Assembly: GCF_009996735.1 (NCBI RefSeq) | Contig: NZ_JAACYI010000001.1 | Location: forward strand, 380,522 to 444,521 | Direction of reading: 5' to 3' | DNA: 64,000 nt | Origin: Cellulomonas sp. APG4 | Lineage (GTDB): Bacteria; Actinomycetota; Actinomycetes; Actinomycetales; Cellulomonadaceae | In this document: one piece after another, positions 1-64,000 of the stretch | Numbering within the stretch: the stretch's first letter is position 1 | Layout of the letters: every line of letters begins with the position of its first letter | Position numbers and translations under genes: made by a program | Notes under the pieces: generated by a model | Seen by the model: the letters and a program-made list of their open reading frames with translations, nothing else | What the model was told of the DNA's origin: nothing | The model's database searches: none

Positions 1-1318
<1,318 letters not shown>

Positions 1319-1371
1319 GGTGTGAAGCCCTTCTTAGGTCTGCGGTCGGAATCGGCGTCGGAGCGCCGGGA

Positions 1372-1842
1372 TCACCAGCGGTAGTGCGCGAACGCCCGGT
1401 TCGACTCGGCCATCTTGTGCATGTCCTCGCGGCGCTTGACCGCGGCACCCAGGCCGTTGCTGGCGTCAAGGATCTCGTTCATGAGCCGCTCGGTCATGGT
1501 CTTCTCGCGACGGGCGCGCGAGAAGTCGACGAGCCAGCGCAGGGCCAGGGTCGTGGCACGCACAGGGCGAACCTCGATCGGCACCTGGTACGTCGCACCG
1601 CCGACGCGGCGGGACTTGACCTCGAGCGCGGGGCGCACGTTGTCGAGTGCGCGCTTGAGGATGACGACCGGGTCGGTTCCCGTCTTCTCACGCGCGCCCT
1701 CGAGCGCGCCGTAGACGATCGACTCGGCGGTGGTCTTCTTGCCGTCGAGCAGCACCTTGTTGATCAGCTGCGTGACGACGGGCGACCCGTAGACAGGGTC
1801 GGCGATGAGCGGCCGCTTCGGGGCCGGGCCCTTACGAGGCAT
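1372..1842 (-). CDS. rpsG: 30S ribosomal protein S7
   Basis: 156-residue S7, the primary binder of the 3' major domain of 16S rRNA and organiser of the 30S head. The protein starts [12 protein letters not shown] and ends NRAFAHYRW, typical for actinobacterial S7 in length and sequence. Its ATG overlaps the TGA of rpsL by one base (TGATG), so translation is probably coupled to S12. It lies between rpsL and fusA in the str operon. In other bacteria S7 represses its own operon; I did not identify the corresponding mRNA structure here. Confidence 0.98.
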
Positions 1843-2216
1843 CAGCTCTTCTCCTTCTTCGCGCCGTAACGGCTGCGGGCCTGCTTGCGGCCCTTGACGC
1901 CCTGCGTGTCCAGCGCACCACGGACGATCTTGTAGCGCACGCCGGGCAGGTCCTTCACACGCCCACCGCGCACGAGCACGATCGAGTGCTCCTGCAGGTT
2001 GTGGCCGACGCCGGGGATGTACGCGGTGACCTCGATCTGGCTCGAGAGCTTCACGCGCGCGACCTTGCGCAGCGCGGAGTTCGGCTTCTTCGGGGTGGTG
2101 GTGTAGACGCGGGTGCACACACCGCGCCGCTGCGGGCTGCCCTTGAGGGCGGGCGTCTTCGAGGCCGACGTCTTGGACGTCCGCCCCTTGCGCACGAGCT
2201 GCTGGATCGTGGGCAC
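1842..2216 (-). CDS. rpsL: 30S ribosomal protein S12
   Basis: 124-residue S12, which forms part of the decoding centre. The start is a GTG ([12 protein letters not shown]) with GGAG about six bases upstream; longer in-frame readings upstream have no S12 homology. The residues changed in streptomycin-resistant strains are wild type: Lys43 in TTPKKPNS and Lys88 in [12 protein letters not shown], so no high-level ribosomal streptomycin resistance is encoded. First gene of the str operon, with a promoter about 280 bp upstream and a one-base overlap with rpsG. Confidence 0.98.
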
Positions 2217-2494
2217 TACATCTCCGTGTCTTCTCGGTACTGCACTCTGGTCGACCGGGTGGTCAGAAGGGCCGACGTCGCCGACCCTGAGGCCTTTCGT
2301 CCCGCGGCGCCGACTCCGACCCCCGCGTCCGGGCGTGTCGACCACCCTGAGCGCGGCACCGACCGCCAGCAACATCATCTGGACGGAGGGCCGTGCGCGG
2401 TGAGTCGTCACCCGGCCCCGCTGCGACGGCCCCGGGAAGGAGGCGTCGTTCGCGGTGCACGCACGAGGGCCCGACGGCGCGGGCACAGGGTCTT

Positions 2495-2523
2495 ACGTTA
2501 CCCGGCGCCCCCGCGAGCGTCAA
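2495..2523 (-). promoter_or_regulatory. Predicted promoter of rpsL-rpsG-fusA
   Basis: On the minus strand, TTGACG (2523-2518) and TAACGT (2500-2495) are separated by 17 bp, a close match to the housekeeping sigma consensus. Transcription would start near 2488, giving a 5' leader of about 270 nt. Confidence 0.7.
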
Positions 2524-2588
2524 AGCGACGCCAGGAGGGTCACCGGTCCGCATCGGCTCGCTCGGGAGCGGCTCGATCCTGCGACGCC

Positions 2589-2619
2589 GATGGGGCCCGT
2601 CCAGCGGACGGGCCCCATC
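2589..2619 (-). terminator. Terminator hairpin after rpoC
   Basis: Perfect 14-bp inverted repeat (2589-2602 and 2606-2619) with a 3-nt loop, starting 23 nt after the rpoC stop codon. No clear U-tract follows, as is common in actinobacteria. Confidence 0.85.
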
Positions 2620-2642
2620 GTGCGGTCGTGCGAGGACGGATG

Positions 2643-6518
<3,876 letters not shown>

Positions 6519-6613
6519 GGTGTCCTACTTCCTTCGTCAGTCCGTGTTCACCGTGTGTGGCCGGTGAGAGCCGGGAGCCGGGGCCCGCCGCACGCGGCGG
6601 GCCCTCGGCGAGA

Positions 6614-10120
<3,507 letters not shown>

Positions 10121-10268
10121 GAGGGGTCCTTCCCTGCGGATCGAGTGCACGCGCGCGGGTCGAGGCCTTACCCTCCATACCAGCCCATGGCGGCCGATCG
10201 GGCACCGGGCAGAGCTCGGGACCGAGGGGCGGGTTGAGGGTTGCAGGCACAAGCCAGCGCAAAGCGCT

Positions 10269-10297
10269 AGCGTAGCCGGTCGATCCAGGCGGGTCAA
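10269..10297 (-). promoter_or_regulatory. Predicted promoter of rpoB-rpoC
   Basis: TTGACC (10297-10292) and TACGCT (10274-10269) on the minus strand with a 17-bp spacer. The predicted leader to the rpoB start is about 140 nt. Because a hairpin lies just upstream, rpoBC can be transcribed separately from rplJL. Confidence 0.75.
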
Positions 10298-10355
10298 CCC
10301 GGGTCATGGGACGACTGTGTCCCGGTGTCGTGACGTGCCGAGCCACCACGCCCGG

Positions 10356-10400
10356 GCACGTCGAAGGCCCGCACCCCCTGGGCACGGGCCTTCGACGTGC
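10356..10400 (-). terminator. Hairpin between rplL and rpoB
   Basis: Perfect 16-bp inverted repeat (10356-10371 and 10385-10400) with a 13-nt loop, 38 nt after the rplL stop. Two smaller perfect hairpins (10402-10419 and 10420-10434) lie between it and rplL. It probably ends or attenuates rplJL transcription; RNase processing is an alternative role. Confidence 0.75.
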
Positions 10401-10438
10401 TGACCGGCCGGGGCCGGTCGCTCGCTAGGAGCGAGAGG

Positions 10439-10831
10439 TCACTTGAGGGTGACGGTCGCGCCGGCGCCCTCGAGGGCAGCCTTCGCCTTCTCGGCGGTCT
10501 CCTTGTTCGCGCCCTCGAGCACGGGCTTGGGAGCACCGTCGACGAGGTCCTTGGCCTCCTTGAGGCCGAGGCTCGTGAGGGCACGCACCTCCTTGATGAC
10601 CTGGATCTTCTTGTCGCCGGCCGACTCGAGGATGACGTCGAACTCGTCCTTCTCCTCCTCGGCCTCGGCGGCGGCGGCGCCACCGCCGGCGGCCGGGGCC
10701 GCGGCAGCGGCGACCGGAGCGGCAGCGGTGACCTCGAAGGTCTCCTCGAAGGCCTTCACGAACTCGGAGAGCTCGATGAGGGTGAGCTCCTTGAAAGCGT
10801 CGATCAGCTCGTCGGTGGTGAGCTTCGCCAT
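10439..10831 (-). CDS. rplL: 50S ribosomal protein L7/L12
   Basis: 130-residue L7/L12, the flexible stalk protein that recruits translational GTPases. It has the N-terminal dimerisation helices ([20 protein letters not shown]), an Ala/Gly-rich hinge around residues 45-62 and the conserved C-terminal domain ([18 protein letters not shown]). The ATG at 10831 has GGAA upstream and gives the family start MAKLTTDEL. It follows rplJ by 83 nt and is followed by hairpins before the rpoB promoter. Confidence 0.98.
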
Positions 10832-10914
10832 GGTGGCGTTCCTTCCTGGTTGCCCTGCCCGGCGCACGGCCGGGAGCAGGTGGGGTGGTGTGTCGAGGGA
10901 CGGCGACCCTGGGG

Positions 10915-11445
10915 TCAGGCCGCCTGGTCCTCGGTCGCCCGCTTCTCGCGCAGGGCATCGATGGTGCGCACGGCCTGGGCCGTGGGCGCCGTGAACATGT
11001 ACGCCGCCTGGTAGAGCGACGCCTTGAACGCGCCGGCCAGCTTGGCCAGCAGCACCTCGCGGGACTCGAGGTCCGCGAGCTTGGTGATCCCGGCCGCGTC
11101 GAGCGGACGTCCGTCGAGGACACCGCCCTTGATGACGAGCTGGGGGTTGGCCTTGGCGAAGTCACGCAGGCCCTTGGCCGCCTCGACCGGGTCACCGGTC
11201 ACGAAGGCGACGGCCGAGGGGCCCTTGAGGTGGTCGTCGAGTCCCTCGACGCCGGCCTGCCTGGCCGCGATCGCGGTCAGCGTGTTCTTCACCACGGCGT
11301 AGGTTGCGTTGCCGCTGAGCGCGCGCCGCAGCTCCTTGAGCTGAGCGACGGAGAGCCCGCGGTACTCGGTCAGCACGACGGCGTCCGAGCTGCGGAACTT
11401 CTCCGTGAGCTCGGCGACCGCGGCTGCCTTGTCCGGCCTCGCCAT
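10915..11445 (-). CDS. rplJ: 50S ribosomal protein L10
   Basis: 176-residue L10, which anchors the L7/L12 dimers to 23S rRNA. It starts [17 protein letters not shown] and contains the conserved [15 protein letters not shown] and [10 protein letters not shown] segments; the Ala-rich C-terminal helix binds L7/L12. A hairpin-bearing leader precedes it, consistent with known autoregulation by the L10-L12 complex. It is separated from rplA by an unrelated 7-kb cassette, although in many bacteria rplKA and rplJL are adjacent. Confidence 0.98.
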
Positions 11446-11675
11446 GGCATTCCTTCCGGTGGTGGTGCCGCAGCGCGTCGGCCGACCCCGGACATGAGAA
11501 GAGCCCCGCGCAGGCGCGGGGCTCGGGGTCTCGACGGATGGTCTCCGTCGTCATGTCGAGTCACTCACCTGCGCCGGCCCCCGCTCACGTGCGGGACTTC
11601 GGTCCACCCCCGCGCGCCTGCTGCTCGCGAGCGAGCCTGGCGACGTGCGGGAGCCGACGACCTGCGGTCTTGGGC
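11446..11675 (-). promoter_or_regulatory. Probable L10 (rplJL) mRNA leader
   Basis: Predicted untranslated leader of about 230 nt. It contains a perfect 10-bp hairpin (11501-11510 with 11515-11524) followed on the minus strand by TTCTCATGTC and CCGGGGTCG, a layout resembling actinobacterial L10 leaders bound by L10-(L12)4. The exact 5' boundary is inferred from the promoter call. Confidence 0.5.
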
Positions 11676-11681
11676 CCAGCC

Positions 11682-11711
11682 AGCGTACGCGACGCGGCGC
11701 CGGACGCACAA
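11682..11711 (-). promoter_or_regulatory. Predicted promoter of rplJ-rplL
   Basis: TTGTGC (11711-11706) and TACGCT (11687-11682) on the minus strand, 18-bp spacer. The -10 hexamer is the same as that of rpoB. The rest of the 11446-11785 gap holds the L10 leader and, on the plus strand, only a ribosome-binding site for the next gene. Confidence 0.5.
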
Positions 11712-11785
11712 ACCGCCGTCGTGCACGTCACAACCCGGGGTGTCGCGCCCTCCTTCCCGGTGAGGACCTGCAGGGAGGAGCACGC

Positions 11786-12619
11786 ATGAGCACCGAGGCT
11801 GCCGTCCCCGCCCACGTCGACGGCGGCGGAGGGGTGACCGACTGCGCACGGTGGGCCCGCACGCACGTGCCCCACGGCGTGGGGCTCCCCGTCGCGAGGT
11901 TCGGCGAGGGGCACCCCGACGCCGGGTGGCGCGTGCGGGTGGCCCTCCTGCACGGCCCCGTCGACACGGAGCACCCCGACCTCGCCGGGGCCCGCACGAC
12001 GACGTGGCCGGGCGTGCGGGGCCTCCACCCCGGCACGCCCGACCCGTTGAGCACCGCCTACGCCGCGCTGCTCGTCGGCCAGGGTCGGGCGCAGGTCCGT
12101 GGCCTCGTCCCCGCCGCGCACCTGCTCGTGGCACCCGTGCTCGCCGCCGGCAGGCAGCACGCCGACGAGCTCGTGGCCCGCGCGGTGCGCTGGGCCGTCG
12201 CCGAGGGAGCTCACGTGGTGGCGCTGCCGATCGCCCGACGCCGCCTCGGGCGACGCCTGTCGGTCACCCTGCGCCGGGCGACCGCGGCAGGTGTGACCGT
12301 GCTCGCCCCCGCGGGTGACCGTGGGCCGCACGACGTCGCCTTCCCCGCCTCCGTCACGGGCGTCGTGGCGGTGGCCGCGCACGACGGCGAGCACCTGCTC
12401 CCGGGCGCGAGCGAGCTCGCCGACGTCGCCGCACCGGGTCAGGACGTTCCAGGTGCCGGCCCCGCGGGCACGACCCCGCTCAGCGGGTCCGCCCCCGCGA
12501 CGGTGCTCGCGGCCGGCGCGGCCGCCGCGGCACGCTCGGCCCTCGCCCTCGAGCTGTTCGGGTCCCTGCACGGCGATCCGCCGCTCCCGCAGGGGTGGAC
12601 GACCCACGGGGCCGGCTGA
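11786..12619 (+). CDS. Subtilase-fold pseudoprotease (S8-like, catalytic residues lost)
   Basis: 277-residue protein with the outline of a peptidase S8 domain but no usable triad. The Asp strand reads RVALLHGPVDTEHPDL (Asp replaced by His56), the region of the catalytic His reads PLSTAYAALLVG with no His, the oxyanion Asn motif is AGD (Asp178), and the Ser motif reads LSGSAPATVLAAG. No signal peptide or membrane segment is visible, so it is probably cytosolic. ATG at 11786 is preceded by GGGAGGAG. It converges on the CHAT gene (21-bp gap) and probably belongs to the same cassette as a non-catalytic partner, decoy or substrate-binding subunit. The fold call rests on motif spacing only. Confidence 0.7.
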   Translation: MSTEAAVPAHVDGGGGVTDCARWARTHVPHGVGLPVARFGEGHPDAGWRVRVALLHGPVDTEHPDLAGARTTTWPGVRGLHPGTPDPLSTAYAALLVGQGRAQVRGLVPAAHLLVAPVLAAGRQHADELVARAVRWAVAEGAHVVALPIARRRLGRRLSVTLRRATAAGVTVLAPAGDRGPHDVAFPASVTGVVAVAAHDGEHLLPGASELADVAAPGQDVPGAGPAGTTPLSGSAPATVLAAGAAAAARSALALELFGSLHGDPPLPQGWTTHGAG

Positions 12620-12640
12620 GCCGCGCGGGGTCGCGAGGTC

Positions 12641-15274
12641 TCAGTCGAGCCCGTCGACGAAGCAGGAGACGGGCACCGGCGGCACCACCTGGGCGGTTGC
12701 GTGGGCGAGCGCGCTCGCGGGGGCGAGACCATCGGCGAGGCCCGCATGCAGGGCCGGCATGAGGGCGGCCGCGGTGTCGTCCCGCAACGGCGCCAGGGCC
12801 GCGACCACGGCGCGCGCGCCCAGCCGCAGGAGCACGCTCGCGAGCCCGAGCACCTCACCCCCGGGCCGTTCGGAGGACCTCCCCACCTCGCACGCCGACA
12901 GGACGACGACCGAGCGGGGCAGCCGGAGACCCTCGAGCTCGTGGGCGAACAACGGGCCGTCCGCGAGACGGAGGGACGAGAACAGGGGGTTGTCGACCTC
13001 GTGCCGGCCGTGTGCGGCCAGGTGCACCACCGATGCCGTCGCGAGCGCCGCGCGCGCCGCCCCGCTCGTCGCGGCGTCACCCGTGCGGATCTCGACGCGG
13101 TGGGGCGGCCGCCAGCACTCCGCCACCGCGCGGGCCTCGGCCGCGGACGCAGCGAGGCCAGGGCCGGTCAGCACACGCACGTCGTCACGCCGCTCCACGG
13201 GCGGTCGGACGCGGTCCGGGTGGCCCTCGCGCGTCGCGAGCCGCGACGCGACGCTCGTGGCTCGGCCCGCACGCGACGGGAGGGCGCCCCAGGGGACCGT
13301 GAGCAGGAGGCCGCCGGCCACCACGTGGAGCGGCCCGCGCACGTCACCGAGGACCCGTCGCAGCACGATGTCGTCGAGCGCCGCGAGACCCCGACGCAAC
13401 GAGCGCTCCGCGACGTCCGCGAGCGCCGCGGGCAGCGATCGCGCGAGCACGTCGAGGTCCGCCCGGACGCGGCGGAGCACGGGACGCAGCTCGTCGAGGT
13501 CGGCCACCCGCGCGAGGCGGCTCCCCGCAGCGTCGAGGACGACGGCGTGCACCGCGCCCTGATGCACGACGAGGTCGAGGACGGTCACCTCGGTGGCGGC
13601 GTCGCGGAGCGTCCGGCGCACCTCCGCGGCCCGGGGTGGGCGCGGGGGCGCGACCCCCTCGCCCACCTGCCACGCGCGCTCCCTGATCCGGCGCTGGAGC
13701 CCGCTCATGAGCCTGCGCACCTCGGCGAGCTCCTCGGCGGCCGGGCCACGTGCCTCGGGTGGCAGCGCACGACGGCGCTCCGCGGCCTGCCGCAGCTCGC
13801 TGAGCAGCTCGGCGAGACGCTCGTCACGTGGCGGCTGAACCCTCGCCGCCCCGGCGAACGTGGCCCGCCCGCGCTCCACGGCGTCGAGCACGGCGTCGGC
13901 ACGACCGCGCGCGAGGGCCACCCCGACCTCGAGCTCGACCAGCCGGCTGCCGTGCACCGCAGCCGCGGCAACCGCCTCGACCGAGCCGAGCCGACGGCGG
14001 TGCTCCGCGAGCACCTCCTGCCCGCCCCGCACCTCGCTCCGCAGCCGGTCGGTACGGCCCTCGGCGAGCGCGAGACGCGCCCGGACCAGGCGTGTCTGCA
14101 CCGTGAGGGCGAGCGGCTGGTCGCCCGTGAGACGGCCCGCGGCGGCGAGGAGGACACGCGCCTCCTGCGTCCTGCCGGCCGCCGCGAAGGCCTCGGCGGC
14201 GGTGACGCGGGCCGCTCGTGCGAGGCCCGCGTCGAGGCTCTCGTCGGCGAGCTCGCGGGCGCGCTCCGCCAGACGCACGAGCGCCGACGTACCGCGGGGG
14301 CGGGGGCGTCCCCCTGCCTGCGCGGTCGTCGCGCCAGGCGTCCCGACCTCGTCGCGCAGCACCGCCAGCTCCGCCTGGCACACCGCGAGCTCGGCGCGCT
14401 GGGCCCAGGGCCGGTTCCCCCGCCGCAGGAGCCGCCGGTGCGCAGCACGAGCCCAGCGACGGGCCTCGTGCGGACGCCGGGCCAGCAGCGCGCAGTCGGC
14501 CCGCGCGAGCTCGGCCTGGGCGAGGTCGAACGCGAGACGCTGCGCGGCCAGCAGCGACGCGGCCTCCCCCAGGATCTGGTCGGCCTCCGTCACCAGTCCC
14601 GCCTCGACCAGCACCTGGGCGCGGTCGAGCAGCGCGATCGCCGGCGAGACGTCGTGGTCGAGGTCAGCGGCGTCGGCCATCGCAGCGAGCGCCGCGGGGA
14701 GGTCTCCCGCGAGGAACTCGAGGTAGCCGAGGTTGTGGCGCGCCTTGAACAGCCGCGTGCGGTCGCCGAGGCGCTCGGCGCGCTCGGCGACCGCAGTGAG
14801 GTCGGCGCGCGCCTGCGCGAGCCGTCCCTCGCCGAGCAGGAGGGAGCCGCGGTTGAGCAGGACGCGGCACGCGTCGAGCGGCTCGGCGTGCTCGATCCCG
14901 GCCACCGCGTTGTCCAGCGCCTCGAGTGCGCCGGGGATGTCACCGCCGCGCAGGCGGACGAGGCCGCGCTGCCCGGCGATGGCGACCTCGAGCGCTGGGG
15001 CCGTCGCGACCCGGGCCCACCCGAGGGCCTCGTCGAGCAGCTCCTCGGCGCGCCCGGCGTCGGCCCGGAGCTCGAACTCGCTCACGACGAGGCCCAGCAG
15101 GCTCCGGCTCCGGACGTAGGCGACGTCCCGTGCCGGGGCCGCGGCCCCGGGTGCGGGCCCGAGGCGCCGTAGCGCCGACCGGAACGCCGCCGAGGCGCGC
15201 GCGGGGCGCCCGGCGGAGTTGTGCTCGAGGCCGCGGTCGAGCGCGGCACGTGCCGCGTCGAGCTGCTGAGCCAT
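12641..15274 (-). CDS. TPR-CHAT caspase-like protease
   Basis: 877 residues. Roughly residues 1-560 are helical and Ala/Arg/Leu-rich with TPR-like repeats (for example ALEALDNAVAGIEHAEPLDA, RLAQARADLTAVAERAERLG). The C-terminal third is a CHAT domain, the caspase-related C14/CD fold, with the His-Cys dyad intact: HLAAHG (His755) and VVLSACEVG (Cys795), followed by the typical GGEVLGLASVLLRLGARAVVAAL. No signal peptide or membrane segment. ATG at 15274 has AAGGGG upstream. It is last in an operon with sigma factor, small protein and subtilisin, 41 nt after the subtilisin. CHAT proteases usually cut a specific partner when their TPR or sensor part is triggered; trigger and substrate here are unknown. 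Confidence 0.9.
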   Translation of the reverse strand: MAQQLDAARAALDRGLEHNSAGRPARASAAFRSALRRLGPAPGAAAPARDVAYVRSRSLLGLVVSEFELRADAGRAEELLDEALGWARVATAPALEVAIAGQRGLVRLRGGDIPGALEALDNAVAGIEHAEPLDACRVLLNRGSLLLGEGRLAQARADLTAVAERAERLGDRTRLFKARHNLGYLEFLAGDLPAALAAMADAADLDHDVSPAIALLDRAQVLVEAGLVTEADQILGEAASLLAAQRLAFDLAQAELARADCALLARRPHEARRWARAAHRRLLRRGNRPWAQRAELAVCQAELAVLRDEVGTPGATTAQAGGRPRPRGTSALVRLAERARELADESLDAGLARAARVTAAEAFAAAGRTQEARVLLAAAGRLTGDQPLALTVQTRLVRARLALAEGRTDRLRSEVRGGQEVLAEHRRRLGSVEAVAAAAVHGSRLVELEVGVALARGRADAVLDAVERGRATFAGAARVQPPRDERLAELLSELRQAAERRRALPPEARGPAAEELAEVRRLMSGLQRRIRERAWQVGEGVAPPRPPRAAEVRRTLRDAATEVTVLDLVVHQGAVHAVVLDAAGSRLARVADLDELRPVLRRVRADLDVLARSLPAALADVAERSLRRGLAALDDIVLRRVLGDVRGPLHVVAGGLLLTVPWGALPSRAGRATSVASRLATREGHPDRVRPPVERRDDVRVLTGPGLAASAAEARAVAECWRPPHRVEIRTGDAATSGAARAALATASVVHLAAHGRHEVDNPLFSSLRLADGPLFAHELEGLRLPRSVVVLSACEVGRSSERPGGEVLGLASVLLRLGARAVVAALAPLRDDTAAALMPALHAGLADGLAPASALAHATAQVVPPVPVSCFVDGLD

Positions 15275-15315
15275 GGTCACCCCTTCGCCGGGTGCGGCGG
15301 AGGGGTGACCCCGGG

Positions 15316-17064
15316 TCAGGACGTCGGCTCGAGCCCCGTCGTCTCGGTGATGGCCGTCCAGGTCTCCTCGCACCGCGAGTGCACCGTAGCGCCCGCGACG
15401 CCGCGGGGTCCGATGCGCTCACGCTCGCGCAGCAGGACAGCCGCGATCTCCCCGGCAAGCACCGGCGCCGCGAACGACGTGCCGCTCCAGACACCGAACC
15501 CGCCCGAGAAGTCGTCGGGGTCGACGGTGCCTCGGCGCTCGCCCGGGTCGGTCCCCACCAGCGACGTGGACGGCGTGCGCGACCCGGCGAGCGTCACGGG
15601 GAACGTGCTGACGAGCGAGGCACCCGCACGTCGACAGGTGACCCACGGTCCGTCGTTGCTGAACAGCGCCGTGGTGCCGTCGGGGTTGAGCGCGCCGACG
15701 GTCAGCACGGGCGGGTCGTCCTTGCTGAGGGTCGACGGCGGGATCGGCGTGGGCGGTGTCACGGCCCGGTCGAGCCGTGGCGCGAAGGCTGCCGGGTACA
15801 GCGGACGCGGGTCGCCGTCGTTGCCCGCCGAGACCACGACGGCCACGCCCGTCCGCCGCAGGGTGTCGAGGAGGTGACGGAACGGCGTGTCGAACGCCGC
15901 GTCCTGCGGGCGCTCGTGCCGGTAGCCAATCGAGAGGCTGAGCACGTCGACGGGGTAGCAGTCGGCGTGCCCCGCGAGGCCCCGCAGGTGGAACACCAGG
16001 AGCCTGCGCAGCGAGCGGAGCAGGTCCCACTCCGCGATGAAGCCCTCGCCGCCGTACAGCCGGCAGGCGAGGACCACGGCGTCCGGGCAGAGCTGGTGCA
16101 CGAGGCCCGAGATGAACGTGCCGTGGCCGGCTACCGGGTCGAGACCGCCGGTGAGCGGCGCGATCGCCATCCCGCCGTCCTCGCAGTCCTGGAGCGGGTT
16201 CGTCGGGCGCGGGTACGTCCCGATCGGTTCCCCGAGCACCTGGGGGTCGCGGACCACGACGTCGTCGGTGAGCCACGGGTGGCGACCGGTTCCGGTGTCG
16301 AGCACGGCGACGACGGGGCGTTCGATCCCGTCGGCGGTGCGGTCGACCGTGCGTCCGTCCTTGTGCCGGCGGCGCGGCGCGGGCCCGACCCAGGTGACCG
16401 GCGACCGACCGCCCGAACCGGCGCGTCCGTACTCGGCAAGTCCCGGCGCCGGGTGCGGGTCGGTGTAGGGGTGCGGGTCCGTGTAGGGGTGCGGGTCCGT
16501 GTACGGGTGGGGGTCCGTGTACGGGTGCGGGTCCGTGTAGGGGTGGGGGTCGGTGTACGGCGCCGCGACCAGCACATGGTCGAGGCTCAGGACGATGCCC
16601 TCCCCCGCCACGGCGGTCAGGCCCTCGCCGACCTCCTCGAGGAGGTCCCACGCGTCGGGAGGACCGGCGGGCCGCCCCGGCGCTGGCTCCACCCGCAGGC
16701 CGAAGCCGAAGGCCGGCTCGGCGGTCGCGAGTGCCTCGGCGTCGAGCCCGGCCCTGCGGAGCAGACGGGCGTCCGCGAGGTCCCCGGCCTCGAGCCGCAC
16801 GGCCCAGTTGTGCTCCGCGGCCGCTCGCTCGAGCTCGGCGATCACCGAGCCCACCGCGGCCTTGTCGTCGGCCGGCACACCCTGGACCAGGATGCGGTCC
16901 GCGATGTACGCCGTCTGCTGTGGCGCGGGGAGGCCCCCTCGGCGGACCGCCGTCGCGGGGTCGAGCGTCCGCACTCGCCACCGCAGCGGTGCGAGCGGCG
17001 GCTGGTCACCTCCGTCGCCCTGCTCACCCTTGCGGTCGCCGCCATGGCTCGCGTCCTGGCTCAT
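15316..17064 (-). CDS. Intracellular subtilisin-family (S8) serine protease with hexapeptide repeat
   Basis: 582 residues with a complete triad: Asp256 (VVAVLDTGTGRHP), His314 (VAGHGTFISG), Ser530 (WSGTSFAAPVLAG), and oxyanion Asn415 (VSAGNDG). There is no signal peptide, so it should act in the cytoplasm. Residues 1-160 form an N-terminal extension of unknown fold, followed by six copies of PYTDPH (169-204), a proline-rich spacer directly before the protease domain. Strong GGAAGGAG before the ATG at 17064. It lies between the small protein gene (39-nt gap) and the TPR-CHAT gene. The pairing of two proteases of different clans suggests a proteolytic cascade or mutual activation, which is inference. 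Confidence 0.92.
   Translation of the reverse strand: MSQDASHGGDRKGEQGDGGDQPPLAPLRWRVRTLDPATAVRRGGLPAPQQTAYIADRILVQGVPADDKAAVGSVIAELERAAAEHNWAVRLEAGDLADARLLRRAGLDAEALATAEPAFGFGLRVEPAPGRPAGPPDAWDLLEEVGEGLTAVAGEGIVLSLDHVLVAAPYTDPHPYTDPHPYTDPHPYTDPHPYTDPHPYTDPHPAPGLAEYGRAGSGGRSPVTWVGPAPRRRHKDGRTVDRTADGIERPVVAVLDTGTGRHPWLTDDVVVRDPQVLGEPIGTYPRPTNPLQDCEDGGMAIAPLTGGLDPVAGHGTFISGLVHQLCPDAVVLACRLYGGEGFIAEWDLLRSLRRLLVFHLRGLAGHADCYPVDVLSLSIGYRHERPQDAAFDTPFRHLLDTLRRTGVAVVVSAGNDGDPRPLYPAAFAPRLDRAVTPPTPIPPSTLSKDDPPVLTVGALNPDGTTALFSNDGPWVTCRRAGASLVSTFPVTLAGSRTPSTSLVGTDPGERRGTVDPDDFSGGFGVWSGTSFAAPVLAGEIAAVLLRERERIGPRGVAGATVHSRCEETWTAITETTGLEPTS
16451..16558 (-). repeat. Six tandem 18-bp repeats inside the S8 gene
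   Basis: Six contiguous 18-bp units (16451, 16469, 16487, 16505, 16523, 16541) differing only at a few third-position bases, each encoding the hexapeptide PYTDPH. The unit is a multiple of three, so slippage would change the spacer length without a frameshift. There are no spacers, so it is not a CRISPR array. Confidence 0.97.
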
Positions 17065-17103
17065 CGCTCTCCTTCCGTGGCCGTGCGTCGGTGGTGACGT
17101 GGG

Positions 17104-17652
17104 TCAGAGCTCGATGACAGGTGTGCAGACCGTCGGGCCGGTGCCGTCGGAACGACGCAGCGCGAGGCAGGCCGCGCCCCGGGGTACGTCGAGAAGGACG
17201 AAGGCACCGTCCTCGTCCGAGTCCGTCGCGACGTGACCGCCCGGTCGGTACAGCTCGACCCGGTAGCTGTCGGCCGGCGCGACCCAGCCGTCGATGCACA
17301 GGCCTCCGGACGCGCTCTGGGACAGGTTCACCATCACCGTCACGGGCTCGCTCGCGAACGTGATCGTGGAGACCCGCACCATCTCGCGCTCCGCGTCGTG
17401 GCTCCGTGCGACGAGCTCGGGCGTCAGCACCTGCTCGAGCTCGAGCACGTCGGCGCGCAGGCGCTCGAGGGTGAGCGCGAACAGGGCGCGGTCCGCCAGG
17501 CCCTCCGGGACCGGGTCGACGGTCGTGAGCACGCGTGCGAGGTCGGCGAGCACCTCCTCGTCGCGCGCGTCGAGCAGCTCACCCGCCGCTCCGTCGGTGT
17601 CGCTCGGCTCCGCGGCGTCGTGGCCCGTGCGGTCGTCGTCGGCGTCGGTCAT
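17104..17652 (-). CDS. Small cytosolic protein between sigma factor and protease; candidate sigma regulator
   Basis: 182 residues; I do not recognise a named family. Residues 1-30 are acidic and probably disordered, 31-82 look helical (DEEVLADLARVLTTVDPVPE, LERLRADVLELEQVL), and 90-182 look like a beta-sandwich with alternating hydrophobic strands (PVTVMVNLSQS, SYRVELYRPGG, GAFVLLDVPRGAACLALR), similar in style to carboxypeptidase-regulatory or transthyretin-like domains. No signal peptide or membrane segment. Its ATG overlaps the sigma factor TGA (ATGA), the arrangement usual for a sigma factor and its regulator, so an anti-sigma or adaptor role is a reasonable guess. It could also be a substrate of either protease downstream. 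Confidence 0.75.
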   Translation of the reverse strand: MTDADDDRTGHDAAEPSDTDGAAGELLDARDEEVLADLARVLTTVDPVPEGLADRALFALTLERLRADVLELEQVLTPELVARSHDAEREMVRVSTITFASEPVTVMVNLSQSASGGLCIDGWVAPADSYRVELYRPGGHVATDSDEDGAFVLLDVPRGAACLALRRSDGTGPTVCTPVIEL

Positions 17653-18278
17653 GACCAGCCCCACCTCTCGTCGGCGTCGAGCGCGCTGCGCAGCTTCGCC
17701 AGGCACCGGCCGCGGGTGACCCCGACCGATGTCACCCCCATGCCCGTGACCTCGGCGATCGCCTTGTAGTCGGGGCGGTCCGCGAAGGCGACGAAGCGAA
17801 GGATCTGGCGGCACCGCTCGGGCAGACCGCTGAACGCGTCCCACAGGAGCCGGTCACGCTCGGCGACCACGACCGCCTCGTCGGGCTGCGGGTCCGCGTC
17901 GGGCACCTGCCGGGCCGGTTCGTCGTCGTCGCCCAGGGCGGCCGTACGGCGCGCCTCGTCGCGGCCCTTCCCGCTCGCCTGCCAGGCCGCCCGGCGCGCG
18001 CTCACCACGAGCCACTTGAGCACGGCGTGCGGGTCGCGGATGGTCTCGGCGCTGCGCACGAAGGCGAGCCAGACGCCCTGGACCACGTCGTCCGCGGTGT
18101 CGCGGTCGACGCCCTGCGACCGCACGACGTTCCAGAGCAGCGGGGTGAGCTCGCGCACCACGTCGGCAAGGGGATCCGTGAGCCCCATGCGGTACGCCTC
18201 GAGGGCGAGGGCAGCACGGTCACCCAGGGTCATCCGGGTGACGTCGCCGTCGGTCGAACCCTCAGGTGCGCGGTTCAC
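17649..18278 (-). CDS. ECF-type RNA polymerase sigma factor
   Basis: 209 residues. Region 2 spans about 37-103 (LADVVRELTPLLWNVVRSQG, DTADDVVQGVWLAFV) and region 4 about 140-200 (FSGLPERCRQILRFVAFAD, YKAIAEVTGMGVTSVGVTRG), with the acidic linker expected for group 4 sigma factors. I chose GTG at 18278 because GGGAGG lies ten bases upstream; ATG at 18233 would also keep both regions but has no Shine-Dalgarno sequence. First gene of the operon with the small protein, S8 and TPR-CHAT genes. Its likely role is to switch on genes, perhaps including its own operon, when released by proteolysis; this is inferred from context. Confidence 0.9.
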   Translation of the reverse strand: MNRAPEGSTDGDVTRMTLGDRAALALEAYRMGLTDPLADVVRELTPLLWNVVRSQGVDRDTADDVVQGVWLAFVRSAETIRDPHAVLKWLVVSARRAAWQASGKGRDEARRTAALGDDDEPARQVPDADPQPDEAVVVAERDRLLWDAFSGLPERCRQILRFVAFADRPDYKAIAEVTGMGVTSVGVTRGRCLAKLRSALDADERWGWS

Positions 18279-18313
18279 CGACGCGAGGCCTCCCGTGTGC
18301 GAGCGTGCGCCCG

Positions 18314-18343
18314 AGCCTAGGGCTCCGCGCGGGTGGGCCACAA
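18314..18343 (-). promoter_or_regulatory. Predicted promoter of the sigma/S8/CHAT operon
   Basis: TTGTGG (18343-18338) and TAGGCT (18319-18314) on the minus strand with an 18-bp spacer. It resembles the housekeeping consensus, so basal expression may not need the encoded sigma factor. Confidence 0.45.
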
Positions 18344-18483
18344 CAGTCACGCGCCTGCCTCCCGACCTCGGCCCCCGGTCGGGGCCTCTCACCGTTCAGG
18401 AGGCCCCTGGACGCGCTCCGTGACATGCCGACGACGACGAGCTCGGCGCGGTGGTCAGGAGACCTGCCCGGGTGCGGACGCGA

Positions 18484-18517
18484 CGAGGGCCCGGCAGCAC
18501 GTGCTGCCGGGCCCTCG
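18484..18517 (-). terminator. Terminator after rplA
   Basis: Perfect 34-bp palindrome (two 17-bp arms), 21 nt after the rplA stop. It insulates the rplK-rplA transcript from the sigma-factor operon that follows on the same strand. Confidence 0.88.
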
Positions 18518-18538
18518 AGGTGCGTGCCGGAGACGACG

Positions 18539-19261
18539 TCAGGCGACGTCGGCCTCCTCCTCGGTGAGGTTGCGCGTCTTGTTCTGGTCGAGCGCGATGC
18601 TCGGGCCCATCGTGGTGGTCACGACGGCCTTGGTGATGTAGCGCCCCTTGGACGACGAGGGCTTGAGACGCAGCACCTCCTCGAGCGCGGCCGCGTAGTT
18701 CTCGACGAGCTGCACGTCGGAGAACGAGACCTTGCCGATGATGAAGTGCAGGTTCGCGTGCTTGTCGACACGGAACTCGATCTTGCCGCCCTTGATGTCC
18801 GAGACAGCCTTGGCGACGTCCATGGTCACCGTGCCCGTCTTCGGGTTCGGCATCAGACCGCGCGGGCCCAGGACCTTGCCGAGGCGGCCGACCTTGCCCA
18901 TGAGGTCCGGGGTCGCCACCGCGGAGTCGAAGTCCGTGTACCCGGCCGCGACCTTCTCGATCAGTTCGTCGCCGCCGACCTCGTCGGCACCCGCCGCACG
19001 CGCCTGCTCGGCACGCTCACCGGTCGCGAAGACGATCACGCGGGCCGTCTTGCCGGTGCCGTGCGGGAGGTTGACCGTGCCACGGACCATCTGGTCCGCC
19101 TTGCGCGGGTCGACGCCGAGGCGGAAGGCCACCTCGACCGTCGCGTCGTACTTCGTGGACGAGGTCGCCTGCGCGAGGCGGATCGCCTCGAGCGGGGCGT
19201 AGACCTTGGTCCGGTCGATCTTCTCGGCGGCCTCGCGGTACGCCTTGCTGCGCTGTGCCAT
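18539..19261 (-). CDS. rplA: 50S ribosomal protein L1
   Basis: 240-residue L1, which forms the mobile L1 stalk at the ribosomal E site. It starts [21 protein letters not shown] and contains the signature region [23 protein letters not shown] at 19261 has AAGGAG upstream. It follows rplK after 211 bp that carry a 72-bp duplicated segment, and ends at a 34-bp palindromic terminator. The rplJL genes that often follow rplA are instead about 7 kb away, beyond the sigma/S8/CHAT cassette. Confidence 0.98.
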
Positions 19262-19324
19262 CTGCTTCTCTCCTTGCAGTCGTGGTGCGGGCCAGCGCCT
19301 GGCCCTTCCACTGGGGTGGGGTGG

Positions 19325-19396
19325 TGCGGGGCTCACCGCCCGGCAGGACTCGCTGCGCTCGTCCTACCGGCGGCTCACTCCTCAGCCCTGGACGGT
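19325..19396. repeat. 72-bp direct repeat, copy 1 (rplK-rplA spacer)
   Basis: Exact 72-bp copy of 19416-19487, offset by 91 bp with a 19-bp spacer. It includes the last four codons and stop of rplK (TVQG-stop), so it arose by tandem duplication of the rplK 3' end. Each copy contains an imperfect stem around GGCAGGAC and GTCCTACC. Confidence 0.97.
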
Positions 19397-19415
19397 ACAT
19401 CTCCTGTCCAGGGCC

Positions 19416-19487
19416 TGCGGGGCTCACCGCCCGGCAGGACTCGCTGCGCTCGTCCTACCGGCGGCTCACTCCTCAGCCCTGGACGGT
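19416..19487. repeat. 72-bp direct repeat, copy 2 (overlaps the rplK end)
   Basis: Second copy of the 72-bp repeat. This one supplies the functional rplK C-terminus and stop codon at 19473-19475. Confidence 0.97.
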
Positions 19488-19904
19488 GATACCCATCGAG
19501 CGGGCCGTGCCGGCGACGATCTTCATCGCCGCGTCGATGTCGTTGGCGTTCAGGTCCTCGAGCTTCGTCTGCGCGATCTCGCGCACCTGGTCCTGCGTCA
19601 GGGACGCGACCTTGGTGGTGTGCGGCGTGGGCGAGCCCTTGGCGACGCCCGCGGCCTTCTTGATGAGCTCGGCGGCCGGCGGCGTCTTCGTGATGAACGT
19701 GAACGAGCGGTCCTCGTAGACCGTGATCTCGACCGGGATGACGTTGCCGCGCTGCGACTCGGTCGCGGCGTTGTACGCCTTGCAGAACTCCATGATGTTG
19801 ACGCCGTGCTGACCGAGCGCGGGGCCGATCGGCGGCGCCGGGGTCGCGGCACCAGCGTTGATCTGGAGCTTGATGAGGCCGGCGACCTTCTTCTTGGGGG
19901 GCAT
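19473..19904 (-). CDS. rplK: 50S ribosomal protein L11
   Basis: 143-residue L11, part of the GTPase-associated centre and needed for RelA-type stringent signalling. It starts [20 protein letters not shown] and contains [20 protein letters not shown]. The proline-containing N-terminal site for thiopeptides looks normal. It follows nusG by 94 nt. Its last codons and stop are duplicated downstream in a 72-bp direct repeat, without effect on the reading frame. Confidence 0.98.
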
Positions 19905-19998
19905 GATGCCTTCCGTTCGTGTCGTGGGCCGACGCCGTGGGCGATGACCCGGTTGCAGTGCTGCCACGGCCGCCGCGGCGGCCGTCCTCGCGGGTTCG

Positions 19999-20787
19999 TC
20001 AGATCTTGGCGACCTGGTTGAACGACAGCTCGACCGGGGTCTCCCGGCCGAAGATCGAGACGAGCACCTTGAGCTTCTGCGCCTCGGCGTTGATCTCGGA
20101 GATCGTCGCCGGCAGCGTGTCGAAGGGCCCGTCGGTCACGGTGACCGACTCGCCGACGGTGAAGTCGACGGCGATCTGCGGCGCGGCCGCCTTGGTCGTC
20201 GCCTTCTCCGCCGCCGGGGCGAGGGTCGGCGCGAGCATCGAGAAGACCTCGTCGAGCGTGAGGGGCACAGGCTGGTGGGTGTGGCCCACGAAGCCCGTGA
20301 CGCCCGGCGTGTGGCGGACCGCGCCCCACGACTCGTCCGTCAGGTCCATCCGCACCAGGACGTATCCCGGGACACGCACGCGCCGCACGACCTTGCGCTG
20401 CGCGTTCTTGATCTCGGTGACCTCCTCCATCGGCACCTCGACCTGGAAGATGTAGTCCTCCATGTTGAGGCTCTGCGTCCGGTTCTCGAGGTTGGCCTTC
20501 ACGCGGTTCTCGTAGCCCGCGTAGGAGTGGATGACGTACCAGTCGCCAGGCTGCCGGCGGAGCTCCGCCTTGAAGGCGTCGACCGGGTCGACGTCCTCGT
20601 CCTCGTCGTCGACGGGCTGCTCGGTCGCCGGGGCCGACGTCGCGTCGCCCTCGGGCGCGACGTCCTCCCCGGCGGGGTCCGCGCCTGCGGGCGCGACCTC
20701 GTCGGCACCGCCGCTCTGCGTGGCCTCGTCGGCGTCGATGACGTCCGTCGGCTCCTGCTCGGTCGGCTCCAGGGAGTCCTGCGACAC
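19999..20787 (-). CDS. nusG: Transcription termination/antitermination protein NusG
   Basis: 262 residues. An acidic N-terminal extension of about 75 residues (rich in Asp, Glu, Ala) precedes the NGN domain ([31 protein letters not shown]) and a C-terminal KOW domain ([19 protein letters not shown]). Such extensions are common in actinobacterial NusG. The start is a GTG at 20787. It lies between secE and rplK in the conserved secE-nusG-rplK-rplA order. Confidence 0.97.
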
Positions 20788-20851
20788 GGGGTGAACCTGC
20801 TTTCTGATGACTGTGCGGACTGCGGTGCGGGCGAGGGACGCGTGTCGGGGC

Positions 20852-21127
20852 TCAGCCCCCGAACACCCAGCCCACGAGCGTGCCGATGCCCAGGTCGAGC
20901 ACGGTGACGAAGGCCATGACCACCGCGACGAAGACGAGCACGACCGTGGTGTAGGTCATGAGCTCGGAGCGGGTGGGCCGCACGACCTTCTTGAGCTCCG
21001 CGACGACCTGGCGGACGAAGAGCGCGATGCGCGCGAAGACGCCGCGACGCGCATCGTCGTCCCGGCCCGGTCGCGCGCTGCCGGCGCCCTCGGCGCCGGA
21101 GGCCGCAGCCCGTGCGGATTCGCTCAC
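20852..21127 (-). CDS. secE: Preprotein translocase subunit SecE
   Basis: 91 residues with a charged N-terminus, the conserved amphipathic helix ending in [16 protein letters not shown] and one membrane segment ([20 protein letters not shown]). This is the single-span form of SecE that clamps SecY. Starts with GTG at 21127. Located immediately upstream of nusG and downstream of tRNA-Trp, the same arrangement as in mycobacteria. Confidence 0.96.
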
Positions 21128-21239
21128 AAGTTCGTCCCTACGTCTCGTCCGTGCCGGCCGCCCTCGCGGCCTCGGTCAGGCGTCCGCGCCCGGAGAGGCC
21201 GCGAGCCGCCCCCGGGTCCAGGACCCGGGTCGGTGCACG

Positions 21240-21312
21240 CAGGGCAGGCGAGACTCGAACTCGCAACCGCCGGTTTTGGAGACCGGTGCGCTACCAATTG
21301 CGCCACTGCCCT
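21240..21312 (-). tRNA. trpT: tRNA-Trp (anticodon CCA)
   Basis: Cloverleaf with acceptor AGGGCAG/CTGCCCT, T-arm TTCGAGT and anticodon loop CTCCAAA, anticodon CCA; 73 nt, 3' CCA not encoded. Lies directly upstream of secE and may share its transcript. The rest of the gap to the next gene (21313-21506) holds no gene I can support. Confidence 0.97.
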
Positions 21313-21494
21313 TCACCGGGGCCGACGTCCACTTCCGGTACCGCTCCACGCGAACCCGGTCAGGTGCGGGCGCGGGCACGGCACATCATGGCGGACGTCA
21401 ACCACCAGCGGTCGAGTGTACGTGGTCACGGGCGCCGGGTCGAACAGGGCGTCCGCGGGACGGTTCCGCCCCGACCCGGCGGCCCGCCCTCTGC

Positions 21495-21500
21495 CAGTAT
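21495..21500 (+). promoter_or_regulatory. Candidate leaderless -10 element of the aminotransferase gene
   Basis: CAGTAT ends 6 nt before the GTG start at 21507 and no Shine-Dalgarno sequence lies between, so the transcript probably begins at the start codon. No convincing -35 was found. Confidence 0.4.
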
Positions 21501-21506
21501 GAACGG

Positions 21507-22745
21507 GTGACCGAGACGCCCTCCTCCGCAGCCGCCCGTCCCGCGCGCCGCCGGGTCTCCGCCCGCGTGGGTTCCATCGCCGAGTCCGCGACGCTCGCCG
21601 TCGACGCGCGCGCCAAGGCCCTCAAGGCCGCCGGCCGCCCCGTCATCGGCTTCGGCGCGGGCGAGCCCGACTTCCCCACGCCGGGCTACGTGGTCGAGGC
21701 CGCCGTCGCCGCGTGCCGCGAGCCGGCCAACCACCGGTACACCCCCGCCGCGGGCCTGCCCGCGCTGCGCGAGGCGATCGCCGCCAAGACGCTGCGCGAC
21801 TCGGGGTACGAGGTCGCGCCGGGCCAGGTGCTCGTGACCAACGGTGGCAAGCAGGCCGTGTACCAGGCGTTCGCGACGATCGTGGACCCGGGCGACGAGG
21901 TCCTCCTGCCGGCTCCGTACTGGACCACCTACCCCGAGGCGATCCGGCTCGCGGGCGGCACGCCTGTCGAGGTGTTCGCCGGCGCCGAGCAGGGCTACCT
22001 CGTGACCGTCGACCAGCTCGAGGCCGCACGGACGGACCGCACCAAGGTGCTGCTCTTCTGCTCGCCGTCGAACCCCACGGGCGCGGTGTACTCGGCCGCG
22101 CAGACCGAGGAGATCGGACGTTGGGCGCTCGAGCACGGCATCTGGGTGATCACCGACGAGATCTACGAGCACCTGCTCTACGACGACGCCGAGTTCACGC
22201 CGGTCGTGCGTGCGGTGCCCGAGCTCGCGGACACGACGATCGTGCTCAACGGTGTGGCCAAGACCTACGCGATGACCGGGTGGCGCGTGGGCTGGATGAT
22301 CTCGCCGGCCGACGTCACCAAGGCGGCGACGAACCTGCAGTCCCACCTCACCTCGAACGTCGCGAACGTCTCCCAGCGCGCCGCGATCGCGGCCCTCACG
22401 GGCGACCTCTCGGCCGTCCACGAGATGCGTACCGCGTTCGACCGACGACGTCGGCGCATGGTCGAGATGCTGTCAGCGATCCCGGGGGTGCACGTCCCCA
22501 CACCCACCGGTGCGTTCTACGCCTACCCGAGCGTGGAGGGGCTCCTCGGCCGCTCGATCCGTGGGCGCACCCCGACGACGTCGGCCGAGCTCGCCGCGCT
22601 GATCCTCGACGAGGTCGAGGTCGCCGTCGTGCCGGGTGAGGCCTTCGGTCCCAGCGGGTTCCTGCGACTCTCCTACGCCCTGGGCGACGACGACCTCGTC
22701 GAGGGCGTGCGCCGCATCCAGGACCTGCTCGGCGAGGCCGAGTAG
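21507..22745 (+). CDS. aspC: Class I/II aminotransferase, probably aspartate aminotransferase
   Basis: 412 residues, PLP-dependent fold type I. The Schiff-base lysine is Lys252 in [15 protein letters not shown]; substrate and cofactor motifs [10 protein letters not shown] and [12 protein letters not shown] are present, and the final Arg motif [12 protein letters not shown] binds the alpha-carboxylate. Most like subgroup I-gamma aspartate aminotransferases, which may also accept prephenate. The GTG at 21507 gives the expected N-terminus; longer readings run through tRNA-Trp. A perfect 8-bp hairpin lies 9 nt after the stop, separating it from the ABC exporter. Confidence 0.9.
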
Positions 22746-22754
22746 CGCTCGGGG

Positions 22755-22772
22755 GTCCACCGTCCGGTGGAC
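22755..22772 (+). terminator. Short hairpin after aspC
   Basis: Perfect inverted repeat GTCCACCG/CGGTGGAC with a 2-nt loop, 9 nt after the aspC stop; probably a terminator, possibly an operator for the following operon. Confidence 0.5.
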
Positions 22773-22830
22773 GCCTGAACCCTCCGGGAGGTCCTCGCGC
22801 CCGGACGGCGATCCGCGGGAGGCTCTGGTC

Positions 22831-23715
22831 ATGAGCACACTCGCGGTCCGGGTGACGGGCCTGCACAAGCACTACGGTCCCAAGCGCGCCGTCGACGGCC
22901 TCGACCTCGAGGTCGAACAGGGCGAGATCTTCGCGGTCCTCGGCCCCAACGGGGCGGGGAAGACGACCACCGTGGAGATCCTCGAGGGGTTCCGGCGGCG
23001 CGACGCCGGCGAGGTGAGCGTGCTCGGCGAGGACCCGCAGCGGGCCGGTCGCGCATGGCGGAGCCGGATCGGCGTGGTCCTCCAGGACGTCGACGACCAC
23101 GCGGAGCTCAGCGTGCACGAGCTCGTGCACCACTTCGCGCGGTACTACCCGGGGGCCCGCGACGCGGACGAGGTCATCGCCGCCGTCGGCCTGACCGAGA
23201 AGGCCCGCACCCGCACCCGCCAGCTCTCGGGCGGGCAGCGACGCCGGCTCGACGTCGCGCTCGGCATCGTGGGGCGCCCCGAGCTCCTCTTCCTCGACGA
23301 GCCGACCACGGGGTTCGACCCCGAGGCGAGACGCTCGTTCTGGGACCTCGTGGCCGGGCTGCGCGACGAGGGCACCACGATCCTCCTGACCACGCACTAC
23401 CTCGACGAGGCCGAGCACCTGGCCGACCGCTGCGCGGTGGTGCGCGACGGTCGCGTCGTGGCCATGGACGCGCCGGCGCGGCTCGGGGGCCGCGCCTCGC
23501 GGCACGCGCTCGTGCGCTGGCAGACCCCGGAAGGCCCCCGCGAGGAGGTCACCGAGGCGCCGACCGCTCTCGTCGCCCGCCTCGCCGCCGCACTGGCGCC
23601 CGACGGCGGCGAGGTCCCCGGGCTCGAGGTCCGCCGACCCACGCTCGAGGACGTGTACCTCTCCCTGATCGGCGAGCAGGGCGCCGACATCGACCTCGAG
23701 GAGGTCTCCCGATGA
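22831..23715 (+). CDS. ABC transporter ATP-binding protein (ABC-2 type exporter)
   Basis: 294 residues. Walker A GPNGAGKTT, Q-loop VLQDVDDH, signature LSGGQRRR, Walker B LLFLDEPTT and switch His in LLTTHYLDEAEH are all intact; the C-terminal tail (VRRPTLEDVYLSLIGEQG) is typical of DrrA/NatA-like drug or antibiotic exporters. ATG at 22831 is preceded by GGGAGG. First gene of a four-gene operon with permease, sensor kinase and response regulator, all overlapping, which suggests the two-component system senses the exported compound or envelope stress and regulates the exporter. Confidence 0.93.
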   Translation: MSTLAVRVTGLHKHYGPKRAVDGLDLEVEQGEIFAVLGPNGAGKTTTVEILEGFRRRDAGEVSVLGEDPQRAGRAWRSRIGVVLQDVDDHAELSVHELVHHFARYYPGARDADEVIAAVGLTEKARTRTRQLSGGQRRRLDVALGIVGRPELLFLDEPTTGFDPEARRSFWDLVAGLRDEGTTILLTTHYLDEAEHLADRCAVVRDGRVVAMDAPARLGGRASRHALVRWQTPEGPREEVTEAPTALVARLAAALAPDGGEVPGLEVRRPTLEDVYLSLIGEQGADIDLEEVSR

Positions 23716-24578
23716 GCACCGCCACCCGCCCGGCCGCCGCGACCACCCGGCGACCCGCCACAGCCACCCTGCCGTCCGCGCTGCGGCTGGGGCTCGCGCG
23801 CACCTCCCTCGAGATCCGCGAGTTCTTCCGCGAGCGCGACGCCGTCGTGTTCGTGTTCGCCTACCCGATCATCATGCTCGCGATCTTCGCGACGGTGTTC
23901 GGCCAGGACGGGGCTCGGGTCGGCCCGGGTGAGGGCGTGCCGTTCGCGCAGTACTTCCTGCCCGGCATGGTCGCCACCGGCGTGCTCCTGTCGAGCTTCC
24001 AGAACCTCGCGATCTCGATCTCCGTCGAGCGAGACGAGGGGCGCCTCAAGCGCCTGCGGGCGACCCCCATGCCGGCCTCGGCCTACTTCCTCGGCAAGGT
24101 CGGCTCGATGCTCGTGACCTGCGTGGTCCAGACCGCGCTCCTCCTCGCGGTGGGGGCGGTGCTGTTCGACGTGACCCTGCCCGACGACCCGGGACGCTGG
24201 TGGACGTTCGCGTGGGTCTTCGCGCTCGGCACGGGTTCGGGCGCCATCTGCGGCGTCGCGTTCTCCTCGATCCCCCGCAGCGGCCGCAGCGCCTCGGCCG
24301 TGGTGATCCCGGTCGCGATCGTCCTGCAGTTCATCTCGGGGGTGTTCTTCACGTTCGGCGACCTCCCGGCATGGATGCAGCAGGTGGCGTCGCTGTTCCC
24401 GCTCAAGTGGATGGCGCAGGGCATGCGCTCGGTGTTCCTGCCCGACGCCGCCGCGGCCCTCGAGCCGTCCGGGTCGTGGCAGCACGGGGCGACGGCCGCG
24501 GTGCTCGTGGCGTACCTCGTCGTCGGACTTGTCGTGGGTGTGCGCACGTTCCGCTGGCGGCGACGTGACGACGGCTGA
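23712..24578 (+). CDS. ABC-2 type transporter permease
   Basis: 288 residues with about six membrane segments, including VFVFAYPIIMLAIFATVFG, LPGMVATGVLLSSFQNLAIS, VTCVVQTALLLAVGAVLF and VVIPVAIVLQFISGVFFTF, plus the C-terminal segment VLVAYLVVGLVVGVRTF. It has the conserved cytosolic stretch SVERDEGRLKRLRATPMP of ABC-2 permeases. ATGA overlap with the ATPase gene and overlap with the kinase gene indicate translational coupling. Substrate unknown. Confidence 0.92.
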   Translation: MSTATRPAAATTRRPATATLPSALRLGLARTSLEIREFFRERDAVVFVFAYPIIMLAIFATVFGQDGARVGPGEGVPFAQYFLPGMVATGVLLSSFQNLAISISVERDEGRLKRLRATPMPASAYFLGKVGSMLVTCVVQTALLLAVGAVLFDVTLPDDPGRWWTFAWVFALGTGSGAICGVAFSSIPRSGRSASAVVIPVAIVLQFISGVFFTFGDLPAWMQQVASLFPLKWMAQGMRSVFLPDAAAALEPSGSWQHGATAAVLVAYLVVGLVVGVRTFRWRRRDDG

Positions 24579-25866
24579 CGGCCCACCCCTCGACGGGCGT
24601 GCGGAGTTCCGCGCCCGCACCCTGCGGGGCTGGGACGTCGCGTTCTACCTGCTGACCGCGATCGGCGCCGTGGCGCTGCTCACGGACACCGGCCTACGCC
24701 ACGGCCGCCTCGTCGTGGGCCTCGCGACGCTCGGTGCGCTCACGGCCGCGTACGTCGCCGTCGGGCGGCGCGCTGCCAGGACGGCGCGCGACGACCTGAT
24801 CACCGCCTACCTCGCCCTCCTCGTGGTCGCCGTCGGCCTCGTCGTCTGGTCGAGCGCGACCGGCACGCTCGTGCTGTTCATCGCGTACAGCCAGGTCTGG
24901 TACTTCGCCCAGAGCCGGACTCGGGGGGTGCTGTGGTCGGTGGTGCTCTCGGCCGGCGTCGTCGTGGCGACCGTGGTCCGGGAGGGTCTGGGGTGGGCCG
25001 AGGCGCCCGCGGCGATGGCCCAGGTGTCGATCGCGCTCGCGTTCGCGGTGCTGCTCGGCCTGTGGGTCACCCAGGTCGCCGAGCAGGGCGAGCTGCGCGC
25101 CCAGCTGCTGGAGGAGCTCGAGGCCACGCAGGCCGAGCTGGGACGATCGCACCACGCCGCGGGGGTCGCGGCCGAGCGTGAGCGCCTGGCGCGCGAGATC
25201 CACGACACGCTCGCCCAGGGGTTCACCAGCGTGGTGATGCTCGCGCAGGCGACCGCCGCCGACGTGCGCAGGGGTGCGGCGGAGCGGGCCGAGGAGAGGC
25301 TCGCCCTCATCGAGCGCACCGCACGCGACAACCTCGCCGAGGCGCGGGCGCTGGTCGCGGCCTTCTCACCCGTGGAGCTGCAGTCCGGCGGTCTGACCGA
25401 GGCGCTCGGGCGTCTCGCCGGGCGGTTCGAGCGCGAGACGGGGGTCGAGGTCGACGTCGTCCTCGCGGCCGAGCTGCCCGGCCTGGACCGCGACGCCGAG
25501 GTGATCCTGCTCCGGGCCGCGCAGGAGGCGCTGTCGAACGTGCGGCGCCACGCGGCAGCGGCACACGTGCGCCTCGTCCTCGACGGTGGCGACCAGACAC
25601 GGGGCCAGGGCACCGAGGGCGACGACGTCTCGACGTCACCCACGCACGCCGTCGCGCTCGAGGTGGTCGACGACGGTCGTGGCTTCGACCCGTCGACCAC
25701 CGCGGGCCTGGGGCTTCAGGGCATGCGTGAACGCGTGACCTCCGGGGGCGGCGAGCTCGACGTCACGAGCTCCCCCGACGGCACCCGGGTGCGGGTCCTG
25801 GTGCCGACCAGGCCGTCCACCGCACCCCCGGACGGCGCCACCGCGCCGCCAGGAGGCGCCGCATGA
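24565..25866 (+). CDS. NarL-type sensor histidine kinase
   Basis: 433 residues. Five or six hydrophobic segments occupy about residues 25-165 with little extracellular loop, followed by a HisKA_3 dimerisation domain with phosphoacceptor His213 (LAREIHDTLAQG) and a HATPase domain (N-box EALSNVRRHA, G1 VVDDGRGFD, G2 GLGLQGMRERV). GTG at 24565 was chosen because it places a hydrophilic N-terminus before the first membrane helix and overlaps the permease stop by 14 nt. The short-loop sensor with an adjacent ABC exporter resembles intramembrane-sensing systems such as DesK or LiaS. Confidence 0.9.
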   Translation: MTTADGPPLDGRAEFRARTLRGWDVAFYLLTAIGAVALLTDTGLRHGRLVVGLATLGALTAAYVAVGRRAARTARDDLITAYLALLVVAVGLVVWSSATGTLVLFIAYSQVWYFAQSRTRGVLWSVVLSAGVVVATVVREGLGWAEAPAAMAQVSIALAFAVLLGLWVTQVAEQGELRAQLLEELEATQAELGRSHHAAGVAAERERLAREIHDTLAQGFTSVVMLAQATAADVRRGAAERAEERLALIERTARDNLAEARALVAAFSPVELQSGGLTEALGRLAGRFERETGVEVDVVLAAELPGLDRDAEVILLRAAQEALSNVRRHAAAAHVRLVLDGGDQTRGQGTEGDDVSTSPTHAVALEVVDDGRGFDPSTTAGLGLQGMRERVTSGGGELDVTSSPDGTRVRVLVPTRPSTAPPDGATAPPGGAA

Positions 25867-26495
25867 TCCGGCTGCTCGTGGTCGACGACCACCCCGTGGT
25901 GCGCGCAGGCATCGTCGGGCTGCTCGCCGACGCCGACGACCTCGACGTCGTGGGCGAGGCGGCCGACGGCGCGGCCGCGACAGCGCTCGCGCGCGAGCTG
26001 CGCCCGGACGTGGTGCTGATGGACCTGCGCATGCCCGGGACGGACGGGGTCGCGGCGACGGGCGAGGTACTGGCGGCCGTCCCGACGGCCCACGTGGTCG
26101 TGCTGACCACGTACGAGACCGACGCGGACATCCTGCGCGCCGTGGAGGCCGGGGCGACCGGGTACCTGCTCAAGGACACGACCCGTGAGGCCCTGCTCGA
26201 CGGCGTGCGTGCCGCCGCACGCGGGGAGACCGTCCTGGCGCCGTCCGTCGCGCGACGACTCGTCTCGCAGGTGCGCGGGCCGCACGACCGGCTCACCGAA
26301 CGCGAGCTCGAGGTGCTGGGCGCCGTCGCGCGCGGGCTGAGCAACGCGCAGGTGGGTGCCGAGCTGTTCATCACGGAGGCGACCGTCAAGACCCACCTGC
26401 TGCGGGTCTTCGCCAAGCTCGGCGTCGACGACCGCGCGCACGCGGTGATGGTCGCGGTGCGCCGAGGCCTGCTGCGGGCCGACCACGGCGGCTGA
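25863..26495 (+). CDS. NarL/FixJ-family response regulator
   Basis: 210 residues. Receiver domain with acidic pair Asp8/Asp9, phosphoacceptor Asp54 (VVLMDLRMPG), Thr82/83 and Lys104 (GYLLKDTT); LuxR-type helix-turn-helix at about 143-205 (LTERELEVLGAVARGLSNAQ, EATVKTHLLRVFAKLG). ATGA overlap with the kinase gene. It most likely controls the ABC exporter operon in which it lies. Confidence 0.95.
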   Translation: MIRLLVVDDHPVVRAGIVGLLADADDLDVVGEAADGAAATALARELRPDVVLMDLRMPGTDGVAATGEVLAAVPTAHVVVLTTYETDADILRAVEAGATGYLLKDTTREALLDGVRAAARGETVLAPSVARRLVSQVRGPHDRLTERELEVLGAVARGLSNAQVGAELFITEATVKTHLLRVFAKLGVDDRAHAVMVAVRRGLLRADHGG

Positions 26496-26507
26496 GCGCA
26501 CGCGACC

Positions 26508-27734
26508 TCAGCTCCGCCCGAGGCGGGCGAGGGCACAGCGGCGCCACGCGTCGACGACGTCGATCCTGGCGGTGGCGCCGCCGCCAGGTCCGCGCCCCGG
26601 GGCACCCGCGACCAGGCTCAGCGCGACCGCCGCCGCACGGGCTGCGAGCGCCGCAGCGTCCACGACCTCGGCGAAGGCACGGGCCCACCGTCGGACGACC
26701 TCGGGGGCCCAGCGGTGCGCGACCGGGTCGAGGTTGGCCAGGACGCTCAGGTGCGCGAGCAGCCGGGCCAGGTCGTCGACGCGGTGACCCGGCCCGGCGG
26801 CGTCGACGTCGAGGACGCCGACCACGCGTCCGCCGTCGACGAGCAGGTTGGCGTCGTGCAGGTCGCCGTGCACGGGGACCACGGGGCCCGGGTCGGTGCC
26901 CGCGACGAGCGCCGTGACGTCATGCGCGAGTCGCACGAGCCGTGGGGCGTGCTCGGGGAGCATCGCCGCGGCCGCCACCGCATGAACCGTCGTGTCCTCG
27001 ACCGCGATGCCGCGCGGTGGCAGGTCGAGCAGGCTCCGAGGAAGCGCGTCGAGGACGTCGAGGACCGCCGCCGGGGGCAGGGCACGCGTGCCCTGCCCCA
27101 CGAGGGCGTCGGTGAGCCGCACGCCCGGTAGCTCGGCCAGGGCGAGTACGCCGTCGGGCAGCAGGCGCGCCGGTGCGACGGGTACGCCCCCGGAGGCCAG
27201 CAGCGCGTGACGGGCGAGGACGCCTGCGGCGATCTCGGGGCGCACCACCTTCAGGTAGGTGGTCGAACGGCCGGCGACGGAGACCTTGCCACCGGCCGGA
27301 CGCCCGGTCACCCGGACCACCGCGCGCCGCAGCGGACGGTAGGTCACCAGCTCGAGACCGGGCTCGGCGACCGCCGCCATCCGCCCCGCCACGCCGACGT
27401 CGCACGCACGCACGAGACCGGGCAGCGCAGGGTCCGCCGGGTGCCGCCACGCCCGCACCTCGCGGTCGCCGAGCCGCACCCGCTCGGCCACCGCACCCTC
27501 GGCCACGGGGCAGGTCGTGGCCAGGACGTAGTCGTCCCACTCCCGACCGCGCGCGGACCACGTGACGACGTAGCCCGCCGTCGCACCGACGCCGGGGCGC
27601 AGGTGCGTCTCGTGCAGTCGGCACCGGGCGACGGCCGCCGTACCGGCGAGCGCAGCGGCAACCCTCCCCGCAGCGCCGTCACCGCCCAGGAGCTCGAGGT
27701 CGTCACGCGCGTGACGGGAGCACGGTGCCGCCAT
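26508..27734 (-). CDS. Aminoglycoside phosphotransferase-like (APH) kinase
   Basis: 408 residues with a protein-kinase-like fold. The catalytic loop VHGDLHDANLLVDGG and the metal-binding VGVLDVDAAGPGHRVDDLA motif are intact in the C-terminal half. The N-terminal part is divergent, so this is an APH/choline kinase family enzyme of unknown substrate rather than a recognised resistance determinant. ATG at 27734 has the hexamer GACACT 6 nt upstream, suggesting a leaderless mRNA. Divergently oriented to the adenosine deaminase gene with a 72-bp shared control region; convergent to the response regulator gene (12-bp gap). Confidence 0.8.
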   Translation of the reverse strand: MAAPCSRHARDDLELLGGDGAAGRVAAALAGTAAVARCRLHETHLRPGVGATAGYVVTWSARGREWDDYVLATTCPVAEGAVAERVRLGDREVRAWRHPADPALPGLVRACDVGVAGRMAAVAEPGLELVTYRPLRRAVVRVTGRPAGGKVSVAGRSTTYLKVVRPEIAAGVLARHALLASGGVPVAPARLLPDGVLALAELPGVRLTDALVGQGTRALPPAAVLDVLDALPRSLLDLPPRGIAVEDTTVHAVAAAAMLPEHAPRLVRLAHDVTALVAGTDPGPVVPVHGDLHDANLLVDGGRVVGVLDVDAAGPGHRVDDLARLLAHLSVLANLDPVAHRWAPEVVRRWARAFAEVVDAAALAARAAAVALSLVAGAPGRGPGGGATARIDVVDAWRRCALARLGRS

Positions 27735-27806
27735 CGCACCAGTGTCACCCACGGCCGAGGGCGCCCGACGGGAGCGCGGTACGCGACGGGCTGGCAGACT
27801 CTCGGC
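27735..27806. promoter_or_regulatory. Divergent leaderless promoter region
   Basis: Minus strand: GACACT (27746-27741) 6 nt before the APH-like ATG. Plus strand: CAGACT (27795-27800) 6 nt before the adenosine deaminase GTG. Neither gene has a Shine-Dalgarno sequence, so both transcripts probably start at their initiation codons. Confidence 0.45.
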
Positions 27807-28832
27807 GTGCGCGACCTGGCGAGCCTGCCCAAGGCCCACCTCCACCTGCACTTCACGGGCTCGATGCGGGTGCAGACCCTGGCGGAGATGGCCGAGGAGC
27901 GGGGTGTGCGTCTACCGGCGGCGCTGCTCGACGGCGATCCGCTCGACCTGCCCGCCGGGGACCGCGGCTGGTTCCGCTTCCAGCGGCTGTACGACGCGGC
28001 ACGCGCGTGCGTGCGTTCGGAGGCCGCGATGCGGCGCATCGTCGCCGAGGCAGCCGAGGACGACGCGACCGAGGGCTCAGGCCGGCTCGAGATCCAGGTG
28101 GACCCCACCTCGTACGCGCCGTTCGTGGGTGGTCTCACGCCCGCGCTCGAGATCGTGCTCGACGAGGCCCGTGGGGCGAGCGCCCGCACGGGGGTCGAGG
28201 TCGCCGTCGTCGTCGCGTCGTCGCGCGTGCGTCATCCGCTCGAGGCCCGCACCCTCGCGCGCCTGGCCGCGCGGTACGCCGGCGATGGTGCCGGAGAGGT
28301 GGCCGGCTTCGGCCTGAGCAACGACGAGCGCCGCGGCCGCACCGAGGAGTGGGCGCACGCGTTCCGGATCGCACGGCGCGCCGGACTGGCGTCCGTGCCG
28401 CACGGCGGGGAGCTGCTCGGGGCGGACCACGTGCGCGTGGTGCTCGATCACCTCGCCCCCGACCGGCTGGGCCACGGCGTGCGCGCGGTCGAGGACCCCG
28501 ACGTGCTCCGGACGGTGGTCGACCGCGGCGTCGCGCTCGAGCTCTGCCCCGCCTCGAACGTGTCGCTCGGCGTGTTCCGCGAGCACGCGCACGTGCCCCT
28601 CGCGCGGCTGCTCGACGCAGGGGCCACGGTCGCGCTGGGTGCCGACGACCCGCTGCTGTTCGGCAGCCGCCTCGGGGCCCAGTACCGCACCGCGCGCGAG
28701 GTCCACGGCCTCGACGACCACGCCCTCGCCGAGCTCGCGCGCGGCTCGGTGCGCGCCTCACGGGCAACACCCGGCACCCGGGCGCGGCTGCTCGCGGGCA
28801 TCGACGCGTGGCTGGAGACGCCGGCCGGTTGA
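27807..28832 (+). CDS. add: Adenosine deaminase family protein
   Basis: 341 residues, amidohydrolase fold. Metal ligands HLHLHFTGS at the N-terminus, PHGGELLG with the catalytic Glu, LGHGVRAVED, CPASNVSLG and LGADDPLLFGS match the adenosine/adenine deaminase family. Converts adenosine to inosine in purine salvage; adenine or aminofutalosine deaminase are alternatives within the family. The classic HAGE motif reads HGGE here. GTG at 27807 has no Shine-Dalgarno and is likely leaderless. The TGA stop lies inside the -35 hexamer of the next operon. Confidence 0.85.
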   Translation: MRDLASLPKAHLHLHFTGSMRVQTLAEMAEERGVRLPAALLDGDPLDLPAGDRGWFRFQRLYDAARACVRSEAAMRRIVAEAAEDDATEGSGRLEIQVDPTSYAPFVGGLTPALEIVLDEARGASARTGVEVAVVVASSRVRHPLEARTLARLAARYAGDGAGEVAGFGLSNDERRGRTEEWAHAFRIARRAGLASVPHGGELLGADHVRVVLDHLAPDRLGHGVRAVEDPDVLRTVVDRGVALELCPASNVSLGVFREHAHVPLARLLDAGATVALGADDPLLFGSRLGAQYRTAREVHGLDDHALAELARGSVRASRATPGTRARLLAGIDAWLETPAG

Positions 28833-28858
28833 CCCACGACCCTCGGGGCTGTCATTGT
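28829..28858 (+). promoter_or_regulatory. Predicted promoter of the membrane protein-GntR operon
   Basis: TTGACC (28829-28834) and CATTGT (28853-28858), 18-bp spacer. The -10 overlaps the left arm of the operator palindrome, as expected for repression by occlusion. Confidence 0.5.
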
Positions 28859-28879
28859 GTCAATGAACCGACACAATGA
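28852..28879 (+). promoter_or_regulatory. Palindromic operator, probable GntR binding site
   Basis: Perfect 10-bp inverted repeat TCATTGTGTC / GACACAATGA with an 8-bp spacer, ending 2 bp before the ribosome-binding site of the operon that encodes a GntR regulator. Its AT-rich sequence stands out from the surroundings. Confidence 0.7.
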
Positions 28880-28889
28880 AGGAGTCGCG

Positions 28890-29888
28890 ATGTCCGTGGG
28901 TCTGCTCGTCCCCGCGTGGTACGACGTGCTGTGGACCCTCGTCGTGCTTCCCGTCCTGGTGCTGCCCCTCGCGGCGGTCGTCTGGGTGGTCGTGCGGCTC
29001 GTGCGCGGCCCGGTCGCCCCCGCGCCCACCGCGGCGGCCCGCGCGGCACACCGGCACGCGACCGCGGTCAGCACGCTCGCCTGGGTCGCCCTGGCGATCA
29101 CCCTGCTCGGCGGCGCGGCCGTCGTCGCACATACGCCGCTCAGCCTCGGTCAGGGACTCGCGTTCGGCCTGGTCCCCGCCGCCGCCGGCCTCTCGCTCGC
29201 CGCCGTGCAGGCGATCGGTGAGCTGACGTGGCCGCGCCCCACAGGGACCGTGCGCCGCGCCGGCCTCGTACCCCGGAGCGCCGCCGACGTCGCGCCGGCG
29301 GCGCTGCGCCGAGCGCTCTGGTCATGGGGCGCCCTGCTCGGCACCCTGCTGCTCGCCTGCGGCCTCACGGCCGCCGACGACGGCCGCAGCGTCGCGCGCT
29401 CGTTCGAGGACGGCAGCAGCGCGGCGGGACCGTTCCCGGGCTGGTTCTACGCGCTCCCGCTGCTCGTGGCGACCGCCGTCGTGCTGCTCTCGGCCGAGGG
29501 GACCCTGCGTCTCGTCACCCGCCGCGCCTCCGTGAGTGACGCGGAACCCACCTGGGACCTCGCCCTCCGCCGCCTCTCAGCGCACCGGCTGCTGCGGGGC
29601 GCCCAGCTCGTGCTCGGCCTGACGACGGCCGGCGTCACGCTCGTCGCGGGGACCGCCCTGCGCAACGTCGGGTCGAGCGCGGGCGCCCCGGGGAGCAGCA
29701 GCCCGGTGCACGTCGCGCTCGGGACGGGCCTCATGACACTCGCCGTCGGAGCGCTGCTCGCGACCCTCGTGCTCGCGGCACTGCCCGCGCCGGGCCCGGA
29801 CGCCGCGGCCGGACCGCGCACCGCCCTGCCACCCGGTGCTCCCCCACCCCACGGCGCGCCCGACCGCGCGGTCGGCCCCGCGAGATGA
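28890..29888 (+). CDS. Multi-pass membrane protein co-transcribed with GntR
   Basis: 332 residues with about seven predicted membrane helices (for example WTLVVLPVLVLPLAAVVWVV, STLAWVALAITLLGGAAVV, ALPLLVATAVVLLSAEGTL, LMTLAVGALLATLVLAAL). No family recognised. ATG at 28890 has GGAG 5-6 bases upstream, and the upstream palindrome rules out earlier starts as likely. Its TGA overlaps the gntR ATG. In YtrA-type systems the small GntR regulator controls a linked membrane transporter; this protein may be its effector or sensor partner. Confidence 0.8.
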   Translation: MSVGLLVPAWYDVLWTLVVLPVLVLPLAAVVWVVVRLVRGPVAPAPTAAARAAHRHATAVSTLAWVALAITLLGGAAVVAHTPLSLGQGLAFGLVPAAAGLSLAAVQAIGELTWPRPTGTVRRAGLVPRSAADVAPAALRRALWSWGALLGTLLLACGLTAADDGRSVARSFEDGSSAAGPFPGWFYALPLLVATAVVLLSAEGTLRLVTRRASVSDAEPTWDLALRRLSAHRLLRGAQLVLGLTTAGVTLVAGTALRNVGSSAGAPGSSSPVHVALGTGLMTLAVGALLATLVLAALPAPGPDAAAGPRTALPPGAPPPHGAPDRAVGPAR

Positions 29889-30256
29889 GCCTGCAGGTCG
29901 AGGTCGACCTGTCGTCCGGGGTGCCGCCGTACGAGCAGATCCGCCTTCAGGTCGTGGCGCACGTGAGTGCCGGACGCCTGCACCCGGGCGACCGGCTGCC
30001 GACCATCCGCACGCTCGCGAGCGACCTGGGTGTGGCCGCCGGCACGGTGGCCCGCGCCTACCGCGAGCTCGAGCACGCCGGTGTGGTGACGACCCGTCGC
30101 CGGACGGGGACGGTGGTCGCCGTGGGCGCGACGGGAGCAGCCGACCCCCTGCGGGACGCCGCGGCCGCCCTCGTGGCGACGGCACGCGCGGCCGGCCTCG
30201 ACGACGACGGCGTTCTGGACCTGGTGCGGGGGGCACTGCTGGGCGAACGCCGCTGA
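29885..30256 (+). CDS. GntR-family regulator, YtrA subfamily
   Basis: 123 residues. Winged helix-turn-helix at about residues 10-78 (PPYEQIRLQVVAHVSAGRL, LPTIRTLASDLGVAAGTVAR, YRELEHAGVVTTRRRTGTVV) followed by only about 40 residues, the short C-terminus typical of YtrA regulators. ATGA overlap with the membrane protein gene. It most likely represses its own operon through the palindrome at 28852-28879. Confidence 0.92.
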   Translation: MSLQVEVDLSSGVPPYEQIRLQVVAHVSAGRLHPGDRLPTIRTLASDLGVAAGTVARAYRELEHAGVVTTRRRTGTVVAVGATGAADPLRDAAAALVATARAAGLDDDGVLDLVRGALLGERR

Positions 30257-30278
30257 GTCCGGCCTCGCCGACCAGGCC

Positions 30279-31418
30279 CTACAGCCGCACGCCCACCAGC
30301 ACGGGCTCGGGCTCGAGCTCGACACCGAAGGTCTCGCGCACGCCGTCCCGCACCGTGCGCGCCAGCGTGAGCAGGTCCGCCGTGGTGCCCTGGCCGCGGT
30401 TGGTGAGCGCGAGGCTGTGCTTGGTCGACAGCGAGACCGGCCCCGGAAGCCCGAAGCCCTTGCCGAAGCCCGCACGGTCGATCAGCCACGCCGCGCTCGT
30501 CTTCACCAGCGTCGGATCGACCTCGCCGAGGCTCGGACCGGTCGTCCGTTCGGGCCGGGCGGACCGCACGGGGTAGCGGGGGGCCTCGGCGGGCAGCGCG
30601 TCGGCGACGTCGGCCGGGAGCACCGGGTTGGTGAAGAACGAGCCGGCGCTCCACGTGTCCGGGTCGCGCTCGTCGAGCACCATGCCCTTGGCCGCGCGGA
30701 GCTCGAGCACCGCGGCACGCACGTCCGCGAGCGGTGCCCGCGCGCCGATCTCGACGTCGAGCCGGCGCGCGAGCTCGCCGTACCCGACCGGCGCGGACAG
30801 CGTCCCGAGCCGCAGCTGGAAGCCCACCTCGAGGACCACGTAGCGCGGGCTCGGGGCCCACCGCGAGGGCCTGCCGTCGGGGTCGCGGAGCGAGTGCTTG
30901 AGCACGGACGTCCGGTACCCGAACCCGAGCTCGCCGAGCGCGAGCACACGGTGACGCGACTCCGCGCGGTCCCAGACGCGGACCGTCGCGACGACACCCG
31001 ACACCTCCTGGCCGTACGCGCCGACGTTCTGCACGGGCGTCGCACCCGTCGACCCCGGGATGCCCGCGAGCGCCTCCACGCCCACCCAGCCCTCGGCGAC
31101 CGCCCGGTCGACGACGTCGCCCCACGGGGTACCTGCCGCGACCGTCACGCTCGCGCCGCCGCACGCGTCGGCCTCGTCGACGGCGATCGCGCGGCGCACG
31201 TCACGCACGACGACGCCCGGGAAGCCGTCGTCGGCGACGACGAGGTTGGAGCCGCCGCCCAGCACGAGCAACGGCTCGCCGGCCTCGTCCGCAGCGCGGA
31301 CGACGGCCACGAGCTCGTCGGCCGTGCCGACCTCGACGTAGCGGCCCGCGGGGCCGCCCGTGCGCAGGGTCGTCAACGTGGCGAGGGCGGGAGCGGTCGG
31401 CTCGGTCGCGGTGGTCAC
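30279..31418 (-). CDS. murB: UDP-N-acetylenolpyruvoylglucosamine reductase
   Basis: 379 residues, FAD-dependent enzyme that makes UDP-MurNAc from UDP-GlcNAc-enolpyruvate. FAD-binding GGGSNLVVADDGFPGVVV, LAGIPGSTGATPVQNVGAYG and the catalytic Ser in the SAGSFFTNPVL motif are present; the C-terminal EPEPVLVG carries the catalytic Glu. GTG at 31418 lies 9 nt after the stop of the second MFS gene and 6 nt after a TAGCCT hexamer, so it may be both co-transcribed and independently transcribed leaderless. Confidence 0.96.
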   Translation of the reverse strand: MTTATEPTAPALATLTTLRTGGPAGRYVEVGTADELVAVVRAADEAGEPLLVLGGGSNLVVADDGFPGVVVRDVRRAIAVDEADACGGASVTVAAGTPWGDVVDRAVAEGWVGVEALAGIPGSTGATPVQNVGAYGQEVSGVVATVRVWDRAESRHRVLALGELGFGYRTSVLKHSLRDPDGRPSRWAPSPRYVVLEVGFQLRLGTLSAPVGYGELARRLDVEIGARAPLADVRAAVLELRAAKGMVLDERDPDTWSAGSFFTNPVLPADVADALPAEAPRYPVRSARPERTTGPSLGEVDPTLVKTSAAWLIDRAGFGKGFGLPGPVSLSTKHSLALTNRGQGTTADLLTLARTVRDGVRETFGVELEPEPVLVGVRL

Positions 31419-31424
31419 CCGCCC

Positions 31425-31430
31425 AGGCTA
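31425..31430 (-). promoter_or_regulatory. Candidate leaderless -10 element of murB
   Basis: TAGCCT on the minus strand ends 6 nt before the murB GTG; its first three bases are the TAG stop codon of the upstream MFS gene. No Shine-Dalgarno sequence precedes murB. Confidence 0.45.
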
Positions 31431-32654
31431 GTTCGCATGCACCTCGTCGCGAGCCGTGCCGAGCGCGACCGTGCCCGCGAGGGGCCGCGCGGCCCCCGCG
31501 ACGACGAGTCCCGCGACGACGGGCACGGTGATCGCGAGCAGGGCCTCGCGGTAGCCGACGTGCTCGGCGAGCAGGCCGAGCAGCGGAGGGCCGGCGAGGA
31601 AGGCGCTGTACCCGATGGTCGAGACGACGGCGACCCGCGCGGGCGCACGGCGTGGGTCGTCGGCCGCGGCACTCATGCCCACGGGGAAGCCCAGCGCGGC
31701 GCCGAGGCCCCACGCGACCACACCGACGAGCGCGACGGGCAGGTTCGGGCCGAGGCCGAAGACGAGCAGGCCGACCAGCGACAGCGCGCCGGCGGCCCGC
31801 AGCACGGGCACCCGGCCCCAGCGGTCGAGCAGCGCGGTGCCGAGCAGCCGCATGCCTGTCATCGCCGTGACGAACACGGCGAAGGAGACCGCGCCGAGGG
31901 CGTCGGAGGTGCGGAAGCCGTCGACGACCGCGAGACTCACCCAGTCGTTGGCCGCGCCCTCGGTCAGCGCAGCGGCGAGCACGACGAGCCCGATGAGCAG
32001 GGTGCGACGCTCGCCCCATGCACGGAACACGCTGGTCCGGGGCGCGCCGTCGTCGGGGTCCTCGACCGCGTGCGTGCCCTCGGGCAGGAACCGGCGTGTG
32101 AACCACAGCAGCGCGGTGATGCTCAGGGCCAGCACCACGCCCAGATGGGTCAGGACGGGCACCTCGAGGGCGGCCGCGACCGCACCCACGCCGGCACCGG
32201 CCATGGTGCCGAACGAGAAGCCCGCGTGGTACCTCGGCATGATCGACCGGTTGAGGACCTGCTCGACGGCGGCGCCCTCGAGGTTCATCGCGGCGTCCCA
32301 CACCCCGGTGCCGACGCCGTAGGCGATGAGCCCCCCACCCACGAGCACCACCGAACCCGTCGCCACGCCGATCGAGGCGACGAGGAGGCCCACGACGTTG
32401 AGCGCGCCGGCGGTCTCGACCGTGCGCCGGGCGCCGAGGCGCTGCACCACGAGACCCGAGAGCGGGAGGGCGACCAGCGAACCCATGGCCGCGACCAGCA
32501 GCATCAGACCCATCTGGTTGGGGCTGAAGCCCAGCGCGTCACGCACCGCGGGCAGGCGCGCGGCCCACCCCGAGAAGTTGAAGCCGGCGAGCAGGAACAC
32601 GACGAAGACGGCGACGGACGCCTGCTCGGCCGCGCGGTTGCGCACGGTGGTCAT
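31428..32654 (-). CDS. MFS transporter (downstream of the paralogous pair)
   Basis: 408 residues with about 12 membrane helices. Contains the MFS signature loop SGLVVQRLGARRTVETAG between helices 2 and 3 and its counterpart LDRWGRVPVLRAAG in the second half. The sequence FSGWAARLPAVRDALGFSPNQMG resembles FucP/YbjJ-like sugar or unknown-substrate transporters. ATG at 32654 overlaps the TGA of the other MFS gene (ATGA). Both are divergent from a LacI regulator, suggesting carbohydrate-related transport. Substrate unknown. Confidence 0.88.
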   Translation of the reverse strand: MTTVRNRAAEQASVAVFVVFLLAGFNFSGWAARLPAVRDALGFSPNQMGLMLLVAAMGSLVALPLSGLVVQRLGARRTVETAGALNVVGLLVASIGVATGSVVLVGGGLIAYGVGTGVWDAAMNLEGAAVEQVLNRSIMPRYHAGFSFGTMAGAGVGAVAAALEVPVLTHLGVVLALSITALLWFTRRFLPEGTHAVEDPDDGAPRTSVFRAWGERRTLLIGLVVLAAALTEGAANDWVSLAVVDGFRTSDALGAVSFAVFVTAMTGMRLLGTALLDRWGRVPVLRAAGALSLVGLLVFGLGPNLPVALVGVVAWGLGAALGFPVGMSAAADDPRRAPARVAVVSTIGYSAFLAGPPLLGLLAEHVGYREALLAITVPVVAGLVVAGAARPLAGTVALGTARDEVHAN

Positions 32655-34108
32655 GCCACTCCGCTCGTCACGCGGGAACGCCCGCTCTCGGCACCCACAG
32701 GGGCGAGATCGCCGACGGTCTCGGGCACGGCGACCGGCGCGACAGCCGGCGCGGTGAGCTCGGCGACGTCGAGCAGCTCGTCGGCCGACGGCACGACGAC
32801 GGCGGGGGTGTGCGCGCCGTCGCCGGCAGGAGCGTCGTCGGGCGCGGGCCCGACGACGGCGACCGCGGACGCACGTTCGCCCGTCGGGCGCACCTGACCG
32901 GCGAGCAGGGTCATGACGACCATGCCCACGCCGATCAGCAGCAGGGCGTGGCGCACACCCATCGCCTCGGCCGCGAGACCCAGGAGCGGCGGGGCGGCGA
33001 TCGAGGACACCGACGCGAACGCCGAGACGACCGCGACGCGCCCGGCGGCGCGCAGCGGGTCCTCCGACACCGCGACCATGCCGATCGGCACCGCGAGCCC
33101 GGCGCCGAGACCCCAGCCGACGACGCCCAGCACCGCGAGCGGCAGCGACGGCGCGAGGCCGAACAGCAGCAGCCCCACGAGCGAGACCACGCCCGAGGTG
33201 CCGAGCACCGGCACCGGGCCGAACCTGTCGATGAGCCGCGTGCCGAGCACGCGCGACGCCGTCATCGAGGCGACGAAGACGCCGAAGCAGACGGCGGCCA
33301 CGGCCTCCGTCTGCGCGAAGCCGTCGACCACGCCGATCGCGAGCCAGCTGTTGGCCGAGCCCTCCGAGAGCGCGGCCGTCATGACGACGACGCCGACGAG
33401 CAGCGTGCGGCGCTCGCGCCAGGCCCCGAGCGAGGTGCGCATCCGGGCGCCACGCCGCCGCGGCCCGGCGTCGTCGGTCCGCGCAGCGGCGACCGGCACG
33501 TCGACGGGCAGGACCGCGCCCGGGACGGCCCGGAACCGCCAGACGAGGGTGAGCAGGCTGATCGCCGTGAAGTGCACGAGGAGCGGCACGTCGGCCCAGG
33601 CGGCAAGCGCCCCGAGGCCCGAACCCGCCACGGAACCGATCGAGAACGCCGCGTGGAACTGGGGCACCACGGTGCGGCGCATGCGGCGCTCGATCACCGC
33701 GGTCTCGACGTTCATCGGGACGTTGCCGAGGGCGAAGGAGGCGCTCATGCCGGCGACGCCGAGCACCAGGACACCGACCGACCCGAGCGTCGGCCCGAGC
33801 CCGAGCAGCACGTTCGCGGCCGAGAACAGCACGGCAGCGGCGAGGAGCACGCGGCGGCTGCCGAAGCGCTCGACGAGCTGCCCCGCGACGAGCACCGTGA
33901 GCAGCGAGCCCACGGCACCCACGAGCAGCACCGTGCCGAGCGCACCCGTCGACAGGTCGAGGGCGTCCCGCACCGAGGGGAGGCGCGAGAGCCAGCTCGC
34001 CACGGTCACCCCCAGGAGCCCGTAGAGGCCGAGGAGCAGACGACGCGCGCGCAGCACCTCGGGGGCGGGGACGAACCCGGCGGCGCGCGCGGGGCGGATG
34101 GCAGGCAT
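32651..34108 (-). CDS. MFS transporter (first of the paralogous pair)
   Basis: 485 residues with about 12 membrane helices and a hydrophilic Ala/Pro/Val-rich C-terminal tail of about 75 residues. The motif VASWLSRLPSVRDALDLSTG parallels the matching segment of the downstream MFS protein, so the two are paralogues from a tandem duplication. ATG at 34108 gives a family-like N-terminus. The two overlapping genes could act as a heteromeric pair or as separate transporters. Control by the divergent LacI regulator is likely. Confidence 0.85.
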   Translation of the reverse strand: MPAIRPARAAGFVPAPEVLRARRLLLGLYGLLGVTVASWLSRLPSVRDALDLSTGALGTVLLVGAVGSLLTVLVAGQLVERFGSRRVLLAAAVLFSAANVLLGLGPTLGSVGVLVLGVAGMSASFALGNVPMNVETAVIERRMRRTVVPQFHAAFSIGSVAGSGLGALAAWADVPLLVHFTAISLLTLVWRFRAVPGAVLPVDVPVAAARTDDAGPRRRGARMRTSLGAWRERRTLLVGVVVMTAALSEGSANSWLAIGVVDGFAQTEAVAAVCFGVFVASMTASRVLGTRLIDRFGPVPVLGTSGVVSLVGLLLFGLAPSLPLAVLGVVGWGLGAGLAVPIGMVAVSEDPLRAAGRVAVVSAFASVSSIAAPPLLGLAAEAMGVRHALLLIGVGMVVMTLLAGQVRPTGERASAVAVVGPAPDDAPAGDGAHTPAVVVPSADELLDVAELTAPAVAPVAVPETVGDLAPVGAESGRSRVTSGVA

Positions 34109-34258
34109 GACGACCGTTCTCAGGAGCAGGGCGGCCCGGCCGGAGGGACGGCGGGCCCGGGGGTGGGGCACGTCGTCGGGCCGGGTCGCTCGACGGCGAC
34201 CGTGACACCCGCGCCGCGTCCGGGGCGCGCCGACGGGCTCGCGGGCCGGTCGGGCGCT

Positions 34259-34272
34259 TCGAAACGATTCGA
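34259..34272. promoter_or_regulatory. Candidate LacI-family operator
   Basis: TCGAAACGATTCGA, matching its reverse complement at 12 of 14 positions, with the central CG typical of LacI-family sites. It lies in the 233-bp region between the divergent MFS and lacI-type genes. A -10-like TAGGCT for the regulator gene lies at 34296-34301. Confidence 0.6.
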
Positions 34273-34341
34273 GGGTGGTCCCACCAGTGTGCCGATAGGC
34301 TGACGCACCGTCAAACACGATTCTCCGAGCGGGCAGGTGAC

Positions 34342-35415
34342 ATGGGACACAGCGGGCAGAGCCGGCCCACCCTGGCCGACGTGGCCGGCGCGGCCGGGGT
34401 GTCCGTCTCGACCGCGTCGCTCGCATTCTCGGGCGCCGGGCCGATCGCCGAGGAGACCCGCGCCAAGGTCCACGCCGCGGCCGCGACCCTCGGGTACTCG
34501 GGCCCCAACCCCCTCGGCCGCTCGCTGCGCAGCGGACGCTCCGGGATCGTCGCCGTCGTGATCGGCGACCAGCTCCGACGCAGCTTCCGGGACCCGGTGT
34601 CCGTCCAGGTGCTCGACGGCCTCGTCAGCACGCTCGGCCAGATGGGCCTCGGCGTGCTGCTCGTCCCGGGCATGCCGTCACCCGACGGTTCCGTGACCGT
34701 GGACCCGCTGCTCGAGAGCGCGCCGATGGACGTGGCGATCCTGATCTGGGGGGCCCGCGAGAGCGACCCCGCGCTCAGCGCCCTGCAACGGCGCGGGGTG
34801 CCCGTGGTCATCGGCGAGGGACCGCAGCTGCCCGGGGTGCCCGTGGTGGGGATCGAGGACCGCCGCGGCTCGGCCGAGCTCGTCCGCTACCTCGTGTCGC
34901 TCGGTCACTCCCGCCTCGCGTGCGTCACGCTGCCCTTCGGCGGCGAGCGCCGCAACGCCGTCGTCGACGCGGCACGGATGCGAGAGCTCGACTGGACGCC
35001 CACGCGCAACCGCCTCGAAGGCTTCGCCGACGCCGGGGTGGAGCCCGTCGTGACCGTCGAGGCCGCGGCGTCCCTCGTCGAGGAGGGGAAGGCGGCCGGG
35101 CGCCTGCTGCTCGACGTCGACGAGCCCCCGACGGCCGTGGTCGCGCAGTCCGACCTCCTCGCGGCCGGCGTGCTGCTCGCCGCGCGCGAGCTCGGCCTCC
35201 GTGTGCCCGAGGACGTCTCGGTCGCGGGCTTCGACGGCCTCGACCTGCCGTGGCTCGCGCCCGACGTCCTCACCACGGTGGCCCAACCCCTCGCGGCCAA
35301 GGGCCAGGCCCTCGGCGAGGCCGTCGGTCGTCTGCTCGCGGGCGAGGAGCTCGAGCCGCGGATGCTCGCGGTTGAGCTGCGGCCAGGGACCACGACGGGC
35401 CCGCCCCGCGCCTGA
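34342..35415 (+). CDS. LacI-family transcriptional regulator
   Basis: 357 residues. N-terminal helix-turn-helix and hinge (TLADVAGAAGVSVSTASLAF, RAKVHAAAATLGYSGPNPLG), then a periplasmic-binding-like effector domain (GIVAVVIGD, VGIEDRRGSAELVRYLVSLG, PPTAVVAQSDLLAAGVLLAA, VAGFDGLDLPWLAPDVLTTV). ATG at 34342 is preceded by GCAGG. Divergent from the MFS pair, which it most likely represses through the site at 34259-34272. Confidence 0.94.
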   Translation: MGHSGQSRPTLADVAGAAGVSVSTASLAFSGAGPIAEETRAKVHAAAATLGYSGPNPLGRSLRSGRSGIVAVVIGDQLRRSFRDPVSVQVLDGLVSTLGQMGLGVLLVPGMPSPDGSVTVDPLLESAPMDVAILIWGARESDPALSALQRRGVPVVIGEGPQLPGVPVVGIEDRRGSAELVRYLVSLGHSRLACVTLPFGGERRNAVVDAARMRELDWTPTRNRLEGFADAGVEPVVTVEAAASLVEEGKAAGRLLLDVDEPPTAVVAQSDLLAAGVLLAARELGLRVPEDVSVAGFDGLDLPWLAPDVLTTVAQPLAAKGQALGEAVGRLLAGEELEPRMLAVELRPGTTTGPPRA

Positions 35416-35443
35416 CACCCGGCAGGAGCCCGGCAGGATCGCC

Positions 35444-35866
35444 CTAGAGCCGGACGACCGCCTGGGCACGGCCGAGCACGCGCGCGCCCTCGTGCGTGAC
35501 GGTCAGGTCGACCCGGACGGTGCGCGCCTCGGTGTCGATCACGCCCACCGTGGCGGTCAGCAGGAGCTCGGCGGAGCCCGGGTCCGGGACGGGCACGGGA
35601 CGCGTGAAGCGGACCCCGTAGTCGACGACCGCGCCCGGGTCACCGGCCCAGGCAGTCACGACGTCGACCGCGAGACCCATGGTGAGCATGCCGTGCGCGA
35701 TCACGCCCGGGAGGCCGACCTCCCTCGCGAACCGCTCGTTCCAGTGGATCGGGTTGAGGTCGCCGCTCGCACCGGCGTAGCGAACAAGATCCTGACGGGT
35801 CACCTGCACGGTGCGCGACGCGACCTCGGCGCCGACCTCGAGCGCCGCGAGGTCCGGGCGGCTCAT
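35444..35866 (-). CDS. MaoC-family (R)-hydratase, HadB-like
   Basis: 140-residue single hot-dog protein. The hydratase-2 motif is intact: Asp36 and His41 in GDLNPIHWNERF, followed by GVIAHGMLTMGL. Together with the preceding gene it would form a heterodimer in which this subunit carries the active site, as in mycobacterial HadAB; the order rpmG-hadA-hadB is conserved there. Without mycolate synthesis the substrate is probably an enoyl thioester of ordinary fatty-acid metabolism. ATGA overlap with the HadA-like gene. Confidence 0.88.
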   Translation of the reverse strand: MSRPDLAALEVGAEVASRTVQVTRQDLVRYAGASGDLNPIHWNERFAREVGLPGVIAHGMLTMGLAVDVVTAWAGDPGAVVDYGVRFTRPVPVPDPGSAELLLTATVGVIDTEARTVRVDLTVTHEGARVLGRAQAVVRL

Positions 35867-36315
35867 GAGCTCGCCTCCCCGCGGACGGCGAGCGTCGAGA
35901 CGACCGTCGCGACGGGCGCGCCGTCGGCGTCGGCGATCTCGCAGCGCGTCGTCACCATGGCGAGGCCCGCGCGCTCGACCACCTGGTCCACGTGCAGCTC
36001 GGTGACCAGCTCGTCACCGGCCACCACGGGCCGGTGGTGCGTGAAGCGCTCGTCGGCGTGGACCACGCGGCTGAAGTCGATCCCCGCCTCCGGGTCCTCG
36101 ATCAGCTGTGCCTCGGCGCGCTGGGCGACCACCACCGCGAACGTGGGCGGAGCCACGACGTCGGCGTAGCCCAGCGCGCGCGCGGCCTCCGGGTCGCGGT
36201 GGGCCGGGTGCGTCGCCTGCACGGCGCGAGCGAAGTCGCGCACGTGCTCCCGCCCGACGGCGTAGGGCGCCGTGGCGGGATAGGTGCGTCCGGCGTACGA
36301 GGGGTTCAGGCCCAT
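35863..36315 (-). CDS. MaoC N-terminal-domain dehydratase, HadA-like
   Basis: 150-residue hot-dog protein (UPF0336/FAS1_DH type) starting MGLNPSYAGRTYPATAPYAV. It lacks the Asp-His hydratase motif, as expected for the substrate-binding subunit of a HadA-HadB pair. Downstream of rpmG and overlapping the HadB-like gene by ATGA, matching the conserved rpmG-hadA-hadB synteny of actinobacteria. Confidence 0.88.
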   Translation of the reverse strand: MGLNPSYAGRTYPATAPYAVGREHVRDFARAVQATHPAHRDPEAARALGYADVVAPPTFAVVVAQRAEAQLIEDPEAGIDFSRVVHADERFTHHRPVVAGDELVTELHVDQVVERAGLAMVTTRCEIADADGAPVATVVSTLAVRGEASS

Positions 36316-36353
36316 CGTTCGTCAGGGGCGCGCGTCGACCGTGGGGTCGACGG

Positions 36354-36524
36354 TCAGCGGGTCTCGCGGTGCAGCGTGTGGCGGCCGTCGCGCGGGCAGA
36401 ACTTCTTCATCTCGAGACGATCCGGGTCGTTGCGCCGGTTCTTCTTCGTGATGTAGTTCCGCTCCTTGCACTCGACGCACGCGAGCGTGATCTTCGGACG
36501 GACGTCCTGACTCTTGCTGGCCAC
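36354..36524 (-). CDS. rpmG: 50S ribosomal protein L33
   Basis: 56 residues ([20 protein letters not shown] to HTLHRETR). I chose GTG at 36524, with AGGA four to five bases upstream; a GTG four codons earlier is possible. The first zinc-ribbon pair CVEC is present, but the second reads CPRD instead of CPRC, so one of the four zinc ligands is missing. This may be a family variant in this lineage or loss of tight zinc binding. First gene of the rpmG-hadA-hadB group. Confidence 0.95.
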
Positions 36525-36607
36525 GGTTCCTGCCACCTCTCACGCCGCTGGCGGCGCATGTCCTCGTCGTGTGCACGCGACCGGGCCCGGCCGTCGCGCG
36601 TCGTCAT

Positions 36608-36684
36608 TGGTAGCGAGGGCGGGACTCGAACCCGCGACACCACGATTATGAGTCGTGTGCTCTAACCACCTGAGCTACCCCGCC
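36608..36684 (-). tRNA. tRNA-Met (anticodon CAT)
   Basis: 77 nt including an encoded CCA. Acceptor GGCGGGG pairs with CCTCGCT using two G-U pairs; anticodon loop CTCATAA; T-loop TTCGAGT. It resembles elongator tRNA-Met of actinobacteria; a lysidine-modified tRNA-Ile2 also has CAT but is less likely. Confidence 0.93.
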
Positions 36685-36743
36685 ACAACTGATGCCCGGC
36701 GGTCGCGACGCGGACGTCACGACCGGTGTCCAGGCACCAACAG

Positions 36744-36816
36744 AGCCCCGAAAGGGAATCGAACCCTTGACCTTCTCCTTACCATGGAGACGCTCTGCCG
36801 ACTGAGCTATCGGGGC
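36744..36816 (-). tRNA. tRNA-Thr (anticodon GGT)
   Basis: 73 nt, acceptor GCCCCGA/TCGGGGC, anticodon stem TCTCC/GGAGA with loop ATGGTAA, T-loop TTCGATT. CCA is not encoded. Same strand as tRNA-Met, 59 nt upstream of it. Confidence 0.96.
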
Positions 36817-36945
36817 AGCGCGAGCAAGGCTACACGCGCCACTGGCCGTCCGCGAAATCGTCCCGGGGCCGGTGGGCACTCCCGCACGATGCGCCCCGGA
36901 CGACGGAGCGCCCCGCTCCGGCGGGGCCGGCGCGAGGCGCTCACG

Positions 36946-37030
36946 TGGTGGCAGGTGAGGGATTCGAACCCCCGTAGCATGACGCGGCTGATTTACAGTC
37001 AGCTCCCTTTGGCCGCTCGGGCAACCTGCC
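36946..37030 (-). tRNA. tRNA-Tyr (anticodon GTA)
   Basis: 85 nt including encoded CCA, with the long variable arm of class II tRNAs. Acceptor GGCAGGT/ACCTGCC, anticodon loop CTGTAAA. The spacer to tRNA-Thr (36817-36945) contains small GC hairpins (36906-36926) and no gene. Confidence 0.95.
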
Positions 37031-37152
37031 AGGGTCCCGACCGGGTGACCGCCGAGGGCGGCGCGACCCGGACCAGGTGCGGATGGAAGGATAGCAAGTC
37101 TGCGGGCCCTTCCCGCACACGCGCACGGATCCGCCCGACCCAGGAGGAGCAC

Positions 37153-37644
37153 ATGGCCTCGGAGTCCTCGTTCGACGTCGTCAGCAAGGTCGACCGCCAG
37201 GAGGTCGACAACGCCCTCAACCAGGCGGCGAAGGAGGTCGCCCAGCGGTACGACTTCAAGAACGTCGGCGCCTCGATCGCGTGGAGCGGCGAGTCGATCG
37301 TGATGACCGCGAACTCGGAGGAACGGGTCAAGGCGGTGCTCGACGTGTTCCAGACCAAGCTCATCCGCCGCGGGATCTCGCTCAAGGCGATCGACACGGG
37401 CGACCCCGTGGCCTCGGGCAAGGAGTACCGCCTGGTCGCGACGATCAAGGAGGGCCTGAGCAGCGAGGACGCCAAGAAGATCGGCAAGATCGTGCGCGAC
37501 GAGGGCCCCAAGGGAGTCAAGACGCAGATCACCGGGGACGAGCTGCGCGTCTCGGCCAAGAGCCGCGACGACCTCCAGTCCGTCATCGCGCTGCTCAAGG
37601 GCGCCGACCTCGACGTCGCGCTCCAGTTCGTCAACTACCGCTGA
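37153..37644 (+). CDS. yajQ: YajQ-family nucleotide-binding protein
   Basis: 163 residues, start [20 protein letters not shown] with GGAGGAG upstream. Two ferredoxin-like folds are expected; [13 protein letters not shown] and [17 protein letters not shown] are family signatures. Members bind cyclic di-GMP or RNA in other bacteria. Stands alone between the divergent tRNA genes and the convergent htpX gene (16-bp gap). Confidence 0.96.
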
Positions 37645-37660
37645 CGGACGTCGTCGGGCC

Positions 37661-38575
37661 TCAGAGGAACGGGCGGAAGCCGTCCGGGCCCCGCAGGTCG
37701 CCCGGGCGCTGCGCGGGGCCGCCGTGACCTGCCATGGCCTCGAGGCGCTTGATCCGCTCCGCCATCGGCGGGTGCGTCGCGAACAGCTTCGCCATGCCGC
37801 TGCCCTTGAACGGGTTGGCGATCATCAGGTGCGAGACGTCGACGAGGTCACGGTTCGCGGGCAACGGGGCGCGGGACGTGCCCTTCTCGAGCTTGGCGAG
37901 CGCGGACGCGAGCGCCATCGGGTCGCCCGTGAGCCGCGCACCGTCCTCGTCGGCGTCGTACTCGCGCGTGCGGCTGATCGCGAGCTGGATGAGCATCGCG
38001 GCGACCGGGGCGAGGAACGCCATCGCGAGCATCGCGAGCGGGTTGCCGCCGCGGTCCCGCCCACCCCCGAAGAACATGAGGAACTGCGCGACCGACGTGA
38101 TCACGCCCGCCACCGCGGCGGCGATGGACGACGTCAGGATGTCCCGGTTGTAGACGTGCATCAGCTCGTGGCCGAGGACGCCGCGCAGCTCGCGCTCGTC
38201 GAGGATCCGCAGGATCCCCTCGGTGCAGCACACGGCGGCGTTCTTGGGGTTGCGCCCGGTCGCGAACGCGTTCGGGGCCGCCGTGGGCGAGATGTACAGC
38301 CGCGGCATGGGCTGGCGGGCCGCGGTCGAGAGCTCACGCACGATGCGGTACATCTCGGGTGCCTCGAGCTCGCTCACCGGGTAGGCGCGCATCGCCTTGA
38401 TGGCGATCTTGTCCGAGTTCCAGTAGCTGTACGCGGTCATGAGCAGGCCCACGGCGGCGAACACGAAGATGTACGAGCCGCCGTCGATCAGTGCGCCCAT
38501 GCCGAGCAGCACGGCCCAGAGCACACCGAAGAGCGCCGCCGTCTTGAGCCCGTTGAAGTGCCGCCGACCACTCAC
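37661..38575 (-). CDS. htpX: Membrane zinc metalloprotease HtpX
   Basis: 304 residues, peptidase M48. HELMH motif at His136-His140 and the third ligand Glu in [11 protein letters not shown]. Membrane segments at about 12-30, 33-52, 150-172 and 180-200. GTG at 38575 gives the family N-terminus [14 protein letters not shown]. Acts in quality control of inner-membrane proteins. It is followed convergently by yajQ; upstream lies fprA on the same strand. Confidence 0.95.
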
Positions 38576-38633
38576 GTGTGTGCCTCCTTGACGAGTGTCA
38601 TCCGGAGAACGCCGACGGGGCGCGGCGCGTTCC

Positions 38634-39992
38634 CTACCGTCGCTCTCCACGCATGACGGCCAGCATGTCCTCGCGCGGCACGACCTTGACACGCTCACGA
38701 CCGTGCGGCTGGCCCAGGGTCTGCTCGTAGGCGTCGAGGAGCATCCAGCCGGTCCACTCGACGTGGTCCACACCGCGCTCGCGAAGGTACGCCGTGACGG
38801 CCTCGGGGTCGCGCTCGGGCGCCCGCTCGAGCTCCCCCGAGTCGGCGACCAGGTGGCGCACGGTCTCGGTCGCGTCCGACTTGGTGTGGCCGATGAGCCC
38901 CACCGGCCCGCGCTTGATCCAGCCCGTCGTGTAGACGCCCGGCAGGGGCGCGCCGTCCTCGCCGACCACGCGGCCCTCGCGGTTCGCGATCACGCCGGCG
39001 ACCTCGTCGAACGGGATGCCCGGCAGCGGCGAGCCGAAGTACCCGACCGCGCGGTAGACGGCCTGGGCCGGCCAGTCGTGCATCTGCCCCGTGCCGGCCA
39101 CCGAGCCGTCACCCGTGAGCACCGTGCGCTCGGTGCGCAAGCCCGTCACGCGCTCCTCGCCGAGCACCTCGACGGGGCGGTGCAAGAAGTGGAGGTGGAT
39201 GCGACGGCTCGCGGTGAGCTCCTCGGGCTCCTTGAGGGTCCAGTCCGTGAGCGTCTTGACGACCTGCTTGGTCTGGTTCGAGGAGTGGATCGCGGCCATC
39301 GAGCCCTCGTCGAAGTCGAAGTCCTCGGGGTAGACGATCACGTCGACGTCCCGCACGTGGCCGAGCTCGCGCAGCTCGAGCGGGGAGAACTTGACCTGTG
39401 CGGGGCCGCGGCGCGCGAACACGTGCACGTCGGTCACCGGGCTCTCGAGCAGGCCCCGGTGCACGTTGTCCGGGATCTCGGTGGGCAGCAGGTCCTCGGG
39501 GTGCTTCGCGAGGATGCGGGCCACGTCGAGCGCGACGTTGCCCGCGCCGATCACCGCGATCTCCTTCGCCTCGAGCGGCCACGTGCGCGGCACGTCGGGG
39601 TGACCGTCGTACCAGGAGACGAAGTCGGCGGCACCGTACGAGCCCGGCAGGTCGATGCCCGGGATCGCGAGCGCGGCGTCCTTGATCGCACCAGTCGAGA
39701 AGATGATCGCGTCGTAGAAGCGGCGCAGCTCGGTCAGGTCGAGGTCCGTGCCGTAGTCGACGTTGCTCAGCAGCCGGATGTCACCGCGGTCGAGGATCTT
39801 GTGCAGCGCCACGATGATCTGCTTGATCCGCGGGTGGTCGGGCGCCACGCCGTAGCGCACGAGACCGAAGGGCGCGGGCAGGCGCTCGAACAGGTCGATC
39901 GAGACGTCGACGTCGGACTTGGACAGGATGTCCGCGGCGTAGATGCCGGCGGGACCGGCGCCGACGACGGCGACGCGCAGGGGGGCGCTCAC
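38634..39992 (-). CDS. fprA: Ferredoxin/adrenodoxin-type NADP+ reductase
   Basis: 452 residues. FAD site [17 protein letters not shown] at the N-terminus, the signature [21 protein letters not shown] site [17 protein letters not shown], and the C-terminal FAD contact [18 protein letters not shown]. It transfers electrons between NADPH and ferredoxins, for example for cytochromes P450. I prefer the GTG at 39992 ([10 protein letters not shown]), because the GTG four codons earlier directly abuts GGAAG. No ferredoxin gene is visible next to it. Confidence 0.93.
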
Positions 39993-40091
39993 AGGGAGGG
40001 GCACCTTCCGTCAGGGGGTGTGGCGCGCAGGCGCGCCGGATGACCGGGTCCCAGTGTAGGTCGGGTGAGGGCACCCTCACCGACGCAGGCG

Positions 40092-40097
40092 TAGGTT
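40092..40097 (+). promoter_or_regulatory. Candidate leaderless -10 element of rarD
   Basis: TAGGTT ends 6 nt before the GTG start at 40104; no Shine-Dalgarno sequence is present. Confidence 0.45.
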
Positions 40098-40103
40098 CAC
40101 CTC

Positions 40104-41147
40104 GTGCACGAGCCCGACGCCGTCGAACCCGCCACCGAGGGGACGCTCCCCGTCCCGCCGCCCGCGCCCACGCCCGCGCCCCTGACCGCCGTCGTGCCGG
40201 GCCTGCCGCGACGAGGTCTCGCGGCAGGCTTCGGCGCCTACCTGCTCTGGGGGTTCCTGCCCCTCTACTTCCCGCTGCTCGAGCCCGCGGGGGCCGTCGA
40301 GATCATCGCCCACCGCGTGGTGTGGTCGCTGGTCTTCTGCGTGCTGCTGCTCGCCGTGACCCGCACGTGGCGCTCGGCCCTTACGGCGGTGCGCGACCGG
40401 CGCACCCTGCTGGGCCTCGCCCTCGCATCCGTGCTCGTCGCGGCCAACTGGCTCACGTTCGTGGTGGGCGTGCTCACGGGCCACACCGTCGACGCGGCGC
40501 TCGGCTACTACATCAACCCACTGGTCACCGTGGCGCTCGCGGTGCTCGTGCTGGGTGAGCGGATGCGACCCGCGCAGTGGGCGGCGCTCGGCGTGGGGAC
40601 GGCGGCCGTCGTGGTCATCTCGGTGGGCGTCGGACGGCTGCCCTGGATCGCACTCGTGCTCGCGGCGACGTTCGGGCTCTACGGACTCGTGAAGAACCGG
40701 GTGGGCCGCCGCGTGCCCGCGCTCGCGAGCCTCGCCGTGGAGACGGCGACCCTGACCCCGTTCGCCCTCGCCTACCTCGGCTGGATCGGGGCGACCGGCG
40801 CGCTCACGTGGGGCCAGCACGGCGGCGGCCACGCCCTCGCGCTCGCGGCCTCGGGCGTCGTCACGGCCGTCCCGCTCCTGCTCTTCGGGTCGGCCGCCCG
40901 GCAGCTCCCGCTCAGCGTCGTCGGACTGCTCCAGTACGTCGCGCCCACGCTCCAGTTCGCGCTGGGCGTGGTGGTGTTCGGTGAGGACATGCCCGCCGCG
41001 CGGTGGTGGGGCTTCGGCCTCGTGTGGGTCGCGCTCGTCGTGCTGACCGTCGACGGTCTTCGCGCCGGCCGGGTCGCGCGGCTCGCCTCGCGCGTGCCTC
41101 AGCCCTCGTCGGGGGACGCGGGCGCAGGCTCGACCGTGAAGCCGTAG
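40104..41147 (+). CDS. rarD: EamA-family transporter RarD
   Basis: 347 residues with about ten membrane helices, DMT superfamily. The RarD signatures AYLLWGFLPLYFPLL, IIAHRVVWSLVF, ALGYYINPLVTVALAVL and LSVVGLLQYVAPTLQFALGV are present. An N-terminal Pro/Ala-rich tail of about 35 residues is unusual in length. GTG at 40104 is probably leaderless. Its 3' end overlaps the end of the convergent FHA/RDD gene by 49 bp. Confidence 0.93.
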   Translation: MHEPDAVEPATEGTLPVPPPAPTPAPLTAVVPGLPRRGLAAGFGAYLLWGFLPLYFPLLEPAGAVEIIAHRVVWSLVFCVLLLAVTRTWRSALTAVRDRRTLLGLALASVLVAANWLTFVVGVLTGHTVDAALGYYINPLVTVALAVLVLGERMRPAQWAALGVGTAAVVVISVGVGRLPWIALVLAATFGLYGLVKNRVGRRVPALASLAVETATLTPFALAYLGWIGATGALTWGQHGGGHALALAASGVVTAVPLLLFGSAARQLPLSVVGLLQYVAPTLQFALGVVVFGEDMPAARWWGFGLVWVALVVLTVDGLRAGRVARLASRVPQPSSGDAGAGSTVKP

Positions 41148-42607
41148 TCGCCGAACGCGACCGACGCCCCCACCGGCACACGCACCTGCTGGTTCGCGCC
41201 GCACAGGATCTGCTGGCCGTCGGCAAGGGTCACGACCGTGCCGTTCGTCGAGTTCCGGTCGCGCAGCCACACGCCCAGGCGGTCGACGCCCACCGCCAGG
41301 TGCGTCTTGGAGACGGATCGGCCCGGGTCAGCGACGCGGACCAGCTCGGTGACGTCCTCCCCCGCTCGGGGCGAGGGGTTGCGGCCCACCAGCACCGTGC
41401 CGGTCAGCGCGACCCGGCGACCGTCCGTCACGTGCAGCACGGCCGACGACGGCGCCTCGTCGGGCAGCTCGGGCACGCGGCCGCGTGCCGGACGCAGGCG
41501 GGTGCTCTCGACGTCGTCCGCGGTCCGGTCGCTCGGCGGCGGCGCAGGCGAGGAGGGTGCCGACGGACCTGGGACGGGCTGCTCCGTCAGGGGCTGCGCG
41601 GTGCGTGCCGGGACGGCCTGCGAGGGCTCGGGGCCGACGTGACGCTCGTCCGCGGCCGCGCCGGCGGGCCGGGACGGGCGCCCGGGGACCGAGGAGATCA
41701 CGGGAGCCGTCATCTCGGAGACCTCCGAGGAGAGGGCGGGTCCGGACACCTGCACGACGGGAGGTGCGGCGACCGGCGCCGGAGGCTGCGGAGCCGGGGC
41801 GTGCGCCACCTGCGGAGCCCGGGTGACGGCTTCCTGCGGAGCCGGGACGGCGGCCACGGGCGCCGGGGGTCGCGGGGCAGGGGGCGGGGGCGCGGCCGCA
41901 GGCCCGGGAGTCGCTGGTGCCGGCGCTACCGGAGCCGGGGCCGTCGCGGCCGGAGGCAGTGCGGCCGGAGGCGGTGCGGTCGGAGGCGCCGGGGCCGGTG
42001 GGGGCGGCGTCCTGCGCGGCTCGGCGGCCTGCTCGCCCACGGGCGCCCCGGAGCCCGCCGACCGCAGCAGCGCGTCGATGCGCGCGCTCGCGTCGGGCGC
42101 GGCCGAGGTCATCGGGTCGCGGCCCACGGCGACGTCCAGCACCACGCTGCCCGCCGCCTTGTCGTGCCAGCCCTGGCGACGGCCGGAGTCGTCGAAGAGC
42201 GGGGACAGCCCCACGAGGACCGGGCCGACCAGCGGCACCACGCCACTGACCCCCGGCACGAGCAGACGCACGAACGCACGCCCGAGCCCGAGGGGGCGAC
42301 CGGTGCGGGCGTCGAGCACGCGCAGGCTCACGAGCTTCTTGCCGAGCGTCCAGCCGCGCGTCCCCAGCAGCACCCACTGGACCACACCGACCACGAGGAG
42401 GACGACGCCTCCGACGACGGTCAGCACCGGGACCCCGGGGGCCGCCGCGGCGACGCGATCGGTCGCACCGGCGCCGACCTGCTCGAACAGCTGGACCGTG
42501 CCCGCGAGCGCGAAGCCACCACCCAGCAGGAGCGCCGCGACGCCGTCGATGACGGCGGCGAGCAGGCGGCGGCCCAGGCTCGCGGGGACGGCTCCGGGGA
42601 TGGGCAT
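41099..42607 (-). CDS. RDD membrane protein with C-terminal FHA domain (T7SS-linked)
   Basis: 502 residues. RDD domain with three or four membrane helices at about 12-150 (LGRRLLAAVIDGVAALLLGG, TLGKKLVSLRVLDARTGRPL), a Pro/Ala-rich linker of about 200 residues, then an FHA domain at about 400-495 with the phosphothreonine-binding residues in GRNPS, SVSKTHL and NSTNGT. FHA domains bind phosphothreonine peptides, so this protein could link kinase signalling to secretion. ATG at 42607 has GAAGGA upstream. It follows mycP by 125 nt, and a paralogue lies at 52317-53618. Confidence 0.88.
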   Translation of the reverse strand: MPIPGAVPASLGRRLLAAVIDGVAALLLGGGFALAGTVQLFEQVGAGATDRVAAAAPGVPVLTVVGGVVLLVVGVVQWVLLGTRGWTLGKKLVSLRVLDARTGRPLGLGRAFVRLLVPGVSGVVPLVGPVLVGLSPLFDDSGRRQGWHDKAAGSVVLDVAVGRDPMTSAAPDASARIDALLRSAGSGAPVGEQAAEPRRTPPPPAPAPPTAPPPAALPPAATAPAPVAPAPATPGPAAAPPPPAPRPPAPVAAVPAPQEAVTRAPQVAHAPAPQPPAPVAAPPVVQVSGPALSSEVSEMTAPVISSVPGRPSRPAGAAADERHVGPEPSQAVPARTAQPLTEQPVPGPSAPSSPAPPPSDRTADDVESTRLRPARGRVPELPDEAPSSAVLHVTDGRRVALTGTVLVGRNPSPRAGEDVTELVRVADPGRSVSKTHLAVGVDRLGVWLRDRNSTNGTVVTLADGQQILCGANQQVRVPVGASVAFGDYGFTVEPAPASPDEG

Positions 42608-42732
42608 GGCTCGGTCCTTCTCGTCGCGGGTGGGGGTGCCGGCGGGGTGGGGCACGACGTCGCGCCGTCACCCATGTGCTCTATCGGCACGTCCGGTGCA
42701 GGGTCTGAGCCCTCGCGGCCTGGTGCCGCGGA

Positions 42733-44001
42733 TCAGCGCGTGCGGCGCCGACGTGCCGGGCGCAGCTGGGCCACGAGGACCGCCCCCACCACGGCACCCC
42801 CGGCGGCGAGGAGCCACCAGGACGCTCCCTCCTGCGCGGCACCGAGCACGTCCTCGCGTGACGACAGCCGCACAGGCTCGGCAGCCTCCTCGGCGGGCGC
42901 GGGAGGCCCGTGCAGCGGGCTCGCCGGGCCCGGTGCCGAGCCGTCGTCCACGAACGTCAGGGCGTCGGCCGGCCGGACCACGCCCCACCCCACGGCGTCG
43001 TCGCGCTCCCCGGCCTGCGGACGTGAGGCGGTCACCATGAGGCGGTGCGCCCACTGCTCGGGGGTCTCGGCCGGGAAGGCCTCGGCGACCAGGGCCGCGG
43101 ATGCCGCGACGTAGGCCGTCGCGAAGCTCGCCGACGGCGTCTCGCCGCCCAGCACGCAGTCGCCCGACGAGTGGAACGTGGTCAGGACGTCGGTGCCCGG
43201 GGCGGCGACGTCCACGTGCGGTCCGTGGATCGACGCGTCGGTGGGCGCGTCGCCCGGCCCGACCGCGGCGACGCCCAGGACGCCGGGGTAGGCCGCCGGG
43301 TAGCGCGGCGAGTCGCTCGTGTCCTGCGCCGTGGTGCGGTTGCCGGCGCTCGCGACGACCAGGGCGCCGTGCAGGGCCGCCGCGTCGACGGCGGCGCGCA
43401 GCTCGGGGTCGTCGACCGGCGAGCTCAGTGAGACGTTGATGACGGTCGCGCCGCGCTCGGCGGCCCACCGGATCCCAGCCGCCATGCGTGCCGTGGAGGG
43501 CGCCGTCCCCTCGGACCGGCCCCTGTCGGTGTCCTCGACGTAGGCGCGCACCGCGAGCACGTCGGCCTCCGGCGCGACTCCCACCACGCCCGAGCCATCG
43601 ACGGGGCGCGCCGCGATCTGGCCGGCGACCGCCGTGCCGTGGCCCGCGGTGTCGGTACGGCCCTGCGGGTCCCCGTCGACCGAGACCAGGTCCGTGCCGT
43701 CGACGACCACGCTCGTGAGGTGGGGGTTGCGGACGTCGACACCCGAGTCGACGACGGCGACCGTCACGCCCCTACCCGTCGCGTGACCCCAGGCACGCTC
43801 GAGGTCGAGACGGTCGAGCACGGCCGGCCGGGCGTCGATCAGCAGCGGGACCTCGGGGTCGCACTGCGCGCCCGCCGCCGTGAGAAGGCCCGCCGGGACC
43901 GCCGCCGGGTGCGAGGCCGCCACGACGGCCGGGGTCGGGCCCAGCGCCGCCGTCGAACCCGCGAGCGCGAGCACCAACGCTGCGGCGTGCGTGCGCCTCA
44001 C
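42733..44001 (-). CDS. mycP: Type VII secretion-associated serine protease, mycosin
   Basis: 422 residues, peptidase S8. N-terminal signal (HAAALVLALAGSTAAL), triad Asp85 (VAVVDSGVDVRNPHL), His121 (TAGHGTAVAG), Ser292 (PSASFATAYVAA) and oxyanion Asn221 (SAGNRT). C-terminal membrane anchor (WWLLAAGGAVVGAVLVAQL) followed by a basic tail. The GTG at 44001 overlaps the eccB stop by GTGA. This is the mycosin expected in an ESX membrane complex. Two more divergent S8 proteases lie in the same locus. Confidence 0.93.
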   Translation of the reverse strand: MRRTHAAALVLALAGSTAALGPTPAVVAASHPAAVPAGLLTAAGAQCDPEVPLLIDARPAVLDRLDLERAWGHATGRGVTVAVVDSGVDVRNPHLTSVVVDGTDLVSVDGDPQGRTDTAGHGTAVAGQIAARPVDGSGVVGVAPEADVLAVRAYVEDTDRGRSEGTAPSTARMAAGIRWAAERGATVINVSLSSPVDDPELRAAVDAAALHGALVVASAGNRTTAQDTSDSPRYPAAYPGVLGVAAVGPGDAPTDASIHGPHVDVAAPGTDVLTTFHSSGDCVLGGETPSASFATAYVAASAALVAEAFPAETPEQWAHRLMVTASRPQAGERDDAVGWGVVRPADALTFVDDGSAPGPASPLHGPPAPAEEAAEPVRLSSREDVLGAAQEGASWWLLAAGGAVVGAVLVAQLRPARRRRTR

Positions 44002-45365
44002 GCGTCGGACCCGAGCGCCGCGGCCTCGCTGAGCTCGGGCCCCACGGGGAGCAGGGCCGCCCACGCCGGCGGGACGCGCGTGACGTCGTCGGCCGTGTAG
44101 CCGAGCCGGGCGAGCACCTCGTCGTCGGCCCCCGGGACCGCGAACGCCGTGCCGGCCTGGTCGACCACCTGCACGTACCCGGGCACGCCGTCGGACCCGG
44201 CGACGCGGATGAGCGCACCGGTCGCGGGCTGGACCGAGACGTCGGTGCCCTGCTGCGGGACCTCGACGTCGGGCGTGCCCACGAGCCTCACCCCGCCGTC
44301 GGCGCCCGTCCGCAGGAGTGCGCAGGCGGCGTCCTCCTGGGGCAGCGGGGCCGGGAGCGTGACCGGCCAGTCGCCCGGCGTCACGGCCTCCTCGGACGTC
44401 GCCATGCCGGCGATCTGGGCCGCCGTGACGTCGAGCACCTCGGCGCCCGAGCCGAGGCGGTACAGACGCTCGCTCACTGTCGTGAGCGGGGCGAGCTCGC
44501 CCGCCGCGTCGATCACGTAACGCTCGCCCGTACCGTCGGTGACCGCGACGACGGTGCCCACGGTCGCCCCGGGCGGAGCGCCCGAGCCCGCCGGCAGGGG
44601 GTCACCCGCCGCGCCGAGCTCGAGCGGTCCGAGCTCGGTCCCGGGTGCGAACAGGTTGAGCCAGCGCGCGCTGACGGGCCACGCGGGCACGGCCTCCAGG
44701 CCGAGCGCGCGCAGGACCGCGTCGCTGCCCGCACGCGGGAGGCGGTGGTGGCGCCCGCCGACCACGAGGAAGAGGTCGCCCGCGACGTCGACGAGGGCGG
44801 CACGGGGCTCGTCGTCGGCCGCGCCCACGGCGTCGTCGGCGGCGAGCTGCGCCGCGAGACGCCCCCCGACGCCGTCGTGCCACAGCTCGAGCCGCTCGCC
44901 CGCGCCCGACGCGGTGCACGCGAGCCAGCCGGTCGCGACGAGCCGCTCGGGCGGCGCGAGGTCGTCCGGGGCGCCGGGGATGCCGAGCGGTGCCCCGCGG
45001 GGACTGTCCGCGATGCGCGCGTCGTCGACCGACACCACCTGGAACTCGCCCGACGGGATCAGCAGGCGCGCGCTGGTGGTGTTGAGCACCGGGTGGAGCG
45101 TGCCCTCGACCGCGAGGTAGCGCGCACCGGTGTCGGTCACGACGAGCGAGTTGTGGTCCCAGCCCTGCGGCAGCGTGGGGCGCAGCAGGCCGAAGCCGAG
45201 GCTGCCGAGGACGAGCAGCACGGAGAGGGTCACCCCGCCGACGACGGCGCGCAGCGGCTTGCCGGGCTCGAGCTCGCGGCCGCCCGGGGCACCCGAGACG
45301 AACGCGGTGAGCAGACGGCGCCGGCTGAACGTCTGGGCCTCGACGAGGTCCTTCTTGGTCGCCAC
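43998..45365 (-). CDS. eccB: Type VII secretion protein EccB
   Basis: 455 residues. Short cytosolic N-terminus (ATKKDLVEAQTFSRRRLLTA), one membrane helix at about 39-63, and a large extracytoplasmic domain with the repeated segments typical of EccB. GTG start at 45365, only 4 nt after the eccD stop. Core component of the ESX inner-membrane complex, bridging neighbouring units outside the membrane. The sole eccB in the window. Confidence 0.95.
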   Translation of the reverse strand: MATKKDLVEAQTFSRRRLLTAFVSGAPGGRELEPGKPLRAVVGGVTLSVLLVLGSLGFGLLRPTLPQGWDHNSLVVTDTGARYLAVEGTLHPVLNTTSARLLIPSGEFQVVSVDDARIADSPRGAPLGIPGAPDDLAPPERLVATGWLACTASGAGERLELWHDGVGGRLAAQLAADDAVGAADDEPRAALVDVAGDLFLVVGGRHHRLPRAGSDAVLRALGLEAVPAWPVSARWLNLFAPGTELGPLELGAAGDPLPAGSGAPPGATVGTVVAVTDGTGERYVIDAAGELAPLTTVSERLYRLGSGAEVLDVTAAQIAGMATSEEAVTPGDWPVTLPAPLPQEDAACALLRTGADGGVRLVGTPDVEVPQQGTDVSVQPATGALIRVAGSDGVPGYVQVVDQAGTAFAVPGADDEVLARLGYTADDVTRVPPAWAALLPVGPELSEAAALGSDA

Positions 45366-45369
45366 GCGC

Positions 45370-46713
45370 TCAGACCAGACCGGCGGCGGCGACGCCGAGG
45401 GGCAGGAGCAGCGCGAGGGCGACGACCTCGATCGTGTCGGCCGTGCGCGCGAGCGCGACGCGTCGGCGCGGGGCCACCAGGCTCAGGCCGATGACGGCTG
45501 CCGCGGCCACGCCGGCCACGAGGGCGAGCGCCGGTCGCCACCCCGGGTGGGCCGCGGCGGCGAGCACGCCCGTGAGCGTGAGGCCGAGGATGCCCGAGCC
45601 CATGACCACGGCGACGTCCTGCCGCGAGTAGACCTGTCGGACCCCGAGGAGCATCCCGAGGTAGGCCGCGGCGACGAGCAGGGTCCCGGGCACGCCGGTC
45701 GCCACCACGGCGGGCGTCGCGACGAGCGTGAGGACCGCGACGGCGCCACGCAGCGCGATCTGCAGGCGGTGCCCCCGAGCCGCCTGGACGCGGACCTCGT
45801 CGGGGTCCACCCGTGGCGGCTCGGCCACGATCTCCTGCTCGCTGCGGGGCGAGACCACGCGCAACGGGGTGCTGGCGAGGGCGAGCCACGGGATGGCGTT
45901 CCCCGCGGTGACCACGAGCGCGACGACGACCGCGAGCACCACGCCGGGCTCCGCACCCGAGACCGCGATCGCCCCGCCGGCCGCGGCGAGCGTCAGACCG
46001 AGGGCACCCGGGGCGACGCAGATCTCTCGCCCCGTCCGCAGGGCGGGGACTCCCAGGAGGGCGACGACGAGCGCCCCGAGGCCGGACCAGGCCGCCGGGA
46101 GGCCCCACGAGGGCGCCTCCGGGGCGGCCGTGAGGCCCGCGACCAGGCCCAGCGCGGACGCGGTCACGACGAGGGCGGCCGCACCCGTGTCGTGCGACCC
46201 CACGCGCGCGACCACTGCCGCAGCACCCAGCACGAGCAGGGCGCCCACCCCGGCGACCACCGGCGGGAACGCGGACGTGGGCTCGGCGCCGAGCAGGAGG
46301 ATCGCGCCGGTCAGCAGGAACGCGACCGAGGCGAGCACCGCCGTGAGCGCCGAGTCGCGCGGGGTCCACGGCGCGTACTGCCCCTCGACCGTGTCCGCCA
46401 CGGCCTCGACGACGTCGTCGTAGACACGCACCTGCTCGACGCCCGCGCCCGGCTCGAGCAGGAGGACCGCTCCGTCCGGTACGCCCTGCGCCTGGAGGCC
46501 GCGGTCGGTGTCCAGCACGCCGCCGTCGCTCCGGACGAGGCGGAACCCGCCGTCGACGGTCGAGGCGTCGAGGAGACCGAGCGTCCGGGCGAGGCTGGGG
46601 ACGAGCTCGGCCACGGGGACGGACCCGGGGGCGCCGAGGTCGACCGACCGGTCACCCCCGCGCACCGTGACGCGCACGAGCGCGCCGAGCACGGTAGGTG
46701 TCGCTGCGGTCAT
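45370..46713 (-). CDS. eccD: Type VII secretion integral membrane protein EccD
   Basis: 447 residues. Ubiquitin-like N-terminal domain (about 1-95, VRVTVRGGDRSVDLGAPGSV to RVYDDVVEAVADTVE) followed by about eleven membrane helices. EccD forms the putative membrane vestibule of the ESX complex as a dimer. ATG at 46713 with GAAGGA upstream. First gene of the minus-strand eccD-eccB-mycP-FHA/RDD unit. A second EccD-like gene lies at 53687. Confidence 0.94.
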   Translation of the reverse strand: MTAATPTVLGALVRVTVRGGDRSVDLGAPGSVPVAELVPSLARTLGLLDASTVDGGFRLVRSDGGVLDTDRGLQAQGVPDGAVLLLEPGAGVEQVRVYDDVVEAVADTVEGQYAPWTPRDSALTAVLASVAFLLTGAILLLGAEPTSAFPPVVAGVGALLVLGAAAVVARVGSHDTGAAALVVTASALGLVAGLTAAPEAPSWGLPAAWSGLGALVVALLGVPALRTGREICVAPGALGLTLAAAGGAIAVSGAEPGVVLAVVVALVVTAGNAIPWLALASTPLRVVSPRSEQEIVAEPPRVDPDEVRVQAARGHRLQIALRGAVAVLTLVATPAVVATGVPGTLLVAAAYLGMLLGVRQVYSRQDVAVVMGSGILGLTLTGVLAAAAHPGWRPALALVAGVAAAAVIGLSLVAPRRRVALARTADTIEVVALALLLPLGVAAAGLV

Positions 46714-46990
46714 CGACGGTCCTTCGGTCGGCGGGTGTCGGCGGTCAGCATAGTGACGGGCGCACGGCAGGGCGCACGGCCGTCGGCGGGGCGGGGCGGG
46801 TCACCCGGACGGGCGATCTTCGCCGCGCGTGCCGCGGTACACGCACGGTCTCGTCCACAGTTCGGTGCCCGGCCTGCGCCGTCCGTGCCGGATGATCTAC
46901 GGTTTGGCCTGGCGCACGCTGCGCCGGCGACGGGCACCCTGCTCGGCGTCCAGGTGTGGCCCGCACGGGCCCGAGGAGGGGGAGGTGGCT
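46714..46990. promoter_or_regulatory. Divergent control region of the T7SS locus
   Basis: 277 bp between eccD (minus) and the WXG100 genes (plus). Minus strand: -10-like TATGCT at 46752-46747. Plus strand: -10-like TACGGT at 46898-46903. No convincing -35 elements; I see no gene in it. Confidence 0.4.
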
Positions 46991-47302
46991 ATGGCGGGCG
47001 AGGTCGCAGCAGCCGATGGCGCGCTCAAGGCAGGTGCCCAGGCGGTCGCGCAGTCGCGGTCGGAGCTGCAGCAGCAGCTCAAGGTCCTCGAGGGACAGCT
47101 GTCCGGGATCGGCAGCGCCTGGCAGGGCCAGGGCGCCGTCGCGTTCACGACGCTCATGACCCGGTGGCGCGAGAACGCCAACCAGATCATCAACGCGCTC
47201 AACGAGTTCGAGGGCAACCTGAACAGCTCGCAGAGCACCTACACCGCGGCCGACGACGCGCAGTCCTCGGCGATGAACCGGCTCACGAGCCGTCTCGGCT
47301 GA
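46991..47302 (+). CDS. WXG100-family ESX secretion target 1
   Basis: 103 residues, predicted helix-turn-helix hairpin with the WxG turn in GSAWQGQGAVAF. The C-terminal half contains a YxxxD secretion signal (YTAAD). ATG at 46991 is preceded by GGAGG. It pairs with the next gene as the expected EsxA/EsxB-type heterodimer exported by EccC. First of the plus-strand operon. Confidence 0.92.
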   Translation: MAGEVAAADGALKAGAQAVAQSRSELQQQLKVLEGQLSGIGSAWQGQGAVAFTTLMTRWRENANQIINALNEFEGNLNSSQSTYTAADDAQSSAMNRLTSRLG

Positions 47303-47325
47303 CCCGGACTGAGGAGCACACGAAC

Positions 47326-47610
47326 ATGAGCGACCTGAAGGTCAACTTCTCCGCGCTGTCCACCGCGTCCGCCGACATCACGGCCGGCGCGAACCAGATC
47401 GAGGCCCGCCTGGCCGAGATGGACCGTTCGCTGCAGCCGCTGCGTGCGAACTGGACCGGTGAGGCGGCCAGCTCCTACGAGGCCTCGAAGGCCAAGTGGA
47501 CCGCCGCGATCACCGACATGAAGGCGCTGCTCGCCGACATCGGTCGCGCCGTCGGCTCGAGCAACGACGACTACCAGGCCACCGAGCGCGCGAACGCCGC
47601 TCGCTGGTGA
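47326..47610 (+). CDS. WXG100-family ESX secretion target 2
   Basis: 94 residues, WxG turn in RANWTGEAASSY and a YxxxE signal (YQATE) near the C-terminus, which ends in Trp. ATG at 47326 with GAGGAG upstream. Probable partner of the preceding WXG100 protein; carries the signal most like that bound by EccC. Confidence 0.94.
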   Translation: MSDLKVNFSALSTASADITAGANQIEARLAEMDRSLQPLRANWTGEAASSYEASKAKWTAAITDMKALLADIGRAVGSSNDDYQATERANAARW

Positions 47611-47674
47611 CGTGACGGTCGTCCCCCACCCGCGGGTGGGGGACGTTCCGCGACGTCATCAGCCAGGGGGAACG

Positions 47675-48154
47675 ATGGAGGACACCACCGTGGGTCAGCA
47701 GGTCACGCTCACTCCCGAGGTCGTGCGGCAGCGGCTGCGCAACCTCGAGAACCTGCTCGACGAGCTCGACGCCGTGATCACCGCCGTGGGCGGTGTGCGC
47801 CGCAGGCAGGGGGCGGCCATGTGGTCCTCGGTCCCCGTGTGCCAGCAGTTCGCCGGGCGGCTGTCCGAGTCCGTCGGCAACCTGCACGGGTGGCTCGTCC
47901 ACGACCGCACGGAGGTCGGCCGTCTACGTGACGCCCTCGAGGTCTCCTGGCGGACGCTCGGTGCCGCGGACCAGGAGATCGAGGACCGGCTGGTCGCGCT
48001 GGCCGACCGGGTCGCGACCGGCGCACCGGTGGGCCCTCTCTACTGCACCCCCTACGACGACCCGGAGACCGCCACGACCGTCCCAGGTGCACCGACGACG
48101 AGCGCACCCGCGGCCGGGCCTGCCCCCACGTCATCCGTGGGCGGCTCGTGGTGA
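47675..48154 (+). CDS. T7SS-associated helical protein
   Basis: 159 residues; no named family recognised. Residues 10-110 look helical (VVRQRLRNLENLLDELDAVI, CQQFAGRLSESVGNLHGWLV), followed by a Pro/Thr/Ala-rich tail that ends SVGGSW. A YxxxE motif (YDDPE) sits between the helices and the tail, which suggests export by the T7SS. ATG at 47675 has GGGGGAA upstream. The next gene, a mycosin-like protease, overlaps its stop by GTGA, so the two may act together. Confidence 0.75.
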   Translation: MEDTTVGQQVTLTPEVVRQRLRNLENLLDELDAVITAVGGVRRRQGAAMWSSVPVCQQFAGRLSESVGNLHGWLVHDRTEVGRLRDALEVSWRTLGAADQEIEDRLVALADRVATGAPVGPLYCTPYDDPETATTVPGAPTTSAPAAGPAPTSSVGGSW

Positions 48155-49470
48155 CGTCGCGGTGGCTCGTCACGCACGGTGCATCGACGTTCCCGACCCG
48201 CGGGCGGCGGTACCGAGCCGTCCGCACGGTGGCTGCCGCATGCCTTCTCGTCGCGGTCGCGGCCCCTGCGCAGGCGGAGGGAGAAGCCGACGACCTGTGG
48301 TACTACCGCGACACGGGTCTCGCCGATCTCCACGCGACCGCAAGCGGCGAGGGCATCACGATCGCGGTCATCGACTCCCCCATCAACCCCGGCGTCCCCG
48401 AGCTGGCGGACGCCGACCTCATCGTCCATGAGCCCTCCTTCTGCGACGCCGACGGCGACGGGAGACGCGAGGCCGCCACGGCGACCACCGAGCGCGCGAC
48501 CCATGGCACCGGCATGACCTCGCTCATCGTCGGCAACGGCGTCGGCGCCGGTGGGCAGCCGGGTGTCCAGGGCGTCGCTCCGGGGGCCACGATCCGCTAC
48601 TACGCCTGGGCCTCGGAGGACCTCGACGCGTGCAACGCGAGCGCAGGTCCGGGCTCGACGGGTGCGATCTCCCAGGCCGTCGCGGACGGGGCCGACATCA
48701 TCAGCCTGTCCCTGGGCGGCCCTGACACCGGGCCCGACGAGCTCGCGGCGATCGCCGACGCCGTGCGTTCGGGTGCGATCGTCGTCGCCGGGGCCGAGAA
48801 CGAGGCCGGACCGTTGAGCTCCTGGCCCGCGTCGGCGAACGGCGTCGTCACGGTCGCGGCCGTCACGGCACTGCAGGAGCTCGACGCCGGCTACGAGGTC
48901 TACGGACCGGGGATGGACGTCGTGGCGCCCGGTGTCGGCATCCGCACGCTGCAAGGGCCGGACTGGACCACCTACCGGGCCCGCAGCGGCAACTCGGCCG
49001 CGACGGCCTGGACCAGTGGCGCCCTCGCACTGGCCTGGTCCGCCCACCCCGACGCCACGGCGAACCAGATCGTCCAGTCGCTCCTGCGCAACACGGTGAA
49101 CGGCGAGGGGCAGCTCGAGCGGGTCGACGACTACTGGGGCTACGGCATCGTCTCGGCACGGCGCATGGTCGAGGCCGATCCCACCACCTACCCCGACGTC
49201 AACCCGCTGATCGTCGACTCCCCCGACGCCCAGCCCCCGGCGAGCGAGCTCCTGCCTCCACCCGAGGCAGAGCCCGCACCGACGACCGAGCCGGACGAGA
49301 GCATGGCTTCGGACGACCCCACGGCCGAGACAGGGGTCGAGGTCAACCCCGGACTCCCTCTCATCCCGATCGTCGGCGCGGTCGCGGGCCTCGCCGTGCT
49401 CGCCGGCATCGCGGCCGCGGTGCTTGCCCGCAGGAAGTCGCCGAACCACACCCACGAGCAGGAGCGCTGA
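48151..49470 (+). CDS. Mycosin-like S8 protease, tandem paralogue A
   Basis: 439 residues. Signal peptide (about 25-43, ending APAQAEG), triad Asp75 (IAVIDSPINPGVPEL), His118 (RATHGTGMTS), Ser282 (RSGNSAATAW), Asn217 in AEN, Pro/Glu-rich linker and a C-terminal membrane helix (LIPIVGAVAGLAVLAGIAAAV). The Asp motif is DSPIN instead of DTG/DSG and the Ser motif GNS instead of GTS, so activity is plausible but not certain. GTG at 48151 overlaps the previous stop. Its closest relative in the window is the protease at 50953. Confidence 0.88.
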   Translation: MTSRWLVTHGASTFPTRGRRYRAVRTVAAACLLVAVAAPAQAEGEADDLWYYRDTGLADLHATASGEGITIAVIDSPINPGVPELADADLIVHEPSFCDADGDGRREAATATTERATHGTGMTSLIVGNGVGAGGQPGVQGVAPGATIRYYAWASEDLDACNASAGPGSTGAISQAVADGADIISLSLGGPDTGPDELAAIADAVRSGAIVVAGAENEAGPLSSWPASANGVVTVAAVTALQELDAGYEVYGPGMDVVAPGVGIRTLQGPDWTTYRARSGNSAATAWTSGALALAWSAHPDATANQIVQSLLRNTVNGEGQLERVDDYWGYGIVSARRMVEADPTTYPDVNPLIVDSPDAQPPASELLPPPEAEPAPTTEPDESMASDDPTAETGVEVNPGLPLIPIVGAVAGLAVLAGIAAAVLARRKSPNHTHEQER

Positions 49471-49471
49471 C

Positions 49472-50956
49472 ATGGGAGCAGCAGAGCAGGAGCTGGCCCG
49501 CACCCAGGAGGTCGAACCAGGAGCGTTCGCCCAGGGGGACCGGGACTTCACCCAGCTCGAGGAGACCGCGCGCGAGCTCGAGTCCGTGGCCGAGACGCTG
49601 CGGAACGTGGGCTCCGACACGGGCATGACGGGTGACGGCGCCGATGCCGCGTGGGACGAGTTCGCCGTGCTCGCGCGCGGGGTGACGGCGCGCGCCGACA
49701 CGTTCATCCGCGTCGCTGGCGCGGCGCGCGACGCCCACGAGGCCCTGCGGGTCGCTCGACAGGAGTACCAGGCGCTACCACCGGGCGACATCGACGGCAG
49801 CACCAAGGCCCTTCTCATCGGCGGCGGGTCGATCCTCGGCCCTGCCGGGACCCTGACCGGGGCGGCCGCGTCGGAGTTCCTCGGGCGGCAGAAGGCCGCC
49901 GAGCGGGAGGAGCAGGCCCAGGCGGCGCTCCAGCGGCTGAAGAACAACATCGACCCGACCGGTGTGCCGGTCCCGGCGCCGGCACCGGGCGGCACGGCGC
50001 CCGGCCCCAAGGAAGAGATCCTGCGGGACGAGGACGAGGACGAGGACCAGGGCAGCTCCACGAGCACCCCGTGGACAGGCACACGCAACGGGCCGACGGC
50101 AGGGGACGGACGACCGGTCGGCACCACCGTCGGTGAGCCCATCGTCTACCCGGGCACCCCCGGTGGCGGTGGTGAAGGCGTCTCGTCGGGGCACCCCGGC
50201 GACACCACCGGGACCAGCACCAACCCCTCGACGCCTGGCGGGGGCCCCGGCGGCGGCCAGGCGTCCGGGAGCGGCTCGGCCGACGGTGACGTGAGCGGCA
50301 CGACTCCAGGCGCCGGCACCGGTTCACCCACCGGAGGGACGCTGGGGGCCCCCGGAGGCGACCTCGGCGGCTCGACGGGAGGCGTCGGTGGGGCGCTCGC
50401 GGGGGGTGTGGCCGTCGGCGGTGCGGCTCTCGGCGCGGCGGGGCTGGGACGCGGCCTGGGCCTCTCGGGTGCTGCGTCGTCGGCGACGGGGGCGGGCATC
50501 GCCGGTCCCGGCTCGGGCGCCGGCGGGCGCATGGTCGGCGGTGGTGCGGGGGCGATCGCCCTCGGGGCCTCCGGCGGCACAGGGCTCGGCGCCGCGGGCG
50601 GCTCCGGCACTGGCACTGGCACTGGCGCCACGCTCGGCAGCCGGGCCTCGGCCCTCAGCGGATCGGCCGGCGCCTCGACGCTCGCCCAGGGCGGGTCGGG
50701 CGCCACAGGTGCGGGTGCAGGCAGTGGCGCACGGGGGGCGGCGATGGCCGGTGGGATGCCCATGAGCGGATCGGGCACGGGTCAGAGCAGCTCGCGCCGG
50801 CGGCGCTCAGGGGCCGGCCTGCTGGTCCCCGACCTCGGTCTCGACGACCCGGATGCTGCCGCACCGGTCGGGCGAGGTGGCCGCGCGGGCGACCGCACCT
50901 CGTCACCCGTCGACCAGGTCACGCCACCCGCCGAGCCGGAGGAAGACACCTGGTGA
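49472..50956 (+). CDS. Glycine-rich T7SS substrate-like protein
   Basis: 494 residues. The first 150 are helical (FTQLEETARELESVAETLRN, AAWDEFAVLARGVTARADTF), as in PPE or EspB-like substrates; 155-220 is Pro/Asp/Glu-rich; about 225-450 is Gly/Ala/Ser-rich low complexity; the basic segment SSSRRRRSGAGLLVPDLGLD leads to an acidic end finishing EEDTW. This C-terminal pattern is common in actinobacterial T7SS substrates. ATG at 49472 with CAGGAG upstream. It is flanked by two mycosin-like proteases, which makes it a likely substrate of one of them. Confidence 0.8.
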   Translation: MGAAEQELARTQEVEPGAFAQGDRDFTQLEETARELESVAETLRNVGSDTGMTGDGADAAWDEFAVLARGVTARADTFIRVAGAARDAHEALRVARQEYQALPPGDIDGSTKALLIGGGSILGPAGTLTGAAASEFLGRQKAAEREEQAQAALQRLKNNIDPTGVPVPAPAPGGTAPGPKEEILRDEDEDEDQGSSTSTPWTGTRNGPTAGDGRPVGTTVGEPIVYPGTPGGGGEGVSSGHPGDTTGTSTNPSTPGGGPGGGQASGSGSADGDVSGTTPGAGTGSPTGGTLGAPGGDLGGSTGGVGGALAGGVAVGGAALGAAGLGRGLGLSGAASSATGAGIAGPGSGAGGRMVGGGAGAIALGASGGTGLGAAGGSGTGTGTGATLGSRASALSGSAGASTLAQGGSGATGAGAGSGARGAAMAGGMPMSGSGTGQSSSRRRRSGAGLLVPDLGLDDPDAAAPVGRGGRAGDRTSSPVDQVTPPAEPEEDTW

Positions 50957-52257
50957 GGCCCCGGCGGTCGTCGCACGGTCGCCTCCGGCCTCCGCGCGAC
51001 ACACCCCGTCGCCGTGCCACCTTCGCGGTGGCCGCGGGCGCCCTGACCATCCTCGTCGCCGCGCCCGCGCAGGCCCAGACCGACGACGGCCTGTGGTACT
51101 ACCGCGACACCGGCGTGGCCGAGGCCCACGCAACCACCACCGGTGAGGGCATCACGGTCGCCGTGATCGACTCCCCCATCAACCCCGACGTCCCGGATCT
51201 CTCTGACGCCGACCTCACCATCCACGAACCGTCCTTCTGCGACGACGACGGCGACGGCATCCCGGAGCCGGCGACCTCGACGATCACCGATGCCCAGCAC
51301 GGCACGTCGATGGTCGCGTTGATCGCTGGTGATGGCGACGGCGTCGACGGGCAGCCGGGCGTGCAAGGCTTGGCCCCCGCCGCCCGCGTGCTGCACTACG
51401 CGTGGGAGAGCGGGGACATCGGCACCTGCGCGGGCCTCACCCCGTCCGGCACCGCGGCCGCCATCGACCAGGCAGTCGCCGACGGGGCACACATCCTCAA
51501 CCTCGCGTACGGGTTCAACGGCGCGACCGCCGAGGACCTCGCGGCGCTGCGCGAGGCGATCCGTGCCGGTGTGATCGTGGTGACGCCCGCGGGGAAGGGC
51601 ACGGGCCCTGTGTCCGAGTGGCCCGCCCTGGTCAACGGTGCCGTGACCGTCACGGGTGTCACGCGCTCGCAGGAGCTCGTGGCCGGTTTCGCGCTCCACG
51701 GCCCGGGACTCGACGTCGCCGCGCCCGCGGAGGACGTCCGCGTGCTCTCGGGTGAGGACTGGCGTACGTACAAGACCGTCAGCGGCACCTCGCTGGCGAC
51801 AGCGTGGACGAGCGGTGCCCTTGCGCTGGCCTGGTCGGCGCACCCCGAGGCGACGGGCAACCAGATGATCCAGTCGCTGCTGCGCAACACCGTCTCCGGG
51901 GAGGGCGAGCTCAACCGGCTCGACGACTACTGGGGCTACGGCATCGTCTCGGTGCGACGCATGCTCGAGACCGACCCCACCACCTACCCCGACGTCAACC
52001 CCCTGATCGTCGACGCCCCCGACGCCCAGCCCCCGGCGAGCGCCCTGCTGCCGGCACCCGAACCGACCACCGAACCCACCCCGACGGCCGACCCGACCCC
52101 CGACCCCGGCCCGCCGACCACGGCCGAGCCCGTCGACGGCCCACCCCTGCTGCCGGTCGCGCTCGGCCTGGGCGTGCTCACCCTCACCGGCACGGTCGCC
52201 GCCGTGCTGCTCCGCCGGCGCGCGCACAGGGACACGGCACCCGGGCACGACCGCTAG
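50953..52257 (+). CDS. Mycosin-like S8 protease, tandem paralogue B
   Basis: 434 residues. Signal peptide (ATFAVAAGALTILVAAPAQA), triad Asp73 (VAVIDSPINPDVPDL), His116 (AQHGTSMVAL) and Ser280 (VSGTSLATAW) present, but the oxyanion Asn is replaced by Lys215 (TPAGKGTG). Pro/Thr-rich linker and C-terminal membrane helix (LLPVALGLGVLTLTGTVAAV). GTG at 50953 overlaps the stop of the substrate-like gene. Paralogue A shares long stretches of almost identical DNA. The Lys substitution predicts reduced or altered activity. Confidence 0.88.
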   Translation: MRPRRSSHGRLRPPRDTPRRRATFAVAAGALTILVAAPAQAQTDDGLWYYRDTGVAEAHATTTGEGITVAVIDSPINPDVPDLSDADLTIHEPSFCDDDGDGIPEPATSTITDAQHGTSMVALIAGDGDGVDGQPGVQGLAPAARVLHYAWESGDIGTCAGLTPSGTAAAIDQAVADGAHILNLAYGFNGATAEDLAALREAIRAGVIVVTPAGKGTGPVSEWPALVNGAVTVTGVTRSQELVAGFALHGPGLDVAAPAEDVRVLSGEDWRTYKTVSGTSLATAWTSGALALAWSAHPEATGNQMIQSLLRNTVSGEGELNRLDDYWGYGIVSVRRMLETDPTTYPDVNPLIVDAPDAQPPASALLPAPEPTTEPTPTADPTPDPGPPTTAEPVDGPPLLPVALGLGVLTLTGTVAAVLLRRRAHRDTAPGHDR

Positions 52258-52316
52258 AAGGGCGGCTGCCCGCAACCGCGACCCCGGCGATCTCCCGACG
52301 CCCTCCGGGCGTGCGC

Positions 52317-53618
52317 TCAGGCGTAGCGGGTGACCGTGAACGTCCGGTCGCCCAGGTGCACGGTCGCGCCGTCGGGCACCGTCAGCCGCTGCCCCGGATC
52401 CGCGTCGACCACCGCGCCCGCTGCCTCGACCCGGGTGCCGTTGGCCGACGCGAGGTCCTCGACCCAGAACCCCTCGGGGCCGACGCCGAAACGCGCGTGC
52501 GTGCGTGAGAGGGACCGCCCCGGGTCGTCGATCGCGATCGCGTGGTCGCACGGCTCGCCCTCGATGGGGACAGGCCGACGCCCCACCACACCCGGCCCCG
52601 AGACGCTCATCGCCTCACCCGTGTCGAGCGTCACGACGTAGAGCGCAGGGCCCGCGGGAACGGCCTCCGGCTCGCCGACCGGCGCGGGCACGGCCTCGGG
52701 CCCGTCGACGTGCGTCACGGGCTCCGCGACGGCCCCGGGCGTCGTCGGAGGCTCCACGACGGGCACAGGCGGTGCCACCGGCTGCGCGGCGGGTGTGCGT
52801 GCGGGAGGTCCGTCGACGGTCGCGACGGGCCCGTCGAGGGTCCCGAGGCGCACGGGCGTCGCGGGCGCGGCGGGCCGCTCGAGAGGCGGCGACGTCGCCG
52901 TACCGGGCGCCTGCACCATCCCGGGCACCGGGAGCACGTCGACGTCCGGCTCCGGGTCGAGGCGGAGCGCGCGCACGTCGACCACCACGCAGCCGGACGC
53001 GAGGTCGTGCCACGCACGCCGCCGTCCGGTGCCGTCCAGCCCGGCCGTCGCCACGAGGACGAGCGGCCCGATCACCGGGAGGACCGAGGACAGACCGACG
53101 AGCGCACCGCGGAGAACGGAGCGGCCGAGCCCGGGGGCGAACGGTGTGGCGAGCCGGGCCGTTCGCAGTCCGAGCGCGAGCTGCCCCGGCGTCGCCCCCG
53201 TCCGTGCCTCGGCGAGCACGAGCGCCACCGCGGCCTCGACCACGACGAGCGCCGTGACGACCACCGAACCCGTCAGGAGCAGCACCGCGACGCCCGGCAG
53301 GGCCACGATCAACAGGTCGAGCACCGTCGCGGCCACGCGCCGGCCCACCCGCGCGGGCGTCACGCCGTCGAACGCGGGGCCGAGCGGCTGGGGGACTCGC
53401 ACGTCGGCGCCCTGACGCGGACGCGAGGCCACGGCCACGCCGCCGTCGGCGCCGTGCACGTGCTCACGCGTGGGACGTCGCGAGCCACCCCAGTGCCGCT
53501 GAGCCTCCTCGACCCCGGCATCGACCACCGTGAGGTCGATCACCGCGCCGCAGCGCGTGCAGAACGTGCTCCCGGGAGCGACCGGTGCGTGGCACGCCGG
53601 GCACGTCGAGCTGCTCAT
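52317..53618 (-). CDS. Zinc-ribbon/RDD/FHA membrane protein (T7SS-linked)
   Basis: 433 residues. N-terminal zinc ribbon CPACHAPVAPGSTFCTRCG, RDD membrane domain at about 88-215, Pro/Val-rich linker, FHA domain at about 340-430 with VVGRRPV, SLSRTHARFG and SANGTRV. Paralogue of the protein at 41099 but with an added zinc ribbon. Co-oriented with the second eccD gene (68-nt gap) and convergent to the paralogue B protease gene. Confidence 0.88.
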   Translation of the reverse strand: MSSSTCPACHAPVAPGSTFCTRCGAVIDLTVVDAGVEEAQRHWGGSRRPTREHVHGADGGVAVASRPRQGADVRVPQPLGPAFDGVTPARVGRRVAATVLDLLIVALPGVAVLLLTGSVVVTALVVVEAAVALVLAEARTGATPGQLALGLRTARLATPFAPGLGRSVLRGALVGLSSVLPVIGPLVLVATAGLDGTGRRRAWHDLASGCVVVDVRALRLDPEPDVDVLPVPGMVQAPGTATSPPLERPAAPATPVRLGTLDGPVATVDGPPARTPAAQPVAPPVPVVEPPTTPGAVAEPVTHVDGPEAVPAPVGEPEAVPAGPALYVVTLDTGEAMSVSGPGVVGRRPVPIEGEPCDHAIAIDDPGRSLSRTHARFGVGPEGFWVEDLASANGTRVEAAGAVVDADPGQRLTVPDGATVHLGDRTFTVTRYA

Positions 53619-53686
53619 CCGTCCACGCTCCCGGCTCGTCGTCCCTGGCCGGGCAGCAGACTAGCGCCACCGCGCCGCCGCGGACC

Positions 53687-55093
53687 TCAGGACGTGAGGG
53701 TGCGCAGCGCCTCGACGGCCCCGGCCCCGAGCAGCGCGACGGGCAGGGCGAGCACGGTCGCGAGGCCCTCGAGCGCGTCGGCCGAGCGCGAGAACCCGAC
53801 GGACCGCCACCCGCGGCCCAGGGGCAGGCTCAGCCAGACGACCAGCAGCCCGAGCACCGTCACGCCGGCTGCCACCAGCAGCAGGGTGCCGACGTCCGCA
53901 CCGGCCGTCCCTGCCGCGGAGGCCAGCCCACCGGCGAGCGCGAGCTCGAGCACGAGGAGCACCGCGGCGCCGCGCTGCGTCCAGCGCACGGCCGCGGGCC
54001 GCACCGTGCGGGGCTGGAGCGCGAGCACCACGGCGACGAGCAGCACCGCCGCGACACCCGCCCAGCGCGCGAGCGCACTCTCCCCAGCGGACGCGAGCAG
54101 CACGGGCGCGCACACGACCGCGAGCGCCGCGAGCACCGTGGCACCCGCGTCCCGCCGCCGTTCGGCCGCGTCGACGGCCTTGGTGACCATGCGCAGGTTG
54201 ACGCGCCCGAGCGGCACGGGCTCGGGCGCGCGCACGAGCGAGACCGTGCGCGCGACCGGGGTGATGTCGAGGAGCTGCTCGTCGGGCACGTCGACGCTCA
54301 GCGAGGGGAGCACGCGCAGCGCCAGCGGGACAGCACCGAGCAGCGCGCCGGCCGCGAGCACGCCGGGCAGCTCGGCGGCGAGCACGAGGGCGGTCACCGC
54401 CGCGGCCGCACCGAGCGCCACGAGCAGCACCACCGCGAGCTCCGCGGCCTCGTCGCGACGCCGTCGGGCGACGGCCCAGCGCACGGCCGCGGCCGCCGTG
54501 GCACCGCACAGCCCCGCGACCACCGCGAGGCGCCCCGACGCGGAGGCCGCGGGCTGGACCGTCGCCACGCCCGCCGCACCCGCGACCAGCACCGCGACGA
54601 CCGTTGGCCAGGTCGAGCCGAACGCGCCGGGCCTGGCGGGGGCGGCCGCGAGGAGCAGCGCGGCCCCGAGGGCGACCGCGACGAGGAGGGGACGGACCGA
54701 GGGCTGCGGCGCGCGGTCGAGCACCTCGAGCCCGACGACGGCCGCGAGCACGACGGCGGCCGCACCCGCGACGGCGAGCCACCAGGGCGACGCCGTCGGG
54801 CGCGCGGCGGCCGGGTCCCGCCGCACCTCGACCCGGCGCTCCGTGGGGCGCACGGGCGCCGCACCGCGACGCGACGTGACGAGGTGCAGCACCGCTCCGT
54901 CGGGCAGCTGATCGCCCGTGACCGCGTACACGTCGACCACCCGAGCGGCGGAGTCGACGACGGCGAGCGCAGGGTCGTCGAGCGCGACACCCGCGGCGCG
55001 CAGCGCCTCGTAGACGGGGACGCCGTGCGGGACGGCGACGTCGACGGTGCGCTCGGCGAGGCGCAGACCCACCCGGGTCAGGGGTGCTGCCAC
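53687..55093 (-). CDS. Second EccD-like T7SS membrane protein
   Basis: 468 residues. Ubiquitin-like N-terminal domain (LTRVGLRLAERTVDVAVPHG, YAVTGDQLPDGAVLHLVTS) and about ten or eleven membrane helices. I chose the GTG at 55093, seven bases after GGAGG, over the ATG at 55123, which has no Shine-Dalgarno. It is clearly diverged from the first EccD. ESX complexes contain two EccD copies per unit, so a heterodimer of the two is possible. Divergent from eccC (80 bp). Confidence 0.85.
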   Translation of the reverse strand: MAAPLTRVGLRLAERTVDVAVPHGVPVYEALRAAGVALDDPALAVVDSAARVVDVYAVTGDQLPDGAVLHLVTSRRGAAPVRPTERRVEVRRDPAAARPTASPWWLAVAGAAAVVLAAVVGLEVLDRAPQPSVRPLLVAVALGAALLLAAAPARPGAFGSTWPTVVAVLVAGAAGVATVQPAASASGRLAVVAGLCGATAAAAVRWAVARRRRDEAAELAVVLLVALGAAAAVTALVLAAELPGVLAAGALLGAVPLALRVLPSLSVDVPDEQLLDITPVARTVSLVRAPEPVPLGRVNLRMVTKAVDAAERRRDAGATVLAALAVVCAPVLLASAGESALARWAGVAAVLLVAVVLALQPRTVRPAAVRWTQRGAAVLLVLELALAGGLASAAGTAGADVGTLLLVAAGVTVLGLLVVWLSLPLGRGWRSVGFSRSADALEGLATVLALPVALLGAGAVEALRTLTS

Positions 55094-55160
55094 CACACCG
55101 CCTCCTGTGTCACGCCTGGTCATGGCCGGTCGACGCCGTCCGGCGACCGCGCGCTCATAC

Positions 55161-55166
55161 TAGGGT
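55161..55166 (+). promoter_or_regulatory. Candidate leaderless -10 element of eccC
   Basis: TAGGGT ends 7 nt before the eccC ATG at 55174, with no usable Shine-Dalgarno sequence. An overlapping CATACT (55156-55161) is an alternative. Confidence 0.4.
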
Positions 55167-55173
55167 GCCGCCC

Positions 55174-58100
55174 ATGACCGCAGCCGCTCCGCGTACCCGG
55201 CGGCTCGAGCCGCCGACCGTGCCCACCGGTCGCCTCACCCTCCAGCCGCCGCCCGAGCTCCAGCCCTCGGACGGGATCAGCGGGAGCCTGTCGATGATGC
55301 TGCCGATGCTCGGCAGCCTCGGCAGCATCGTGTTCATCGCGGTCGCCTCACCCGGACCACGCGGCTACATCGCGGGCGGCATGTTCCTCGTCGCGACGCT
55401 CGGGTTCGTCGTGGTGAGCATCTGGCGGCAGCGTTCCCAGCACCAGGCGACCGTGGTCGGCGCCCGCCGCGAGTACCTCGCCTACCTCGCCGAGCTGCGC
55501 ACGACCGTGCGGCAGGCGGCCCGCGCGCAGCGGCGCCGCGCCGTGTGGGACAGCCCCGACCCCCGCGCGCTCGCCGTGGTCGCCGAGGAGCGCTCACGCG
55601 TGTGGGAGCGCCTGCCCGACGACGTCGACTTCCTGCGCGCCCGCGTGGGCGAGGCGGACCAGCCGCTGTGCCTCGAGCTCGAGCCGCCCGAGACCGCACC
55701 GCTCGCGCAGCTCGACCCCGTCGCGGCCTCCGCCGCGCACCGGTTCCTCGTGACCCACGAGGTGCAGCACGACGTGCCCTTCGCGGTCGACGTGCGTCAG
55801 GCGGCCCGGGTCGAGATCACCGGCACCGAGGAGCACGCCCGCGCCCTCGCACGCGCGCTCGTGCTCCAGCTCGCGACCTTCCACTCCCCCGAGCACCTGC
55901 GCGTCGTCGTGCTGGCGTCGCCCACCGCGCTGCCCGCGTGGGACTGGGCCAAGTGGCTGCCGCACGCCCACAGCCCCGCCGCACGCGACGCCGTCGGGCC
56001 CGCACGGATGATCGCGACCTCACTCTCCGAGGTCGAGGACCTGCTGCCCGAGGGCCTGAACGACAGGCCCCGGTTCGGCACGGGTACCGCACCGACGCCG
56101 CACGTGCTCGTGGTGGTCGACGGCGGCGAGGTGCCCGCCGGCAACGCCGTCGTCACCCGGGAGGGTGTGCTCGGCGTCACGACCCTCGACCTGCCCGAGC
56201 GCTGGACCGACCTGACCGACCCGCGCACCATGCGCCTGAACCTCGGGGCGCGGACCGTCCGCCCCGTCGCGGGCGACACCCGCCCGGGCGTCGAGCTGCT
56301 CCGGCTCGGCTCCCCGACGATCGTCGCGACCGCCGACCAGCTGTCGGTCGCCGACGCGGAGGCCGCCGCCCGGCGCCTCACGCCCCTGCACGTCGAGCAG
56401 GGGCCGCGCACCGGGGACGCCGAGGTCTCGGCCGAGCTCACCGACCTGCTGGGCGTGGGCGACGTGCGCGACTTCGACCCGGACGTGCACTGGCGCCCGC
56501 GCCTGCAGCGGGACCGCCTGCGCGTGCCGATCGGCCTCACGACCCAGGGCCAGCCGCTCGCGCTCGACATCAAGGAGTCCGCCCAGCAGGGCATGGGCCC
56601 GCACGGGCTGATCATCGGCGCGACCGGCTCGGGCAAGTCCGAGGTGCTGCGCACGCTCGTGCTCGCGCTCGCCATGACGCACTCCTCGGAGGACCTCAAC
56701 TTCGTCCTCATCGACTTCAAGGGCGGCGCGACGTTCGCAGGCATGGCCGACATGCCCCACGTGTCCGCGATCATCACGAACCTGGGCGAGGAGCTCAGCC
56801 TCGTCGACCGCATGCAGGAGGCGCTGCAGGGCGAGATGACGCGGCGGCAGGAGCTGCTGCGCGCCGCGGGCAACTTCGCCAACGTCACCGACTACGAGAA
56901 GGCGCGCGCCGGCGGGCGCACCGACCTGCCGCCGCTGCCCGCGCTGCTGATCGTGGCCGACGAGTTCTCCGAGCTGCTGAGCGCCAAGCCCGAGTTCGTC
57001 GAGCTGTTCGTCGCGATCGGCCGGCTGGGCCGCTCGCTGCAGATGCACCTGCTGCTCTCGAGCCAGCGGCTCGAGGAGGGCCGCCTGCGCGGCCTCGAGT
57101 CCCACCTGTCCTACCGCATCGGCCTGCGCACGTTCTCGGCCGCGGAGTCCCGCACGGTGCTGGGTGTGCCCGACGCCCACACCCTCCCGCCCGTGCCCGG
57201 CATGGGCTACCTCAAGCCCGACACGACGTCGCTCGTGCAGTTCCGGGCGTCGTACGTCTCGGGGCCGCCGCCCGCGCGTCGGCGCAGCTCCACGGGTGAC
57301 GCGACGCGGCGCGGCCACGCGCGGATCGAGCCGTTCACCGTGACCCCCGTGCTGGCCCCCGCGACCGTGGACGACGCACCCGTCACGCCCGACCCGGTGG
57401 TGGCCGAGGACGAGCGCGTGACGTTCGACATCGCGGTGCAGCGCATGAAGGGGCACGGCCTGCCCGCGCACAAGGTGTGGCTCGAGCCGCTCGTCGTGCC
57501 CGCGACCTTCGACCAGCTCATGCCCGACCTGACGGCCGACCCGCGGCTCGGCCTCGTCTCACCCACGTGGCGCGGGGCGGGCGACCTCGTGGTGCCTCTC
57601 GGCGTGGTCGACCGGCCGCTCGAGCAGCGCCGCGAGAACCTCACGCTCGAGCTGGGTGGAGCCGCCGGGCACGTCGCGATCGTCGGCGGCCCGCGCAGCG
57701 GCAAGTCGACGGCGGCACGGTCGCTCGTCGCGGCCCTGTCCCTCACCCGCACCCCGCAGGAGGTGCAGGTCTACGTGCTCGACTTCGGCGGCGGCACCTT
57801 CTCGCCGTTCCAGCGGGCCGCGCACGTCGCCGGAGTCGCGTCACGTGCCGAGCCCGACGTGGTGCGGCGGATCATCGCCGAGATCGACGGGATCGTCGAC
57901 GCCCGCGAGCTCTACTTCCGCCAGCACGGCATCGACTCGATCGAGACCTACCGTCAGCGGCGCGCGGAGGGCCTGGTCGACGACGGCTACGGCGACGTGT
58001 TCCTCGTCGTGGACGGCTGGAGCACGATCCGCGCCGAGTTCGACGAGCTCGAGCCCGAGATCCAGGCGCTCGCGGGTCGCGGGCTCACGTTCGGCCTGCA

Positions 58101-59151
58101 CCTGGTCGCGACCGCGAACCGCTGGATGGACTTCCGCACCCAGATCAAGGACGTGTTCGGCACCAAGCTCGAGCTGCGGCTGGGTGACCCGATGGACTCG
58201 GAGGTCGACCGCAAGGTCGCCGCCAACGTGCCCACAGGTCGCCCCGGTCGCGGCCTGACAGCCACCCGGCACCACGTCATGGTCGCGCTGCCGCGCGTCG
58301 ACGCGAACCCCGACGAGGCGAGCCTCGGCGCCGGCGTCGACGACCTGGTCCGGCGCATCGGCGAGGCGTGGACCGGCCCCGCGGGGCCCAAGCTGCGCCT
58401 GCTGCCCGAGCGCATCGACCTCGAGCAGGTGCGCGCGATGGCCGGCCCCGCGAGCCGGGACCTGCTGCTGGGCATCGACGAGGCCGCCCTCGGCCCCGTG
58501 GGGATCGACCCGCGCGAGGACTCGCACCTGTACGCGTTCGGCGACTCGGGCTCGGGCAAGTCCGCGCTGCTGCGCGCCGTCGCGGCCGAGGTGCGCCGCC
58601 TGCACACCCCGCAGGAGGCCCAGGTGTTCGCGGTCGACCTGCGCCGCTCGCTGCTCGGCGAGATCCCCGAGGAGTACCTCGCGGGCTACCTCACCACCGC
58701 CGAGCAGGCGCAGCAGGAGATCTCGGCGCTCGCCGACTACCTGCGCGGCCGTCTGCCCGGGCCGGACGTGACGCCCGAGCAGCTGCGCACGCGGTCGTGG
58801 TGGTCAGGGGCCGAGGTCTACGTGCTCGTCGACGACTACGACCTGGTCGCGACGTCCACGGGCAACCCGCTCACGCCGCTGGTCCCGCTGCTCGCCCAGG
58901 CGCGGGACGTGGGCCTGCACCTGGTCCTCACGCGCCGCTCGGGCGGTGCGAGCCGCGCGATGTTCGAGCCCGTGCTCCAGGCGCTGCGCGACCTCGCGGC
59001 CCCCGGGCTCGTGCTCTCGGGCAGCCCCGACGAGGGCCCGCTGATCGGCTCCGCGCGACCCGTCCAGGGCGTCGCGGGGCGCGCGCAGCTCGTCACGCGC
59101 GAGCGCGGCCGCCGCGTGGTCCAGCTCGCGTTCGAGCCCGCGTCGCACTGA
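55174..59151 (+). CDS. eccC: Type VII secretion FtsK/SpoIIIE ATPase EccC (fused Ca-Cb)
   Basis: 1325 residues. Two membrane helices near the N-terminus (about 35-75) and three FtsK/SpoIIIE ATPase domains. Walker A lysines: Lys488 (GATGSGKSE), Lys844 (GGPRSGKST), Lys1129 (GDSGSGKSA). Domain 1 has a full Walker B with catalytic Glu (IVADEFSELL, Asp596-Glu597); domains 2 and 3 have VVDGWS and LVDDYD, lacking the Glu, as known for EccC, where domains 2 and 3 bind substrate and regulate. The motor of the secretion system. The sole eccC in the window, transcribed alone and probably leaderless. Confidence 0.96.
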   Translation: MTAAAPRTRRLEPPTVPTGRLTLQPPPELQPSDGISGSLSMMLPMLGSLGSIVFIAVASPGPRGYIAGGMFLVATLGFVVVSIWRQRSQHQATVVGARREYLAYLAELRTTVRQAARAQRRRAVWDSPDPRALAVVAEERSRVWERLPDDVDFLRARVGEADQPLCLELEPPETAPLAQLDPVAASAAHRFLVTHEVQHDVPFAVDVRQAARVEITGTEEHARALARALVLQLATFHSPEHLRVVVLASPTALPAWDWAKWLPHAHSPAARDAVGPARMIATSLSEVEDLLPEGLNDRPRFGTGTAPTPHVLVVVDGGEVPAGNAVVTREGVLGVTTLDLPERWTDLTDPRTMRLNLGARTVRPVAGDTRPGVELLRLGSPTIVATADQLSVADAEAAARRLTPLHVEQGPRTGDAEVSAELTDLLGVGDVRDFDPDVHWRPRLQRDRLRVPIGLTTQGQPLALDIKESAQQGMGPHGLIIGATGSGKSEVLRTLVLALAMTHSSEDLNFVLIDFKGGATFAGMADMPHVSAIITNLGEELSLVDRMQEALQGEMTRRQELLRAAGNFANVTDYEKARAGGRTDLPPLPALLIVADEFSELLSAKPEFVELFVAIGRLGRSLQMHLLLSSQRLEEGRLRGLESHLSYRIGLRTFSAAESRTVLGVPDAHTLPPVPGMGYLKPDTTSLVQFRASYVSGPPPARRRSSTGDATRRGHARIEPFTVTPVLAPATVDDAPVTPDPVVAEDERVTFDIAVQRMKGHGLPAHKVWLEPLVVPATFDQLMPDLTADPRLGLVSPTWRGAGDLVVPLGVVDRPLEQRRENLTLELGGAAGHVAIVGGPRSGKSTAARSLVAALSLTRTPQEVQVYVLDFGGGTFSPFQRAAHVAGVASRAEPDVVRRIIAEIDGIVDARELYFRQHGIDSIETYRQRRAEGLVDDGYGDVFLVVDGWSTIRAEFDELEPEIQALAGRGLTFGLHLVATANRWMDFRTQIKDVFGTKLELRLGDPMDSEVDRKVAANVPTGRPGRGLTATRHHVMVALPRVDANPDEASLGAGVDDLVRRIGEAWTGPAGPKLRLLPERIDLEQVRAMAGPASRDLLLGIDEAALGPVGIDPREDSHLYAFGDSGSGKSALLRAVAAEVRRLHTPQEAQVFAVDLRRSLLGEIPEEYLAGYLTTAEQAQQEISALADYLRGRLPGPDVTPEQLRTRSWWSGAEVYVLVDDYDLVATSTGNPLTPLVPLLAQARDVGLHLVLTRRSGGASRAMFEPVLQALRDLAAPGLVLSGSPDEGPLIGSARPVQGVAGRAQLVTRERGRRVVQLAFEPASH

Positions 59152-59165
59152 CGGCCCGCCCCGGT

Positions 59166-61499
59166 TCAGCCGCGCGCCTCCCGCGCCGCACGCCGTCGGG
59201 CCCGCAGCGACGCGAGCGAGAACTGTGCGCGCACGCGTTGACGCCACGGCACCGACGCGCGCATCGCGCCCACGGCGGCGTCGACCTCGCGCCAGTAGGC
59301 CTCGACCTGCGCATCGGTCGGTTCACCCGGTCCGAAGATGAGCGCGTCCGCCCCGGCGGCGAGCCCCGCCACCGGGGCCCCCACCCGACCGGTGCGGCGC
59401 AGGCGCTCGTCACCAGGGGTGCGATCGGGTGACGCGAACGCGCGCGCCAGGTGCACGGCCGCCTCCCGGCGGGTCGCCGTCCCGGGCGGGGGGCGACGCA
59501 GGTCGCGCGCGTGGTCGAGCACCTCGTCCCAGCCCCCGGCGACCCGGCCCACGGTGGGACCCGAGGTGCGTCGACGCTCGCGCCGCCGCCGCTTGGCGGC
59601 GTTGACCAGCATGAACGGCAGCACCAGCAGGATCAGCGGGATGCCGACCACCGCGACGGCCCGGAGCACCTCGGCCCAGAACCAGGGCGCGTCGATCTGC
59701 TCCTCGGTGTCCTCGGTACGCGGCTGCTCGGTGTCGTCGTCCGGCGGGGTCACCGGGTCCTCGGGCGGCGGCGGTGGCTGCATCACCTGCGGCTGCGGCT
59801 CGGAGGTCTCCTCGGGCGTGTCGTCGTCGGGCGTCTTGCTCTCGGGCGGGGTCGGGTCGAACAGCACCCAGCCGTGCCCCGCGAACGCGATCTCGACGTA
59901 CGCCTCGACGTCGGCACCCGTGAACGTGATCTCGGCGTCGCCCGCGCGGGCCCCGCCGTCCTCGCCGTCCTCGGGGTCGGGGGGTGCCAGGGCCAGCACG
60001 ACGCGCGCGGGCAGGCCCATCTCACGCGCCATCAGGGCCATCGCCGACGCGTACTGCTCCCCGTCGCCGACCATGAGCTCGCCCGTCAGGAGGGTCGTCA
60101 GACGGTCCGCGCCGTGACCCGACAGGGACGGGTAGTCGTCGTTGGCCTCGATGCCGTGGCTGAACCAGCCGCGCTCGGCCAGGCCCTGCTCGAGGGTGCG
60201 CGCGATGAGCGCGGGGGTCGCTGCGGTGCCCGCGAGCTCACCCGCGAAGAGCGGCACGGCGTCGGGCACCCCGTCGGGCGCGGGCAGCGTGACCGCACCC
60301 GCCCGCGCGCCCCCGAGGGCGTCGTCGGAGGGCTGCTCGGGCACCACGGTGCGCACGGTCCAGCGCGTGCCCGCGGGCACACCCCCGGTGAGCACCGCGG
60401 TGCCCGTCGCGTCGTTGTAGCGCAGGTCCGCCGCGAGGTCGGTCGCGCGGGGACCTGCGAAGTCGAACCGTTCGGCGTAGCCGACCGTCGGCAGCCAGAC
60501 CATCGGCAGGTCGTGCACCTCGAGCTCGACCGTGGTGGTCTCGCCGCGCACCGACGTCGCGATGGTCTCGCCCACGCGACGGAACGAGCCCGAGCCCTCG
60601 GCCGCCTCCGAGCCCGCGACGTTCCACACCACACCGTCGAACGCGTCGAGGGTCGCCAGTCGCACCACCGCGTCCTCGGGCAGGCCGCGCACCGTGACGA
60701 GCTCGGTCTCCTCCCAGTCCTTGACGAACTTGCGGAAGACCGACAGGGGCGACGGGTGGTCCCGCGGGTCGAACGGCGGGACGATCTCGTCGCGCAGCAC
60801 GAACCGCGGCCGCTGCTCACCGAGCACCGGCCCGGCGATCCCGCCGGCGGCGGCCGTCACCGCGAGCAGCACCGTGAGGCTCACCAGACGGCGTCGGGCG
60901 AGGCTCCCCGCCCGCCACGACGCCCACACGAGCAGACCCAGCACCAGCGCGACACCTGCGGCCGCGGGCAGCACGGTCACCTTCGTCCCGAGCAGCACCG
61001 CGACCCCGAGCACGACGACGGGCACGAGCGCGGCCCAGGTCGCGCGCGGCGACCGCACGCGGACCGCCACCCCCACGCCGACGGCCGACCCCACGAGCGC
61101 GAGCAGGTAGGGCGCCACGAGGAGGTTGCCGCTGCTGCCCAGCGCGGGATCGAGCGTGAGGACCTGCTTCCACACGGTGAGGGTGCCGGTGAGCAGCAGC
61201 GCGAACGCCTCCGGTGTGGGCAGCACGCGCGCGAGTGCGAGCGTCGGCGCGGCGAGGGCCGTGCCGAGCAGCAGGTACGCGCTCAGGGTGACGGCGGCCG
61301 TGACGAGCACCCCCCACCCGCGCCTCGCGGCGACCCACGCGAGGCCGCCTCCCACCAGCAGGCCGCCGAGCGCGGGTGCCGTGATCGCCGCTGCCCCGTA
61401 GACGGGCACGAGGGGCAGCACGGCCAGGCCCACCGCACCGGTGAGCACCGCGGCGTCGAGCAGCGGACGGCGCCGCGCTTCACGCAGGTCGCTGGTCAT
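59166..61499 (-). CDS. TgpA-like membrane transglutaminase-fold protein, probably inactive
   Basis: 777 residues. About eight N-terminal membrane helices (to about residue 200), DUF3488-like region, a transglutaminase-like domain (about 400-580), Pro/Glu/Asp-rich linker, another membrane helix (VVGIPLILLVLPFMLVNAA) and a basic C-terminal domain. The catalytic Cys is replaced by Gly (VGDGEQYASAMALM, normally GDCEQYA) and the catalytic His region reads EAYVEI instead of HAWVEV; only the Asp in LFDPTP remains. So it probably has a structural or binding role. ATGA overlap with the DUF58 gene; MoxR-DUF58-TgpA operons are widespread. Confidence 0.88.
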   Translation of the reverse strand: MTSDLREARRRPLLDAAVLTGAVGLAVLPLVPVYGAAAITAPALGGLLVGGGLAWVAARRGWGVLVTAAVTLSAYLLLGTALAAPTLALARVLPTPEAFALLLTGTLTVWKQVLTLDPALGSSGNLLVAPYLLALVGSAVGVGVAVRVRSPRATWAALVPVVVLGVAVLLGTKVTVLPAAAGVALVLGLLVWASWRAGSLARRRLVSLTVLLAVTAAAGGIAGPVLGEQRPRFVLRDEIVPPFDPRDHPSPLSVFRKFVKDWEETELVTVRGLPEDAVVRLATLDAFDGVVWNVAGSEAAEGSGSFRRVGETIATSVRGETTTVELEVHDLPMVWLPTVGYAERFDFAGPRATDLAADLRYNDATGTAVLTGGVPAGTRWTVRTVVPEQPSDDALGGARAGAVTLPAPDGVPDAVPLFAGELAGTAATPALIARTLEQGLAERGWFSHGIEANDDYPSLSGHGADRLTTLLTGELMVGDGEQYASAMALMAREMGLPARVVLALAPPDPEDGEDGGARAGDAEITFTGADVEAYVEIAFAGHGWVLFDPTPPESKTPDDDTPEETSEPQPQVMQPPPPPEDPVTPPDDDTEQPRTEDTEEQIDAPWFWAEVLRAVAVVGIPLILLVLPFMLVNAAKRRRRERRRTSGPTVGRVAGGWDEVLDHARDLRRPPPGTATRREAAVHLARAFASPDRTPGDERLRRTGRVGAPVAGLAAGADALIFGPGEPTDAQVEAYWREVDAAVGAMRASVPWRQRVRAQFSLASLRARRRAAREARG

Positions 61500-62686
61500 C
61501 CGGCGACCACCCGCCGCAGCACGCGGGGCAGGTCGGCGAGCGTGCCGATGCGCGCGAGCGACAACGTGCCCTGCGTCCGCACCTCGATCTCGCCGCCCTC
61601 GGCGCACGCGAGCACCAGCGCGCGCACGCCCACGGGTACGTGCGTCGCGTGGGTGCGCAGCTCGGTCCAGCTCGCGACGGATCCCGTGACCAGGATCGCG
61701 ACCGACGCGTCCGCGGCCTCGCGCGCGACCCACGGGCCGAGACGGTCGGTCGCGACGCCGTCGGACGAGGCCTCGAGGCCCGAGAAGTCGTCGAGGAGCC
61801 GCGGCGGGGTGTCGGTGCGCAGGTGACCCGTGCCCGCGAGGACGGTGAGCTCACGCTCGTCCCGCAGTGCCTGGACGCCGATCGACGCGGCTGCCGCGAC
61901 CGCGAGCTCGAACTCGTCGGCCGAGGCGTAGTCGGCCGTCGCGCTCGACACCGCGAGCGCCGTGTGGGTGCGCCGGGTGTCCTCGAACTGGCGCACCATG
62001 AGCTCGCCGATGCGCGCGCTGGTGCGCCAGTGGATGTGCCGACGGTCGTCACCCGCGACGTAGTCGCGCAGCGCGTGGAAGCTCATGTCCGAGTCGGACT
62101 TCACGCGGGTGGCCTGGCCCTCGAGGTCGCGCAGCACGCCCGACGCCGCGCCCCAGAGGGACACGAGCCGCGGGTGCACGTACAGGTCCACGGGGTCCGT
62201 CCAGCGCACCCGGCGGCCCAGGAGTCCGAGGGGGTCGCCGCGCACCGAGCGCACCGGTCCGACGACGACGACGGCGCGGCGTGAGGTCGGGATCGCGAAG
62301 ACGTCCTCGTGCACACCACCCGGGCCGAGGGACGGCAGGTGGAAGTCCGCGGCCCCGCGCCCGACGGGGAGCTCGATCTGCGCCGGCAGCAGGCGGCGCC
62401 CCGACGTGTTGCGCACCACGATGCGCCCGACGGCGCGGTCCCCCACGGTGACGCGGTTGTCCGACAGCTCGAGGTCGACGGCGTAGGTCGACCGGCCGAA
62501 GGTCAGCGCGAGTCCCACCGCGAACGCGCCGAGCAGCCCCACCGCGGGCACGGTGAGCTCGACCCAGCCGAGCCACCAGCCTGCGCCACCCAGCACGAGG
62601 GCAAGGGCGAGCGCCGCCCAGCCCAGGGGCGAGACGGGGTGGACCAGACGGGCGAGACGCCGTCCGGCTCGGCGCAGTGCACTCAC
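61496..62686 (-). CDS. DUF58 domain protein
   Basis: 396 residues. Two N-terminal membrane helices (PLGWAALALALVLGGAGWWL, VPAVGLLGAFAVGLALTFG) followed by a beta-rich part and the DUF58/vWA-like core with SDMSFHALRDYVAGDDRRHI and WRTSARIGELMVRQFED. GTG at 62686. It lies 8 nt after the MoxR gene and overlaps the TgpA-like gene by ATGA. In MoxR systems the AAA+ ATPase is thought to remodel the linked vWA/DUF58 protein. Confidence 0.92.
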   Translation of the reverse strand: MSALRRAGRRLARLVHPVSPLGWAALALALVLGGAGWWLGWVELTVPAVGLLGAFAVGLALTFGRSTYAVDLELSDNRVTVGDRAVGRIVVRNTSGRRLLPAQIELPVGRGAADFHLPSLGPGGVHEDVFAIPTSRRAVVVVGPVRSVRGDPLGLLGRRVRWTDPVDLYVHPRLVSLWGAASGVLRDLEGQATRVKSDSDMSFHALRDYVAGDDRRHIHWRTSARIGELMVRQFEDTRRTHTALAVSSATADYASADEFELAVAAAASIGVQALRDERELTVLAGTGHLRTDTPPRLLDDFSGLEASSDGVATDRLGPWVAREAADASVAILVTGSVASWTELRTHATHVPVGVRALVLACAEGGEIEVRTQGTLSLARIGTLADLPRVLRRVVAG

Positions 62687-62694
62687 GGGCGTCC

Positions 62695-63660
62695 TCAGAC
62701 CCGCGTGGCCGGGGGTGCGGTCTCGTCGAGGATGCGGCGCAGCACCTGCTGGGGCGTGACGCCCGCGAACTCGGCCTCGGTGTCGAGCATGATGCGGTGC
62801 GCGAGCACGGGCTCGGCGAGCAGCTTCACGTCGTCGGGGATGACGTAGGTGCGTCCCTGGCTCGCCGCCCAGACCTTCGCGGTGCGCACGAGCGCGAGCG
62901 CGCCGCGCACGCTCACGCCGAGCGCGGTCTGCGCGTCGGCCCTGGTCTGCTCGGTGAGGCGCGCGATGTAGTCCAGCACCGCGGTGTCGATGTGCACCGA
63001 CGCGCCGAGCTGCGCCATCTCGCCCACGGCCTCCGTGGTGATGCGCGGGGTGAGGTGCGCGGTGCGGTCCCGCTCGGCCGAGCCCGCGAGGATCTCGATC
63101 ATCGCGTCGTGGTCCGGGTAGCCGATCGAGGTCTTGATGAGGAAGCGGTCGAGCTGGGCCTCGGGCAGGCGGTACGTGCCGGCCTGCTCGACGGGGTTCT
63201 GGGTCGCGATGACCATGAACGGCCGGCCCACCGGGTGCGACACCTTGTCGACCGTGACCTTCGACTCCTCCATCACCTCGAGCAGGGCGGACTGCGTCTT
63301 GGGCGAGGCACGGTTGATCTCGTCCGCGAGCACGACCGAGGCGAACACCGGGCCCGGGTGGAACTCGAAGTGGCGCGCGCCCTGGTCGTAGATCGTCACG
63401 CCCGTGACGTCCGACGGCAGCAGGTCGGGCGTGAACTGGATACGGCTGTGGGTGCCCTGGACGGTCGCCGCGATCGCCTTGGCGAGAGAGGTCTTGCCCG
63501 TCCCCGGGGCGTCCTCGAGCAGCAGGTGACCCTCGGCCAGCATGCAGGTCAGGGCGAGCCGCACCGCGTGGTCCTTGCCGAGCACGGCCTGACCCACGTT
63601 GTGCACCAGCGCGTCGAAGGTCTCGGCGTACCAGGCGCTCTGCTCGGGCGTGATCGTCAC
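62695..63660 (-). CDS. MoxR-family AAA+ ATPase
   Basis: 321 residues. Walker A EDAPGTGKTSLAKAI, Walker B VVLADEINRASPK, sensor 1 ATQNPVEQAGTYRLPEAQLD with the arginine finger region following, all intact. GTG at 63660 reading TITPEQSAWYAETF with GAGGAG upstream. Acts as a chaperone-like ATPase, presumably on the DUF58 and TgpA-like proteins encoded next. Preceded by the partial fibronectin-like gene (58-nt gap), which is probably in the same operon. Confidence 0.95.
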   Translation of the reverse strand: MTITPEQSAWYAETFDALVHNVGQAVLGKDHAVRLALTCMLAEGHLLLEDAPGTGKTSLAKAIAATVQGTHSRIQFTPDLLPSDVTGVTIYDQGARHFEFHPGPVFASVVLADEINRASPKTQSALLEVMEESKVTVDKVSHPVGRPFMVIATQNPVEQAGTYRLPEAQLDRFLIKTSIGYPDHDAMIEILAGSAERDRTAHLTPRITTEAVGEMAQLGASVHIDTAVLDYIARLTEQTRADAQTALGVSVRGALALVRTAKVWAASQGRTYVIPDDVKLLAEPVLAHRIMLDTEAEFAGVTPQQVLRRILDETAPPATRV

Positions 63661-63718
63661 GGGTGGGTCTCCTCGGTCAGGGGTGGGGCGGTCCGGTGGG
63701 TTCGGGGGCGGCTCATCG

Positions 63719-64000
63719 TCACGGCGGGGTCTCGCCGCCGCCGGGCGGTGGGTCCTCGGGGACTGGCAGGACACCCTCGAAGACGTCGGTCCACGCCGTC
63801 GTGCCCCGGTCGTTGGACGCACGGACCCGGACCTGGACCACGCCTCCGTTCGTGGTGACGTCGTCAGCGATCGCGTGGCTCAGGCTCGTGCCTCCTGTCT
63901 GCCCGGTCGTCCAGTCGTCCCAGCGGATGTCGCGGCCACCCAGCAGGCGGTCGCGGTAGTAGCCCTCGCGCCACTGGTACTCGTAGGTCACGGTGAGGCC
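63719..64000 (-). CDS. Fibronectin type III-like protein, C-terminal fragment
   Basis: The reading frame is open through the right edge of the window, so only the last 93 residues are visible. They look like a fibronectin type III or Ig-like module (VTYEYQWREGYY, VVQVRVRASNDRGTTAWTDV) with a Pro/Gly-rich tail ending PPPGGGETPP. Probably a cell-surface or secreted protein in the MoxR operon. The start lies outside the window. Confidence 0.7.
   Translation of the reverse strand, partial: GLTVTYEYQWREGYYRDRLLGGRDIRWDDWTTGQTGGTSLSHAIADDVTTNGGVVQVRVRASNDRGTTAWTDVFEGVLPVPEDPPPGGGETPP

Follow-up and report, generated by a model that had tools for sequence, protein, structure and literature searches.

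A 64,000-nucleotide stretch of DNA from Cellulomonas sp. APG4, referred to here as the window, carries a cassette of four intact minus-strand genes (SIG, SMALL, S8 and CHAT) which we interpret as a CRISPR-free, protease-gated ECF sigma factor switch in which the CHAT protease would cut the SMALL protein after Arg83, and we give this reading a probability a little above one half (roughly 0.56). The four genes were found on the strand and in the places reported in an initial annotation of this DNA, and the features discussed below are as follows:

18314..18343, minus strand: promoter-like TTGTGG-N18-TAGGCT, 5' of SIG (from a pattern count in upstream regions)
17649..18278, minus strand: SIG, ECF-type sigma factor, 209 aa, GTG start (longest frame to 18392)
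17104..17652, minus strand: SMALL, candidate anti-sigma factor, 182 aa (ATGA overlap with SIG at 17649-17652)
17425..17568, minus strand: SMALL helical N-domain, residues 29-76, two helices (AF2 model)
17380..17427, minus strand: SMALL predicted disordered linker, residues 76-91 (AF2 pLDDT <50)
17404..17406, minus strand: codon for SMALL linker Arg83, proposed P1 (the window reads V-A-R-S)
17107..17370, minus strand: SMALL beta domain, residues 95-182 (AF2 block of pLDDT ~90-97 from residue 101)
15316..17064, minus strand: S8 protease, 582 aa, triad intact, accessory (Pfam Peptidase_S8 2.7e-15)
12641..15274, minus strand: TPR-CHAT protease, 877 aa (Pfam CHAT 3.6e-30; first-start-codon frame to 15373)
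13010..13012, minus strand: codon for CHAT catalytic His755 (invariant in alignments A4 and A7)
12890..12892, minus strand: codon for CHAT catalytic Cys795 (invariant in alignments A4 and A7)

The cassette is more than a chance arrangement, because all but one of the 56 named loci share the order SIG–SMALL–S8–CHAT (the remaining locus is truncated by a contig end) and because SMALL and CHAT are co-distributed in a draw of 150 genomes from the family, with both found in 99, SMALL only in two, CHAT only in five and neither in 44. This strongly bears out the co-occurrence of the four families that the initial annotation had made a condition of its proposal. In a draw from the phylum, where SMALL was counted at E <= 1e-6, the corresponding numbers were 46, 4, 35 and 311. 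Amongst 131 distinct SMALL proteins, CHAT was found within the fetched stretch in 117 cases, and in 124 a SIG gene lay no more than 300 bp away; of the seven SMALL genes with no sigma gene within this distance, four (L078, L082, L086 and L191) had none at all and three were extra copies in L075 and L187, and the linker Arg was kept in all seven. Within the family the cassette occupies a constant position, between ribosomal and RNA polymerase genes, and a mobile defence island is therefore not supported there. The locus was also supported as CRISPR-free, as had been claimed, with no Cas1 match in the genome (control Cas1 matches were obtained in 9/14 genomes) and no repeat set read as an array in window positions 8000-24000.

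The AF2 model of SMALL (mean pLDDT 79.4, pTM 0.49; modelled without partners) predicts a helical N-domain joined through a disordered linker to a beta domain, an architecture which is new here. Nothing convincing was found for SMALL in Pfam, no NCBIfam family was matched, and a Foldseek comparison with solved structures gave no match at 1e-3. A profile comparison links it (97.9%, 6.4e-13) to a second architecture from loci ordered SIG–SMALL–CHAT–S8, in which 13 of the 14 members matched CarboxypepD_reg (E <= 1, best 1.1e-06) and 11 matched the NF052375 'anti-sigma factor' model weakly through the N-domain (E <= 1, best 6.8e-05; the one score shown, 15.9 of 100 bits, is far under the model cut-off). 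No member of the window's own subfamily (0/54) matched an anti-sigma model, the commonest weak match being to the NikL transporter model (19/54, best 0.011), and an hmmsearch of solved structures returned no anti-sigma sequence, with the second-architecture beta domain matching NOMO2 only (1.4e-06). It is thus the related second architecture, and not the window's subfamily, which weakly suggests the anti-sigma label. SMALL is encoded beside SIG and coupled to it by the ATGA overlap, and it fits the part of the cleaved regulator foreseen in the initial annotation as an anti-sigma factor which would bind SIG and be cut. In a coupling analysis of SIG and SMALL, seven of the top ten pairs lay in the N-domain compared with 3.3 expected, and the top pair lay in the beta domain; this is a weak signal, the alignment having too little depth (109 pairs, Neff 61) to settle coevolution.

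It should be noted that this neighbourhood is already known as the context of ECF54, for which another mechanism has been proposed. Passages on ECF54 in a 2022 review (PMC8999054) place 'carboxypeptidase', subtilase and CHAT genes near an ECF sigma factor, propose proteolysis, and list the group as lacking an anti-sigma factor. The cassette has the same neighbours (carboxypeptidase-like, subtilase and CHAT proteins), a likeness in gene context, and SMALL is probably the listed 'carboxypeptidase', whereas we propose it as both an anti-sigma factor and the cut substrate. SMALL as a carboxypeptidase was rejected, as it has no peptidase domain and only regulatory-like beta-domain matches. The idea stated for ECF54 in those passages, with AntA/ClpXP as a worked example (PMC8999054), is that the proteases degrade the sigma factor and so keep it inactive, with no anti-sigma factor involved, which would make SMALL a peptidase or an adaptor. 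We consider this unlikely, and the best placed of the alternatives: SMALL is without a peptidase domain, its gene overlaps SIG, the second architecture resembles anti-sigma factors, and the idea leaves the constraint on an Arg in the disordered linker unexplained. No account of SMALL as an anti-sigma factor carrying a cleavable Arg came up in the literature searched, though the primary papers, Casas-Pastor 2021 and Huang 2015, may say more.

Of the 131 distinct SMALL proteins, 130 have the linker Arg, which is also present in 70/70 sequences of the family alignment, 23/23 of alignment A5 and 14/14 of alignment A6. In the AF2 model Arg83 lies inside the segment of pLDDT <50 and is flanked by two folded parts, and the sites around the Arg (n = 130) have Gly, Ala or Ser at P3 in 113, Val at P2 in 96, and Gly, Ser, Ala or Thr at P1' in 129. 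This nearly unchanging residue looks like a cut site that would free the sigma factor. Alternatively, the Arg may serve to contact SIG, CHAT or the beta domain, with release through binding or conformational change and no cut; invariance by itself is no proof of cleavage, and, as SMALL was modelled without partners, the disordered segment may become ordered on binding. We regard this as improbable, ranking behind the degradation of sigma, as the P3–P1' neighbours are small and constrained like those of a protease site and two intact proteases are encoded alongside. Furthermore, the Arg is lost in one case without CHAT, the sole such SMALL (L192) coming from a genome that is 96% complete with no CHAT match, though it is kept in two others without a CHAT match (G418 and G535, with fragmented assemblies of 590 and 240 contigs).

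The S8 protease has no signal peptide evident by eye, and the triad residues named in the initial annotation were correct, with Asp256 and His314 each kept in 66 of 67 sequences and Ser530 in all 67. That annotation had also suggested that S8 was added as an amplifier or as the substrate, and a core role of this kind was not supported. Using the window's S8 as the query at 1e-8, no match was found in any of 14 genomes chosen because CHAT closely follows SMALL, all of which retain SIG, SMALL and CHAT, whilst S8 was found in both of the S8-bearing genomes included as positive controls. S8 was therefore rejected as a core component and, as judged by this search, is a dispensable accessory gene. 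A degenerate S8-like gene was also seen, with GSS retained in one sequence. The cut in SMALL might instead be made by S8, with CHAT activating S8 in a two-step protease cascade. This is suggested by the position of S8 after SMALL in all 56 named loci, by CHAT–S8 pairs which persist together without a nearby SIG–SMALL (L200, L201 and L204), and by a prodomain on an S8 of the second architecture (2.1e-07). Such a cascade could hold where S8 is present, but the linker Arg is kept in all 14 genomes without an S8 match, where unrelated subtilases may nonetheless occur, and we think it no more probable than the contact explanation.

For CHAT, the His755/Cys795 dyad had also been correctly named, and both residues are invariant in the 43 aligned sequences of A4. 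The AF2 model (pLDDT 86.6, pTM 0.84) found human separase as its best Foldseek match (9hma, 1.6e-13) and the Csx29 complex chain at 4.2e-12, all with low TM-scores of 0.29-0.46 by query length. A likeness to Csx29 was supported by both fold and sequence, with sequence matches to the Craspase TPR-CHAT (1.1e-08) and a chain named Csx29 (7.2e-05), and it should be noted that the NCBIfam Csx29 model scored 19.4 of 300 bits and far below its cut-off. CHAT also resembles DdvA in sequence (1.9e-12) and in fold (PDB 8rot and 8rw5, which name DdvA as an anti-sigma factor). Separase cuts after Arg at a site of ExxR form. It differs from CHAT in being a eukaryotic cohesin protease, and the SMALL motif is without the ExxR form. 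It is very unlikely that CHAT is instead an effector cutting other cell proteins in defence or cell death, with the sigma pair setting only its expression, as might be suggested by the CHAT protease acting in type III-E CRISPR systems (PMC10028731) and a weak similarity to BovA (9.7e-04), since the constant position of the cassette within the family, next to ribosomal and RNA polymerase genes, is unlike a defence island and the element upstream of SIG is unlike an ECF site.

In the protease-gated switch that we favour, SIG and SMALL would be co-produced from their overlapping genes and the helical N-domain of SMALL would keep SIG inactive. The TPR arm of CHAT would detect a signal and open the separase-like protease, which would then cut the disordered linker after Arg83 (consensus [GAS]-V-R / [GSAT], with the cut after R). 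Parted from the beta domain, the N-domain would be destabilised or further trimmed, allowing SIG to reach RNA polymerase; where present, S8 may trim the cut anti-sigma factor or modulate CHAT. Counted against this reading are the 0/54 anti-sigma matches in the window's subfamily, the Arg kept in G418 and G535, the 7/131 SMALL genes lacking SIG within 300 bp, the weak coupling, the low CHAT TM-scores, the listing of ECF54 without an anti-sigma factor, and Csx29, whose cut in Csx30 is not after Arg. Amongst the points counted for it are two precedents. In Craspase the TPR-CHAT protease Csx29 cuts the inhibitor Csx30 at aa 427-429 in a system with the ECF-like CASP-sigma (PMC10028731), and in CalpL/CalpT/CalpS an anti-sigma factor is cut by a protease, presumably releasing an ECF sigma factor (PMC11417357).

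The cassette shares with Craspase a TPR-CHAT protease with a His/Cys dyad, an ECF-type sigma factor and, as proposed here, an inhibitor that is cleaved, but differs in having no Cas1 or array in the regions searched, another proposed cut residue, and often an S8 gene; its proposed inhibitor, as judged by a length of 182 aa and the lack of an NCBIfam match, is not of the Csx30 type. CalpL differs in belonging to a type III CRISPR system and in being a Lon-SAVED protease that cA4 activates. A CHAT domain is also linked to ECF control outside CRISPR in Myxococcus xanthus, where DdvS is active once DdvA is inactivated (PMC4374960), but there it forms part of a transmembrane anti-sigma factor. A broader proposal, which we hold tentatively and at somewhat less than even odds, is that the ECF54-type cassette, present in roughly one of every eight genomes sampled from the phylum, applies the logic of Craspase on the chromosome and without CRISPR: an arginine-specific, separase-like TPR-CHAT protease would cut a soluble anti-sigma factor at the nearly invariant linker Arg, and the CRISPR version would be a switch of this sort that was recruited to RNA sensing. 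If true, Craspase gains a CRISPR-free counterpart, and sigma release by a separase-like protease would be a chromosomal switch in many actinobacteria and not a CRISPR speciality. For ECF54, listed without an anti-sigma factor, the cassette offers a candidate for the inhibitor, another for the protease and one residue at which the cut is predicted, which reduces an unexplained gene neighbourhood to one experiment.

SIG itself matched TIGR02937 (sigma70-ECF, 8.3e-18) and Pfam Sigma70_r2 (2.9e-07), and GGGAGG precedes its GTG start. No regulon was found by the strict promoter pattern, because this occurred at two places in the genome and at one in the control. The element 5' of the gene shows little resemblance to an ECF site: the GGAAC type was found in 0/70 upstream regions, and the pattern TTGnnn-16..19-TAGRnT in 20 of the 70 compared with 0.14 expected, with a spacing of 18 in all 20.

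All four genes of the CRISPR-free cassette that the initial annotation placed on the minus strand are present and intact, and domain searches match the families it claimed:

17649-18278, minus strand: SIG, ECF-type sigma factor, intact (ECF-type sigma 8.3e-18, Sigma70_r2 2.9e-07)
17104-17652, minus strand: SMALL, candidate anti-sigma factor, intact, without convincing domain match
15316-17064, minus strand: S8, subtilase, intact (Peptidase_S8 2.7e-15)
12641-15274, minus strand: CHAT, TPR-CHAT protease, intact (CHAT domain 3.6e-30)

The catalytic residues assigned to S8 and CHAT were also correct and are conserved in the family alignments, and the absence of CRISPR is supported by a genome search which found no Cas1 match and by window positions 8000-24000, where no repeat set read as a CRISPR array. 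The S8 gene contains an 18-nt tandem repeat (16451-16557, 5.9 copies) coding for about six copies of PYTDPH, which separate the N-terminal part from the catalytic domain. Convergent with CHAT is a gene for a degenerate S8-like protein (11645-12619, plus strand). Of 57 loci, six have such a gene next to the cassette, namely the window and those of five Actinotalea. By eye, nine of the ten aligned sequences, which include several duplicate loci, have an altered Ser motif; locus L096 retains a GSS, and the Asp persists in some sequences.

The SIG-SMALL-S8-CHAT order on a single strand was found in 55 of the 56 loci of our named scan (Actinotalea, Cellulosimicrobium, Oerskovia, Promicromonospora, Isoptericola, Myceligenerans, Luteimicrobium and others), the contig of the 56th (L094) stopping after S8. 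SMALL is present in 101 of 150 family genomes, 99 with CHAT and 2 without; of the rest, 5 have CHAT alone and 44 have neither gene. CHAT is no more than 8 kb away from 96 of the 101 SMALL genes, and four of the other five are on contigs ending within a few kb of SMALL. Across the phylum, a single-sequence SMALL query matched 15/296 genomes and a profile query 57/396 at E <= 1e-3; at E <= 1e-6, SMALL was found in 50 genomes, 46 of them with CHAT, and CHAT in 35 of the remaining 346. In G467, one of the four genomes scored CHAT-less, the family profile located a truncated CHAT adjoining SMALL (L221). All four genes also lie together, in a different arrangement, in seven genomes of large size from the same class (L174-L180). 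We note that Promicromonospora- and Antribacter-type loci (L057, L061) carry a tandem pair of CHAT genes after S8, and that three divergent CHAT-S8 pairs had no SIG-SMALL within the fetched stretch: the L200 genome has a SIG-SMALL pair on a different contig, the L201 genome a SMALL gene some 27 kb away, and the L204 genome SMALL genes on different contigs. At L078, L082, L086 and L191, SMALL has the linker Arg, and sigma, CHAT and S8 were not found in the fetched stretch.

The AlphaFold2 model of SMALL (54 sequences; mean pLDDT 79.4, pTM 0.49) consists of helices at residues 29-45 and 52-76, a segment with pLDDT < 50 (76-91) and a beta domain which is confident from about residue 95, and such values are expected if the helical part and beta domain are not mutually fixed. 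Arg83, the proposed P1 residue, lies inside this disordered segment and is retained in 70/70 family sequences (alignment numbering 87), while most other linker columns are more variable. The linker Arg was likewise found in 23/23 of a wider SMALL set, 14/14 members of a second architecture and 130 of 131 distinct SMALL proteins from fetched loci; among these 130, 113 have G/A/S at P3, 96 have V at P2 and 129 have G/S/A/T at P1' (the window site is V-A-R-S). The sole exception, L192, belongs to a genome that is 96% complete and has no CHAT match. Counting against this, two further genomes with no CHAT match, G418 and G535 (assemblies of 590 and 240 contigs), retain the Arg.

In the second architecture (family f19) the order is SIG, SMALL, CHAT, with S8 after CHAT in L194-L198 and before SIG in L218, L222, L223 and L225, and SMALL has a longer N-domain than in the window's subfamily. 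The NF052375 'anti-sigma factor' model matched 11/14 members at E <= 1 (E-values down to 6.8e-05; 15.9 bits in the single case with a score given, far below the cut-off of 100), zf-HC2 weakly matched three and RskA_N one, and CarboxypepD_reg matched the beta domain in 13/14 at E <= 1 (best 1.1e-06). Profile comparison links the two architectures (97.9%, 6.4e-13), the alignment starting late in the longer N-domain and being clearest across the linker and beta domain. Since anti-sigma models matched 0/54 of the window's own subfamily and no solved structure matched it, we infer the anti-sigma role from position, coupling and the related architecture, and regard SMALL as a candidate anti-sigma factor.

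The neighbourhood itself is already known, because the review PMC8999054 names the ECF54 context as 'carboxypeptidase, subtilase and CHAT', where the first term probably reflects the CarboxypepD_reg-like beta domain. The same review proposes that ECF54 is controlled by proteolysis without an anti-sigma factor, whereas we read SMALL as one with a putatively cleavable Arg. As far as the literature examined shows, the present analysis adds this reading, the finding that the cassette can do without S8, and its constant position beside ribosomal and rpoB genes.

The CHAT model (877 aa, pLDDT 86.6, pTM 0.84) gave human separase as the best Foldseek match (1.6e-13), followed by the anti-sigma factor DdvA (1.8e-12) and Csx29 in the Cas7-11 complex (4.2e-12); the TM-scores, normalised by query length, were low (0.46, 0.29 and 0.36, respectively). 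Separase cleaves after Arg. By sequence, the CHAT domain matched DdvA (1.9e-12), the Craspase TPR-CHAT (1.1e-08) and a chain named Csx29 (7.2e-05). At divergent loci, His and Cys are retained in every CHAT match covering the motif region, which lies outside the coverage of two partial matches in L081. The S8 triad is retained in 66-67 of 67 family members and the His and Ser motifs in 25/25 matches from more distant loci, nine of which do not cover the Asp motif. In 14/14 genomes picked for CHAT closely behind SMALL, S8 had no match at 1e-8 although both controls were detected, and the linker Arg is retained in all 14 (L064, L066, L068, L069, L207-L216). On these sequences S8 is dispensable for the cassette, and CHAT is therefore the constant protease that could make the cut, if the Arg is the cut site.

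Our best reading is that SMALL would bind and hold SIG until a signal acting on the TPR arm opens CHAT, which would cleave SMALL after Arg83 and set SIG free, with S8 in a modulating role. PMC10028731 and PMC11417357 provide two CRISPR precedents for such a switch, each with different parts. Upstream of SIG, a promoter-like element (TTGnnn-N18-TAGRnT) occurs in 20/70 sequences with 0.14 expected; it resembles a housekeeping promoter, which would fit a sentinel produced in advance, and the pattern yielded no regulon.

Within the family, the cassette points in the same direction as neighbouring genes for ribosomal proteins and RNA polymerase; that of the window (within 6614-19967) lies between L11-L1 (19967-18539) and L10-L7/L12-rpoB (11445-6614). 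L1 is no more than 3 kb upstream, with L10 and rpoB downstream, in 45 of 75 family loci; a further 17 have L10 and rpoB downstream and no L1 within 3 kb upstream (it is at 3.8-5.0 kb in the three examples inspected), and the remainder have L1 and L10 (4), L1 only (4), L10 only (2) or none (3, one of them on a 4-kb contig). This flanking was found at 0/56 loci outside the family. The fixed place speaks for vertical inheritance of the cassette within the family. At the L11/L1 gene junction, the window also contains a perfect 72-nt direct repeat (19325-19396 and 19416-19487), with the copies 91 bases apart.
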